56,997 bases of DNA from Candidatus Aminicenantota bacterium (lineage in GTDB: Bacteria > Acidobacteriota > Aminicenantia > Aminicenantales > Saccharicenantaceae), in assembly GCA_026393975.1 (NCBI GenBank), contig JAPKZD010000020.1, forward strand, positions 1 through 56,997, written 5' to 3'. Positions 1-56,997 of the stretch are shown one piece after another. The notes below the pieces were generated by a model, which made no database searches, was not told where the DNA came from, and saw only the letters and a list, made by a program, of their open reading frames with translations. Each line of letters opens with the position of its first letter. Position 1 is the first letter of the stretch. Made by a program: the position numbers and the translations under genes.

Positions 1-8270: not shown

Positions 8271-9272
8271 TCAGCTGACCTTGAGGACAGCGGCGCCGTT
8301 GACCTTGCCCGCCTTGAGCAAGCGCAGGACGTCGTTCGCCTTCTCCAGCCGGAATGTCTGGACAGTCGTCCGGACGGGGACTTCCGCGGCAATCCTCAGC
8401 AATTCCTCCCCGTCCTTCCGAGTGGCATTGGCGACACTGAGCATCTTCCGCTCGTGGTAGAGGTACTTGCCGTAATCCATCTCCGGGATGGGCGACATGT
8501 GGACGCCGGCCGAAGCCACCGTCCCTCCCCTATCCAGGACCCGAAGGGCATCGAGATAGATGCTTCCGACCGGGGCGAAAATGATCGCGTTCGTCAGTTT
8601 CGCGGGCGGTTCATCTTTTGCCGTCCCCGCCCAGTCCGCTCCGAGTTCTCTCGCCAGCGCCCTGTGCTCCGCACTCCTCGAGAAAACATAGACCCGCGCG
8701 CCCCGGTGTTTGGCAATCTGGATGGCGATATGCGCCGAGGCGCCAAAACCATAAAGCCCCAATATCCCACCGGGCTGGATCCCGCTGAGCTCGAGCGCCC
8801 GGTAGCCGACGATCCCGGCGCACATCAGCGGCGCGGCTTCCTCATCGCTGAACTTGCCCGGTATGGCGTAGGCGTATTTCTCGGGCAGGGCCATGTATTC
8901 GGCATATCCACCGTCGGCATGATATCCATTGAACAGGGCTTTTTCGCAGAGGTTTTCCCGGCCGCTCAGGCAGAACCGGCAGTCCCCGCAAACCCACCTG
9001 AGCCAGGCCGCGCCGACCCGATCGCCCACCCTGAACCTCACCGCCTTCTCCCCCACCCTCTCCACGACGCCAATCACTTCATGACCTGGGATCAAGGGCA
9101 GTTTCGCCTCCGGGAGTTCACCTTCGACCGCGTGCAGGTCCGTATGACAGACGCCGCAACAGCGCACTTTAATTAGAATGTCCTCCGGCCCGACCTTCGG
9201 CACGGGCACGTCCATCATGTCGAGAGGGTTCTCGGCCGCCGGCCGGAAGGCGCCGAGGACCATGGCCTTCAT
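8271..9272 (-). CDS. Zinc-dependent alcohol dehydrogenase (medium-chain, CAD2/AdhA-like)
   Basis: The 333-residue protein has the medium-chain dehydrogenase layout. Catalytic zinc ligands lie in CCGVCHTD and GHEVIG. A structural zinc lobe has four cysteines in CGDCRFCLSGRENLC. A Rossmann motif (LYGFGASA) near residue 175 binds NAD(P). It probably oxidises or reduces primary alcohols and aldehydes in the cytoplasm. The ATG overlaps the stop of the upstream nuclease gene (ATGA), so the two are translationally coupled. An in-frame open region extends upstream, but it only mirrors the nuclease gene and I do not use it. Confidence 0.9.
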   Translation of the reverse strand: MKAMVLGAFRPAAENPLDMMDVPVPKVGPEDILIKVRCCGVCHTDLHAVEGELPEAKLPLIPGHEVIGVVERVGEKAVRFRVGDRVGAAWLRWVCGDCRFCLSGRENLCEKALFNGYHADGGYAEYMALPEKYAYAIPGKFSDEEAAPLMCAGIVGYRALELSGIQPGGILGLYGFGASAHIAIQIAKHRGARVYVFSRSAEHRALARELGADWAGTAKDEPPAKLTNAIIFAPVGSIYLDALRVLDRGGTVASAGVHMSPIPEMDYGKYLYHERKMLSVANATRKDGEELLRIAAEVPVRTTVQTFRLEKANDVLRLLKAGKVNGAAVLKVS

Positions 9273-10594
9273 TGTCCCGCTGTTCCCTTCCCTTTTGCCA
9301 TCTTGCCCTTGATGCGGGCGATCCGTTTCTCGAAGTCCTTTTCCGCAACTGATGACTTGCTTTTGGACAGGGCCAAGCCCTCCGTCGCGACGCGGAGGGC
9401 CTCTCCGTAGTCCTTGGCCGTATGCTCGAAGTACATGGAGAGCTCGCGGAAGCAATCGACCTCGTCGCCCGCGGCCATCTGCTGCCAGAAGGCCAGCGCT
9501 TTTTCCCAGTCCTTGTTCTTCTTGAAATGGTGGGAGAGTTTCTTCCGGGCATGGTGGGACACTTCGGCCGTGAGGCCTCGCCCCCCGGCCAAGGCCTTCT
9601 CGAAGAGGGCCGCCGAGGTCGTGGTATCGCCAGCCCTCTCGAAGAGCCGGGCCACCCCGTAGAGGTCCATGGCGTCGGCCTCTCCCCCCACCGCGGCCTC
9701 GCGGTTCCTTTCGACGAGGACGGCCCCGGCCACGACGACCCCCAGGAGCGAAAGCAGGTCCTCCTGGTTGTGGTAGAGGATGGGGTCGATGAGCGAAAAA
9801 TCGCCGCTTCGGATGTACTGGAAATAACGGAGCGGAATCTCCGCCCCCGGGATGTCCTCGGACCGCTCGGCCTGGACGATCTGTTGGGCCAGGTTGAAGA
9901 GCCGGCAACTGTCATATTTGTGCTTCCACAGGCTCCTGGCCGAGAAGAGAAAGTCGAGGTGAGGCAGTCCCCGGAGCGGGCAGGGCGTCCGGTGCATGGC
10001 GAACCTCGTTTCGACGAGCGGCATATCGAAGGCCTTGCCGTTGTAGGTGACGATGGACTTGAAATCCATATCGCGGATGAACTGGGTGAGCTCGCGGACG
10101 AGGCGGTCCTCCTCGGCCATCTCGCTCAGGAAGAACTGGGTCACCTTGAAGCGCTCGTCGCGGTAGTAGCCCAAGCCGACGAGGAACGGAACCGTGCCCG
10201 TCCCGCCGGCGAGGCCCGTCGTCTCGAGGTCGAGGAAGACGGCCGACGAAAGGTCGAGACCCTCGAACTCCCGGTCGCGGCTGAGGAAGCCGAGGATATT
10301 GCCCGGGATCTGAAGGCCCATCGAGATGGGGATCTGGCCGTAGCAGGTGCCGAGCATGTAGGAGTTCTCGAAGATCTGGACCGGTTCGCGGCGCTTCTTT
10401 TCGATGGGCCGCGGCTCATGCCCGCCGGCCAGGCCCTGTCCTTTGTCGGTCAGGGTGATCAGGCGCTCGAGTTTTTGCTTGACCGTCAGGCCGGCGTCCA
10501 CGTCGATCGTCTCCCACGTCGTCTGGATTTTCTGGGCGCGGTTCCGGGCTTCCCGCTCGCGCCTCAACTGCTTGAGCTTGTCCTCGAGATCCAT
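9269..10594 (-). CDS. Ribonuclease H-like (YprB-type) DEDD exonuclease with TPR tail
   Basis: The 441-residue protein has a central DEDD nuclease fold: the Exo I motif FLDLETTG near residue 140, Exo II in VTYNGKAFDMPL, and Exo III in YHNQED. The C-terminal 140 residues form TPR-like helical repeats (DLYGVARLFERAGD, FKKNKDWEKALAFW). Proteins with this architecture match the B. subtilis YprB family and likely act as 3'-5' nucleases on DNA or RNA; the substrate is unknown. I place the start at MDLEDK, preceded by GAGGA, because the longer in-frame extension crosses the promoter. It is coupled to the dehydrogenase downstream, although their functions look unrelated. Confidence 0.85.
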   Translation of the reverse strand: MDLEDKLKQLRREREARNRAQKIQTTWETIDVDAGLTVKQKLERLITLTDKGQGLAGGHEPRPIEKKRREPVQIFENSYMLGTCYGQIPISMGLQIPGNILGFLSRDREFEGLDLSSAVFLDLETTGLAGGTGTVPFLVGLGYYRDERFKVTQFFLSEMAEEDRLVRELTQFIRDMDFKSIVTYNGKAFDMPLVETRFAMHRTPCPLRGLPHLDFLFSARSLWKHKYDSCRLFNLAQQIVQAERSEDIPGAEIPLRYFQYIRSGDFSLIDPILYHNQEDLLSLLGVVVAGAVLVERNREAAVGGEADAMDLYGVARLFERAGDTTTSAALFEKALAGGRGLTAEVSHHARKKLSHHFKKNKDWEKALAFWQQMAAGDEVDCFRELSMYFEHTAKDYGEALRVATEGLALSKSKSSVAEKDFEKRIARIKGKMAKGKGTAGQ

Positions 10595-10631
10595 TTGTCC
10601 TCTTCGCGGCCGGTCGTGATCGTCGGCTAAT

Positions 10632-10660
10632 ATATTAGGCCAAACGGAGGCGCTTGGCAA
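10632..10660 (-). promoter_or_regulatory. Promoter of the YprB-like nuclease
   Basis: The minus strand reads TTGCCA (10660-10655), a 17-bp spacer and TAATAT (10637-10632). It is divergent from the rhamnulokinase promoter; the two -35 boxes are 12 bp apart. Confidence 0.55.
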
Positions 10661-10672
10661 AAAATTCAGGGC

Positions 10673-10701
10673 TTGAAAACGGCCGCCGTTCAGAATATAT
10701 A
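10673..10701 (+). promoter_or_regulatory. Promoter of the rhamnose operon
   Basis: TTGAAA (10673-10678), a 17-bp spacer and TATATA (10696-10701) lie 20 bp before the rhamnulokinase ATG. No obvious RhaS-like direct-repeat operator is seen. Confidence 0.55.
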
Positions 10702-10720
10702 AGGAACGCGAGCCTAGAGA

Positions 10721-12208
10721 ATGACGCGAACAACGAACCCGGCCCATTTTCTGGCCTTCGATTTGGGGGCCGAAAGCGGCCGGGCCGTCCTCGGCACGCT
10801 CGACGGCCGCCGGCTCTCCGTCCACGAGGTCCGCCGCTTCCCCAACACGCCGCTGTCTCTCTCCGGACACATCCACTGGAACGTCTACGCCCTTTTCGAC
10901 GAGATGAAAACGGCCATGCGGGACGGGGCGGCCGCCATGGGCGCCAGGCCGGAAAGCGTCGGCGTCGATACCTGGGGGGTCGACTTCGGGTTGCTGGCCC
11001 GGGACGGGAATCTTCTCGGCCTGCCTTTCTGCTACCGCGACCACAGGAACATCGGGGCCATGGAGGATTATTTCAAGCTCGTGCCACGCTCGGCCCTCTA
11101 CGAGGCAACCGGCATCCAGTTCATGCCTTTCAACACCCTTTTCCAGATCTACGCCATGGTCCGCGAGAGGTCACCCTTGCTCGATGCCGCCGCCGACCTC
11201 CTGTTCATGCCGGACCTCTTCAATTACCTGCTCACCGGCCAAAAAACGGCCGAGTTCACCATCGCCACGACCTCTCAGATCATGGACCCCAAGACCAAGG
11301 CCTGGATCCCCGGCCTCTTCCAGGCGATGGGGCTGTCGAAGAAGATCCTCCAAAATATCATCGAGCCGGGGACGGTCCTCGGGCCGCTCACCGAAGAGGT
11401 TGCCCGGGAAACCGGGTTTTTCGGGGTCCCCGTCGTCGCTACGGCCGGCCACGACACGGCGGCGGCCGTCGCGGCAGTCCCGGCCGAGGGCCGCAACTGG
11501 GCTTACATTTCGTCGGGAACCTGGTCCCTCGTCGGCGTCGAAGAGAACGCGCCGGTCATCTCCGCAAAATCGCAGGAATCGAACTTCACCAACGAGGGCG
11601 GCGTCGGCGGGACCATCCGCTTCCTCAAGAACGTCGCCGGCCTCTGGCTCGTCCAGGGCTGCCGTAAAGCCTGGGCCAAGGACGGCCTGCTTTCCTACGA
11701 GGAGCTCGTCATGGCGGCGGCCAACGCACCGGGCTTTGCCGCCTTCATCGATCCCGACAACCCGGACTTCCTCAACCCGCCGGACATGCCCGAAGCCTTA
11801 ACCGACTTCTGCCGCAGGACGGGCCAGAAAGCGCCTGAATCGAGGGCGGCCATGGTCCGCTCTCTTTTCGAAAGCCTGGCCCTAAAATATCGCTGCGTCA
11901 TCGACCAGCTCCGCCTCGTCCTCGGCCACCCCATCGAAAGAATCCACATCATCGGCGGCGGCTCGCGGAACGAGCTCCTTTGTCAGTTCACGGCAGACGC
12001 TACGGGCCTCCCCGTCATCGCCGGCCCGGCCGAGGCGACGGCCGTCGGCAACATTCTCGTTCAGGCCATGGCCATGGGACGCGTTTCTTCTCCCGCGGAA
12101 ATAAGGGCCATCATCCGCGAATCCTTCGAGCTTCGGACCTACGAGCCGGAGGACACGGCGGCCTGGGACGCGGCGTATGTTCGCTTCCGCGAAATCCTCA
12201 AAACTTGA
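10721..12208 (+). CDS. rhaB: Rhamnulokinase
   Basis: The 495-residue FGGY-family kinase phosphorylates L-rhamnulose at C1. The N-terminal phosphate loop is FDLGAESGRAVLGTLDG, followed by VGVDTWGVDFGLL, the ATP-site segment ISSGTWSLVGVE, and the C-terminal IIGGGSRNELLCQF and TAVGN motifs. Length and order match RhaB. It is followed at 53 bases by rhamnose isomerase and shares its promoter. No rhamnulose-1-phosphate aldolase is in the window, so the last step must lie elsewhere. Confidence 0.93.
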   Translation: MTRTTNPAHFLAFDLGAESGRAVLGTLDGRRLSVHEVRRFPNTPLSLSGHIHWNVYALFDEMKTAMRDGAAAMGARPESVGVDTWGVDFGLLARDGNLLGLPFCYRDHRNIGAMEDYFKLVPRSALYEATGIQFMPFNTLFQIYAMVRERSPLLDAAADLLFMPDLFNYLLTGQKTAEFTIATTSQIMDPKTKAWIPGLFQAMGLSKKILQNIIEPGTVLGPLTEEVARETGFFGVPVVATAGHDTAAAVAAVPAEGRNWAYISSGTWSLVGVEENAPVISAKSQESNFTNEGGVGGTIRFLKNVAGLWLVQGCRKAWAKDGLLSYEELVMAAANAPGFAAFIDPDNPDFLNPPDMPEALTDFCRRTGQKAPESRAAMVRSLFESLALKYRCVIDQLRLVLGHPIERIHIIGGGSRNELLCQFTADATGLPVIAGPAEATAVGNILVQAMAMGRVSSPAEIRAIIRESFELRTYEPEDTAAWDAAYVRFREILKT

Positions 12209-12261
12209 CAGGCCATGGGACTGAGACTATAAACATGACGTTTCTTCGTGGAGGGTTGAGA

Positions 12262-13527
12262 ATGGATTCGACGACTATCGAAAAGACGTATGCGTCGGCG
12301 CGGGATCGGTACGCCCAATTGGGCGTCGACACGGATAAAGCCCTGACCCGCCTTCAGGCGATCTCCATTTCGCTCCACTGCTGGCAAGGCGACGACGTCG
12401 GCGGCTTCGAGAAAAACGCCGAAGGGCTGGCCGGGAGCGGCCTGCAGGTCACAGGCGCCTACCCGGGCAAGGCCCGCACCATCGACGAGCTCAGGGCCGA
12501 CATGGCCCAGGCTTTCGCCCTCCTCCCCGGCCGCCACCGGGTCAATCTCCATGCCATGTACGGTGAATTCGGCGGGAAAACCGTCGACCGCAACGAGATC
12601 GAGCCCGAGCACTTCCGCGGCTGGGAGGAATGGGCCCGCCGCCTCAACCTGAAAACCGACTTCAACGCCACGTGCTTCGCCCATCCCAAGGCCGTCTCCG
12701 GACTTACCCTCAGCAGTAAGGAGAACGGCATCCGCAAGTTCTGGGTGGACCACGTCAAGTGCTGCCGGAAGATCGCCGCCTCCATCGGCCGCGAGCAGCA
12801 AACTCCCTGTCTCCACAACCTCTGGATCCCCGACGGGTCGAAGGACGTCCCGACCGACCGCTGGGGGGCCCGGGCCATGCTCCTCAAATCTCTCGACGAG
12901 ATCTTCGAGGTCGAGTACAGCCCACAGCAGATGAAGGATTCCCTCGAAAGCAAGCTCTTCGGCCTCGGCAGCGAGTCGTTCGTCGTCGGCTCGCACGAAT
13001 TCTACATGGGCTACGCCTTCACCCGGGGGAAGATCATCTGCCTCGACCTCGGCCACTTCCACCCGACCGAATCCGTGGCCGACAAGATCTCGGCGATCCT
13101 CCCCTTCTCCGGCGAAATCCTGCTCCACGTCAGCCGCGGCGTCCGCTGGGACAGCGACCATGTCGTCATCCTCAACGACGAGGTCCGCGAGCTGGCCGCC
13201 GAAATCGTCCGCAGCCGGGCTCTCGACCGGATCCACATCGCCCTCGATTACTTCGACGCCAGCTTCAACCGCGTCGGGGCCTGGGTCCTGGGGGCCCGTT
13301 CCCTGCTCAAGGGGCTCCTCATCGCCCTGCTCGAACCCCAGGAGAAGGTCAAGGAACTCGACGCCGGACTCAAAACCCTCGCCCGCCTCTCCCTTCTCGA
13401 GGAGCTCAAGTCCCTGCCGTTCGGCGCAATCTGGGACTACCATTGCCTCCGGGCCGGCGTCCCGCCGGCCGACGAGTGGCTCCGAGAGGTCGAGGCCTAC
13501 GAGCGTCGGGTCCTCAGCAAGCGCTGA
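12262..13527 (+). CDS. rhaA: L-rhamnose isomerase
   Basis: The 421-residue protein interconverts L-rhamnose and L-rhamnulose, the step before the kinase. The family signature IALDYFDASFNRVGAW and the early SISLHCWQGDDVGGF are clear, as are conserved His and Asp residues around HEFYMGYAFTRGKIICLDLGH that bind the metal. The length equals the usual 415-425 residues. GGAGGG lies 6 bases before the chosen ATG; an earlier in-frame ATG at about 12235 lacks a ribosome site. Confidence 0.93.
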   Translation: MDSTTIEKTYASARDRYAQLGVDTDKALTRLQAISISLHCWQGDDVGGFEKNAEGLAGSGLQVTGAYPGKARTIDELRADMAQAFALLPGRHRVNLHAMYGEFGGKTVDRNEIEPEHFRGWEEWARRLNLKTDFNATCFAHPKAVSGLTLSSKENGIRKFWVDHVKCCRKIAASIGREQQTPCLHNLWIPDGSKDVPTDRWGARAMLLKSLDEIFEVEYSPQQMKDSLESKLFGLGSESFVVGSHEFYMGYAFTRGKIICLDLGHFHPTESVADKISAILPFSGEILLHVSRGVRWDSDHVVILNDEVRELAAEIVRSRALDRIHIALDYFDASFNRVGAWVLGARSLLKGLLIALLEPQEKVKELDAGLKTLARLSLLEELKSLPFGAIWDYHCLRAGVPPADEWLREVEAYERRVLSKR

Positions 13528-13591
13528 CGGACCCAGCCCGCCTGACTCGATCGGCCGCCGAGAAGGCGGGTCCGACGGCAGGAGTTTTTTG

Positions 13592-13619
13592 TTGACGAAC
13601 GCTCGGATTTGTTTAAACT
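13592..13619 (+). promoter_or_regulatory. Promoter of the HEAT / HD-GYP / rhamnosidase unit
   Basis: TTGACG (13592-13597), a 16-bp spacer and TAAACT (13614-13619) lie 37 bp before the HEAT gene, which has the ribosome site AGGAGG. A T6 run just upstream (13585-13590) follows imperfect GC-rich inverted repeats, so rhaA transcription may partly end here. Confidence 0.45.
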
Positions 13620-13656
13620 GAGGGCTTAGAGGGTTTCTCGTAGGAGGAAAACGACC

Positions 13657-15528
13657 ATGCCCCCCGTCGATGGCGTCCAGTCGGCCCGCCCCACGGCAGG
13701 CGCCGTGGTCGACACGGCCCGCGTCGAAAAGGCCCGGGACCTCCTGCATTACCTGGGCAACACCGTCTCGGCCATGAAGATCTTCCCCTCCGAGCACGCC
13801 ACGGTCAAGAACTTCGTCGACCTGCTTACCCAGAAGTTCACGGATTTCCTGGCCGCCGACCAGAAGCTGCAAGTCGGCATCGAGGAATACTCCTTTACTT
13901 ACGGGGGCAAGCCCGTTTATTCCGATGAACTGACCATCAAGAGCCTGCCCTTTTTCTTTTTCAGGGACGGCCTTCAGATCCTCTTCTTCTACCAGGGGTT
14001 GGACCGGCAGGAGATCCTGGAATTCCTCGAACTGATCACGGCGGAGGCCCAGAAGCCGGCCGAGGATAGCGACATCGTCGCCGCCCTCTGGGAGCGCGAC
14101 TTCCCGAATATCCAGTACTACGCCCCGGACGAGTTCCTCGAGAACCGCATCCTGGAAGAGAGGAGCGACTCCCAGGCACGCCAGGAACTGCCCGAACTGC
14201 CCGAGGACTTCGCCCACGAGACGATCGAAGTCCGGATCGATTCTTCGAAATTTTCCCAGGGCAAGATCGAGCTGACATCTGAAGACCAGGAAGAGGTCCA
14301 GAAAGGCCAGGTCCGGGCTGAACAGGAGGACGTCCCGGACGGGACCACGGCGGCCGCAGAGGGCGCCGCCCCGGAGACGCCCGCCGAGAAAGACGCCGGG
14401 GGGAAAAGCCCCGCGGCAACCATGGACCCGACACTGACCGAAGACGAGCTCCATTCCCTGGAAACCATGGTCCGCGTCAACCGGACGATCTCCCCCGAAG
14501 AGGAGTACATCAACCTGATGCTGGAGATCATCTTCCTCGAGGAAAACATGGCCAACTGCCAGGCCAGCCTCGACACCCTCCTGGAATACCATTTCGACCA
14601 GCTCCTGCGCGGCAATTTTCACGTGGCCATGCTCATCATCCATAAAACCCACGAACTCGGGCAACACTTGGACGAGGCTCCCGAGAAAGTCGCGCTCCTC
14701 AAATCATTCCGCAAACGGATGGTCAGCCCCAAAACCGTCGAGGCGGTCCAGGCCCTTCTGGCCAAGAAAAAGGCCATGGACTGGGAGTCCCTGCTGGGCT
14801 TCTTCGGACTGCTCGGGCCCCCGGCCCTCAGCCTCGCGGCGGACCTCTTCGACATCGTCCCCAGCGGCGAAGCCAGGCACAAGATCCTCGGCTTCATCGC
14901 CGACGCCGGGACCCCCAACCCGGGACTCCTGCCGAGCCTGGCCGACAACGCCAGGCCCGACCTGGCCCGCGAGATCATCGGCATCTTGTCCCGGATCCCC
15001 GAGAACCGGGGCATCCCCCACCTCTCGGCCTTCCTGAGCTTCCAGAACAAGGAGGTCAAGATCGAAGCCATCCACGCCCTGGGCCGGACCCAAGGCGAGA
15101 TGGCCAACAGGATCCTTCTCGGCTTCCTGAAGGACCCGGACGAGGAGGTCCGGATCCAGGCGGCCATGAAGCTCAATCCTACTGAGGCGGGCTCACGCAT
15201 CCAACAGCTCTTGCGCGAGGCTTCGGCGCGCGAGTTCCAGGAAAAAAGCCTCAAGGAAAAAGAGGCTATCCTGTCATTCCTGGGCCGGACCCGGTCCCTC
15301 GAGGCGCTCGAATTCCTGCGCCGGACGCTCGAACGGGCCCCCCTGTTCACCTCGAAGCGGGTTCTGGAGATGCGCCTGGCCGCCGTCGTCGGACTCGAAA
15401 ACATGGGGACCGAGGAGGCACTGGGCGTCCTGCAGAAGGGGGCGATCGGACGGACGAAAAAAGTCAGGGAGGCCTGCACGGCGGCGCTCGTCCGCTTGCC
15501 GCCGGCGGGCGGGGCGAAAAAAGAGTAG
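13657..15528 (+). CDS. HEAT-repeat protein with an N-terminal domain shared with the adjacent HD-GYP protein
   Basis: The 623-residue cytoplasmic protein has no signal peptide. Residues about 20-135 form an alpha/beta domain with the pattern FTYGGKPVYSDELTIKSLPFFFFRDGLQILFFYQGLDRQEILEF. An acidic, low-complexity linker rich in Glu and Ala follows (about 195-255). Residues about 265-615 form helical HEAT-like repeats (IEAIHALGRTQGEMANRILLGFLKDPDEEVRIQAAMKL). HEAT arrays usually mediate protein binding. The gene ends 9 bases before the HD-GYP gene, whose N-terminal domain resembles this one, so the two products probably act together. No enzymatic motif is seen. Confidence 0.75.
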   Translation: MPPVDGVQSARPTAGAVVDTARVEKARDLLHYLGNTVSAMKIFPSEHATVKNFVDLLTQKFTDFLAADQKLQVGIEEYSFTYGGKPVYSDELTIKSLPFFFFRDGLQILFFYQGLDRQEILEFLELITAEAQKPAEDSDIVAALWERDFPNIQYYAPDEFLENRILEERSDSQARQELPELPEDFAHETIEVRIDSSKFSQGKIELTSEDQEEVQKGQVRAEQEDVPDGTTAAAEGAAPETPAEKDAGGKSPAATMDPTLTEDELHSLETMVRVNRTISPEEEYINLMLEIIFLEENMANCQASLDTLLEYHFDQLLRGNFHVAMLIIHKTHELGQHLDEAPEKVALLKSFRKRMVSPKTVEAVQALLAKKKAMDWESLLGFFGLLGPPALSLAADLFDIVPSGEARHKILGFIADAGTPNPGLLPSLADNARPDLAREIIGILSRIPENRGIPHLSAFLSFQNKEVKIEAIHALGRTQGEMANRILLGFLKDPDEEVRIQAAMKLNPTEAGSRIQQLLREASAREFQEKSLKEKEAILSFLGRTRSLEALEFLRRTLERAPLFTSKRVLEMRLAAVVGLENMGTEEALGVLQKGAIGRTKKVREACTAALVRLPPAGGAKKE

Positions 15529-15537
15529 GGGACGCGG

Positions 15538-17016
15538 ATGGACGAGAAAGACATCACGATACCGGCGTCCGGAGGGCGGACCGCCCCGCCGCGGGGGACC
15601 GAGTCCAAGGCCTTCCAGAAAACCGGCGTCGACCTCCTCATCCGCTTCCACATCGTCGACAAGATCGCCAAGATTTACGACACCAAGAACAACGCCTTCC
15701 AGGAGCAGGGTCAGCTCCTGTTTGGGTCCCTGGCGGCCATGCTGAAGGAAAAAGACGAGGCGTCCTTCCGCGTCCGTCACGGCACCCTGCTCCTCAACGG
15801 CGTGCGCCTGAAGTTCGGCGTGGGGACCTACGGCATTTTCAAGTCCGTCCTGGAGGAGCTCCGGACGCGGGATGTCGAGGCCCTCACATTCCTTCCCGGA
15901 CTCGGCCTGGACGAGCTCTGCCGCTTCATGTCCCTCTTCGCCAAGCGGGACAAGAAAGGCGAAGCCGTCTACGCTCAGCTCGTGGCCGACCTCGACGCCG
16001 CGGGGGTGGAGCACGTCGAGCTCGAGAAGATCTCGGCCGAGGAGATCGCCCAGGGACTCCACAAGAACACGGCTCGGATGTTCTTCCTCAGCATCGTCCA
16101 TCTCAAGGAGTCGTTCGCCCGGGACCAGAGGAAGGAACCCATCAAGATCAACACGACCCGCCGGCTCATGCAGTCGATCTACAACCACATCGTCGAGGAC
16201 GAGGGCTTCGTCCACGGCCTGACGAACATCAAGAACCACGACGAGTACACGCTCAACCATTCAGTCAACGTCTGCTTGCTGGCTACCTCCCTGGGCCGCA
16301 GGCTCGGGCTGAGCCGGTCCGAGATCGTCGACCTGGGCATGGCCGCCTTTTTCCACGACCTCGGCAAAACCGATACCCCGCTCAACATCTTGAACAAACC
16401 GGGCAGGCTGACCGACGCGGAGAGGGTGGTCATGGAACAGCACCCCTTCCACGGCGCCGAGAAGCTCGTCCTGCTCAAGGAGTTCCGTCACCTCCCCCTC
16501 CGGGCCATCCACGTCGCCCTGGAGCATCACATCAAGGAGGACCTCTCCGGCTATCCGCGCTACTTCAAAAAGGACGACATCAACCTCTTCAGCAAGATCG
16601 TCAAGGTCGTCGACGTCTTCGACGCCATCACCACGAAGCGGGTCTACCGGACGACGGACTTCACGAGGGCCGAAGCCATGAGCCTCATGCTCGAGCAGAG
16701 CGGCACAGAGTTCAACCCGGTCATCCTCAAGGCCTTCGTCAACATGATGGGTGTCTTCCCCATCGGTTCGCTCGTCGCCCTGACCTCGGGCGAGGTCGGC
16801 ATCGTCCATGACATCAACCCGGACCCCAAGCTCCTCCTCCGCCCGTCCGTCAAGCTCATCACCGACGCCGAAGGCAACAAAGTCGACGGCGAGATCGTGG
16901 ACCTGGCCGAGCGCGTCCCGGAAACAGGCCGCTTCCGCAGGACGATCGCCGCTCCCCTCGACCCGTCCAAGTACGGGGTCGAGGTCGCCGACTACTTCCT
17001 GGCCCAGGCCCAATAA
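15538..17016 (+). CDS. HD-GYP domain phosphodiesterase-like signalling protein
   Basis: The 492-residue protein has an N-terminal alpha/beta domain (about 20-140) like that of the upstream HEAT protein. An HD-GYP domain follows (about 235-410) with FFHDLGK (H273, D274), HPFHGAEKL, H330-H331 and G338-Y339-P340, then VVDVFDAITTKRVYR. A C-terminal beta-rich segment follows. HD-GYP enzymes hydrolyse cyclic di-GMP. The usual HHExxDGSGYP motif is altered here: the Glu after the two histidines is Ile and the DGS is DLS. The metal-binding His pair and GYP are intact, so activity is possible but unproven. It precedes the rhamnosidase by 19 bases. Confidence 0.85.
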   Translation: MDEKDITIPASGGRTAPPRGTESKAFQKTGVDLLIRFHIVDKIAKIYDTKNNAFQEQGQLLFGSLAAMLKEKDEASFRVRHGTLLLNGVRLKFGVGTYGIFKSVLEELRTRDVEALTFLPGLGLDELCRFMSLFAKRDKKGEAVYAQLVADLDAAGVEHVELEKISAEEIAQGLHKNTARMFFLSIVHLKESFARDQRKEPIKINTTRRLMQSIYNHIVEDEGFVHGLTNIKNHDEYTLNHSVNVCLLATSLGRRLGLSRSEIVDLGMAAFFHDLGKTDTPLNILNKPGRLTDAERVVMEQHPFHGAEKLVLLKEFRHLPLRAIHVALEHHIKEDLSGYPRYFKKDDINLFSKIVKVVDVFDAITTKRVYRTTDFTRAEAMSLMLEQSGTEFNPVILKAFVNMMGVFPIGSLVALTSGEVGIVHDINPDPKLLLRPSVKLITDAEGNKVDGEIVDLAERVPETGRFRRTIAAPLDPSKYGVEVADYFLAQAQ

Positions 17017-17035
17017 CGACTTGATGGGAGGTTCT

Positions 17036-19738
17036 ATGACGCCCCGCCCGCCGGTTCGTCTGCGCTGCGAGTATCTCACCGCGCCGCTCGGCGTGGACAC
17101 GCAGACGCCCCGCTTTTCGTGGCTCGTCGAAAGCCCGGCGCGGGGGGGCCGCCCAAAGGCCTTCCAGGTCCTCGTCTCATCCGCCCGCGAGCTTCTCCAG
17201 AGCGACATCGGTGATTTCTGGGACACGGGGATGATCGACGCGGAACAAACGCCGCACCTCGAGTACCGCGGGGAAGCGCTCCTGAGCTGCGCCCGCTACT
17301 TCTGGAAGGTCCGCTGGTGGGACCGGGACGGAGCCGCCAGCCCCTGGAGCGAGCCGACTTCCTTCGTCACGGGATTCCTCTATGAGGGAGACTGGAAGCC
17401 CAAATGGATCGGTGCGCGTCAGGTCCGGGAGTTCCGGTCCAAGGGCACGGTCCTCCTCGGACACCCCGGCGCCGACGAAACCCAGGCTTGCGCCGTCTAC
17501 TTGAGAAGGGAGTTCGGGCTCAAAGAAAAGGCCTCTCTGGCCATGATCTTCATCTCCGGCCTGGGCCACTACGAACTGCGCCTGAACGGCGCTAAGGTCG
17601 GCTTGAGCGTTCTCGACCCGGGCTGGACGGACTATAGAAAAAAATCCCTCTACGCCTCCTACGACGTGACCGCGCTCGTCCGGGACAAGAACGCAATCGG
17701 CGTCATCCTCGGAAACGGCCGTCACATCAGAAGCTACGGGTACGAAGCCCCCAAGCTCACCTGCCGCATCGAGGTCGAGCATGAGAGCGGCGAGCGGACG
17801 GTCCTTTTCTCGGACGATAACTGGAAGACGTCTTCCGGCCCCCTCCAAGAAAACGGCCTGTATTTCGGCGAACGGCTCGATGCGCGCGTGCTCGTCGACG
17901 GCTGGGACAAGCCGGGTTTCGACGACTCGGCCTGGGACGGGGCCCTGGCCGTCGCCGGATATCCCCTCGTTTCCCAGATGATGCCGCCCGTCCGCGTGAC
18001 CGAACGCCTCGCCCCGAGATCCGTCACCCGTCTCGCCTCCGGCGCCTTCGTCTTCGACTTCGGACAGAATTTCACCGGCTGGGTCCGCCTCCAGATCGAG
18101 GGGCCGAAAGGCACCGAGGTCAGGCTCCGGCACGCCGAGCTCCTCAACGACGACGGGACGCTCAACTTCGGGCCCAATGAAAACGCCGAGGCCACGGACG
18201 TCTACATCCTCAGAGGCGGCGGGCCCGAAATCTACGAGCCGCGCTTCACGTACCACGGTTTCCGTTACGCCGAGATGACCGGGTTCCCGGGCGAGCCCGG
18301 GCCCGGCGCTCTCGAGGGATGTTTCGCCCACTCCGACGTCGAGAGAACCGGGACGTTCAACTGTTCGAACGAACTCCTCAACCGCGTCCACCGGAACATC
18401 GTCTGGGGCCAGCTTTCCAACCTCATGAGCATCCCGACCGACTGCCCCCAACGGGACGAACGTCACGGCTGGCTCGGCGACGCCCACCTTTCGGCCGAGG
18501 AGGCCGTCTTCAACTTCGAAATGGCGGCTTTTTACGCCAAATTCCTCGACGACATCCGGCTGGCCCAGAGAGACGACGGGAGCCTGCCCGACGTCGTCCC
18601 CCCTTACCTCCCCCGCCTCTACCCCGCCGACCCGGCCTGGAGCTCGGCCTACCCGACGCTTGTCTGGCTTCTCTGGGAGCACTACGCGGACGGCCGGGTC
18701 GTCGCCAAGCACTACGCCACCCTTAAGAAATACATCGACTTCCTCGGCCAGAACGCCGACCGGCTGATCGTCCGGAAGCTCGGCAAGTACGGCGACTGGT
18801 GTCCGCCCGGAAGCATCGTCCCCAAGAAAACGCCGGTAGACTTGACCTCAACCTGGTACTACTATCACGATGTCCTCATCGTCGCGCGCCTGGCCACGGT
18901 CCTCGGCCGCAACGAAGATGTCCTGCAGTACACGAAGCTCGCCGAGTCCATCGCAGCCGCTTTCAACGACACGTTCCTCGGCGAGACGCAGTACGCCGCG
19001 ATCCGCGTCAGTCCTGTCGACAACTACCCCAACCAGACCTCCAACGCCCTGCCGCTTTACTTGAACATGGTCCCGGCCGAGAAAAAGGACAAGATCCTGG
19101 CCAGCCTCCTCCAGAGCGTCATCCGCCAGCAGGATTACCATGTCGACACGGGAATCCTGGGGACGCGCTACATCCTGGACGTCCTGACCGACAACGACCA
19201 GGCCGAGGTCGCCTATCGCATGGCGACCCAGAAGAGCTACCCGGGCTGGGGTTACATGCTCGCCGAGGGCGCCACGACGCTCTGGGAAAGATGGGAGAAA
19301 CTCACCGGCCACGCTATGAATTCCCAGAACCACATCATGCTGGGCAGCATCGACGCCTGGTTCTACCGGGTGATCGCCGGCCTGAGCCCGGTCCTCCCGG
19401 GCTGGAAGGCCGTCCGGGTCCGGCCGCACATCCTTGGCGACCTCGCCTTCGCCGAAGCGAAGCTAGAAACCGTCGCCGGGATGGTTCGCTCGGCGTGGGA
19501 CAAAGCCGAAAATTCGTTTTCCATGGAAGTTTCTATCCCGGTCGGCGCCGTCGGGGAGGTCCATGTCCCCCTGCTCTGGCACGGAGCCCATATCTTCGAA
19601 TCCGGAAAGCTCCTCTGGAGGGCGGGACACGCCGTCGACTCCGCCCTCGAGGTGGTCCTGGCCGGCGACGACGGGAAACGCGCCGTCTTCAAGACAGGGA
19701 GCGGCGACTACAGATTCGAGCTGAAGAAGAGCGGGTGA
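17036..19738 (+). CDS. Alpha-L-rhamnosidase, glycoside hydrolase family 78
   Basis: The 900-residue enzyme is the right size for GH78. It has N-terminal Ig-like and beta-sandwich domains (about 5-320), an (alpha/alpha)6 catalytic barrel (about 420-800) and a C-terminal beta domain. The general-acid motif DCPQRDERHGWLGDA includes E475, and the general base candidate is E751 in GATTLWERW. The enzyme releases L-rhamnose from glycosides, which rhaA and rhaB would then process. No signal peptide is visible, so it is probably cytoplasmic and acts on imported oligosaccharides. I use the ATG at 17036 because GGGAGG lies just before it; another ATG at 17024 overlaps that site. Confidence 0.92.
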   Translation: MTPRPPVRLRCEYLTAPLGVDTQTPRFSWLVESPARGGRPKAFQVLVSSARELLQSDIGDFWDTGMIDAEQTPHLEYRGEALLSCARYFWKVRWWDRDGAASPWSEPTSFVTGFLYEGDWKPKWIGARQVREFRSKGTVLLGHPGADETQACAVYLRREFGLKEKASLAMIFISGLGHYELRLNGAKVGLSVLDPGWTDYRKKSLYASYDVTALVRDKNAIGVILGNGRHIRSYGYEAPKLTCRIEVEHESGERTVLFSDDNWKTSSGPLQENGLYFGERLDARVLVDGWDKPGFDDSAWDGALAVAGYPLVSQMMPPVRVTERLAPRSVTRLASGAFVFDFGQNFTGWVRLQIEGPKGTEVRLRHAELLNDDGTLNFGPNENAEATDVYILRGGGPEIYEPRFTYHGFRYAEMTGFPGEPGPGALEGCFAHSDVERTGTFNCSNELLNRVHRNIVWGQLSNLMSIPTDCPQRDERHGWLGDAHLSAEEAVFNFEMAAFYAKFLDDIRLAQRDDGSLPDVVPPYLPRLYPADPAWSSAYPTLVWLLWEHYADGRVVAKHYATLKKYIDFLGQNADRLIVRKLGKYGDWCPPGSIVPKKTPVDLTSTWYYYHDVLIVARLATVLGRNEDVLQYTKLAESIAAAFNDTFLGETQYAAIRVSPVDNYPNQTSNALPLYLNMVPAEKKDKILASLLQSVIRQQDYHVDTGILGTRYILDVLTDNDQAEVAYRMATQKSYPGWGYMLAEGATTLWERWEKLTGHAMNSQNHIMLGSIDAWFYRVIAGLSPVLPGWKAVRVRPHILGDLAFAEAKLETVAGMVRSAWDKAENSFSMEVSIPVGAVGEVHVPLLWHGAHIFESGKLLWRAGHAVDSALEVVLAGDDGKRAVFKTGSGDYRFELKKSG

Positions 19739-19753
19739 ACGGGCCCTGCCGCG

Positions 19754-21154
19754 TCAGTAGAGATATTTCTTGAAGAGCCGGGCCGTCTCCCCGTAGGCCT
19801 CGATCGTCCGGTCGATATCCTTGTCGCCGTGCGCGACCGAGACGGAGCCGCCGCCGTGGACGGCATTGACGCCGTTGACAAGCAGGGCGAGTTTCAGGAT
19901 CTCCTCCCTCAACGCGACATTCGTCCGCCGGTCGTCGTATATCTCCTCGGGGTTTTTGTACGTCAAGCCCGCCTCGCGGGGGAAATGGACCATGAAGAGA
20001 GAGCTCCCCGGGACGACGTCGTTCCCGTAACCGGTGCACCGGGCCGGAACGCCCTCATCGGCGAAGGCGCGCTCGATCGCCCGGCGGAGTTTCTCCCCCG
20101 AGCGGGCGAGCTTGGGGTAGATCGTCGAAGCGCCGCGGACGAGGTGGCCGAGCATGATCAACCCGGCTTTCATGTATTCCGAGTGCGCGGAGAACGTCCC
20201 CCCCTCGAAAAGGACTCTGCCGCCGGGGCCCCGGGCGCGGCCGCATCCCTCCATGTCCTCACGGGAACCGACGACCGCAGACACGGCATGTCCCCCGCCG
20301 ATGATCTTCCCGAAGGCCGTCAGGTCCGGCCGGACGCCGTAGAGCGTCTGGACGCCCGACGGGCAGAAGCGGAACCCGGAGATGATCTCGTCGAAGACGA
20401 GCAGGATACCCTTTTGCGCGGTCAGTCGCCGGGCCAGCTCGATGTATTCTTTCGAAGCCGGAAGGAAACCGCCCACGCCGAGGAACGGCTCGACGATGAA
20501 GCAGGCGATCCGGTCGCCATTTTCCTTGATGATCCTTTGGAGGTCATCGCAATCGTTGAACCGCGTCACCAGCGTCCGCCGGACGATGTCGTCGAGCAGG
20601 CCGGCCGACTCCCGGCCTTCAAAACCCACGTCGGCATGGAACTTGACACCTTTGAGGAGGTAGGGCGATGAACCGTGCCAGCCGCCGCCGATCTTCAGGA
20701 CGTGGTCCCGGCCCGTCAGCCCCTGGGCGAGCATGACGGCGTACATCGTGGCCAGCGTCCCGGAAGTGGTGAAACGGACCTTGGCCTCCTTCCCTCCGAG
20801 CTTCCGGACGAGCGTCTCGGCCAGCTCGATCTGGTGGCTTGCTTCGAAACCCGTGTGGAGGGCGCCGCGGCCGAGGCAGGCCGCCATCTCACGGCGGATG
20901 AGCTTGGGGTTGTGGCCGAGGACATTGGCGTAATGCCCCTGCCAATAGTCGATATAGGTGTTGCCGTCGACGTCCCGGACGACCGGCCCCTCGGCAGCCG
21001 CGGCGAAAAAGGGATAGGGCCGCCACAGCCGGTTCGAATGGCTTCCCCCCTCGACCATGACCTTTTCGGCCCGGTGGAAGACCGCCCGGCTCTTGGCCGT
21101 TTTTTTCCTGTACTCCTTGACCAGATGGCCGCGGAGCCTGTCCATTCCTGTCAT
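19754..21154 (-). CDS. Class III aminotransferase, glutamate-1-semialdehyde aminomutase-like
   Basis: The protein is 466 residues from the chosen start. Class III PLP-fold landmarks are GNTYIDYWQGHYANVLGHN, the PLP-phosphate region FTTSGTLATMYAV, the aspartate motif LLVFDEIISGFRF, and the Schiff-base lysine in LTAFGKIIGGGHAVSAV. It resembles HemL, but HemL is shorter (about 430), and here it stands alone without haem genes, so a sugar or amino-acid aminotransferase or mutase role is equally possible. An upstream ATG at 21178 lies inside the predicted -10 box; the ATGs at 21154 or 21145 are therefore better starts. It is divergent from the phosphatase-superfamily operon. Confidence 0.82.
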   Translation of the reverse strand: MTGMDRLRGHLVKEYRKKTAKSRAVFHRAEKVMVEGGSHSNRLWRPYPFFAAAAEGPVVRDVDGNTYIDYWQGHYANVLGHNPKLIRREMAACLGRGALHTGFEASHQIELAETLVRKLGGKEAKVRFTTSGTLATMYAVMLAQGLTGRDHVLKIGGGWHGSSPYLLKGVKFHADVGFEGRESAGLLDDIVRRTLVTRFNDCDDLQRIIKENGDRIACFIVEPFLGVGGFLPASKEYIELARRLTAQKGILLVFDEIISGFRFCPSGVQTLYGVRPDLTAFGKIIGGGHAVSAVVGSREDMEGCGRARGPGGRVLFEGGTFSAHSEYMKAGLIMLGHLVRGASTIYPKLARSGEKLRRAIERAFADEGVPARCTGYGNDVVPGSSLFMVHFPREAGLTYKNPEEIYDDRRTNVALREEILKLALLVNGVNAVHGGGSVSVAHGDKDIDRTIEAYGETARLFKKYLY

Positions 21155-21176
21155 GCGCCCTCTCTCAAGAGCCTCC

Positions 21177-21205
21177 ATTTAACAACTGCGGCGGGGCAAA
21201 GTCAA
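21177..21205 (-). promoter_or_regulatory. Promoter of the class III aminotransferase
   Basis: The minus strand reads TTGACT (21205-21200), a 17-bp spacer and TTAAAT (21182-21177). The -10 box overlaps the ATG at 21178, so transcription would start at about 21170 and the usable start codon lies further in. Confidence 0.55.
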
Positions 21206-21215
21206 ATTCCCTTGT

Positions 21216-21244
21216 TTGACCGCCCCCCCGGCTTGGGGTAGAAT
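21216..21244 (+). promoter_or_regulatory. Promoter of the phosphatase-superfamily operon
   Basis: TTGACC (21216-21221), a 17-bp spacer and TAGAAT (21239-21244) give a predicted leader of about 25 nt. No good ribosome site precedes the ATG at 21275. It is divergent from the aminotransferase promoter. Confidence 0.6.
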
Positions 21245-21274
21245 GATTGTTTCAAGGTCGAAAAAAACCTGAGC

Positions 21275-22567
21275 ATGGCCGTCCTGAACTGCAAGAAAAC
21301 AAACCGGGCCTGCGTCATCGGCCTGGACGGCGTCCCCCACGGCATGGTCGTCGAGCTGGCCCGCCGGGGCGTCATGTCGACGATGGCCCGGCTCATGGAC
21401 CTCGGCCACCTTCACAAAATGAAGGCCAGCCTCCCCGAAATCTCGGCCGTGTCCTGGACGAACTTCATGACCGGAACCAATTCGGGGACGCACGGCATCT
21501 TCGGGTTCACCGACTTCAAGCCCCATTCCTACGACATCCGTTTCCCCAATTCCCTCGACCTCAAGGCACCGACCCTCTGGGACAAGCTCGGCGCCAAGGG
21601 CAAGAGAAGTATCGTCATCAACCAGCCCTCGACCTACCCCGCCCGTAAGATCGAGGGCGTCCTCATCTCCGGCTTCGTCGCCCTCGAACTGGCCAAGGCG
21701 GTCTGGCCGATGACCTACCGGGCCACGCTCGAGCAGATGGGCTACCAGATCGACGTCGACACGACCAAGGTCCGGGAGAGCCCGGAGGTCCTCTGGCAGG
21801 AGCTGAGCAAGACCATGGCCGGCCGCCAGAAGGCCCTCAATCTCCTCTGGGAGGAAGAGTGGGACTACTTCGAGTTCATCGTCACCGGGACCGACCGGCT
21901 CCACCACTTCCTCTGGAAGGCCTACGAGGACCCCGACCATCCGTCCCATCAGGCCTTCCTCGATTACTACCGCCACATCGACCGGCTCATCGGCAAGACC
22001 GTAGCCGCGTACCGCAAGCTAACCAACTCCTACGACGGGTTCTACATCCTCTCCGACCACGGCTTCACCGGCATCGTCCAGGAGGTCTACCTCAATGTCT
22101 GGCTGGAACGGAACGGCTACCTGAAGTTCGCCAGGCCCGAACCGGAGGGCCTCGGGGATATCGCGGCCCGGACGCAGGCCTTCGCCCTGGATCCCAACAG
22201 GATCTACCTCAACCTGAAAACCAAGTTCCCCAGGGGGACCGTCGAACGGCCGGCCAAGAAAGCCCTCAAGGAGGAGATCGCCGGCAAGCTCGAGAAGCTC
22301 GAATACCAGGGCCGCAAGGTCGTCCGCAAGGTCTTCTTCGCCGAGGACGTCTATTCCGGACCGCTCGCCGTCAAGGGACCCGACCTCATCATCGTGGGCG
22401 AGCCCGGCTTCGACATGAAGGGCTCTGTCAAGAAGAAGGAGATCTTCGGCCGCTCGAGCCTCCAGGGCATGCATACCTGGGACGACGCCTTCTGTTGGGC
22501 CTCGGACGATCTTGGAGAGGACCTGGCCATCGAGGACGTGGCCCCGTTCATTCTGAAGAATTTTTGA
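21275..22567 (+). CDS. Alkaline-phosphatase-superfamily phosphodiesterase-like protein, cytoplasmic (AP1)
   Basis: The 430-residue protein has the type I phosphodiesterase / nucleotide pyrophosphatase fold. The first metal Asp is D18 in VIGLDG, the nucleophile region is EISAVSWTNFMTG, metal ligands lie in TDRLHHF and LSDHGF, and a late His is in GMHTWDD. No signal peptide or membrane segment is seen, so it should be cytoplasmic, unlike its two paralogs downstream. The family cleaves phosphodiesters or transfers phospho-groups; the substrate is unknown. It is the first gene of the operon, and its stop is one base from the next start. Confidence 0.85.
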   Translation: MAVLNCKKTNRACVIGLDGVPHGMVVELARRGVMSTMARLMDLGHLHKMKASLPEISAVSWTNFMTGTNSGTHGIFGFTDFKPHSYDIRFPNSLDLKAPTLWDKLGAKGKRSIVINQPSTYPARKIEGVLISGFVALELAKAVWPMTYRATLEQMGYQIDVDTTKVRESPEVLWQELSKTMAGRQKALNLLWEEEWDYFEFIVTGTDRLHHFLWKAYEDPDHPSHQAFLDYYRHIDRLIGKTVAAYRKLTNSYDGFYILSDHGFTGIVQEVYLNVWLERNGYLKFARPEPEGLGDIAARTQAFALDPNRIYLNLKTKFPRGTVERPAKKALKEEIAGKLEKLEYQGRKVVRKVFFAEDVYSGPLAVKGPDLIIVGEPGFDMKGSVKKKEIFGRSSLQGMHTWDDAFCWASDDLGEDLAIEDVAPFILKNF

Positions 22568-22568
22568 T

Positions 22569-24695
22569 ATGAAGAAAACGGTCGCTCTTTTCGTGGCTGG
22601 AGCCGTGCTCGCCCTCGCCGCTCCTCTCGCCGCCTACATCGGCCCCGGTGCCGGATTCGCCTTCCTTTCGTCGTTCCTCGTCCTTTTCCTGACGTTCCTC
22701 ATGGCCCTATTCTCATTCCTCTCCTGGCCCTTCCGCTTTCTCTGGAAGGCGGCCCGCGGCCAGCGGGCCTACAAAAAAAGCCCCATCCATCGCCTGATCG
22801 TCCTCGGCCTCGACGGCATGGAGCCGACGCTGGCCGAGAAATTCATGGCCGAAGGCAAACTGCCGAACCTCGCCCGCCTGAAAAAAGAAGGAACGTACGC
22901 CCGGCTGAAGACGACGACGCCGGCCATATCGCCCGTCGCCTGGTCATCGTTCATGACCGGTTCCGAGCCCTCGAAGCACAACATCTTCGACTTCCTCAGC
23001 CGTGACCCCCGGACCTACCTTCCTGACCTGTCCTCGGCCCGGATCGGGAAACCCAAGCGGACCGTCGCCTTAGGAAAATACCTCATCCCCATCTCCAAGC
23101 CCGAGATCAGAGGCATGCGAAAGAGTGTGCCGTTCTGGAAGATCCTCGGCGAGAAGGGCATCTTCAGCACCGTTCTCCGGGTCCCCATCACCTTCCCCCC
23201 CGAAAAATTCAAGGGGCACCTCCTTTCCGGCATGTGCACCCCCGACCTCAAGGGCAGTCAGGGGACGTTCGCGTTTTTCACCGAGGACGCGGACAAAGTC
23301 CGCAAACACGAGGGCGGCGTCGCCGTCCTCCTCGCCCGGGAAGGACACCGTATCCGGACGGAGATTTCGGGCCCCGAAAACACCCTGCTCAAGAAGCCCG
23401 AGGAGATCCGCCTGCCTTTGGCCATCACCATCGACGAAGAAGCGAAGGGGGCCTGGCTCGAGATCCAGGGGCAGAAGAAATTCTTTCTGAAAGAAAAGAC
23501 ATTCAGCCCATGGGTCCAGGTCGCATTCCGGCCCGGGCTGGGGATGAAGATCCGGGCCATCTGTAAGTTCTATATCGTCGCGATCGAACCCAAGTTCGAA
23601 ATGTACATGACGCCCCTCAACATCGACCCGGAAAAGCCGGCCCTGCCGATTTCCCACCCGTTCATCTACTCCGTCTACCTGTCGAAACTGCTCGGCCGTT
23701 TCATCACGCTCGGCGAGGCGAACGACACCTGGGCCCTCAACGAAGGGGCCCTCGACGAGAAAGCCTTCCTCGAGCTGACCTACGCCAACCACGCCGAGTG
23801 GGAAGCGATGTTCTGGAACGCTCTGTCCAAGACCCCCAGGGGCATGGTGGCCATCGTCTTCGAGACGACCGACAGCATCCAGCACATGTTTTTCCGTTAC
23901 CTCGACAAGGCCCATCCGGCGCTCAAGGCCGCCCCCGCCCGGATGAGCGCCGCCGTCATCGAGGAGCTCTATAAGAAAATGGACGATCTCGTCGGCCGCG
24001 TCGCGGCCACCCTCGACGAAAAAAGCGTCCTCTTCGTCATGTCGGACCACGGCTTCAAGTCCTTCCGGCGGGGCGTCAACCTCAACTCCTGGCTCCATCA
24101 GAACGGTTACCTGACCCTGGTCGAGGGCAAAAAGGTAAGCGCCGAGTGGTTCAAGGACGTCGATTGGAACAGGACGAAAGCCTACGGCCTCGGCCTGGGC
24201 GGCATCTATCTCAACCTGAAAGGCCGCGAGGCCCGCGGGGTCGTCGCCCCGGGCGCCGAGTCCGGCGCCTTGAAGGCCGAGCTCATCCGCAAGCTCACCG
24301 CCCTCAAGGACGGCGCGAACGGTCCGGCGGCGGTCACCAACGTCTACGACCGCGATGCCGTCTACTCCGGCCCGTACAAGGAGAACGCGCCGGACCTCAT
24401 CATCGGCTACAACGAAGGATACCGGGCGTCCTGGGACGGCGTCACCGGCATCGTCAACGCCATCGTCATCGACGACAACACCAAGGCCTGGAGCGGGGAC
24501 CACTGCATCGACCCGGCCCTCGTCCCCGGCGTCCTGTTCTCGAACCTCAAGATCAAGACGGCCAGTCCGTCGATCATGGACATCGCCCCGACGGCCCTGG
24601 AGCTTTTCGGGCTGACCCCGCCGGCCCACATGGACGGCCGCGGCCTCATCGACATCGCCGGTCTCCCCGGCACGAAACAGAGGAAGCCATCATGA
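22569..24695 (+). CDS. Alkaline-phosphatase-superfamily protein, membrane-anchored (AP2)
   Basis: The 708-residue protein starts with two hydrophobic segments (about 4-24 and 28-58) containing YIGPGAG, then basic residues and the catalytic domain. Motifs are GLDG (D82), the nucleophile region AISPVAWSSFMTG, TDSIQHMFFR, MSDHGFKSFRRG and the late SGDH. An extra domain of about 150 residues (about 235-380) sits between the nucleophile and the second metal site. AP3 carries a matching insert, so AP2 and AP3 are closer to each other than to AP1. The substrate is unknown. The end overlaps the AP3 start by four bases (ATGA). Confidence 0.83.
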   Translation: MKKTVALFVAGAVLALAAPLAAYIGPGAGFAFLSSFLVLFLTFLMALFSFLSWPFRFLWKAARGQRAYKKSPIHRLIVLGLDGMEPTLAEKFMAEGKLPNLARLKKEGTYARLKTTTPAISPVAWSSFMTGSEPSKHNIFDFLSRDPRTYLPDLSSARIGKPKRTVALGKYLIPISKPEIRGMRKSVPFWKILGEKGIFSTVLRVPITFPPEKFKGHLLSGMCTPDLKGSQGTFAFFTEDADKVRKHEGGVAVLLAREGHRIRTEISGPENTLLKKPEEIRLPLAITIDEEAKGAWLEIQGQKKFFLKEKTFSPWVQVAFRPGLGMKIRAICKFYIVAIEPKFEMYMTPLNIDPEKPALPISHPFIYSVYLSKLLGRFITLGEANDTWALNEGALDEKAFLELTYANHAEWEAMFWNALSKTPRGMVAIVFETTDSIQHMFFRYLDKAHPALKAAPARMSAAVIEELYKKMDDLVGRVAATLDEKSVLFVMSDHGFKSFRRGVNLNSWLHQNGYLTLVEGKKVSAEWFKDVDWNRTKAYGLGLGGIYLNLKGREARGVVAPGAESGALKAELIRKLTALKDGANGPAAVTNVYDRDAVYSGPYKENAPDLIIGYNEGYRASWDGVTGIVNAIVIDDNTKAWSGDHCIDPALVPGVLFSNLKIKTASPSIMDIAPTALELFGLTPPAHMDGRGLIDIAGLPGTKQRKPS

Positions 24696-26713
24696 GCAAT
24701 CAAAAACGGGCCTCCCTCAGCCGCAGGGAATTCATGAAGGCCGGTATCGCCGCCTCTGCCGCTCTCGGCCTGGGCGGCGCCGCGCGGTTCACGCCCAAAG
24801 TCTACGGCCGGGCCCGGGCCGCAAAGAAAATGATCATCCTCGGCATGGACGGAATGGACCACGGCCTCATGACGGGCTGGCTCGCCGAGGGCCGCTTCCC
24901 GACGTTCCGGAAACTTCTCCGCGAGGGCGGGGATTTCCGGCCGCTCCGGACGAGCCTGCCGCCGCAGAGCCCGGTCGCCTGGTCGAACTTCATCACCGGG
25001 ATGGACCCCGGCGGCCACGCCATCTTCGATTTCATCCACCGAAATCCGAAGGCCACTGATCCGGTGAGTTTCTTTACCTTCTCCGCGGCGGAATCCCTGG
25101 GCGCCAAGAAGACGATCCGGATCGGCAAGACCATCATTCCCCTTTCGGGGGGAGAGGTGCGGAACCTCCGCAAAGGGAAAGCGTTCTGGCAGGTCCTCGA
25201 GGAGGCCGGCGTCCCGGCGACGGTCTTCAAGATCCCCTCCAACTACCCCCCGGTCCCCTCCCGGCAGAGGACGCTTTCGGGAATGAACACGCCCGACCTT
25301 AAGGGCTCCTACGGCATATTCAACTACTACACCAACGAAACGATGGCCGTCATCCAAGAGGCCGGCGGCGGCGGCCGCGTCCACGACATCTTTGTCGTCG
25401 GCAACCGCGTCGAAGCCGTGCTCCCCGGGCCGACGAACAGCTTCCGGACGGACGCCCCGGAGACGATGGTCCCCTTCCAAGTGTTCCTCGACCCGGCAAA
25501 CGCGGCTGCCAAGATCGTCCTCCAGGGCCAGGAGTTTATCCTCAAGGAGAAGGAGTGGAGCGGCTGGAAGAGGGTCCATTTCAACCTCATCCCGACCCAG
25601 AGCGTTAGCGGCATCTGCCTCTTCTACCTCAAGGAAGTCCGTCCCAAATTCAAGCTCTACATCTCGCCCGTCCACATCGACCCGGCCCGGCCCGCCCTGC
25701 CCATCTCGACGCCCGAGTCTTACGCCAAAGAGCTCGAGCGGCATTTCGGTCCCTTTTTCACAAAGGGCCTGCCGGCCGACACGAGCGCTCTTGTCAACGG
25801 TGTGCTCGACGAAGAGGAGTTCCTGGAGCTCGACGACATGGTCCTCGAGGAGAGCATGGCCATGCTGGAGTACGAGCTGGCCCGGTTCGACGAAGGCCTC
25901 CTCTTCTATTATTTCTCGAGCACCGACCAGCGCCAGCATATGTTCTGGCGGCTCACCGACCCGACGCATCCCGCCTACGACGCCAAACTCGCCGCCCGCT
26001 ACGGGGGCGTCATCGCCGGAATCTACGGCGAGATGGACAAGGCCCTGGATATGGCCCTGCGGAAGGCCGACAAGGACACGGTCGTGATCGTCATGTCGGA
26101 CCACGGCTTCAACGCCTTCCGCCGCGGCTTCAACCTGAACACCTGGCTCCTTCAGGCGGGTTACCATCGGCTCTCGAAGCCCTGGAAGCAGGCGGAATCC
26201 GCCTTTTTCGACAACACCGACTGGTCGAAGACCCGGGCCTACGGCGCCGGGCTCAACGGGCTTTACATCAACGAGAGAGGTCGCGAACGCGACGGGCTCG
26301 TCGCCGCGGGAGCGGACAAAGACAACCTCGTTCGGGAAATCGCCCAAAAGCTCGAGGCCCTGACCGACCCCAAGACGGGCGAGCGAGCCATTCTCAAGGC
26401 CTTTGTCGCCAAGGACGTCTATCGCGGCCCGAACCTTGAAATGGCCCCTGACATCGTCCTCGGGTTCAACCGCGGCTACCGCATCTCGTGGCAGTCGCCC
26501 CTGGGCGGGTTCCCCAAGGAGGTCTTAGAGGACAACACCCAGAAATGGAGCGGCGACCACATGTCCTCACCGGAGGTCCTGCCCGGCATCGTCATCGCCA
26601 ACCGGAAAATCGCGGCCGAGGCCCCGGCCCTTTACGACCTGACGGTTACGGCCCTCAATATATTCGGCGTCGAAAAACCCAAAGAGATGATCGGAGAGAA
26701 CGTCCTCGAATAA
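24692..26713 (+). CDS. Alkaline-phosphatase-superfamily protein, Tat-exported (AP3)
   Basis: The 673-residue protein has a twin-arginine signal (SRREFMK near residue 10, then a hydrophobic Ala/Gly stretch), which predicts export in folded, metal-loaded form. Catalytic motifs are GMDG (D53), PQSPVAWSNFITG, TDQRQHMFWR, MSDHGFNAFRRG and SGDHMSS. It shares with AP2 the inserted domain and the FRRGFNLNTWL-like segment. The start is fixed by AGAGGAAG before an ATG that overlaps the AP2 stop. A periplasmic phosphodiesterase or phosphotransferase role is likely; the substrate is unknown. Confidence 0.87.
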   Translation: MSNQKRASLSRREFMKAGIAASAALGLGGAARFTPKVYGRARAAKKMIILGMDGMDHGLMTGWLAEGRFPTFRKLLREGGDFRPLRTSLPPQSPVAWSNFITGMDPGGHAIFDFIHRNPKATDPVSFFTFSAAESLGAKKTIRIGKTIIPLSGGEVRNLRKGKAFWQVLEEAGVPATVFKIPSNYPPVPSRQRTLSGMNTPDLKGSYGIFNYYTNETMAVIQEAGGGGRVHDIFVVGNRVEAVLPGPTNSFRTDAPETMVPFQVFLDPANAAAKIVLQGQEFILKEKEWSGWKRVHFNLIPTQSVSGICLFYLKEVRPKFKLYISPVHIDPARPALPISTPESYAKELERHFGPFFTKGLPADTSALVNGVLDEEEFLELDDMVLEESMAMLEYELARFDEGLLFYYFSSTDQRQHMFWRLTDPTHPAYDAKLAARYGGVIAGIYGEMDKALDMALRKADKDTVVIVMSDHGFNAFRRGFNLNTWLLQAGYHRLSKPWKQAESAFFDNTDWSKTRAYGAGLNGLYINERGRERDGLVAAGADKDNLVREIAQKLEALTDPKTGERAILKAFVAKDVYRGPNLEMAPDIVLGFNRGYRISWQSPLGGFPKEVLEDNTQKWSGDHMSSPEVLPGIVIANRKIAAEAPALYDLTVTALNIFGVEKPKEMIGENVLE

Positions 26714-26736
26714 CGACCGGGAAAGGAACAACGGAC

Positions 26737-26928
26737 ATGCCCAGCGCGAAAGTCAAGATCGACAAGGCCCTCCTCGACAAGATCAGGAAGTATGCCGAGA
26801 TGTCGGGCTACTCCTCGGTCGAGGAGTTCATCACCCATTGCCTCGAAAAAGAGGTCGCCAAAATCGAGGACTCGGACTCGGAAGAGGAGATCAAGAAGAA
26901 GCTCAAGGGGCTGGGCTACATTTCCTGA
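26737..26928 (+). CDS. Small ribbon-helix-helix-like protein
   Basis: The 63-residue protein begins with a short basic strand (AKVKIDKAL), then two helices (LLDKIRKYAEMSG and SVEEFITHCLEKEV) and an acidic tail. This beta-alpha-alpha pattern is that of CopG/Arc-type ribbon-helix-helix DNA-binding proteins. The acidic tail (EDSDSEEE) is unusual. It sits between AP3 and the membrane protein with gaps of 23 and 5 bases, so it could autoregulate the operon or be a non-DNA-binding adaptor. Confidence 0.65.
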   Translation: MPSAKVKIDKALLDKIRKYAEMSGYSSVEEFITHCLEKEVAKIEDSDSEEEIKKKLKGLGYIS

Positions 26929-26933
26929 GGGCC

Positions 26934-27761
26934 ATGGGAATCGTCAACCTCGTCTTCGGCTGGGTCGTCGACATCATCCTTCTGCCTTTCCAGGGAGCGT
27001 CCCCCTGGTTCGGGATGGCAGCCGTATCCCTCCTGACGTCCCTACTGATGCTCGAGGTCTATAAGCTCACTTCGAACCAGGCGGCGATCCGCAGGGCCAA
27101 GGACAGGATCAAGGCCCACCTCCTCGAGCTCCGGCTGTTCAAGGACAGCATGCGCGTCACGCTTCGGGCCCAGGCGGCCATCCTCAAGGCCAATCTGAGC
27201 TACCTTGCCGCGAACCTCAAGCCTCTGCTTGTCATGATCGTTCCCCTTGTCCTCATCCTGGCCCAGCTCAGCCTCTGGTTCGACCGGGCGCCCCTCGGAC
27301 CGGGTGAAGAGACGCTGGTCAAGGTCGGCCTCGAGGAGAAAGCGGACCCTGTATCGCTCCCGATGGAACTCGAGACTTCTCCCGGCCTGGAGATAACTTC
27401 CCCGGCCGTCCGCATCCCGGACGAGCACGAGGTCGCCTGGCGGTTCAAGGCGACCGCTGCGGGCCCTGGCCGTCTGACCCTGCGGGTCGGCGGCCTGATT
27501 CTCGTGAAATCCGTGGCCGTCGGAGGGAAACCCCTGACCAAGGTGTCCTCACTGGCCTCCCGTGGGTCGCTCTGGAAACAGGCCCTCTACCCCGGGGAAC
27601 GGGCCCTCCCGGCCGGAACACCGGTTCGTTCGATAGAGATCCTCTATCCGGCGAAAAGTCTGAGCGTCTTCGGCCATCGCGTCCATTGGCTCGTCGCCTA
27701 TCTCATCCTGTCCATCGCCTTCGGTTTCGCCTTCAAAGGCGTCTTCAAGGTCGAAATCTAA
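26934..27761 (+). CDS. Oxa1/EMC3/DUF106-like integral membrane protein
   Basis: The 275-residue protein starts with hydrophobic segments (about 3-19 and 25-45). A positively charged helical hairpin follows (about 48-95, QAAIRRAKDRIKAHLLELRLFK), then a transmembrane segment (about 97-115), a beta-rich soluble region (about 117-240) and a last transmembrane helix (about 248-270). The membrane helix, basic coiled-coil, membrane helix order is that of the Oxa1 superfamily (YidC, EMC3, archaeal DUF106), which inserts membrane proteins. The beta-rich insert before the last helix is not usual. I assign it by topology only. The start ATG lies 5 bases after the small protein's stop. Confidence 0.5.
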   Translation: MGIVNLVFGWVVDIILLPFQGASPWFGMAAVSLLTSLLMLEVYKLTSNQAAIRRAKDRIKAHLLELRLFKDSMRVTLRAQAAILKANLSYLAANLKPLLVMIVPLVLILAQLSLWFDRAPLGPGEETLVKVGLEEKADPVSLPMELETSPGLEITSPAVRIPDEHEVAWRFKATAAGPGRLTLRVGGLILVKSVAVGGKPLTKVSSLASRGSLWKQALYPGERALPAGTPVRSIEILYPAKSLSVFGHRVHWLVAYLILSIAFGFAFKGVFKVEI

Positions 27762-27785
27762 TTCGCTGCGCTTGAAAGGTTTTCC

Positions 27786-28898
27786 ATGAACATCGATATT
27801 TTTAAGATGGAACGCATGCAGTCCCTCTGGGAAAACGTCGTCGACTACAACCTGTCCGAAAGCGGCGTCCATCCCCTGAACCTCAAGGAGCTCCTGACCC
27901 CCGCCGAGCTCGACTCCCTGGCCGAAGTCGAGATCGGCTACACCCAGACGAACGGCACGGCCGGCCTGCGCGAGCGGATCGCAAGTCTCTACCCGGGAGT
28001 CGGGATCGAGCAGATCCTGACTACGGCCGGCTCGTCGGAGGCCAATTTCCTGCTCATGTGGAGCCTCATCGAGCCCGGCGACGAAGTCCTCTTCGAACTC
28101 CCGAACTACATGCAGATGGGCGGGCTTCTCCGCGCCTTCGGCGCCAAGGTCAAGTCCTTCTATCTCCGCGAGAGCCTGGACTGGCAGCCCGACCTCGACG
28201 AGATGAAAAAGCTGGTCACCGCGAAAACCAAACTCATCGTCCTGACCAATCCCAACAACCCGACCGGGTCCGTCCTCGACCCGGAGGTCATGAAGGGGAT
28301 CGTCGACCTCGCGGCGGGCGTAGGAGCCTGGATCCTCGCCGACGAAGTCTACCAGGGGGCCGAACTTTCTGGCGTCCAGACGCCGAGCTTCTGGGGGGCC
28401 TGGGAGAAGACGCTCGTCGTCAACGGGCTGTCCAAGGCCTACGGCCTGCCGGGCCTGAGGATCGGCTGGATCGTCGGCCCGGAAGAGGTCGTCAAGAAGA
28501 CATGGCCCTATCACGATTACACGACGATCTCCCCCTCCGCCCTGAGCGACCGGCTGGCCACGCTCACCCTGGCCCCGACGACGCGGGAGCGGGTCCTCCA
28601 GAGGACGCGGGGCATCCTCAACGCCAACTTCCCCGTCCTCGAAACGTGGCTCAAGGACCACGAGGGACTATTCAGTTTCCGGCCGCCCCGGGCCGGGGCC
28701 ATCTGTTTCGCCCGATACGACCTGAAAGTCAACTCGACCGAACTCGTCGAGCGGCTGATCAGGGAAAAAAGCGTCCTCCTCGTCCCCGGCGACCACTTCG
28801 AAATGGACGGCTACCTGCGCTTCGGCTACGGCCCCGAGAGAGGTTATCTCCTGCGGGCCCTGGGGCGGGTCGAAGAAATACTTAAAAAAATCGGCTAA
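27786..28898 (+). CDS. Class I/II PLP-dependent aminotransferase
   Basis: The 370-residue fold-type I enzyme shows TTAGSSEANFLLMW for PLP phosphate, the NPNNPTG motif, the aspartate in ILADEVYQG, the Schiff-base lysine in NGLSKAYGLPGLRIGW, and the carboxylate-binding arginine in GYLRFGYG. Features resemble the subgroup that includes capreomycidine synthase and related amino-acid-modifying enzymes, but the substrate is not determined. It sits 24 bases after the Oxa1-like gene with an AAAGG ribosome site, so it is likely part of the same operon. Confidence 0.88.
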   Translation: MNIDIFKMERMQSLWENVVDYNLSESGVHPLNLKELLTPAELDSLAEVEIGYTQTNGTAGLRERIASLYPGVGIEQILTTAGSSEANFLLMWSLIEPGDEVLFELPNYMQMGGLLRAFGAKVKSFYLRESLDWQPDLDEMKKLVTAKTKLIVLTNPNNPTGSVLDPEVMKGIVDLAAGVGAWILADEVYQGAELSGVQTPSFWGAWEKTLVVNGLSKAYGLPGLRIGWIVGPEEVVKKTWPYHDYTTISPSALSDRLATLTLAPTTRERVLQRTRGILNANFPVLETWLKDHEGLFSFRPPRAGAICFARYDLKVNSTELVERLIREKSVLLVPGDHFEMDGYLRFGYGPERGYLLRALGRVEEILKKIG

Positions 28899-28967
28899 AC
28901 GTGGTAGAATCTTGAATCCGTTCCCTTGGGGAATGAGTTATAAGCCATAGCACCAAAGGAGGCTACT

Positions 28968-29516
28968 ATGAACAGAGTCCGAACAATCGTCCCCCTCGTC
29001 ATTCTTTTCATCCTGGTCGTCGCCGGCGTTTCTTACGCCCAGCAGGCGTCCAAGATCGCCATCATCAATTCCCAGAAGGCATTCGAAACCTCTGTGGAAG
29101 GGAAGAGAGTCTTGGGCCAGATGCAGGACCGCGAGACCAAGATCAAGACGGACATCCAGAAGCAGGACGACTCCATCCGTCTGCTCGAGAACAAGCTGAG
29201 CACGGGCCGGCTGACCATGACCAACGAAGCCCTCCTGGGCATCCAGGCCGACATCGACAAGAAGACGACGGAACGGAAGAGGTACGAAGAGGACGCCACG
29301 CGCGACGCCCAGCAGTTCTCCGGCAACCTCGTCCAGAAGATCCGCGCCGAGATGGTCACGATCATCGAGAACCTGGCCAAGGAGCGGGGCCTCGAGCTCG
29401 TCCTCGACGTGGCCCAGAGCGGTGTCGTCACCTTCAGTCCGACGGTCGATATCACCGATGAAATTATCCGCCGTTACGACCAGAGCAAGGCGGCCACCCC
29501 TCCCGTCAAGAAGTAA
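28968..29516 (+). CDS. OmpH/Skp-family periplasmic chaperone
   Basis: The 182-residue protein has a Sec signal peptide (about 1-23, SYAQ), then KIAIINSQKAFET and a long charged coiled coil (about 45-140). It ends in a conserved head segment (RGLELVLDVAQSGVVTFSPTVDITDEIIRRY), which is the OmpH/Skp pattern. Skp carries unfolded outer-membrane proteins across the periplasm. It starts 69 bases after the aminotransferase with a strong AAAGGAGG site and may have its own weak promoter. Its presence suggests a diderm cell. Confidence 0.9.
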   Translation: MNRVRTIVPLVILFILVVAGVSYAQQASKIAIINSQKAFETSVEGKRVLGQMQDRETKIKTDIQKQDDSIRLLENKLSTGRLTMTNEALLGIQADIDKKTTERKRYEEDATRDAQQFSGNLVQKIRAEMVTIIENLAKERGLELVLDVAQSGVVTFSPTVDITDEIIRRYDQSKAATPPVKK

Positions 29517-29542
29517 GTTCCCCGCCTCTCCCCGTCGCCCCG

Positions 29543-32161
29543 TCAGTCCTTGATCCGGAGGATCACTTCTCCCATGACGTAGACGCCTTCCCCGACGGCG
29601 GGAAACGCGACCTTGAGCTTTCGGCCGTCGAACTCCCCCCCCGACGCGGACTCCACACGGTCTCCGTTGAGGATCTCGAGAGTGTATGTCTCTCCGGCCA
29701 ATCCCTCCAAGCTTATTCTGAGGTCGCGGCCGGCGAGGGCGGTGCCGATGATCCTCAACCCCCGGCTGAGGTCCCCCGTCATGGTCGGTACGTCGGAAGG
29801 AACGACCTCGGGGGCGGGAGCGAACCTCATCTCGACGGTGTCGTCGCCTGAAAGCGCGAATTCGGCGCGCGGCCGGACCGCTTGGGCGAATGGCCGTTCG
29901 TCGGCGGCATAAACGAGGGAAGAACCGTTGAGGGTCGCGGCCAGGACCTTGGTCCCGAGCCCGAACGCCGGCTCGAAGACAAAACCGAAACCCGCCGCCT
30001 TCTCCGACTTGATCCGTAGCGTGACGCTGTCCTTCGCCCGGGAGTATTCCAACGAGAACCGCGCCTCGCCGACCTTTCCGTTCGATATAGAGACCGACGT
30101 CCAGTCGGCCGGAAAGCCTGGCCGGAAGGATATCTTTCTATCCAGGGCGCTGCCATCGAGGCCGAGGAGACCGCGAACGAGCGGCAGGACGACGCCGGTG
30201 CTTGAGAAACCCTGGTGCGCGACTCCCTCCTGGGGCCAGGTGTTCTGGGCCCCCGAGAAAAGCTCCATGACCGTCCCCAGGGAGTTGTCGAAGGTATGCC
30301 GGGCGTTGGCCATGAGCACCTGATAGCCCTGGGGGAGATAATCAAAGTCGAACAGCGCCGCGGCAACCCAACCGGAGAGGAACGGCCAGCATGCGCCATA
30401 ATTATAGTTCAGTGGCTCGAAGAGCGGACTCCGGCTGGAGAGCATCCTGACTCCCCAATCGGTCGTCAGGTCGGCCCGGTTCATCCGGGCCAGGGTCCGG
30501 AGGCCGCGCGCGAAATCGCCCAGGCCCCAAGCCAGACCGACGGCGCTCCAAGGCGTCAGTTCCGAGACCAGGCGTCCGTCCTTGTTGAAAGCGTAGGAAT
30601 ACTGCCCGTTCGCCTCGTCCCAGAATTTTTCTTTCCAGGCTTTTTCGGCGCGGGCCGTGTTGGTTTCGGCTTTTTTCCCGACGGCCTTGTCCCCCATCGC
30701 CGCGGCCAGGGTTTTCATGGCCATGTTCGCCCGGACGCAGACCGCGCCGAGGTAGATGTCGGTCTGAATGCCGGTGAGCGATCCGAATTCGAGGGCGCCG
30801 AGGCCCGCCTTGCCGTTGTCCATGAGCCCGTCGCCGTCGCCGTCCGTCGCGAGCGACCATTCGTAGGCCTTGAGGATGGAAAGCCAGCTCGCCTTGAGGA
30901 ACTCGAGATCGCCCGTCCGCCGGACATAGTCTTCCATGGCCACGATGTAATAAGGCGACGTGTCGCCGTGGATGTAGCCGTAGGGATAGTCCTCCCACCA
31001 GCGGAGATAGCCGGCGGCCTGGGACAACTCGTGGGCCATCTTGCCGTCCTTGCGCTGCCATTTTTGAGTGAAGGCGAGCCCGTCGCGCGAAGCCGCCGTA
31101 TTTCCGAAGCTGTTGAAAGATAACGAGTTAAGATAGGCGTCGGTGCCGAAAAACCAGCCGAAACCGGGCCGGCCGCCAGTTCCCGAAGACCCGAGCCCGG
31201 CGACGAGCCCCCGGCCCAGGTCGGGGTTGTCGACGATTAGGCCGTCCAGGGCGACCTTGGCCCACTCGAAGGCCAAGTCGAGCCGGCGCGCGGGTGTCCG
31301 GATGCCGAGCGTCGAGCGCCTCAACTCCTCATAATAATCGACCGCCCGCCGGTACCTTTTTTCCGGGTCGGCGACCATGTCCTGATAGACCTTCTTGACA
31401 TCGTCCCGGACGCCCTTGCCTCCGGCGACGACGACAGGGATGAAACGGCCGACGACGGATCTCGGGTCGGCGATCTCGACTTTGAACTGGTTCGGGACGT
31501 CCGATAGCATGTGGGCGGGCGTGTAGGAGATGCCCCGGGCCGCCGGCGAGCCCAGAAAGCCGTGGTTTTTCCTCGTCGGCTCCGAGATGAGATAGGCCTT
31601 GAGGCCGTCGTCCCAGTAGGCGTACTGGCCGCCGAGGCCGGCCGGCCACATCGGCTGGAGGACGGGGATGAAGCTGCAGACGACGGTCAGTGGTTCCGTG
31701 GAATCGATGTCGAGGAGGATGACCGCACCCGACTCTTCGACCGGCGCGATGAAGTGGGCTTTCACGGTGAAGGATTGATACGTGTAAGTCAGGGTGGTCA
31801 CGGCGGGCTGGACGGAGACGAAACGGACAATGTCCCGGCCCTGGATGGGGACGGTGCTCGTACCCAGGAGGAAGGAGAATTCGAAGTTACGGAGGAGCTT
31901 CAAGGGATAAGCCCAGGCCTCGAACGCGCCGCTCTCATAGCCGAGCAGGGCGAACCGCCGTCCGACCTTGTCGAAGGGCGTCTGGGGCTGGGCCGGCCGG
32001 CTCAGTTCGAGGTCTCCCCTCGCGATCCTGAACTCGGCGACCGTGCCCTCCGCCGGCTTGATTTCCTGAGAGACGGCCGGGGCGGCGGAAAGGCCTCCGC
32101 TAATAACTAAGAAGAATATGGCCGCGGCGATAAGAACCCGCGTTCGCGCAGTGATCTTCAT
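29543..32161 (-). CDS. Secreted six-hairpin glycosidase-like protein
   Basis: The 872-residue protein has a signal peptide (about 1-30). The N-terminal half is beta-rich. The central region (about 290-680) is an (alpha/alpha)6-type toroid with WFFGTDAYLNSLSF, YPYGYIHGDTSPYYIVAMEDYVRRTGD and a C-terminal SELTPWSAVGLAWG, as in amylo-alpha-1,6-glucosidase-like and GH63/GH15-like enzymes. A C-terminal beta-sandwich follows. It probably removes a sugar from an oligosaccharide outside the cytoplasm; linkage and sugar cannot be told. It converges on the OmpH gene with only 26 bases between, and is transcribed alone. Confidence 0.72.
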   Translation of the reverse strand: MKITARTRVLIAAAIFFLVISGGLSAAPAVSQEIKPAEGTVAEFRIARGDLELSRPAQPQTPFDKVGRRFALLGYESGAFEAWAYPLKLLRNFEFSFLLGTSTVPIQGRDIVRFVSVQPAVTTLTYTYQSFTVKAHFIAPVEESGAVILLDIDSTEPLTVVCSFIPVLQPMWPAGLGGQYAYWDDGLKAYLISEPTRKNHGFLGSPAARGISYTPAHMLSDVPNQFKVEIADPRSVVGRFIPVVVAGGKGVRDDVKKVYQDMVADPEKRYRRAVDYYEELRRSTLGIRTPARRLDLAFEWAKVALDGLIVDNPDLGRGLVAGLGSSGTGGRPGFGWFFGTDAYLNSLSFNSFGNTAASRDGLAFTQKWQRKDGKMAHELSQAAGYLRWWEDYPYGYIHGDTSPYYIVAMEDYVRRTGDLEFLKASWLSILKAYEWSLATDGDGDGLMDNGKAGLGALEFGSLTGIQTDIYLGAVCVRANMAMKTLAAAMGDKAVGKKAETNTARAEKAWKEKFWDEANGQYSYAFNKDGRLVSELTPWSAVGLAWGLGDFARGLRTLARMNRADLTTDWGVRMLSSRSPLFEPLNYNYGACWPFLSGWVAAALFDFDYLPQGYQVLMANARHTFDNSLGTVMELFSGAQNTWPQEGVAHQGFSSTGVVLPLVRGLLGLDGSALDRKISFRPGFPADWTSVSISNGKVGEARFSLEYSRAKDSVTLRIKSEKAAGFGFVFEPAFGLGTKVLAATLNGSSLVYAADERPFAQAVRPRAEFALSGDDTVEMRFAPAPEVVPSDVPTMTGDLSRGLRIIGTALAGRDLRISLEGLAGETYTLEILNGDRVESASGGEFDGRKLKVAFPAVGEGVYVMGEVILRIKD

Positions 32162-32177
32162 GTTGCCCTCCGCGCTT

Positions 32178-32205
32178 ATCTTAACCCAACCCGGCGGAGA
32201 AGCAA
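32178..32205 (-). promoter_or_regulatory. Candidate promoter of the glycosidase-like gene
   Basis: The minus strand reads TTGCTT (32205-32200), a 16-bp spacer and TAAGAT (32183-32178). GGAGGG precedes the ATG at 32161. The -35 box overlaps a perfect 14-bp palindrome. Confidence 0.4.
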
Positions 32206-32216
32206 GAACGTTCTTG
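32203..32216. repeat. 14-bp palindrome overlapping the -35 region
   Basis: CAAGAACGTTCTTG is perfectly self-complementary and overlaps the predicted -35 box of the glycosidase-like gene. This is a typical position for a repressor operator. The regulator is not identified. Confidence 0.5.
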
Positions 32217-32254
32217 GAGGGACGAAGGCGAAGCGGGGCGTTTCAGTCAAGGGA

Positions 32255-32302
32255 CGAGCCTTCGGCTCGCCACTCGCCCGTGGCCTATATCAACGGGCGA
32301 GT
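32255..32302. repeat. Tandem hairpins after the metallophosphoesterase
   Basis: Two inverted repeats lie in tandem. CGAGCC-TTC-GGCTCG spans 32255-32269, and ACTCGCCCGT pairs with ACGGGCGAGT (32272-32281 and 32293-32302). The second overlaps the last codons of the metallophosphoesterase. They may end or stabilise its transcript. No T-run follows. Confidence 0.6.
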
Positions 32303-33471
32303 ACGGCGGAAGTGGACCCCCGGCCGCCGTCGAAGGTCAGCCGGATGCGGACGATCTCGGGCCGGCTGCCGGTGCGCACGGGAGGACCCCAGGTCCCGAC
32401 ACCGCTCGTCACGTAGTACTGGGTGTTTCCCTTTCGGAGATAGCCCCAGTTGAGCTCCCAGACTATTCTGTTGATGATGTCGAGCGGGAAAAGCTGTCCG
32501 GCGTGGGTATGGCCCGAAAGCTGGAGGTCGACGCCGGCCTGGCTCGCCTCTTCGAGGTGGGCCGGCTGGTGGTCGAGGAGGATGACGGGCAGCCGGTCGT
32601 CGAAGCCGTGTTTGGCCAGGATATCCCGGATCGGGAGACGCGACTCTTTGGGTGTGAGAGAGCTCGGGTCCCTTCTGCCGACAAGGACGAAGGCGCCGGC
32701 CACGTTGACGGCCTCGTCTTCGAGGACCTTGATGTCGCAGGCGCGGAGGAAGGCCAGGTTTCTCTCGAGGCCGCTGTAGAATTCGTGGTTCCCGGGCACA
32801 GCGAAGACGCCCAGGGGAGCCCGGAGCCGCCTCATGATCGCGCTGAATTCCGCCTCGTCCTTCGCCGTGACCGTCTCGTCGACGATATCGCCGGGCAGGA
32901 AGACGATGTCCGGAGTGAGGGCGTTGATCCTCTCGATGATTTTTTCGAGTCTCGACCGGCCGACGAGCGTCCCTAGGTGCAGGTCCGAGGCCAGGACGAT
33001 GGTCAGGCGTTCCATCCCTCCGGCTTTTTTGGGGATGTTCAAAGCGAGTTCGACGGTCCGGGGCCGGACGGCGTTATATGCTCCTGCGGCCATCGAGAGT
33101 GCCGTGATGCCGGCCACGGCGAGGAAGAGGACGAGCCCGGCGGGGCCAGGACGTGCGGAAAAAGACTTCGGAAGAAAATGGACGAACGCGTTCAGGAGGC
33201 GGACCAGGTCGATGATGACGGCACCTAGGAAACCGTAGAGCATCACGATCATGTGGAAGGAACCGGCCATGATGAAGGGCGACGAGAGAGAATTCCTGCC
33301 GAGGGCCATGAGGACCCGGCCGAGGGGATAGGCCAGGGCTAAGGCGATGAACGCGGCCATGAAGACAACTTTCGCCGTGGGGTATCCCCCAAGCGCCTGT
33401 GCACCGCGGCGGGCGACGTAGAAATTGACCAGCCCGTAGATGGATATGGCCACGGCGAGAAAAACGAACAT
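32290..33471 (-). CDS. Membrane-anchored metallophosphoesterase (YkuE-like)
   Basis: The 393-residue protein starts with several transmembrane helices (about the first 150 residues). A calcineurin-like domain follows with all metal motifs: ASDLHLG, FLPGDIVDE, VPGNHEFYSG and LSGHTHAGQ. Related proteins with this layout act on phospholipids or other phosphoesters at the membrane. A GTG at 33486 would overlap the nitroreductase stop, but GAGGAG sits 8 bases before the ATG at 33471, so I prefer the latter. It is the last gene of the peptidase-nitroreductase-phosphoesterase unit. Confidence 0.85.
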   Translation of the reverse strand: MFVFLAVAISIYGLVNFYVARRGAQALGGYPTAKVVFMAAFIALALAYPLGRVLMALGRNSLSSPFIMAGSFHMIVMLYGFLGAVIIDLVRLLNAFVHFLPKSFSARPGPAGLVLFLAVAGITALSMAAGAYNAVRPRTVELALNIPKKAGGMERLTIVLASDLHLGTLVGRSRLEKIIERINALTPDIVFLPGDIVDETVTAKDEAEFSAIMRRLRAPLGVFAVPGNHEFYSGLERNLAFLRACDIKVLEDEAVNVAGAFVLVGRRDPSSLTPKESRLPIRDILAKHGFDDRLPVILLDHQPAHLEEASQAGVDLQLSGHTHAGQLFPLDIINRIVWELNWGYLRKGNTQYYVTSGVGTWGPPVRTGSRPEIVRIRLTFDGGRGSTSAVLAR

Positions 33472-33482
33472 CTTCCGGCTCC

Positions 33483-34064
33483 TCACTCCCGTTCGACCCC
33501 GTTGAAGGTCACGACCTCCTCGAAAGTCTTTCGGGGCGGCTCGCGGTTCGGCCTTTTTTCGGCGTAGCCGATGGGCATCATGGCCACGACCTTATACTTC
33601 CGGGGGATCCCGAGGACCTTGCGGACCTTGCGGTAATTGAACCAGCCCATCCAGCACGTCGCCAGGCCGAGCTCTTCGGCTTGTAGGACGATGTGCTCCC
33701 CGGCGATGCCGATGTCAAGAAAATGGAAGGGAACGCCCTGGAGTTTGGAGCCCAGACGGTCGGCGACGCGATCGAGCCTGGCCAGGAGAACGAGGATAAC
33801 CGGGGCCAGCGCGGCAAACTTCGACCCGGAATAGATGCCGGTGAAGGCCGCGGCCGTGAGCCGGCGCTTGAGCTCGGGGTCGTCGACGACGACGAAGCGC
33901 CAGGGCTGGGCATTGTGGGCCGATGGCGCAAGCAGGGCCGCTTCGAGACAGGCCCGGATTTTCTCCGGGTCGACCGGCGCCGGCAGATAGCGGCGGATGC
34001 TCCGCCGGCCGCGCAGGATTTTCTGGAACGCCGTAACCTCGGAGCCCGTTCGTTCTTCGGTCAT
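33483..34064 (-). CDS. Nitroreductase-family flavoprotein
   Basis: The 193-residue protein has the FMN-binding start GRRSIRRYLPAPVDPEKI, then APSAHNAQPWRFVVVDD, EELGLATCWMGWFNY and a final glycine-bearing KVVAMMPIGYAEKRP segment. It probably binds FMN and uses NAD(P)H; the physiological electron acceptor is unknown. The ATG follows the M24 peptidase stop by 5 bases and AGGTGA supplies a ribosome site. An in-frame upstream extension only mirrors the peptidase gene. Confidence 0.88.
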   Translation of the reverse strand: MTEERTGSEVTAFQKILRGRRSIRRYLPAPVDPEKIRACLEAALLAPSAHNAQPWRFVVVDDPELKRRLTAAAFTGIYSGSKFAALAPVILVLLARLDRVADRLGSKLQGVPFHFLDIGIAGEHIVLQAEELGLATCWMGWFNYRKVRKVLGIPRKYKVVAMMPIGYAEKRPNREPPRKTFEEVVTFNGVERE

Positions 34065-34069
34065 GTCGG

Positions 34070-35389
34070 TCACCTGATGAGATGGAGCTCCGTCTGGCGC
34101 TTGTCCAGGAAATAGGTCCCGGCCTCGGTGAAGGCAGCGTCCTGCTCGAGGGCGATTTGGACCTCCTGGTTTTCCCATTCGGGGACCGCCGCCCGGACGT
34201 TGAGCTCGATCGAATAAACCGTATCAAAATGGAGAGGATAATCGCCGGGCCCCGGCACACCGTCCTGCTTATCCCAGAGGCCGATGGTCGGCCCGGCCGC
34301 GTGGCCGTGGACGCCCAGGGGGTGCGTATAGATGCTCGGCTTCAGGCCCTCGTCCCTGGCGCACTTGAGGGCCGCCGCGAGGACCTGGTTTCCGGTCAAC
34401 CCCTCCTTCATTTCTCCAAGGAGGATGTCCTGGAGCCGGTTCCCTTGGGCCAAGGCGTCTTTCAGACCCTGGGGGGCGTCGGTTTCGCCGACCTGCAGGA
34501 CATAGGCGTGCTGCTGGGTATCTGTGTTGAGCCTAAGGTAATTGATACCGAAATCGCAATGAAGAAGGTCTCCCCGGTGGATGACCGGGCTGTCTTTATA
34601 AGGGCTCGACTTGGGGCGCTCGATCGAAATGGAAGGGTCGAACCAAGTCGTCTGGCCAAGAGCGCGGAGCTTCTCCCACATCCACCACTCGACGTCGTTC
34701 GTGGTCGTGACCCCCGGCGTGATAACCTTCGAGGAGAACGCCTCGGCGATGATGGCGTGGGCGATCGCGGCGATATGAGGGTAGACCTCGAGTTCCTCAG
34801 GAAGGCGCCGTTCGAGCCAGCCCACGGCCAGACGTTCCGCACCGGCGAGTCTTTTCGCGTACTCCGGGCCGAGGGCCTGGACGAGGAGTTTCTTTTTGGA
34901 CGCGCTGAGGCCGTCGCCGAAAGCGAAAACCTCCGCCTCGTTGATCCCGATCCGCTTGGGATCGCGCTGTTTTACCGCGTTCGCAAGGGCCCGCCATTGG
35001 TCTTCCTGACCGGCCTTCCATACGGTCGGATAGAGGTTGCCGATCCCGTACCGGCTGACGGAAAATCTCTCGATGCCCTTATCCCCGCCCTTGTCGAAGA
35101 AAACGAGGATGCTCAGACGGCGGGCCGAGAGGCTGGTGAAGGGCACGAGAGAGAGGTAGACCGGGTCCTCGTTGTATTCTTCGCAGACGACGAGCCACAT
35201 GTCGATCTTCTCCCGTCTCATGAGCTCGGGAAGGATTTTTTCCAATCGGCCGGTCAGCCAGCCGTCATAAACCGCGGCCTGCTCCTTGAGGCTCAGGACG
35301 GCGGGGATTTCGCCCCCTCTTGCGAGGGGCACTAGGCTCGCCAGAACGATGACTCCGATGAGGATGACATGACTCTTTCGACTCTTCAT
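34070..35389 (-). CDS. Exported M24-family metallopeptidase (Xaa-Pro dipeptidase-like)
   Basis: The 439-residue protein has a signal peptide (about 1-25, LARGGE), an N-terminal creatinase-like domain (about 40-200) and a pita-bread catalytic domain (about 205-430). Metal ligands can be read in LLHCDFGINYLRLNTDTQQ (two Asp), THPLGVHGH (His), YSIELN (Glu) and VQIALEQDA (Glu). Family members cleave Xaa-Pro or related dipeptides. An exported form agrees with peptide scavenging. It heads a three-gene unit with the nitroreductase and metallophosphoesterase. Confidence 0.87.
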   Translation of the reverse strand: MKSRKSHVILIGVIVLASLVPLARGGEIPAVLSLKEQAAVYDGWLTGRLEKILPELMRREKIDMWLVVCEEYNEDPVYLSLVPFTSLSARRLSILVFFDKGGDKGIERFSVSRYGIGNLYPTVWKAGQEDQWRALANAVKQRDPKRIGINEAEVFAFGDGLSASKKKLLVQALGPEYAKRLAGAERLAVGWLERRLPEELEVYPHIAAIAHAIIAEAFSSKVITPGVTTTNDVEWWMWEKLRALGQTTWFDPSISIERPKSSPYKDSPVIHRGDLLHCDFGINYLRLNTDTQQHAYVLQVGETDAPQGLKDALAQGNRLQDILLGEMKEGLTGNQVLAAALKCARDEGLKPSIYTHPLGVHGHAAGPTIGLWDKQDGVPGPGDYPLHFDTVYSIELNVRAAVPEWENQEVQIALEQDAAFTEAGTYFLDKRQTELHLIR

Positions 35390-35406
35390 CCTGTGCTCCT
35401 TATTAC

Positions 35407-35432
35407 GGCGCTGCCTTTATTCGGGCGGCGCC
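35407..35432. repeat. GC-rich inverted repeat between divergent genes
   Basis: Nine-base arms GGCGCTGCC and GGCGGCGCC (one wobble) enclose an 8-base loop, 18 bases upstream of the M24 peptidase start. It would lie in that gene's leader. Confidence 0.45.
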
Positions 35433-35495
35433 AAGTCCCTAAAACTATACCAAAACACGTCCCGCCGCAAGGACGAGCAACCCGCCGGCGGTGCA

Positions 35496-35525
35496 TTGCC
35501 TCGGGGCGACATTTGGTGATATAGT
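35496..35525 (+). promoter_or_regulatory. Promoter of the lipoprotein gene
   Basis: TTGCCT (35496-35501), an 18-bp spacer and TATAGT (35520-35525) lie 34 bp before the ATG. AAAGGAGG is the ribosome site. Confidence 0.5.
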
Positions 35526-35559
35526 CCGGAGCAAGAACATTTCAAAGGAGGCTCGAACA

Positions 35560-36588
35560 ATGAAAAAAGCGACATCCACCGGATTGATCGTTCTGTTCAT
35601 CATGTTTCTCGCGTCCTGCGCTCCGCCGTTGAGCATCAAAGCGGGCAGCGCGACAGCGGAGTCCTTGGCCCGGCTTCTGCCGAAGACGGCCCTGGGCGTC
35701 ATCGCCATCGACGTCCACCGGGCCATGGCTACGCCCTCCGTCTCCAAGATGCTCCAGAACCCCCAGGCCAAGCAGAAATACGACGAATTTGCCAAGTTGG
35801 CCGGCATCGACCCGATGAAGGACGTCTATTTCGTCGTCATGGGTCTCACGGCAACGCCGAACGCGACGGGCCAGGAGGGCGGGGTTATCGTCAACCTCAA
35901 GTACAACAAGGACACCTTCCTGGCGACCATGAAAGAAAAGGCCCCGGAATTCCAGAGCGAGTCCTATAACGGCGTGGCCATCTACTCCAACCTGGACGGC
36001 GCCGAGACGAAGCAGACGACCCGGGCGGCCTTCCTCGACGACTCGAACATCCTCTTCGGCAGCGAGGCGGGAGTCAAGGGGATCATCGACGTCCACCAGA
36101 AGAAAGCCGAATCGGTCATGAAGAACGCGGCGATGGCCGGCATTCTCAAGTCCGTCGACAAGGCGGCCATGGCCTGGGGAGCATTCTCCATTCCGCCGGA
36201 CCTGATAAAAAAAGGGGCCGAATCGATTCCCCAGCTCAAGGTCCTTGAAGGCGTCACGGCAGTGACGATATCGTTCGATTACCGGCTCTCAAAATTCATC
36301 GCCGACATCCGGACGGCAGGCGGAACCAAGGAACAGAACACGAGCCTGGCCTCGACCCTCAATGGTCTCAAGGGCCTGGGCGCCATGATGGGCGGCCAGG
36401 AACCGGCCCTGGCGGATCTCCTCAACGGGATCGAGATCAGCTCGGGCCAGGACTTCGTCAGGCTTTACGTCAGCGTTTCCGAGGACGTCATGGACAAGCT
36501 CGGGAAGGCCGCTCAAGCGAAAGCCGAAGATTTCATGAAAAAAAAGAAGGACGCGCCCGCTGAAGAGAAGCCGGAAGTAAAGAAGTAA
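35560..36588 (+). CDS. Putative lipoprotein of unknown function (DUF3352-like pattern)
   Basis: The 342-residue protein has a lipoprotein signal with the lipobox LASC (Cys about residue 20). The mature part begins with LLPKTALGVIAIDVHRAM, then LAGIDPMKDVYFVVMGL and a long mixed alpha/beta body, and ends in a Lys/Glu-rich tail. The opening resembles secreted DUF3352-type proteins that begin with a 'levels of protein or particle at the surface' domain of unknown role. It is monocistronic, with its stop 3 bases from the converging ABC permease. Confidence 0.6.
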   Translation: MKKATSTGLIVLFIMFLASCAPPLSIKAGSATAESLARLLPKTALGVIAIDVHRAMATPSVSKMLQNPQAKQKYDEFAKLAGIDPMKDVYFVVMGLTATPNATGQEGGVIVNLKYNKDTFLATMKEKAPEFQSESYNGVAIYSNLDGAETKQTTRAAFLDDSNILFGSEAGVKGIIDVHQKKAESVMKNAAMAGILKSVDKAAMAWGAFSIPPDLIKKGAESIPQLKVLEGVTAVTISFDYRLSKFIADIRTAGGTKEQNTSLASTLNGLKGLGAMMGGQEPALADLLNGIEISSGQDFVRLYVSVSEDVMDKLGKAAQAKAEDFMKKKKDAPAEEKPEVKK

Positions 36589-36591
36589 GAC

Positions 36592-37380
36592 CTACTCTTC
36601 GTAGAGATATTCCTTCGTCCGGAAGAACCAGCAAGCCAGCGCCAGGAGCACGCCGGCGATCACGGCCAGCATCAGGACGGCGACGGCCGGCGCCGTCGGC
36701 TCGAGCTTGAAGAGAAGGAGCGCCAGGCGCCCTCCCCCGCCCCCCGCCGGCCGATAGGGCAACAGCGATTTGAGATAGTGGACGATGGAGAATTTCTGGG
36801 TCGAGCCCGGAAAGTACTGGATGACGTTCTCCCAGCCGAAGCCGAAGACGAGCCCGACGAGAATGCCTCTCTTGAGGACCGCGCCGAGGAAGGTGAAGAA
36901 GGCCGTGTAGGCCAGAATCCCGAGCCCGAGCACCCCCAGGTAGCCGAGGAACGTCAGGTAAAGCGAAGGTTCGGCGAGGCGGGCGGCGTTCATGATGAAA
37001 TAGGACGGGGTCAGGCTGACGGCCACCATGAGGAACATGAGGAGCGCGTAAGCGGCGTACTTGCCGAGGACGATGGCCGGCTTCGGGAGCGGCCGGGTGA
37101 TGAGGTAGGACAGCGTTCGCCCCTCGATCTCCTCGGCCACGACCGAGGTCCCGTAGAAAAGCGACAGGATGACGATGTAGAACTGCAGGAAGAAGACCAT
37201 CAGGATCTCGGTGAAGACGGCGGCGATGTCGCCCGACCGGCCGTGGAGGACGATCCGGACGACGACGGCCAGAGCGACCGGGATCAACCCCAGAAGGGCG
37301 AAAACCCGGGTCTTGCCGGTCCGCCGGCCGAGGAAAAAGAAGAAGCCGAAGATTTCCCCGATGGATTTTCGCGCGTTCAT
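36592..37380 (-). CDS. ABC-2 type permease (second exporter)
   Basis: The 262-residue protein has about six transmembrane segments, starting near residue 22, and the ABC-2 hallmark VVAEEIEGRTLSYLITRPLPKPAIVLGKY. It pairs with the ATPase immediately upstream, whose stop is one base away. It likely forms half of a homodimeric membrane channel; the cargo is unknown. Confidence 0.85.
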   Translation of the reverse strand: MNARKSIGEIFGFFFFLGRRTGKTRVFALLGLIPVALAVVVRIVLHGRSGDIAAVFTEILMVFFLQFYIVILSLFYGTSVVAEEIEGRTLSYLITRPLPKPAIVLGKYAAYALLMFLMVAVSLTPSYFIMNAARLAEPSLYLTFLGYLGVLGLGILAYTAFFTFLGAVLKRGILVGLVFGFGWENVIQYFPGSTQKFSIVHYLKSLLPYRPAGGGGGRLALLLFKLEPTAPAVAVLMLAVIAGVLLALACWFFRTKEYLYEE

Positions 37381-37381
37381 G

Positions 37382-38308
37382 TCACTTCCCCACCAGGTAC
37401 TCGAAGACGGCTTGAAGGTTGTCGTCCGGCGAGCTGATCTCCTCGACCTCGACCCCGCCCTCGAGGACCGCGCCGGTCAAGCGGCCGAAAAATGCGTCCC
37501 GGCTATGGGTTTCGACGACGAGCGTCCGGCCGTCGGCCCCGAAGGTCATCTTCTGGATGGCCGGGTCGCCGACGAAGCGCGCGGCCAGCGCTCGCGGGTC
37601 GCTCGAGCGGACCGAGATCATGTGCGGGTGGGCCTCGATGAGCTCGCGGATATAGGGGATGTCCCCCTGGGCCAGGATCTTACCCTGGTGGAGGAGGACG
37701 ATCCTCGAAGTCAGGGCTTCGATCTCGGGCAGGACGTGGCTCGAGACGAGGACGGTCCGGCCCTCGCTCTTGAAGTCCTTGATGAGCTTGATGAGCTTCC
37801 TTTTGCCCAGCGGGTCGAGTCCGCTGAGGGGCTCGTCGAGGATGACGATCTCCGGGTCGTGGGCGATGGCCTGGGCGAACTTGACCCGCTGGCGCATGCC
37901 CCGGCTGTAGCCGCGGATGAGGCGGTCCTTGTCCTTGGTGAGCTCGACGATGTCCAGGGCCCGGACCGCCCGCTCCTTGATATCGGAAGCCGAATAGCCG
38001 TAGAACCGGAGAAGCCCGGTGATGAATTCGAAGCCCGTCATGTCCTCGTAGAAAACGTCGTGTTCGGGGCAGAACCCGATGCCGGCGAAAAGGGCCGGGT
38101 TGTTCCAGACCTTCCGGCCGCGCACGGCCACCGTCCCGATGTTCGGCTTCAATTGGCCGGTGATAAGTTTCATGAAAGTCGACTTGCCGGCGCCGTTGGG
38201 CCCGAGAAGCCCGGTAATGCCGCTCTCGATCTCGAGGCTGACGTCGTTCAGACCGAGGACGTTCCCATACCACTTGGACAGGTTGGTCGCGGCGATGACA
38301 GCCGTCAC
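37382..38308 (-). CDS. ABC transporter ATPase (second exporter)
   Basis: The 308-residue protein has Walker A GPNGAGKST near residue 38, a signature segment YSRGMRQRVKFAQA, Walker B IVILDEPLSGLDP and the switch histidine in LVSSHVL. The C-terminal 80 residues form the accessory domain common in ABC-2 exporters. The GTG start overlaps the preceding permease stop (GTGA) and is preceded by GAGGTGAT. Upstream in-frame sequence mirrors that permease and is not used. Confidence 0.9.
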   Translation of the reverse strand: MTAVIAATNLSKWYGNVLGLNDVSLEIESGITGLLGPNGAGKSTFMKLITGQLKPNIGTVAVRGRKVWNNPALFAGIGFCPEHDVFYEDMTGFEFITGLLRFYGYSASDIKERAVRALDIVELTKDKDRLIRGYSRGMRQRVKFAQAIAHDPEIVILDEPLSGLDPLGKRKLIKLIKDFKSEGRTVLVSSHVLPEIEALTSRIVLLHQGKILAQGDIPYIRELIEAHPHMISVRSSDPRALAARFVGDPAIQKMTFGADGRTLVVETHSRDAFFGRLTGAVLEGGVEVEEISSPDDNLQAVFEYLVGK

Positions 38309-39177
38309 TTGATCACCTCGACGCTGCGGATCTTCCGGTTGAGGACGGCCGCGGACAGGACGCATATCCCGGCCAGAATGAGGAACGACCAGACGGCAGG
38401 CACCGCGAAGGGGAGTTTCTGCCCGAAAATAAAGGCGCCGGCCTGCTGGAGGTTGGCCTTGATCGAAAAAAGGGCCATGGCCGGCTTGCGGAAAATCCCG
38501 GTTAGGATGCCGAAGAGAATGTCGGAAAAGATATAGATCATGAAAACGAGGATGGTGACGTAACGCGTGTTTTTGCTCAGGGAGGAGAGGAGCAGGACGT
38601 AGAAGGCGAAAAAGACGGTCAAGAGCGCGGAATAACCGAGGATGGACAGGGGCAGCCAGGGGTAGTCGAGGAAGAACTTGAAGCTCCCGGCGAAGATGAG
38701 CTTGAAGATGATGAGGAGGAGCCCGGGAACGACCGTCAGGATGAGGACGAAGAAGAAGATCACGGACATCTTGCCGAGGAGGTAATCCTTCTTGCGAAGC
38801 GGCCGCGAGAAGTAGAGTTGGAGGGAATTGTGTTTGAGGTCGTCGGCGATGAGCCCGGCAGCGGCGAAGCCGAGGACGAGGACGATCAGGAAGAGGAGCG
38901 AATCGTTCGTGAAATAGGTCTTGAAGTAGTTCGGTGTGATGTTGAGCAGCCGGTCGCTGCCCTGGAGGAACGACTTGAAGTCCTCGAGCCGCTCGGAGAT
39001 GTAGAGCCCGACGAGGAAGACCACGGCCGGGAGGAAGCTCCCGGCGAAGACGAACTTGAAGCGCTTTTTGCGGAAGGCGAGCTGGATCCCCGTCCGGGTG
39101 ATGGGCCACCAGGGCAACCGGCGGCCGGCCATCGTGCCGTCCCAGTGGCTGTAGCCTTTCTCGCGGATGGTGGCCAT
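38305..39177 (-). CDS. ABC-2 type permease (first exporter)
   Basis: The 290-residue protein has a basic N-terminus, a first transmembrane segment near residue 40, a soluble segment, then about five more membrane helices. It carries ADDLKHNSLQLYFSRPLRKKDYLLGK, the ABC-2 cytoplasmic motif. The ATG at 39177 shares an A with the ATPase stop (TGATG), indicating coupling. The sequence before it would need a TTG start. Confidence 0.85.
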   Translation of the reverse strand: MATIREKGYSHWDGTMAGRRLPWWPITRTGIQLAFRKKRFKFVFAGSFLPAVVFLVGLYISERLEDFKSFLQGSDRLLNITPNYFKTYFTNDSLLFLIVLVLGFAAAGLIADDLKHNSLQLYFSRPLRKKDYLLGKMSVIFFFVLILTVVPGLLLIIFKLIFAGSFKFFLDYPWLPLSILGYSALLTVFFAFYVLLLSSLSKNTRYVTILVFMIYIFSDILFGILTGIFRKPAMALFSIKANLQQAGAFIFGQKLPFAVPAVWSFLILAGICVLSAAVLNRKIRSVEVIK

Positions 39178-40088
39178 CAATCGACCCCCACGACGCCGGC
39201 GAAGAGGTCTTCGAGCGAGGTTTGGCTCTTGACGAAATAGCGCATTTGGACGCCCGTCCGCGAGGCGGCCCGAAAGATGTCCATCCGGTCGCTCGCTTCG
39301 GGCATGTAGACCTTGATCAGCCGGTCCTCGGTTTCGTCGACACGGCAGCCCAGGGATTCGAGGTCGCGGCGGAAGGGCCCGCCGTCGCCCTTGATCCGGA
39401 GCTCGTACAGATGGTAGTGGATGACCCGGAGGTCCTCCATCCGGCCCTCGGCCGCGAGCCGGCCCTTGTTGAGGATGACGACCGAGGCGCAGAGCGACTC
39501 GATGTCGGCCAGGATGTGGGAGGACAGCAGGACTTGGATCGACTTGTTCGTGGAGATGTCCCGGATGAGCTCGAGGATCTCGGTGCGGCCGTTCGGGTCG
39601 AGGTTCGAGGTCGGCTCGTCGAGGAAGAGGATCTTCGGGTCGTGGACGAGGGCCTGGGCCAGTTTGAGGCGCTGTTTCATCCCGGCCGAGTACGTGTCCA
39701 GGAGCCGGTAGCGCGCCTCCCCGAGGCCGACGTAGAAGAGGACCTCGTGGGCCCGCTTCATGGCCTCCTGCCGGGGCATGCCCGAGAGCTCGCCGAAGTA
39801 GGAGGTGAAAGTCACGGCGTCCATGCCGGCGACGAAGCAGTCGCTTTCGGGCATGTAGCCGACGGCCTGGCGGATCATGGCCTGGTCACGGCGGATGTCG
39901 TAGTCGAGGACTTTTCCCTCGCCGCGCTCAGGAACGAGGAAGCCGAGGAGGATGCGGAGGAGGGTGCTCTTGCCGGCCCCGTTGGGGCCGAGAAGGCCGA
40001 CCGCGCCTTCGCCGAGCTTCATGGTCACACCGTCGAGGGCGACGATCTTGCCGTAGCGGAAACTCAGGTCCTTGACTTCGATGCTCAT
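39177..40088 (-). CDS. ABC transporter ATPase (first exporter)
   Basis: The 303-residue protein has Walker A GPNGAGKST near residue 36, signature YSAGMKQRLKLAQA, Walker B ILFLDEPTSNLDP and the switch histidine in LLSSHIL. A C-terminal accessory domain is present. It leads a four-gene run of ATPase-permease-ATPase-permease with all gaps 1 base or overlapping. The predicted transcript start is only about 5 bases before the ATG and no ribosome site is visible, so the message may be leaderless. Confidence 0.9.
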   Translation of the reverse strand: MSIEVKDLSFRYGKIVALDGVTMKLGEGAVGLLGPNGAGKSTLLRILLGFLVPERGEGKVLDYDIRRDQAMIRQAVGYMPESDCFVAGMDAVTFTSYFGELSGMPRQEAMKRAHEVLFYVGLGEARYRLLDTYSAGMKQRLKLAQALVHDPKILFLDEPTSNLDPNGRTEILELIRDISTNKSIQVLLSSHILADIESLCASVVILNKGRLAAEGRMEDLRVIHYHLYELRIKGDGGPFRRDLESLGCRVDETEDRLIKVYMPEASDRMDIFRAASRTGVQMRYFVKSQTSLEDLFAGVVGVD

Positions 40089-40099
40089 CGGAAGCGCTC

Positions 40100-40129
40100 A
40101 GTTTATTCTCAATGATATACGGGAGGCAA
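40100..40129 (-). promoter_or_regulatory. Promoter of the double ABC exporter operon
   Basis: The minus strand reads TTGCCT (40129-40124), an 18-bp spacer and TAAACT (40105-40100). The -10 box ends 11 bases before the ATG. Confidence 0.45.
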
Positions 40130-40172
40130 GCAAAATTAGTTCCTGCGGCGGATTTCTTAGGGGCTTTTGCTG

Positions 40173-40178
40173 TATAAT
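40173..40178 (+). promoter_or_regulatory. -10 box of the S9 peptidase gene
   Basis: A perfect TATAAT lies 39 bases before the ATG. No convincing -35 box is found at 16-18 bp. AAAGGAG is the ribosome site. Confidence 0.45.
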
Positions 40179-40217
40179 CCCGGCGTGGCTGCCAACGAAA
40201 GCAAAGGAGTCTCGCCG

Positions 40218-42275
40218 ATGAAAAAAGCCGTCCTCGCCATCTGCCTTCTTTTCCTGAGCGTCGTCGTGTGCGCTCCGCCGGCTGCGGCCGCGCAAAGCGC
40301 CGCAGCCAGGCCCATCGCTTTCGACGACTTCATCCGCATCAAGCGGGTGACGGACCTCCAGCTCTCTCCCGACGGATCCTCCATCGCCTATGTCGTCACG
40401 GTCATGGACAAGGCTGCCAACCGCGGCGCGAGCGACATCTGGCTCGTCCCGGCGCGCGGCGGCGAGCCCAGGCGCCTGACCTCGAGCCCGGCAGCGGACA
40501 TGAACCCTCGCTGGTCACCGGACGGCCGGACGATCGCTTTCATTTCGACGCGCTCCGGCAGCCCGCAGGTCTGGAAGATCGACCCGAACGGCGGCGAGGC
40601 GGTCCAGCTCACCCGGATCTCGACCGGGGCCTCGGGAGTCATCTGGTCTCCGAGTGGAACGCACCTCGCTTTCGTCTCGTCGGTCTTCCCCGATTGTCTC
40701 GACGACGAGAGCAACCGAAAAAAAATGGAGGCCGTCGAGGCGAGCAAGGTCAAAGGCCGTCTCTTCGACCATCTCCTCATCCGCCACTGGAACGCCTGGT
40801 CGGACGGGACGCGCAGCCACGTCTTCGTCATCCCCGCGGCGGGCGGGACGGCCGTCGATATCACCCCCGGTGACTTCGACGTGCCGCCGATCGCTTTGGG
40901 CGGCGCGCAAGGCTACACTTTTTCCCCCGATGGGTCGGAGATTGCCTTCGTCCGCAACGTCGACCCCGAGTTCCGGCTGGGACTCGGCACGAACAACGAC
41001 ATTTTCGTCACCGGGATAGCCGGCGGCGGAGAGCCGAAAAAGCTGACGGCCAACAAGGCCATCGACCATTCGCCGAGCTATTCGCCCGACGGACGCTTCC
41101 TCGCCTACCTGGCCATGGCCCGGCCCGGGTTCGAAGCCGACAAGCTCAGCTTGATGCTCTTCGACCGGAAAACGGGAACCGCGGACAACCTGACCGGGAG
41201 CTTGGATTATTCCGTCAGGGCGTTCTTCTGGGCGCCGGGAAGCACGGCGCTATATTTCGACGCCGAAGAAAAAGGGCGGACGGCCGTCTTCCGGCTCACC
41301 CTGCCGACGAAGAAGGTCGAGAAGGTCTTCGAGGGCCACACGCTGAGCACCCTCGCCCTTTCCCCCGACGGCCGGACGCTCTATTTCCTGAAACAGGCCT
41401 TGAACCGGCCGAACGACGTCTGGTCGCTCGACTTGAAAACGAAAACGCTAGCGCAACTCACGAAAGTCAACGCCGACCTTCTGGCCGGTCTGGACATGAA
41501 GCCGGCGGAGGAATTCTGGTTCGCAGGCGCGGCGGGAGACAAGGTCCACGGCTTCCTGCTCAAGCCGCCGGCCTTTGATCCGTCGAAGAAATATCCTCTC
41601 CTCATGCTCATCCACGGCGGACCCCAGAGCAGCTTTGGCGACGAGTTCCATTACCGCTGGAACGCCCAGATGTTCGCCGCGGCCGGCTACGTCACGGCCA
41701 TGGTCAACTTCCACGGCAGCACGGGCTACGGGCAGGCCTTCACGGACTCGATCAGCGGCGACTGGGGCGGCAAGCCCTACGAGGACATCATTAAGGCCGT
41801 CGGCTTCCTTCACGGGACCTATCCCTTCATCGACATGAACAAGCTCGGAGCCGCGGGCGCCTCCTACGGCGGCTACATGATCGACTGGATCGAGGGGCAG
41901 ACGGCGATCTTCAACTGCCTCGTTTCCCACGACGGCGTCTTCGACCTCCGTTCGATGTACGGCGCGACCGAGGAGCTGTGGTTCCCGGAATGGGAATACC
42001 GCGGCACGCCGTGGACGAGCCCCGAGCAGTACACGAAGTGGTCGCCGTCGATGTACGTCAAGAACTTCAAAACCCCCTGCCTCATCATCCACAGCGCCAA
42101 CGACTTCCGCGTCCCGCTCGAGCAAGGCCTCCAGTTCTTCACCTCGCTCCAGCGGATGGGTGTCCCCTCGAAGCTCCTCTACTTCCCCGATGAAGACCAC
42201 ATCATCTCCAAGCCCCAAAACGCCGAGCTTTGGTGGAAGACGATCCACGACTGGCTCGCGACCTATCTGAAATAG
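40218..42275 (+). CDS. Secreted S9-family prolyl oligopeptidase (acylaminoacyl-peptidase-like)
   Basis: The 685-residue protein has a signal peptide (about 1-25) and a WD40/TolB-like beta-propeller (about 45-420) with repeated SPDG motifs. An alpha/beta hydrolase domain follows (about 430-685). The catalytic triad is S549 in GASYGGY, D629 in HSANDFRVP and H661 in DEDHIIS. Such enzymes cut short peptides after hydrophobic or proline residues. It is exported and adds to the peptide-degradation set of the window. Confidence 0.92.
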   Translation: MKKAVLAICLLFLSVVVCAPPAAAAQSAAARPIAFDDFIRIKRVTDLQLSPDGSSIAYVVTVMDKAANRGASDIWLVPARGGEPRRLTSSPAADMNPRWSPDGRTIAFISTRSGSPQVWKIDPNGGEAVQLTRISTGASGVIWSPSGTHLAFVSSVFPDCLDDESNRKKMEAVEASKVKGRLFDHLLIRHWNAWSDGTRSHVFVIPAAGGTAVDITPGDFDVPPIALGGAQGYTFSPDGSEIAFVRNVDPEFRLGLGTNNDIFVTGIAGGGEPKKLTANKAIDHSPSYSPDGRFLAYLAMARPGFEADKLSLMLFDRKTGTADNLTGSLDYSVRAFFWAPGSTALYFDAEEKGRTAVFRLTLPTKKVEKVFEGHTLSTLALSPDGRTLYFLKQALNRPNDVWSLDLKTKTLAQLTKVNADLLAGLDMKPAEEFWFAGAAGDKVHGFLLKPPAFDPSKKYPLLMLIHGGPQSSFGDEFHYRWNAQMFAAAGYVTAMVNFHGSTGYGQAFTDSISGDWGGKPYEDIIKAVGFLHGTYPFIDMNKLGAAGASYGGYMIDWIEGQTAIFNCLVSHDGVFDLRSMYGATEELWFPEWEYRGTPWTSPEQYTKWSPSMYVKNFKTPCLIIHSANDFRVPLEQGLQFFTSLQRMGVPSKLLYFPDEDHIISKPQNAELWWKTIHDWLATYLK

Positions 42276-42294
42276 GGCCTCAGGATGACACCCG

Positions 42295-42417
42295 GGCAAT
42301 GATGGGGGCCATGCATAGCCCCCGTAGCGGAGGGGGACCCGTCGGTTATACGACGGGGGAACCGCCGGGACTGGTTCCCGGGGGGGCCGGGGGAGATGCA
42401 TGGCCCCCATCATTGCC
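42295..42417. repeat. Cloverleaf-shaped inverted repeat element
   Basis: Perfect 22-base outer arms (42295-42316 and 42396-42417) close a 79-base interior. The interior contains three further hairpins: CCCCC/GGGGG (42319-42323 and 42332-42336), CCCGTCG/CGACGGG (42338-42344 and 42351-42357) and GGGAACC/GGTTCCC (42357-42363 and 42373-42379). It sits between the converging S9 and M23 genes. The shape is that of a four-way junction. It may be a mobile palindromic element, a structured RNA or a strong two-way terminator. Confidence 0.85.
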
Positions 42418-42440
42418 AAAACGGGCGGCGTCCTGAGGGC

Positions 42441-43361
42441 CTATTTTTCTAGGGGAAGGCGCAGCATGGCTTCGGGGTCGACGCGGACATCTAATATCTT
42501 GACCGACCAGTGGAGATGGGGTCCGGTCGAGCGCCCGGTCGAGCCGCAGAGCCCGACCGGCGCGCCTTTTTTCACCGCTTCTCCCCTCTTGACGAGGAGC
42601 TTGGACAGGTGCCCGTAGGAGCTGAAGACGCCGAGGCCGTGGTCGACAATGACGGTCTTGCCGCCGAGATAGAGGTCGCTCGCGAGAACGACCGTTCCCG
42701 CGTTGGCCGCGCGGATACTCTCGCCGAAGGGGGCCCGGATGTCGAGCCCGGTGTGGACGGATTCGAGGACGTTGTTGTTGAGGCGCCGCTGACCGAAATT
42801 CGCCCAGTTCGGAGCGTCATGCGGGAGCGCGAAAGGCCCATCACCCAGCCACTCCGGCGTGACGACGCTCGTGGCCAGCGCGACGAGCTCCGCCTCCCGC
42901 TTGATCCGCTCCAGGGCCGCCGCGGGCGGCGTCACGTACTCCCTCTTGAGTTGGAGTTTCGTGAACGGGAATTTCTTCTCCGAAACGAGGAGCTCCTTAC
43001 GGATCGTCTCGATCGTCCCGTCGGCTTTGCGGACCTTGATTGTCATGGTGTGGGACCCCGGCTTGGCCTGCAGGTCTATCCCCAGGAAGGCGAAGACGCT
43101 CCGGCCTCCCGGCGCGGGCCTCAGGTCGACCGTCCGGCCCAGGAATGTCACCGAGGCGGAGTTGGCCGCGCCATCGGTTTCCAGAAAAACGACTATCGGT
43201 TCCCCCGGCTGGAGGGCCCTGTAAACCAGGCGGATGACGGGACCGGGCGCTTGCGCCTTGGGTTTGTCGGGAAGGCGACCGGCCGGGGCGACAGGGGAAA
43301 GCGCGAGGACGGCCAGCGCGACCGCGACGGACCTCGTCAACAAGACCCGGCGACGGGTCAC
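42441..43361 (-). CDS. Exported M23-family metallopeptidase (LytM domain)
   Basis: The 306-residue protein has a signal peptide (about 1-27), an Ig-like N-terminal region (about 40-130) and a C-terminal LytM domain. Zinc motifs are HTGLD and HLHW, with the intervening VIVDHGLGVFSSYGHL. Catalytic members cleave peptide cross-links in peptidoglycan; the zinc ligands are intact, so activity is expected. The GTG start overlaps the D-aminoacylase stop (GTGA), so the two are co-translated. Confidence 0.9.
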   Translation of the reverse strand: MTRRRVLLTRSVAVALAVLALSPVAPAGRLPDKPKAQAPGPVIRLVYRALQPGEPIVVFLETDGAANSASVTFLGRTVDLRPAPGGRSVFAFLGIDLQAKPGSHTMTIKVRKADGTIETIRKELLVSEKKFPFTKLQLKREYVTPPAAALERIKREAELVALATSVVTPEWLGDGPFALPHDAPNWANFGQRRLNNNVLESVHTGLDIRAPFGESIRAANAGTVVLASDLYLGGKTVIVDHGLGVFSSYGHLSKLLVKRGEAVKKGAPVGLCGSTGRSTGPHLHWSVKILDVRVDPEAMLRLPLEK

Positions 43362-45067
43362 GCCACGGCCCCCCGCGAGTTCTTCCGCAGGACCTTCCCG
43401 GGCAGGCGCCCCGTGTGCCGCCCCTCGTCGACGACGACCTCACCGTTGACAACGACCTGCCTGATGCCCTCGGGGTAAACGGCGGGCTCCGTGAATGTCG
43501 CTTTATCGATGACCCGCTCCGGATCGAAAACGCAGACGTCGGCGGCCCAGCCGATCTTGAGCATCCCCCGGCGCACGAATCCGAGGTGTGCGGCCGGCAT
43601 GGCCGTCATCTTCCGGACGATCTCCTGAAGCGACGCGACCTTCTCCTCCCGGACGTACTTCCCCAGGACCCGCGGGAAGGTCCCGTAAAAACGCGGGTGC
43701 GGCTTCCCCTTGGCCAAGGGGCCGTACGGAGCGACGGCGGAACCGTCCGATCCGACCCCGACGAGCGGGTGGGCCAGGAGGACCTTGAGTTGGTCCTCGC
43801 TCATGGCGAAGGTGATCATGTCGACCCGGCCCGTCTCCTCGACGAGAAGGCCCCGCATGAATTCGTAGGGGCTCTGGCCGGAGCGGGTCGCCGCCGCGAG
43901 GATGTTCATCCCTTCGAGGGGACGGTTCTTGTCCGTGGCCACGGAGGAGATAAAGACTTTTTCCCAAGAGCCAAGCTCCTTTTCCTTGGCCGCAACCTCG
44001 GCCCTCAGACGGTCCTGCAGGGATGCGTCGCGGAGTCTGGCGATGAAATCCTCGGTCGTGCCTTCGCGCGACCAGAGGGGAAAGAACATGTCCAGCCCCG
44101 TGGCCCAGGCGATATAGGGGTAGCGGTCGCAGCGGAAATCGATGCCCGCCGCGCGGGCCCGCTCGAGGCGGTCGAGGAGGGCGGGAAACTTGGGCCAGTT
44201 CACGGCGTAGCCGATCTTCAGGTGGGAGATCTGGAGCCGGATGGGCGTTTCTTTGGCGATGCGCAGGGCCTCGTCCACGGCTTCGAGGATGCCCGCTTCC
44301 TCGTCGCGCATGTGCGTCGCGTAGACGCCGCCGCTTCCGGCGGCGACGCGGCAGAGTTCGATGAGCTCCTCCGTCGAGGCAAAGCTCCCGGGCGTGTATT
44401 CGAGCCCCGAAGAGAGGCCGAGGGCCCCCCCAGCCATCGCCTCACCGACCAGCGCCTTCATCCGCTCGAGTTCCACGGTGGACGGGGCCCGGTTGCCGAA
44501 GCCCATGGCCGCGGCTCTCACGGTCCCGTGTCCGACGAAGGTCGCGTAGTTGAGGGCAGCCCCAGCCTCGTCGAGCCGGCCGAGAAAGCCGCGGATATCC
44601 CGCCAGTTCAAGTCCAGGCCGTATTCCTCGAGGAGCGCCAGCCGCGTTTTTTCGAAGGCCTCTTCGGTCAGGGGGAATGGGGAGTCGCCGCATTGACCGC
44701 TGACCAGAGTGGTCACACCCTGACGGACGGCGCTCTCGGCCCGGGGATTGACGAGGAGGCTTTCCGCCGTATGATCGTGGACGTCGATGAAACCCGGCGA
44801 GACGGCCATCCCCTCGGCTTTGATGATCGTGGCCGCCCGCGAGGCTCGGATCCGGCCGATCGACCTGACCGCACCGCCCGAGATGCCGATGTCGGCGCGG
44901 AAGGGCGGGCCGCCCGTCCCATCGTAGACCGTACCGCCGGCGATGAGGAGGTCGAACTCATTCCCTTTCGTGCATCCCCGGAGCAGGAGGCCGGCGCCCC
45001 CTGCGGAAACCAGGCCAGTCGTCCGCAGCGCTCCCCGGATGAACGTCCGTCGGTCCATGAGTTCCAT
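43358..45067 (-). CDS. N-acyl-D-amino-acid deacylase (D-aminoacylase), Tat lipoprotein
   Basis: The 569-residue amidohydrolase begins with DRRTFIRGALRTTG, a twin-arginine-like signal ending at LLLRGC, a lipobox. Family motifs include GFIDVHDHTAESL, GVTTLVSGQCGDSPFP (the metal-ligand Cys), YATHMRDE, ISHLKIG and VGVGSDGSA. The enzyme removes the acyl group from N-acyl-D-amino acids, or acts on related D-peptides. It is coupled to the M23 peptidase, which links it to peptidoglycan turnover. Starts at 45067 and 45058 are both possible; the promoter allows almost no leader. Confidence 0.88.
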   Translation of the reverse strand: MELMDRRTFIRGALRTTGLVSAGGAGLLLRGCTKGNEFDLLIAGGTVYDGTGGPPFRADIGISGGAVRSIGRIRASRAATIIKAEGMAVSPGFIDVHDHTAESLLVNPRAESAVRQGVTTLVSGQCGDSPFPLTEEAFEKTRLALLEEYGLDLNWRDIRGFLGRLDEAGAALNYATFVGHGTVRAAAMGFGNRAPSTVELERMKALVGEAMAGGALGLSSGLEYTPGSFASTEELIELCRVAAGSGGVYATHMRDEEAGILEAVDEALRIAKETPIRLQISHLKIGYAVNWPKFPALLDRLERARAAGIDFRCDRYPYIAWATGLDMFFPLWSREGTTEDFIARLRDASLQDRLRAEVAAKEKELGSWEKVFISSVATDKNRPLEGMNILAAATRSGQSPYEFMRGLLVEETGRVDMITFAMSEDQLKVLLAHPLVGVGSDGSAVAPYGPLAKGKPHPRFYGTFPRVLGKYVREEKVASLQEIVRKMTAMPAAHLGFVRRGMLKIGWAADVCVFDPERVIDKATFTEPAVYPEGIRQVVVNGEVVVDEGRHTGRLPGKVLRKNSRGAVA

Positions 45068-45075
45068 GCCCTTGC

Positions 45076-45104
45076 ATGATAATCGAAACTCGTCCCGGAG
45101 TAAA
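45076..45104 (-). promoter_or_regulatory. Promoter of the D-aminoacylase/M23 pair
   Basis: The minus strand reads TTTACT (45104-45099), a 17-bp spacer and TATCAT (45081-45076). Transcription would start about 2 bases before the ATG at 45067. Confidence 0.45.
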
Positions 45105-45128
45105 CCGGGATCGGCCGTCCGGCCACAT

Positions 45129-45157
45129 TTGCCTTCGCGGCCCGTTTCTGGTAAATT
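45129..45157 (+). promoter_or_regulatory. Promoter of the 54-residue protein gene
   Basis: TTGCCT (45129-45134), a 17-bp spacer and TAAATT (45152-45157) lie 55 bp before the ATG. Confidence 0.45.
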
Positions 45158-45212
45158 AACGTTCCTCTGGCCGGCGGAATTCCGACAAGACAGAAATCGA
45201 AAGGATCGACAC

Positions 45213-45377
45213 ATGGCTGAGCAAAAAGAGGACAGCACTCCGAAAAGGAAAAAATTGAACTCCCTGAACCTGGCCGAGATCGAGGTCGCGCTCGCCAAGT
45301 GCCAGGAGAAACAGGGAGGGATCGTTTCGAAATACGCCCGCCAGCTCCTGGCCCGCAAGAAGGCCCTTTCCGGCTGA
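45213..45377 (+). CDS. Small conserved-looking basic protein of unknown function
   Basis: The 54-residue protein has a polar, lysine-rich start (EQKEDSTPKRKK) followed by one predicted amphipathic helix pair (SLNLAEIEVALAKCQEK and SKYARQLLARKKAL). It has its own promoter, an AAGGA ribosome site and normal codon use, so it looks real. I do not recognise a family. It lies just upstream of rpsO and could be a small nucleic-acid or ribosome-associated protein, but nothing in the sequence proves this. Confidence 0.6.
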   Translation: MAEQKEDSTPKRKKLNSLNLAEIEVALAKCQEKQGGIVSKYARQLLARKKALSG

Positions 45378-45468
45378 AACCTGGGGAGCCCGAATCCCCT
45401 TCCCCCGCTCCCACTTCGCCAGGGCGGAACGCCCCTTCCGGACGCGAAATCGCCCACAAATCAAAGTA

Positions 45469-45497
45469 TTTACATTGACCCGGGTTTCTGTTAAAAT
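45469..45497 (+). promoter_or_regulatory. Promoter of rpsO-pnp
   Basis: TTTACA (45469-45474), a 17-bp spacer and TAAAAT (45492-45497) lie 32 bp before the rpsO GTG. CAGGAGA is the ribosome site. Confidence 0.6.
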
Positions 45498-45529
45498 ACG
45501 CCGGAAAAAACATCAGGAGACAAAAAAGC

Positions 45530-45796
45530 GTGATTAGTAAGGAACAGAAGACGAAGATCGTCAAGGAGAACCAGGCCCACCCCACCGATTCGGGATCGCC
45601 TGATATCCAGGTCGCCTTGCTGACGGAGCGGATCAACCTGCTCATCAAGCATTTCGACAGCCACAAGAAGGACTTCCACTCCAAGACCGGCCTCATGAAG
45701 CAGGTCGGGCAGAGAAAGCGGCTCCTCGAGTACATCAAGAAAAAAGATGTCGGCCGTTACGAAAAACTCATCCAGAAGCTCGGCCTGCGCAAGTAG
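45530..45796 (+). CDS. rpsO: 30S ribosomal protein S15
   Basis: The 88-residue protein matches S15 in length and motifs: TDSGSPDIQVALLTERI, HFDSHKKDFHSKTGLM, and the C-terminal RKRLLEYIKKKDVGRYEKLIQKLGLRK. It binds 16S rRNA in the platform of the small subunit. It uses a GTG start. Gene order rpsO-pnp is the widespread bacterial arrangement. Confidence 0.98.
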   Translation: MISKEQKTKIVKENQAHPTDSGSPDIQVALLTERINLLIKHFDSHKKDFHSKTGLMKQVGQRKRLLEYIKKKDVGRYEKLIQKLGLRK

Positions 45797-45820
45797 GCCC
45801 CGCCTCCAAAGGACCCCCAC

Positions 45821-47989
45821 ATGTCTAACACCATCAGTCTAGAAATCAACAAGCGGACCCTGTCCATCGACATCGGCAAGATCGCCAAGCAGGCCGACGG
45901 CTCGGCCCTGCTGCGCTACGGCGACACGATGATGCTGGTCACGGCGACCTCCCGCAAGGAGATGAAGGACGCCTCCAAGTCCTTCCTCCCCCTCATCGTG
46001 GATTACCGGGAGAACACCTACGCCGCCGGCAAGATCCCCGGCGGCTTCTTCAAGCGCGAAGGCCGGCCCTCGGAACGGGAGATCCTCATCGCCCGCCTGA
46101 TCGACCGCCCCGTCCGGCCGCTCTTCCCCAACGGCTACTTCTTCGACACCCAGATCGTCGGCCTGCTCCTCTCGGCCGACATCGCGAACGAGCCGGATAC
46201 GCTCGGCGTCATCGGCGCCTCGGCCGCCCTCTATTTCTCCGACATCCCCTTCTCGACCCCGCTCGGCGCGGTCAAGATCGGGATCATCGACGGGAAATAC
46301 GTCGTCAACCCCACGACCGACGAGCTCGACCGGAGCCCGATCAACATGACCGTCGTCAGCAACGAGGACGGCATCATCATGATCGAAGCCGGGGCCAAGG
46401 AGATCGAGGAGGAAAAAATCCTCGAGGGGCTCTCGCTCGCCCACGAGACCAACCAACAGATCATCAGGGCCCAGAAGGACCTCTACGCCCGGCTCGGTCT
46501 GAAAAAGCGCGAATTCACGGCCAAAGCGGTCGACACCGAAAAACTGGCCCGGGTCGAGCGGGAATACGGACCCGCCCTGTTCGAGGCCATGCAGGTCAGG
46601 GGCAAGAAGGCCAACGAGGCCGCGCTCATCGAGGTCCGCGCAAGCGCCCTGGCCAAGATCCCCGAAGATAAGCCCGAAGAGAAGCTCGAAACGAAGGAAC
46701 TCTTCTCCAAGCTCGAAGAAAAGCTCTTCCGCGACCTCATCCTCAATAAGAATCTGCGGACCGACGGGCGCCAGTTCGACGACATCCGCCCGATCACGGC
46801 CGAAGTGGCCCTCCTGACGAGGACCCACGGCTCGGCCCTCTTCACCCGCGGCGAAACCCAGGCCCTGGCGACCGTCACCCTGGGCACGTTCGACGACGCT
46901 CAGAGGCTCGATAGCCTCGGCGCGGAGACCAAGAAGCGCTTCATGCTCCATTACAACTTCCCGCCCTTCTCGGTCGGCGAAGTGGGCTTTCTCCGCGGCC
47001 CCGGACGGCGCGAGATCGGGCACGGCGCCCTGGCCGAAAAATCCATCCTGCCGGCCATCCCCGACGACGACACGTTCCCCTACACGATCCGGATCGTCTC
47101 GGACATCCTGGAGAGCAACGGCTCCTCCTCGATGGCCACTGTTTGCGGCGGAGTCCTGGCCCTCATGGACGCCGGCGTCCCCCTGAAGATGGTCGTCGCC
47201 GGGATCGCCATGGGCCTGGTCAAGGGGAACGACGGCTACGCCATCCTGACCGACATCGCCGGGCTCGAAGACCACTTCGGGGACATGGATTTCAAGATGG
47301 CCGGGACGGAAAAGGGCGTCACCGCCATCCAGCTCGACCTCAAGATCCCTTGCGTGACCCTGCCGATGCTCCGCGAGATCATGGTCAAGTCCAAGGCCGC
47401 CCGGCTCAAGGTGCTGGTCAAGATGAAAGAGGCCATCGCCGAGCCCCGGCCGACCATCTCGGTCTACGCGCCCCGGATCATCATCCTCAACATCAACCCG
47501 GAAAAGGTCGGCGACGTCATCGGACCCGCCGGGAAGATCATCAAGAAGATCATCAGCCAGACCGGCGCCAAGATCGACATCTTGGAGGATGGCAAGATCC
47601 TCATCGCCTCGACGGACATGTCCGCCGCGGAGGCCGCCAAGCAGATGATCCTGGACCTCACGGCCGAAGCCGAGCTGGGGGGGACTTACACGGGCAAGGT
47701 CGTCCGGCTCGAGGAATACGGCGCCTTCGTCGAGATCATGCCCAATCTCGTCGGCCTCCTCCACATCTCCGAAGTGGCGCCCTACCGGATCAACAGCATC
47801 CGGGACGTCCTCAACCTCGGCGACACGGTCACGGTCAAGGTTCTCAGCATCGACCCGGCGGACAACAAGATCCGGCTCAGCAAGAAGGCCCTGGAAGAGG
47901 GCGGCGGCGCCAACCCCGAGTCGACTCCCCGGCCTGAGCCCCAGCGCTCCTCCGACCGCCGCGGAGGCCGAGACCGCGGCCGGTTTTGA
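45821..47989 (+). CDS. pnp: Polyribonucleotide nucleotidyltransferase
   Basis: The 722-residue protein has two RNase PH domains (about 10-230 and 320-545) flanking a helical linker. A KH domain (about 560-620, IIGPAGKIIKKIISQTGAKIDI begins it) and an S1 domain (about 630-700, GGTYTGKVVRLEEYGAFVEI) follow, then a short basic Arg-rich tail. It degrades RNA 3'-5' using phosphate and belongs to the degradosome. It lies 24 bases after rpsO. Confidence 0.98.
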   Translation: MSNTISLEINKRTLSIDIGKIAKQADGSALLRYGDTMMLVTATSRKEMKDASKSFLPLIVDYRENTYAAGKIPGGFFKREGRPSEREILIARLIDRPVRPLFPNGYFFDTQIVGLLLSADIANEPDTLGVIGASAALYFSDIPFSTPLGAVKIGIIDGKYVVNPTTDELDRSPINMTVVSNEDGIIMIEAGAKEIEEEKILEGLSLAHETNQQIIRAQKDLYARLGLKKREFTAKAVDTEKLARVEREYGPALFEAMQVRGKKANEAALIEVRASALAKIPEDKPEEKLETKELFSKLEEKLFRDLILNKNLRTDGRQFDDIRPITAEVALLTRTHGSALFTRGETQALATVTLGTFDDAQRLDSLGAETKKRFMLHYNFPPFSVGEVGFLRGPGRREIGHGALAEKSILPAIPDDDTFPYTIRIVSDILESNGSSSMATVCGGVLALMDAGVPLKMVVAGIAMGLVKGNDGYAILTDIAGLEDHFGDMDFKMAGTEKGVTAIQLDLKIPCVTLPMLREIMVKSKAARLKVLVKMKEAIAEPRPTISVYAPRIIILNINPEKVGDVIGPAGKIIKKIISQTGAKIDILEDGKILIASTDMSAAEAAKQMILDLTAEAELGGTYTGKVVRLEEYGAFVEIMPNLVGLLHISEVAPYRINSIRDVLNLGDTVTVKVLSIDPADNKIRLSKKALEEGGGANPESTPRPEPQRSSDRRGGRDRGRF

Positions 47990-48013
47990 TTTCTCGGGCG
48001 ATTCGTCTATAAT
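47985..48013 (+). promoter_or_regulatory. Promoter of the pseudopilin genes
   Basis: TTTGAT (47985-47990) overlaps the pnp stop. A 17-bp spacer and a perfect TATAAT (48008-48013) follow, 33 bases before the first pseudopilin start. Confidence 0.55.
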
Positions 48014-48046
48014 TTCCTCGCGACGAACGCGACGGGGTCCAACGGA

Positions 48047-48535
48047 ATGATGTCTCGAGACGACCGCGCTCACGGCTTCACGCTCGTGGAGATGATCATC
48101 ACCCTGTCCCTTGTAGCCGTCCTGGCCCTGTCCGCCCTGCCCCTCGGCAAGATGGCCTTCAAACGGGAGAACGAGATCGAACTGCAGCGGGCCTTGCGCC
48201 TCGTACGCGAGTCGATCGACGCCTGGAAGAAGCTCGCCGACGAGAAGAAGTTCGAGTTCGACGAGGATACCGAAGGCTATCCCCCCACCCTGGAGGACCT
48301 GGTCAAGGGGGTCGAGATCCAGGACAAGAACGCCACGGACAAAGCGGCCCGCAAGAGGATCGTCAAGTTCCTCCGCCGCATCCCCAAGGACCCCATGACC
48401 AACTCCTTCGACTGGGGGCTCCGGTCCTACCAGGACGACCCCGACTCCGACGTCTGGGGAGAGGAGAATGTGTACGATGTCTACACGAAGAGCCAGGCCC
48501 TGGCCCTCGACGGGACCCGCTACAGGGATTGGTGA
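48047..48535 (+). CDS. Type II secretion / type IV-like pseudopilin 1
   Basis: The 162-residue protein has a short leader cut by prepilin peptidase at AHG-FTLVEM, then the hydrophobic N-terminal helix with Glu at position 5 and a soluble globular part with PKDPMT, as in GspG-type major pseudopilins. Two ATGs lie in tandem at the start. The coding sequence overlaps the next gene by about 59 bases. No secretion ATPase or secretin is in the window, so the rest of the machinery must be elsewhere. Confidence 0.85.
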   Translation: MMSRDDRAHGFTLVEMIITLSLVAVLALSALPLGKMAFKRENEIELQRALRLVRESIDAWKKLADEKKFEFDEDTEGYPPTLEDLVKGVEIQDKNATDKAARKRIVKFLRRIPKDPMTNSFDWGLRSYQDDPDSDVWGEENVYDVYTKSQALALDGTRYRDW

Positions 48536-48923
48536 GCGCGGCTTCACGCTGATCGAGCTCATCATCGTCCTGAGCATCATTGGGCTCCTTGTCGGACTGG
48601 GGCTGCCGACCTACAAGTCGGCGACCATCAAGGCCAGAGAGGCCGTGCTCAAGGAGAACCTGTTCATCCTGCGCAAGCTCCTCGACCAGTACGCCCAGGA
48701 CAAGGGGAAATACCCGGCCTCCCTCCAGGCCCTCGTCCAAGACAGTTATCTTCGGATGATCCCGGTCGACCCGATGACCAGGCAATCGACGACCTGGGTC
48801 GAGGTCCGCGAACTCCCCTCCCCCGAAGACCCCATGCTGAACGAGATCCCCGGCGTCATCGACGTCAAGTCCGGTTCCGAAGCCAAGTCGCCGATCGATG
48901 GCTCACCTTACAACACCTGGTGA
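48477..48923 (+). CDS. Type II secretion / type IV-like pseudopilin 2 (GspG-like)
   Basis: The 148-residue protein has a 22-residue basic leader ending GERG-FTLIELIIV, the hydrophobic helix, then DPMTRQSTTW and the C-terminal SEAKSPIDGSPYNTW typical of GspG. Its start lies inside the preceding gene; ATG at 48477 has GAGGAG 10 bases upstream. An ATG three codons earlier is too close to that site. It likely builds the pseudopilus with its neighbours. Confidence 0.85.
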   Translation: MSTRRARPWPSTGPATGIGERGFTLIELIIVLSIIGLLVGLGLPTYKSATIKAREAVLKENLFILRKLLDQYAQDKGKYPASLQALVQDSYLRMIPVDPMTRQSTTWVEVRELPSPEDPMLNEIPGVIDVKSGSEAKSPIDGSPYNTW

Positions 48924-48966
48924 TCCCATCGGGCGGACGCTAGGGCCCGGAGGAACGACCTATCCC

Positions 48967-49482
48967 ATGAAAGAGTCCCGGGGCTACCTCGTCATCATGC
49001 TGATGATGGCCGTCTTCGTCATCACCCTCGGGCTCCTCATCGCCGTCCCGGTCTGGCAGACAGAGCTCCAGAGAGAGAAGGAGGAGGAGCTCATCTTCCG
49101 GGGCAAGCAGTACGCCGAAGCCGTCCGGATCTACGTCCAGAAGAACCCCGGGCGCTATCCCGCCAGCCTGAAGGAGCTCCTGGACAAGAAATGCATCCGC
49201 AAGCTCTACAAGGACCCCCTCGGGCCCGGCGGCCAATGGAACGTCATCTTGACAACGGGAAAGCCCCCCTCCGGGCGCGAAACGGCGGCGGAGGTCATGA
49301 TCGCACCGGAACGCGTTCTTCCGGCCATCAAGAACGCCCAGATCCTCGGCGTCGTCAGCTCGTCGACGAACAAATCCGTGAAGATCTACAACGACCAGGA
49401 AAGCCACGACAAGTGGCTGTTTTTTTTCGGACAGGACCCCAAGAAGCCGCCCAAGATCGTCTATTACGGCGAGAAGAAATGA
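48967..49482 (+). CDS. Type II secretion / type IV-like pseudopilin 3
   Basis: The 171-residue protein begins KESRGYLVIMLMMAVFVITLGLLIAVPVW. This is pilin-like, but position 5 after the putative cleavage lacks the usual Glu, so it may be a minor pseudopilin or not processed. The soluble part includes RYPASLKELLDKKCIRKLYKDPLG and ends in basic residues. I take the ATG at 48967, with GGAGGA 12 bases before; an ATG at 48898 inside the previous gene adds 23 residues with no leader features. Confidence 0.7.
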   Translation: MKESRGYLVIMLMMAVFVITLGLLIAVPVWQTELQREKEEELIFRGKQYAEAVRIYVQKNPGRYPASLKELLDKKCIRKLYKDPLGPGGQWNVILTTGKPPSGRETAAEVMIAPERVLPAIKNAQILGVVSSSTNKSVKIYNDQESHDKWLFFFGQDPKKPPKIVYYGEKK

Positions 49483-49492
49483 GCCGGCAGGG

Positions 49493-50125
49493 TCACGAGG
49501 CTTTCACCAGGGGGACGAAGCGGACAGCCAGCAACCGCTCCCTCGTCAGGCCTTTCTTTTCCCTGCGGACGAGAAAAAGTTCCTGGACGTCGGTCCCGAC
49601 GGGGATGATCATCCTCCCCCCGGGGCCGAGCTGTTCCTTGAGTGACTCGGGCATCCTGGCCGCGGCGGCGGTCACCATGACGGAGTCGAAAGGTGCGGAT
49701 TCCGGCCAGCCCCCGGACCCGTCGCCGACCCGGTAGCGGATGTTGGCGTAACCCAGGCTGTCGAGGATGGAGCGGGCCTGCAGGGACAGGCTTTCGACGA
49801 TTTCGACGGTCCAAACCTCCCGGACTATCTCGGCCAGAACCGCTGTTTGATAGCCGGACCCGGTCCCGATCTCGAGGACCCTCTCCCCGCCCTGAAGGCC
49901 GAGCGCCTCGGTCATGTAGGCGACGATGTAGGGCTGGGAGATCGTCTGGCCTTGGCCGATCGGCAGGGGCTCGTCGGCGTGGGCGCAGCCCCGCATGCCC
50001 TCAGGAACAAAGAGGTGGCGGGGGACTTTTTCGATCGCCGCCAGGACCAGCGGGTCGCAGACTCCTCTGGCCCGGATTTGGGAATCCGTCATCACCCGGC
50101 GTTCTTTCGCGAATTCTCCGTTCAA
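49493..50125 (-). CDS. pcm: Protein-L-isoaspartate O-methyltransferase
   Basis: The 210-residue enzyme methylates isoaspartyl residues in aged proteins using S-adenosylmethionine. The AdoMet loop is VLEIGTGSGYQTAVLA near residue 85, preceded by the family segment QTISQPYIVAYM. The N-terminus FAKERRVMTDSQIRARGV matches the family when the TTG at 50125 is used, and AAGGA lies 9 bases before it; the next ATG is at 50092. It follows proS by 15 bases. Confidence 0.92.
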   Translation of the reverse strand: MNGEFAKERRVMTDSQIRARGVCDPLVLAAIEKVPRHLFVPEGMRGCAHADEPLPIGQGQTISQPYIVAYMTEALGLQGGERVLEIGTGSGYQTAVLAEIVREVWTVEIVESLSLQARSILDSLGYANIRYRVGDGSGGWPESAPFDSVMVTAAAARMPESLKEQLGPGGRMIIPVGTDVQELFLVRREKKGLTRERLLAVRFVPLVKAS

Positions 50126-50140
50126 CGGAGCTGATCCTTA

Positions 50141-51595
50141 TCAGTAGGCGCGGGCAAAATAGGCGACCGTCTGGCCTTTCCCGCCGCAGGCCACACAGGG
50201 GCCTGGCGTCTTTTCTTCATCCCCATCGATGGGAATAACACGGATCGTGGCCATGGTCTCGGTCTTGATCCTATCCTCGCACGCTTCGCCGCCGCACCAC
50301 GGCGCCCGGACGAAGCCGCGCTGGTTTTCCAGGATATCTTTGAAGCCCTGGTAGTCCGAGGCGTCACGGATATTGGCTTCGAGGAAAGCCCGGGCCTGGG
50401 CCATGAGCCCGGCCTGGATGCTCTCGAGAAGGACCGGGACGCGGGACGTGAGCGAAGCGAGCGGGACGGTCTCCTTGGCCTTGGTGTCGCGGCGGACGAG
50501 GACGGCCTGCCCGGCCTTAATGTCGCGAGGGCCGATCTCGATGCGCAGGGGCACGCCGCGCATTTCGTATTCGGAGAACTTCCAGCCCGGCGTCGCTTCC
50601 TCGCGGGCGTCGATCGAGGCCCGGACGCCGGCCGACCGCAGTCCCTCGACCGCGGCCTGGGCGACCGGAAGGACCGACTCCCGCCAGTTGCCGATGGAGA
50701 TGGGCACGACCATCACCTGGACAGGGGCGATCCGAGGCGGGAAGCGCAGGCCGGAATCGTCGCCGTGGACCATGATCAAGGCCCCGATCGTCCGCGTCGT
50801 CATGCCCCAGGACGTCTGCCAAACGTACTGGAGCGTCTGGCTGCGGTCCTCGAACTTGATGTCGAAGGCCTTGGAGAAGTGCTGGCCCAGGTTGTGGGAC
50901 GTCCCCATCTGCAGGGCCTTGCCGTCGGACATCAGGGCTTCGATGGCGTAGGTCATCGAAGCCCCGGCGAACTTCTCGCTCAAGGATTTGCGGCCGGAGA
51001 GGACGGGGATGGCCAGTTCGGTCTCGCAAAACTCCTTGTAGAGCCCCAGGATCTTCAGGGTTTCGGCCTCCCCTTCTTCCGCCGTCTCATGGCACGTGTG
51101 ACCTTCTTGCCAGAGGAATTCCGTCGTCCGGAGGAACGGCCGGGTCACTTTCTCCCAACGGACGATGTTGGCCCACTGGTTGATCAGGAGAGGCAGGTCG
51201 CGCCAGGACTTGATCCACTTGGCGTACATGTGGCCGATGATGGCTTCGGAGGTCGGCCGGACGGCCAGTTTCTCCTCGAGTTCCTCTTTGCCGCCGATCG
51301 TGACCCAGGCCACTTCCGGCGAAAAGCCTTTGACGTGCTCGGCCTCCTTCTTGAGGAAGCTCTCCGGGATGAACAGGGGGAAATAGGCGTTAACGTGCCC
51401 CGTGGCCTTGATGCGAAGGTCGAGGGCCCGCTGGATATTCTCCCAGACCGCGTAGCCGTGCGGCCGGATGACCATCATCCCCTTCATGGGGGTGTAGTCG
51501 GCGAGTTCGGCTTTCTGGACGATCTCCACGTACCACTTCGCAAAATCGTCGCTCTTCTGCGTGATCTGTCTGACCTGCCGTTCGTTCTCGTTCAC
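50141..51595 (-). CDS. proS: Prolyl-tRNA synthetase, archaeal/eukaryote-like (ProS type 3)
   Basis: The 484-residue class II synthetase charges tRNA-Pro. Motif 2 is RPFLRTTEFLWQEGHT, and the motif 3 region follows MGTSHNLGQ. A C-terminal zinc domain has CGGEACED and CVACGGKG cysteines, and the protein ends in the conserved Tyr. The short form without the editing domain is the archaeal-type ProS, which occurs in scattered bacteria. It uses GTG, preceded by AAGGAGATG. Confidence 0.96.
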   Translation of the reverse strand: MNENERQVRQITQKSDDFAKWYVEIVQKAELADYTPMKGMMVIRPHGYAVWENIQRALDLRIKATGHVNAYFPLFIPESFLKKEAEHVKGFSPEVAWVTIGGKEELEEKLAVRPTSEAIIGHMYAKWIKSWRDLPLLINQWANIVRWEKVTRPFLRTTEFLWQEGHTCHETAEEGEAETLKILGLYKEFCETELAIPVLSGRKSLSEKFAGASMTYAIEALMSDGKALQMGTSHNLGQHFSKAFDIKFEDRSQTLQYVWQTSWGMTTRTIGALIMVHGDDSGLRFPPRIAPVQVMVVPISIGNWRESVLPVAQAAVEGLRSAGVRASIDAREEATPGWKFSEYEMRGVPLRIEIGPRDIKAGQAVLVRRDTKAKETVPLASLTSRVPVLLESIQAGLMAQARAFLEANIRDASDYQGFKDILENQRGFVRAPWCGGEACEDRIKTETMATIRVIPIDGDEEKTPGPCVACGGKGQTVAYFARAY

Positions 51596-51624
51596 GTCAT
51601 CTCCTTGTCTTTGAGCGTTTTACG

Positions 51625-51653
51625 ATTCTAGCCGCGCCCCCGATAATTGTCAA
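51625..51653 (-). promoter_or_regulatory. Promoter of proS-pcm
   Basis: The minus strand reads a perfect TTGACA (51653-51648), a 17-bp spacer and TAGAAT (51630-51625), 30 bases before the GTG. Confidence 0.65.
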
Positions 51654-51781
51654 GAAAACCACGCCCCGCCCTGCCGAGGCCGGAAATATCCCCCGCGGGT
51701 TCATCGGTAGGGGTGATTGACCGGTCCCAGAGGCCCGTGCGAAGCTGGTCTCGCCAATTTCAGAGGAAAAGGAATGTCAAT

Positions 51782-52147
51782 ATGCTGAGAGGGATTTCCT
51801 GGGAGTCCAGGCCCGTCCGGCCCCGGCCGCCCGAACGGGGATTCAAGCTCTCCCTGCCGATGACCGTCGAGGGACCGGACCCCGACGGCACGTTCTTCCA
51901 CGAAGAGACGACGCTCACCTTCATGAGCCATCAGGGCGCCCTCTTCCCCCTCAAAAACCAGGTCGCCCTCGACTCGCGGCTCAAGCTCGTCGTCTCCCTC
52001 CCGCCCAAGCTCGGGGAAGGAAGGAACCTCAAGCTCGTCGTCAAGGGAACGATCGTCGACGTCGACTCGAACGGCGGGGACGGACACCCCCGCCAGGTGG
52101 CCCTCCGCCTCGAGCCAAGGTACATTATCCAGACGGACGCCCTATGA
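51782..52147 (+). CDS. PilZ-like protein, degenerate
   Basis: The 121-residue protein has an RPPER element, like the RxxxR of PilZ, then a six-stranded beta-barrel pattern (SLPMTVEG ... RLKLVVSLPPKLGEGRNLKLVVKGTIV). The second c-di-GMP motif ([D/N]xSxxG) is FMSHQG, which lacks the Asp/Asn. It may bind cyclic di-GMP weakly or not at all. An AAGGA site precedes the ATG. It resembles two other PilZ-like proteins nearby. Confidence 0.65.
   Translation: MLRGISWESRPVRPRPPERGFKLSLPMTVEGPDPDGTFFHEETTLTFMSHQGALFPLKNQVALDSRLKLVVSLPPKLGEGRNLKLVVKGTIVDVDSNGGDGHPRQVALRLEPRYIIQTDAL

Positions 52148-56997: not shown

Follow-up and report, generated by a model that had tools for sequence, protein, structure and literature searches.

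Four genes, AP2-AP3-RHH-EMC3L, form a near-obligatory conserved core whose gene neighbours suggest a link to activated sulfate (PAPS). They were located in the window, the whole stretch of 56,997 nucleotides of Candidatus Aminicenantota DNA that was analysed, and there they follow a further enzyme gene, AP1. The reading that we prefer, with a probability of about one in two, is that AP1-AP2-AP3-RHH-EMC3L is the inner-membrane module of an envelope-sulfation pathway.

Locus layout and the conserved core

The locus comprises seven open reading frames, all on the plus strand between 21275 and 29516, with intergenic gaps of 1, -4, 23, 5, 24 and 69 bases (Table 1), and a sequence-only reading of the window had correctly described this arrangement together with a good promoter before the first gene. 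The promoter boxes 5' of AP1 are kept, with small changes, in three congeneric loci (L031, L032 and L033) and less exactly in L034 (G296). Sites of the TTGACC-17-TAGAAT type number three in the region against a mean of 1.2 (sd 0.9) in shuffles, and weaker promoter-like sites lie at 27772, before the aminotransferase gene, and at 28882, before the OmpH gene. The sequence-only reading had staked its seven-gene operon on gene order in relatives. In relatives the first five genes do keep their order, which recurs far above chance; the aminotransferase and OmpH are local companions, and the seven genes are not one functional unit.

Table 1. Features of the locus, in window coordinates.
Feature	Position	Strand	Evidence
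Sigma-70-like promoter TTGACC-17-TAGAAT	21216..21244	+	Boxes kept 5' of AP1 in relatives
AP1, PF01663 NPP-type enzyme	21275..22567	+	E 6e-34, 118.5 bits
AP2, predicted membrane-anchored NPP-type enzyme with YIGPGAG hairpin	22569..24695	+	PF01663 E 1e-35, 124.2 bits
AP3, predicted exported (Tat) AP2 paralog	24692..26713	+	PF01663 E 6e-28, 98.8 bits
RHH-like microprotein, 63 aa, C-terminus KKLKGLGYIS	26737..26928	+	Sub-threshold RHH_1
EMC3L, EMC3/TMCO1-like (EMC3/Oxa1-like) membrane protein	26934..27761	+	Structure model; sub-threshold EMC3_TMCO1
Class I/II aminotransferase, local neighbour	27786..28898	+	Aminotran_1_2 E 7e-46
OmpH/Skp-like protein, local neighbour	28968..29516	+	PF03938 E 3e-21

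Dereplication at 90% identity reduced the locus sets from 121 to 89 and from 80 to 61, and exclusion of those with short flanks kept 55 of the 89 and 31 of the 61. Since L031-L070 were all picked for carrying EMC3L, the unbiased core counts are those from the 31 non-redundant loci chosen by AP2, in which EMC3L and RHH are each found in 31 of 31 and AP3 in 30 of 31; the proposal that the AP paralogs, an Oxa1/EMC3-like protein and a small RHH-like protein make a conserved unit is thereby upheld. Across 297 genomes of the phylum, for which the presence and adjacency counts given here (EMC3L, AP1, AP2, AP4, APS kinase and sulfotransferase) were read from tables by eye, AP2 and EMC3L occur together in 73, AP2 only in two and EMC3L only in four; they also co-occur on different contigs (G034, G072, G129 and G280). 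Records assigned to Planctomycetota, Omnitrophota, Armatimonadetes and other groups carry the core as well. Open-licence PMC literature gave no account of the module among the matches listed.

AP enzymes and the PAPS neighbourhood

The profile searches advised by the sequence-only reading had a divided outcome: AP1, AP2 and AP3 all match PF01663 above its gathering cut-off of 23 bits (Pfam), and in the window the RHH-like protein and EMC3L fall below the cut-offs of RHH_1 (PF01402; 17.8 bits, cut-off 20.5) and EMC3_TMCO1 (PF01956; 13.3 bits, cut-off 27.1). Judged from their sequences, AP2 and AP3 belong to the alkaline-phosphatase superfamily as NPP-type paralogs that retain the catalytic motifs, and they share 40% identity over 648 alignment columns. 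The AP2 model (pLDDT 83) has an ENPP fold, with Z 27.2 to ENPP5 (rmsd 3.8, 337 aligned; VIA) and Foldseek E values of 2.8e-10 to a PafA mutant and 8e-10 to Xac NPP. Its residues D82, D435, H439, D493, H494 and H645 are invariant in 31 rows and S121 is kept in at least 90%; these positions fit the metal-ligand and nucleophile motifs of NPPs. Counted over dereplicated loci with rough string patterns, the nucleophile string [ST]PVAW is found in 87 of 88 AP2 and [ST]P[VI]AW in 80 of 80 AP3, SAVSW in 15 of 29 AP1 (13 AP1 are unmatched by that pattern), and SDHG in 88 of 88 AP2, 80 of 80 AP3 and 28 of 29 AP1; for the remaining ligands looser patterns were used, which leave up to 14 of 80 AP3 and five of 88 AP2 unmatched.

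AP1 is probably cytoplasmic, because its sequence has no hydrophobic N-terminus. AP2 is predicted to be membrane-anchored with its catalytic domain facing the cytoplasm, an orientation taken from the charge pattern of 112 homologs (the topology counts on AP2 and AP3, this charge set included, and the counts on the sulfatase-like proteins come from sets that were not dereplicated). AP3 is predicted to be exported, with a Tat signal scoring 21.5 bits in Pfam (cut-off 22.7) and 16.9 in NCBIfam TAT_signal_seq (cut-off 16.7), and the two paralogs are predicted to lie on opposite membrane faces. An envelope role, as the sequence-only reading had it, is plausible with these predictions.

Of the 31 loci chosen by AP2, 17 have PAPS-synthesis or sulfotransferase genes on the flanks of the core. 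CysD, CysN and a gene interpreted as CysQ are seen repeatedly in its vicinity. In-house profiles gave the CysNC label, which picks up ATP sulfurylase too, and likewise the labels CysQ, SulfoT and Sulfatase, for which individual members were checked in Pfam. APS kinase (E<=0.001) is found in 72 of the 77 EMC3L-bearing genomes against 110 of the 220 others, some of the latter matches being weak; in at least 12 of the 77 its gene is no more than 10 kb from EMC3L. A strong sulfotransferase match (E<1e-65) occurs in 36 of the 77 against nine of the 220; for 27 of those 36 the distance to EMC3L is at most 10 kb, and the sulfotransferase is single-copy in 48 of 50 matched genomes. AP1, present in 51 of the 297 genomes, is a companion of PAPS genes as well as of core genes, and in at least 20 of the 51 no more than 3 kb separates it from APS kinase; for AP4, a distance of 1 kb or less was seen in at least 30 of 38 genomes. 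Over the 89 dereplicated loci AP1 is found in 29, the sulfotransferase in 33 and both in none. The two kinds of gene are joined on a single strand in an Omnitrophota record (L119: RHH2-AP4-APSK-AP1-AP2-AP3-RHH-EMC3L) and by two convergent arms in an Armatimonadetes record (L112). In the window genome, adjacent RHH2-Sat-AP4-APS kinase genes occupy contig 3 (L155:7048-10448), separate from the core locus, and searches of this genome gave no match to PF01507, nor to PF00685 and PF13469, the two families that the sulfotransferase search covered.

Several observations weaken the sulfation reading. In 14 of the 31 loci chosen by AP2 the flanking DNA examined contains neither PAPS nor sulfotransferase genes, and 27 of the 89 dereplicated loci have neither AP1 nor a sulfotransferase. 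In the window's class a strong dedicated sulfotransferase was found in none of 31 EMC3L-bearing genomes (a weak relative, with E about 1e-41 to 1e-43, is present in three), and the PAPS genes of the window genome are not beside the core. At genome level AP1 and the sulfotransferase are not exclusive, both occurring in four of the 77 EMC3L-bearing genomes and neither in nine, and 15 of the 51 AP1-bearing genomes are without EMC3L. A phylogeny-aware test of their exclusion at core loci, on an AP2 tree of 88 of the 89 loci, was not significant (median p 0.125; seven independent pairs, none the same way). Lastly, the window's EMC3L scores under the Pfam cut-off, and a comparison with a narrow YidC template gave no profile match.

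The neighbourhood can also be explained by AP enzymes acting as clean-up phosphodiesterases of PAPS metabolism (on PPi, APS, PAPS or PAP), with EMC3L and RHH organising or regulating them and no new sulfo-transfer. AP4 and AP1 do adjoin APS kinase, AP2 has the fold of the NPP/ENPP nucleotide pyrophosphatase family, and for the Pyrococcus copG-Sat-DHH-PDE-APSK cluster it has been speculated that the PDE degrades PPi (PMC8268124). We consider this explanation unlikely, however, since an exported AP3 and a conserved membrane hairpin in AP2 would be odd for cytosolic nucleotide clean-up, and a CysQ-like gene is already beside several clusters.

EMC3L, the RHH microprotein and local neighbours

The EMC3L model (mean pLDDT 95) runs TM, coiled coil, TM, Ig-like beta domain, TM, with helices at residues 24-46, 49-68 with 73-116, and 252-267, the coiled coil lying between the first two TM segments. 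The beta domain (best Z 7.0) is predicted to lie outside. Of 60 EMC3L homologs, 15 match EMC3_TMCO1 at E<=0.1, and the best of these (L107; E 3.8e-7, 30.5 bits) exceeds the cut-off. Among the matches listed for the whole model (VIA, Foldseek) are Ig-like and other beta folds and no Oxa1-type chain, an absence that is uninformative about the TM part. EMC3L was also tried as a YidC relative and rejected at an hhalign probability of 0.2, against nine closely related YidC rows that make a narrow template and a weak test. EMC3L might be an insertase that specifically serves AP2 and related membrane proteins, the module then serving mainly membrane-protein biogenesis; similarity to EMC3_TMCO1, the three TM helices with a coiled coil and the close co-occurrence of EMC3L with AP2 are in its favour, but it leaves the PAPS and sulfotransferase neighbours unexplained, and we regard it as distinctly unlikely.

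The RHH microprotein ends in GLGY[ILMV]x in 78 of 81 dereplicated loci; of the remaining three, one was recognised by inspecting the frame in L052, whose neighbourhood is the same as that of L074, and two run into contig ends. RHH2 of L112 scores 20.0 bits with RHH_1 (cut-off 20.5). RHH2 of the window genome has no RHH_1 match at E<=0.1 and is called RHH-like only from how its sequence looks and from a 20-bit score with an in-house profile. The idea that the LGY ends of CysD are special was dismissed: ten complete rows comprise six ending LGYM and four -KGYM or -EGYF, and ordinary CysD has similar C-terminal ends.

The aminotransferase is found in 11 and OmpH in nine of the 89 loci, mostly in near relatives, and both were therefore dropped as parts of the system; the window genome has a second OmpH copy elsewhere. 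Envelope phosphotransferases of the AP superfamily are well known, and the aminotransferase gene begins 24 bases 3' of EMC3L, both of which favour the sequence-only proposal that the locus makes or remodels a phospho-linked, amino-bearing envelope lipid or glycan, the amino group coming from this enzyme. The amino-bearing product is left unsupported, because the aminotransferase accompanies the unit in a minority of loci and the recurrent outside partners are PAPS-synthesis and sulfotransferase genes; moreover, the enzyme is PRK07324-like at 314.8 bits, under the NCBIfam cut-off of 476, so that no sugar specificity is indicated, and the proposal is highly unlikely.

Sulfatase-like neighbours occur in 28 of the 89 loci by in-house profile, with PF00884 confirmed for the members scanned. 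CxPxR is the motif of formylglycine sulfatases, and the neighbours were rejected as true FGly sulfatases, the motif being missing at the expected place: a C-x-[PA]-x-R string is found in two of 45 sulfatase-profile matches, at residue 543 of 577 and residue 49 of 841. A catabolic module that removes sulfate or phosphate from scavenged sulfated compounds of envelope or environmental origin, to which these neighbours might point, is very improbable, as they are no evidence for desulfation with the motif so absent, and PAPS synthesis with a PAPS-type sulfotransferase indicates addition, not removal.

Proposed pathway and known systems

In the envelope-sulfation pathway, PAPS from ATP sulfurylase and APS kinase would supply the sulfo groups, and AP4 with the second RHH-like protein would act with the PAPS-making enzymes, at the second locus in the window genome. 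A sulfotransferase would place the sulfo groups on a lipid- or phospho-linked glycan precursor; it would be a dedicated classical enzyme in many lineages, AP1 being the candidate in the window's lineage. AP2 and AP3 may process or transfer the sulfated, phosphodiester-linked precursor at the two membrane faces, EMC3L may hold the two in place as membrane scaffold or insertase, and the LGYI tail of the RHH microprotein may be a docking peptide. With Agl30 and Agl31 of Halobacterium as precedent, the AP-superfamily enzymes of the module are candidate sulfo- or phosphotransferases. A bolder version, which is tentative and rather doubtful, would have AP1 with AP2 and AP3 as a bacterial AP-superfamily sulfotransferase system replacing the classical PAPS sulfotransferase, built around a new Ig-bearing EMC3-type protein and held by a C-terminal LGY(I/L) docking tail, a two-faced membrane machine for envelope-precursor sulfation in several bacterial phyla; the tail would be common to both RHH microproteins, to some APS kinases, and to DUF2061-type proteins and sulfatase-like AP enzymes from the same gene neighbourhoods. 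If the envelope-sulfation reading is right, this widespread but unnamed gene set would open sulfated envelope molecules to experiment in phyla that are mostly uncultured, and would tie an EMC3-type protein to one particular biochemical pathway. A destination would also be suggested for PAPS in organisms that make it yet lack any sulfotransferase or PAPS reductase from the searched families, and the LGY tail would become a simple handle for finding further pathway members.

A close known gene order is the hyperthermophilic archaeal PAPS cluster of Pyrococcus yayanosii (PYCH_17520-17560), reported as copG, ATP sulfurylase, DHH pApase, type I phosphodiesterase and APS kinase (PMC8268124). Contig 3 of the window genome shares its order of RHH-like protein, Sat, PF01663 enzyme (AP4) and APS kinase, but has no DHH gene in between; section 2.1 and further passages of PMC8268124 make no mention of the AP2-AP3-RHH-EMC3L core. 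With EMC3/TMCO1 proteins of the Oxa1 superfamily, EMC3L shares the layout of TM, coiled coil, TM and TM, and it differs in the Ig-like beta domain between the second and third TM segments. AP2 shares fold and metal-site motifs with the ENPP/NPP phosphodiesterases, and adds the membrane hairpin and a beta-rich stretch at about model residues 143-347 (from a strand list, not an alignment). Where NPPs have Thr, the [ST]PVAW motif carries Ser and in some cases Thr. A precedent for the proposed function is given by Agl30 and Agl31 of Halobacterium salinarum, AP-superfamily proteins reported to sulfate a dolichol-linked glycan, one membrane-associated and one soluble, and described as sulfatase-like (PMC11980604). 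The window proteins belong to the same superfamily and are NPP-like (PF01663, ENPP fold), set apart from the Halobacterium pair by description only; if the envelope-sulfation reading is true, the 2025 finding of alkaline-phosphatase-type sulfotransferases in Halobacterium would be extended to bacteria.

A conserved core within the operon

The seven operon genes lie on the + strand of the window, with intergenic gaps of 1, -4, 23, 5, 24, and 69 bases. AP1, AP2, and AP3 all fall in Pfam family PF01663; AP3 is followed by a 63-residue RHH-like protein (RHH) and by EMC3L, a membrane protein with a sub-threshold Pfam match to EMC3_TMCO1, and downstream of EMC3L come an Aminotran_1_2 enzyme (AT) and an OmpH protein. 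The promoter-like element and the surroundings are listed in the table.

Features of the operon, its surroundings, and related loci (L, fetched neighbourhoods; G000, the window's genome)
Location	Feature	Remark
Window 16808-19738	Alpha-L-rhamnosidase	Upstream of operon; five rhamnosidase domains matched
Window 19754-21178 (-)	Class III aminotransferase, glutamate-1-semialdehyde-aminomutase-like (below cut-offs)	Divergent from operon; its cluster recurs in 8/41 loci compared
Window 21216-21244	Promoter-like TTGACC-17-TAGAAT	Kept with small changes in same-genus relatives
Window 28968-29516	OmpH/Skp	One of two copies in the window's genome
G000:C5:43056-43478	OmpH/Skp	The other copy
L155:7048-11393 (G000:C3)	Second locus: RHH2, ATP sulfurylase, AP4 (PF01663), APS kinase, epimerase	
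L112:328-8892	Run of sulfatase-like AP proteins	Immediately upstream of AP2; some LGY-tailed, some as split ORFs
L112:14387-14683	DUF2061-type membrane protein, LGY tail	Pfam match; near sulfate-activation or core genes
L130:12925-13224	DUF2061-type membrane protein, LGY tail	Assigned by look; near sulfate-activation or core genes
L137:11906-12238	DUF2061-type membrane protein, LGY tail	Assigned by look; near sulfate-activation or core genes
L059:3468-7670	Sulfatase-like proteins	Five to seven hydrophobic stretches within first 240 residues
L099:3967-8333	Sulfatase-like proteins	Five to seven hydrophobic stretches within first 240 residues

EMC3L is present in 77 of the 297 genomes of the phylum and in 45 of 167 genera. 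The order AP2-AP3-RHH-EMC3L recurs among 40 neighbourhoods taken from EMC3L-positive genomes, in a display where an overlapping ORF masks AP3 or RHH in some rows and where two neighbourhoods (L062, L063) are without AP2. A scan with the AP2 alignment confirmed at least 586 relatives, the best 80 of which were made into loci; the 31 loci chosen by AP2 alone that remained after dereplication and had enough flank contain EMC3L and RHH in 31/31 and AP3 in 30/31. Genome by genome, AP2 and EMC3L occur together in 73/297, AP2 without EMC3L in two (G069, G156), and EMC3L without AP2 in four (G048, G090, G172, G272). Since four genomes (G034, G072, G129, G280) keep AP2 on a different contig from EMC3L, the tie between the two is more than local order. 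AT and OmpH are found in only 11/89 and 9/89 dereplicated loci. The full core also occurs under record labels including Planctomycetota, Omnitrophota, Armatimonadetes, Poribacteria, Calditrichota, Desulfobacterales, Bacteroidota, and Gemmatimonadetes, although the label of a metagenome-assembled genome is not always correct, and some Acidobacteriales and Terriglobia records show the variant order AP3-RHH-EMC3L-AP2. The sequence evidence that this core is a genuine conserved system is about as strong as such evidence can be. L035, L036, L037, L038, and L047 come from other families of the phylum but fall among sequences of the window's class in the AP2 tree, and some of them have CysD and CysN attached; this pattern suggests that the module has been transferred whole.

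Association with activated sulfate

The recurrent neighbours of the core are CysN(C), CysD, APS kinase, ATP sulfurylase, an inositol-phosphatase-family gene read as CysQ, and a sulfotransferase of ~200 residues. Genes for activated sulfate (PAPS) or the sulfotransferase stand beside the core in 17/31 AP2-chosen loci and 43/89 of all; about half of the core loci have none in the flanking DNA covered. APS kinase is found in 72/77 EMC3L-positive genomes vs 110/220 others; in at least 12 of the former, the two genes are no more than 10 kb apart. A strong sulfotransferase match (E<1e-65) is found in 36/77 vs 9/220, and 27 of these 36 carry it within 10 kb of EMC3L; the gene is single-copy in 48/50 matched genomes, and the adjacency expected by chance is well under one, as a rough estimate and not a test. 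In the window's class, the strong form is found in 0/31 EMC3L-positive genomes. It is likely (about 0.6) that the core serves a PAPS-linked envelope process.

AP1 is present in 51/297 genomes, in at least 20 of them within 3 kb of APS kinase. Among the 89 core loci, 29 contain AP1, 33 the sulfotransferase, none both, and 27 neither one (Fisher 4.7e-8, without correction for descent). On the AP2 tree, the state changes eight times. Of seven independent pairs, a mean of 3.7 go the opposite way and none ever the same way (median p 0.125); L036 (sulfotransferase) and L037 (AP1), of one family, are neighbours on this tree. At the genome level, four of the 77 EMC3L-positive genomes have both and nine neither. 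These data fit, but do not prove, replacement of one by the other.

The second locus of the window's genome, on contig 3, also includes a UDP-sugar dehydrogenase; this gene and the nucleotide-sugar epimerase follow APS kinase. AP4 and APS kinase are no more than 1 kb apart in at least 30/38 AP4-positive genomes. L119 has the parts in a single run, RHH2-AP4-APSK-AP1-AP2-AP3-RHH-EMC3L; L112 has them in two convergent arms and adds Sat and a DUF2061 protein. It is therefore probable that both loci of the window's genome act in the same pathway. At 95% completeness, this genome gave no match to PF01507 (PAPS reductase/CysD), PF00685, or PF13469, so that it probably makes PAPS that, as far as these families go, has no recognised consumer, and AP1-AP3 become candidates. 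Sulfo transfer by the AP enzymes themselves is a bolder reading, which we regard as rather unlikely.

Protein features and the LGY tail

AP2 and AP3 share 40% identity over 648 columns. The AP2 model (pLDDT 83) adopts the NPP/ENPP fold (Z 27.2 to ENPP5, rmsd 3.8, 337 aligned) and also shows a beta-rich stretch and an N-terminal hairpin built around YIGPGAG, a motif found in 112/119 AP2s. In these 112, the mean net charge after the second hydrophobic stretch is +7 (minimum +4) and that of the loop -0.3. By the positive-inside rule, used to orient AP2 in the membrane, this pattern predicts a catalytic domain on the cytoplasmic face. AP3 is probably exported, because its N-terminus is twin-arginine, lipoprotein-like, or otherwise hydrophobic in 99/103. 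The EMC3L model, of high confidence (pLDDT 95), begins with one helix and a TM helix, after which a coiled coil leads into a second TM and a beta domain precedes the last TM; the Ig-like resemblance of the beta domain (best Z 7.0) is at a level that common folds also attain. EMC3_TMCO1 matches 15/60 EMC3L homologs at E<=0.1, the best (3.8e-7) exceeding the cut-off, and profile comparison of EMC3L with a narrow set of nine YidC sequences gave no match (probability 0.2). Archaeal PF01956 proteins are regarded as YidC homologs in an excerpt of PMC5898192.

RHH ends in GLGY[ILMV]x in 78/81 dereplicated loci; the L074 tail was found in another frame, as read from L052 (the same neighbourhood), and in L076 and L077 the reading runs into contig ends. 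A kindred C-terminal tail, L-x-x-LGY-I/L/V, is shared by the second RHH-type protein (LKALGYID at the end of RHH2 in the window's genome), five APS-kinase-labelled proteins, and DUF2061-type proteins of these neighbourhoods. Sulfatase-like neighbours carry the tail at the end in 22/61 and the motif anywhere in 45/61, and other neighbourhood genes show the loose pattern in 33/958, nearly all not at the end. The tail pattern is found in 0/33 AP1 and 0/120 AP2; AP3 has 3/110 loose matches, none terminal. The tail may act as a docking peptide. The sulfatase-like proteins of L059 and L099, downstream of or within the core and without a CxPxR string, may be membrane-bound transferases.

Comparison with published systems

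No published description of the module was found in the open-licence papers searched. The second locus resembles an archaeal PAPS cluster: for Pyrococcus, the part of PMC8268124 concerned reports a copG-Sat-DHH-PDE-APSK cluster and speculates that the PDE degrades PPi. In Halobacterium, according to an excerpt of PMC11980604, a dolichol-linked glycan was shown to be sulfated by two alkaline-phosphatase-superfamily proteins.
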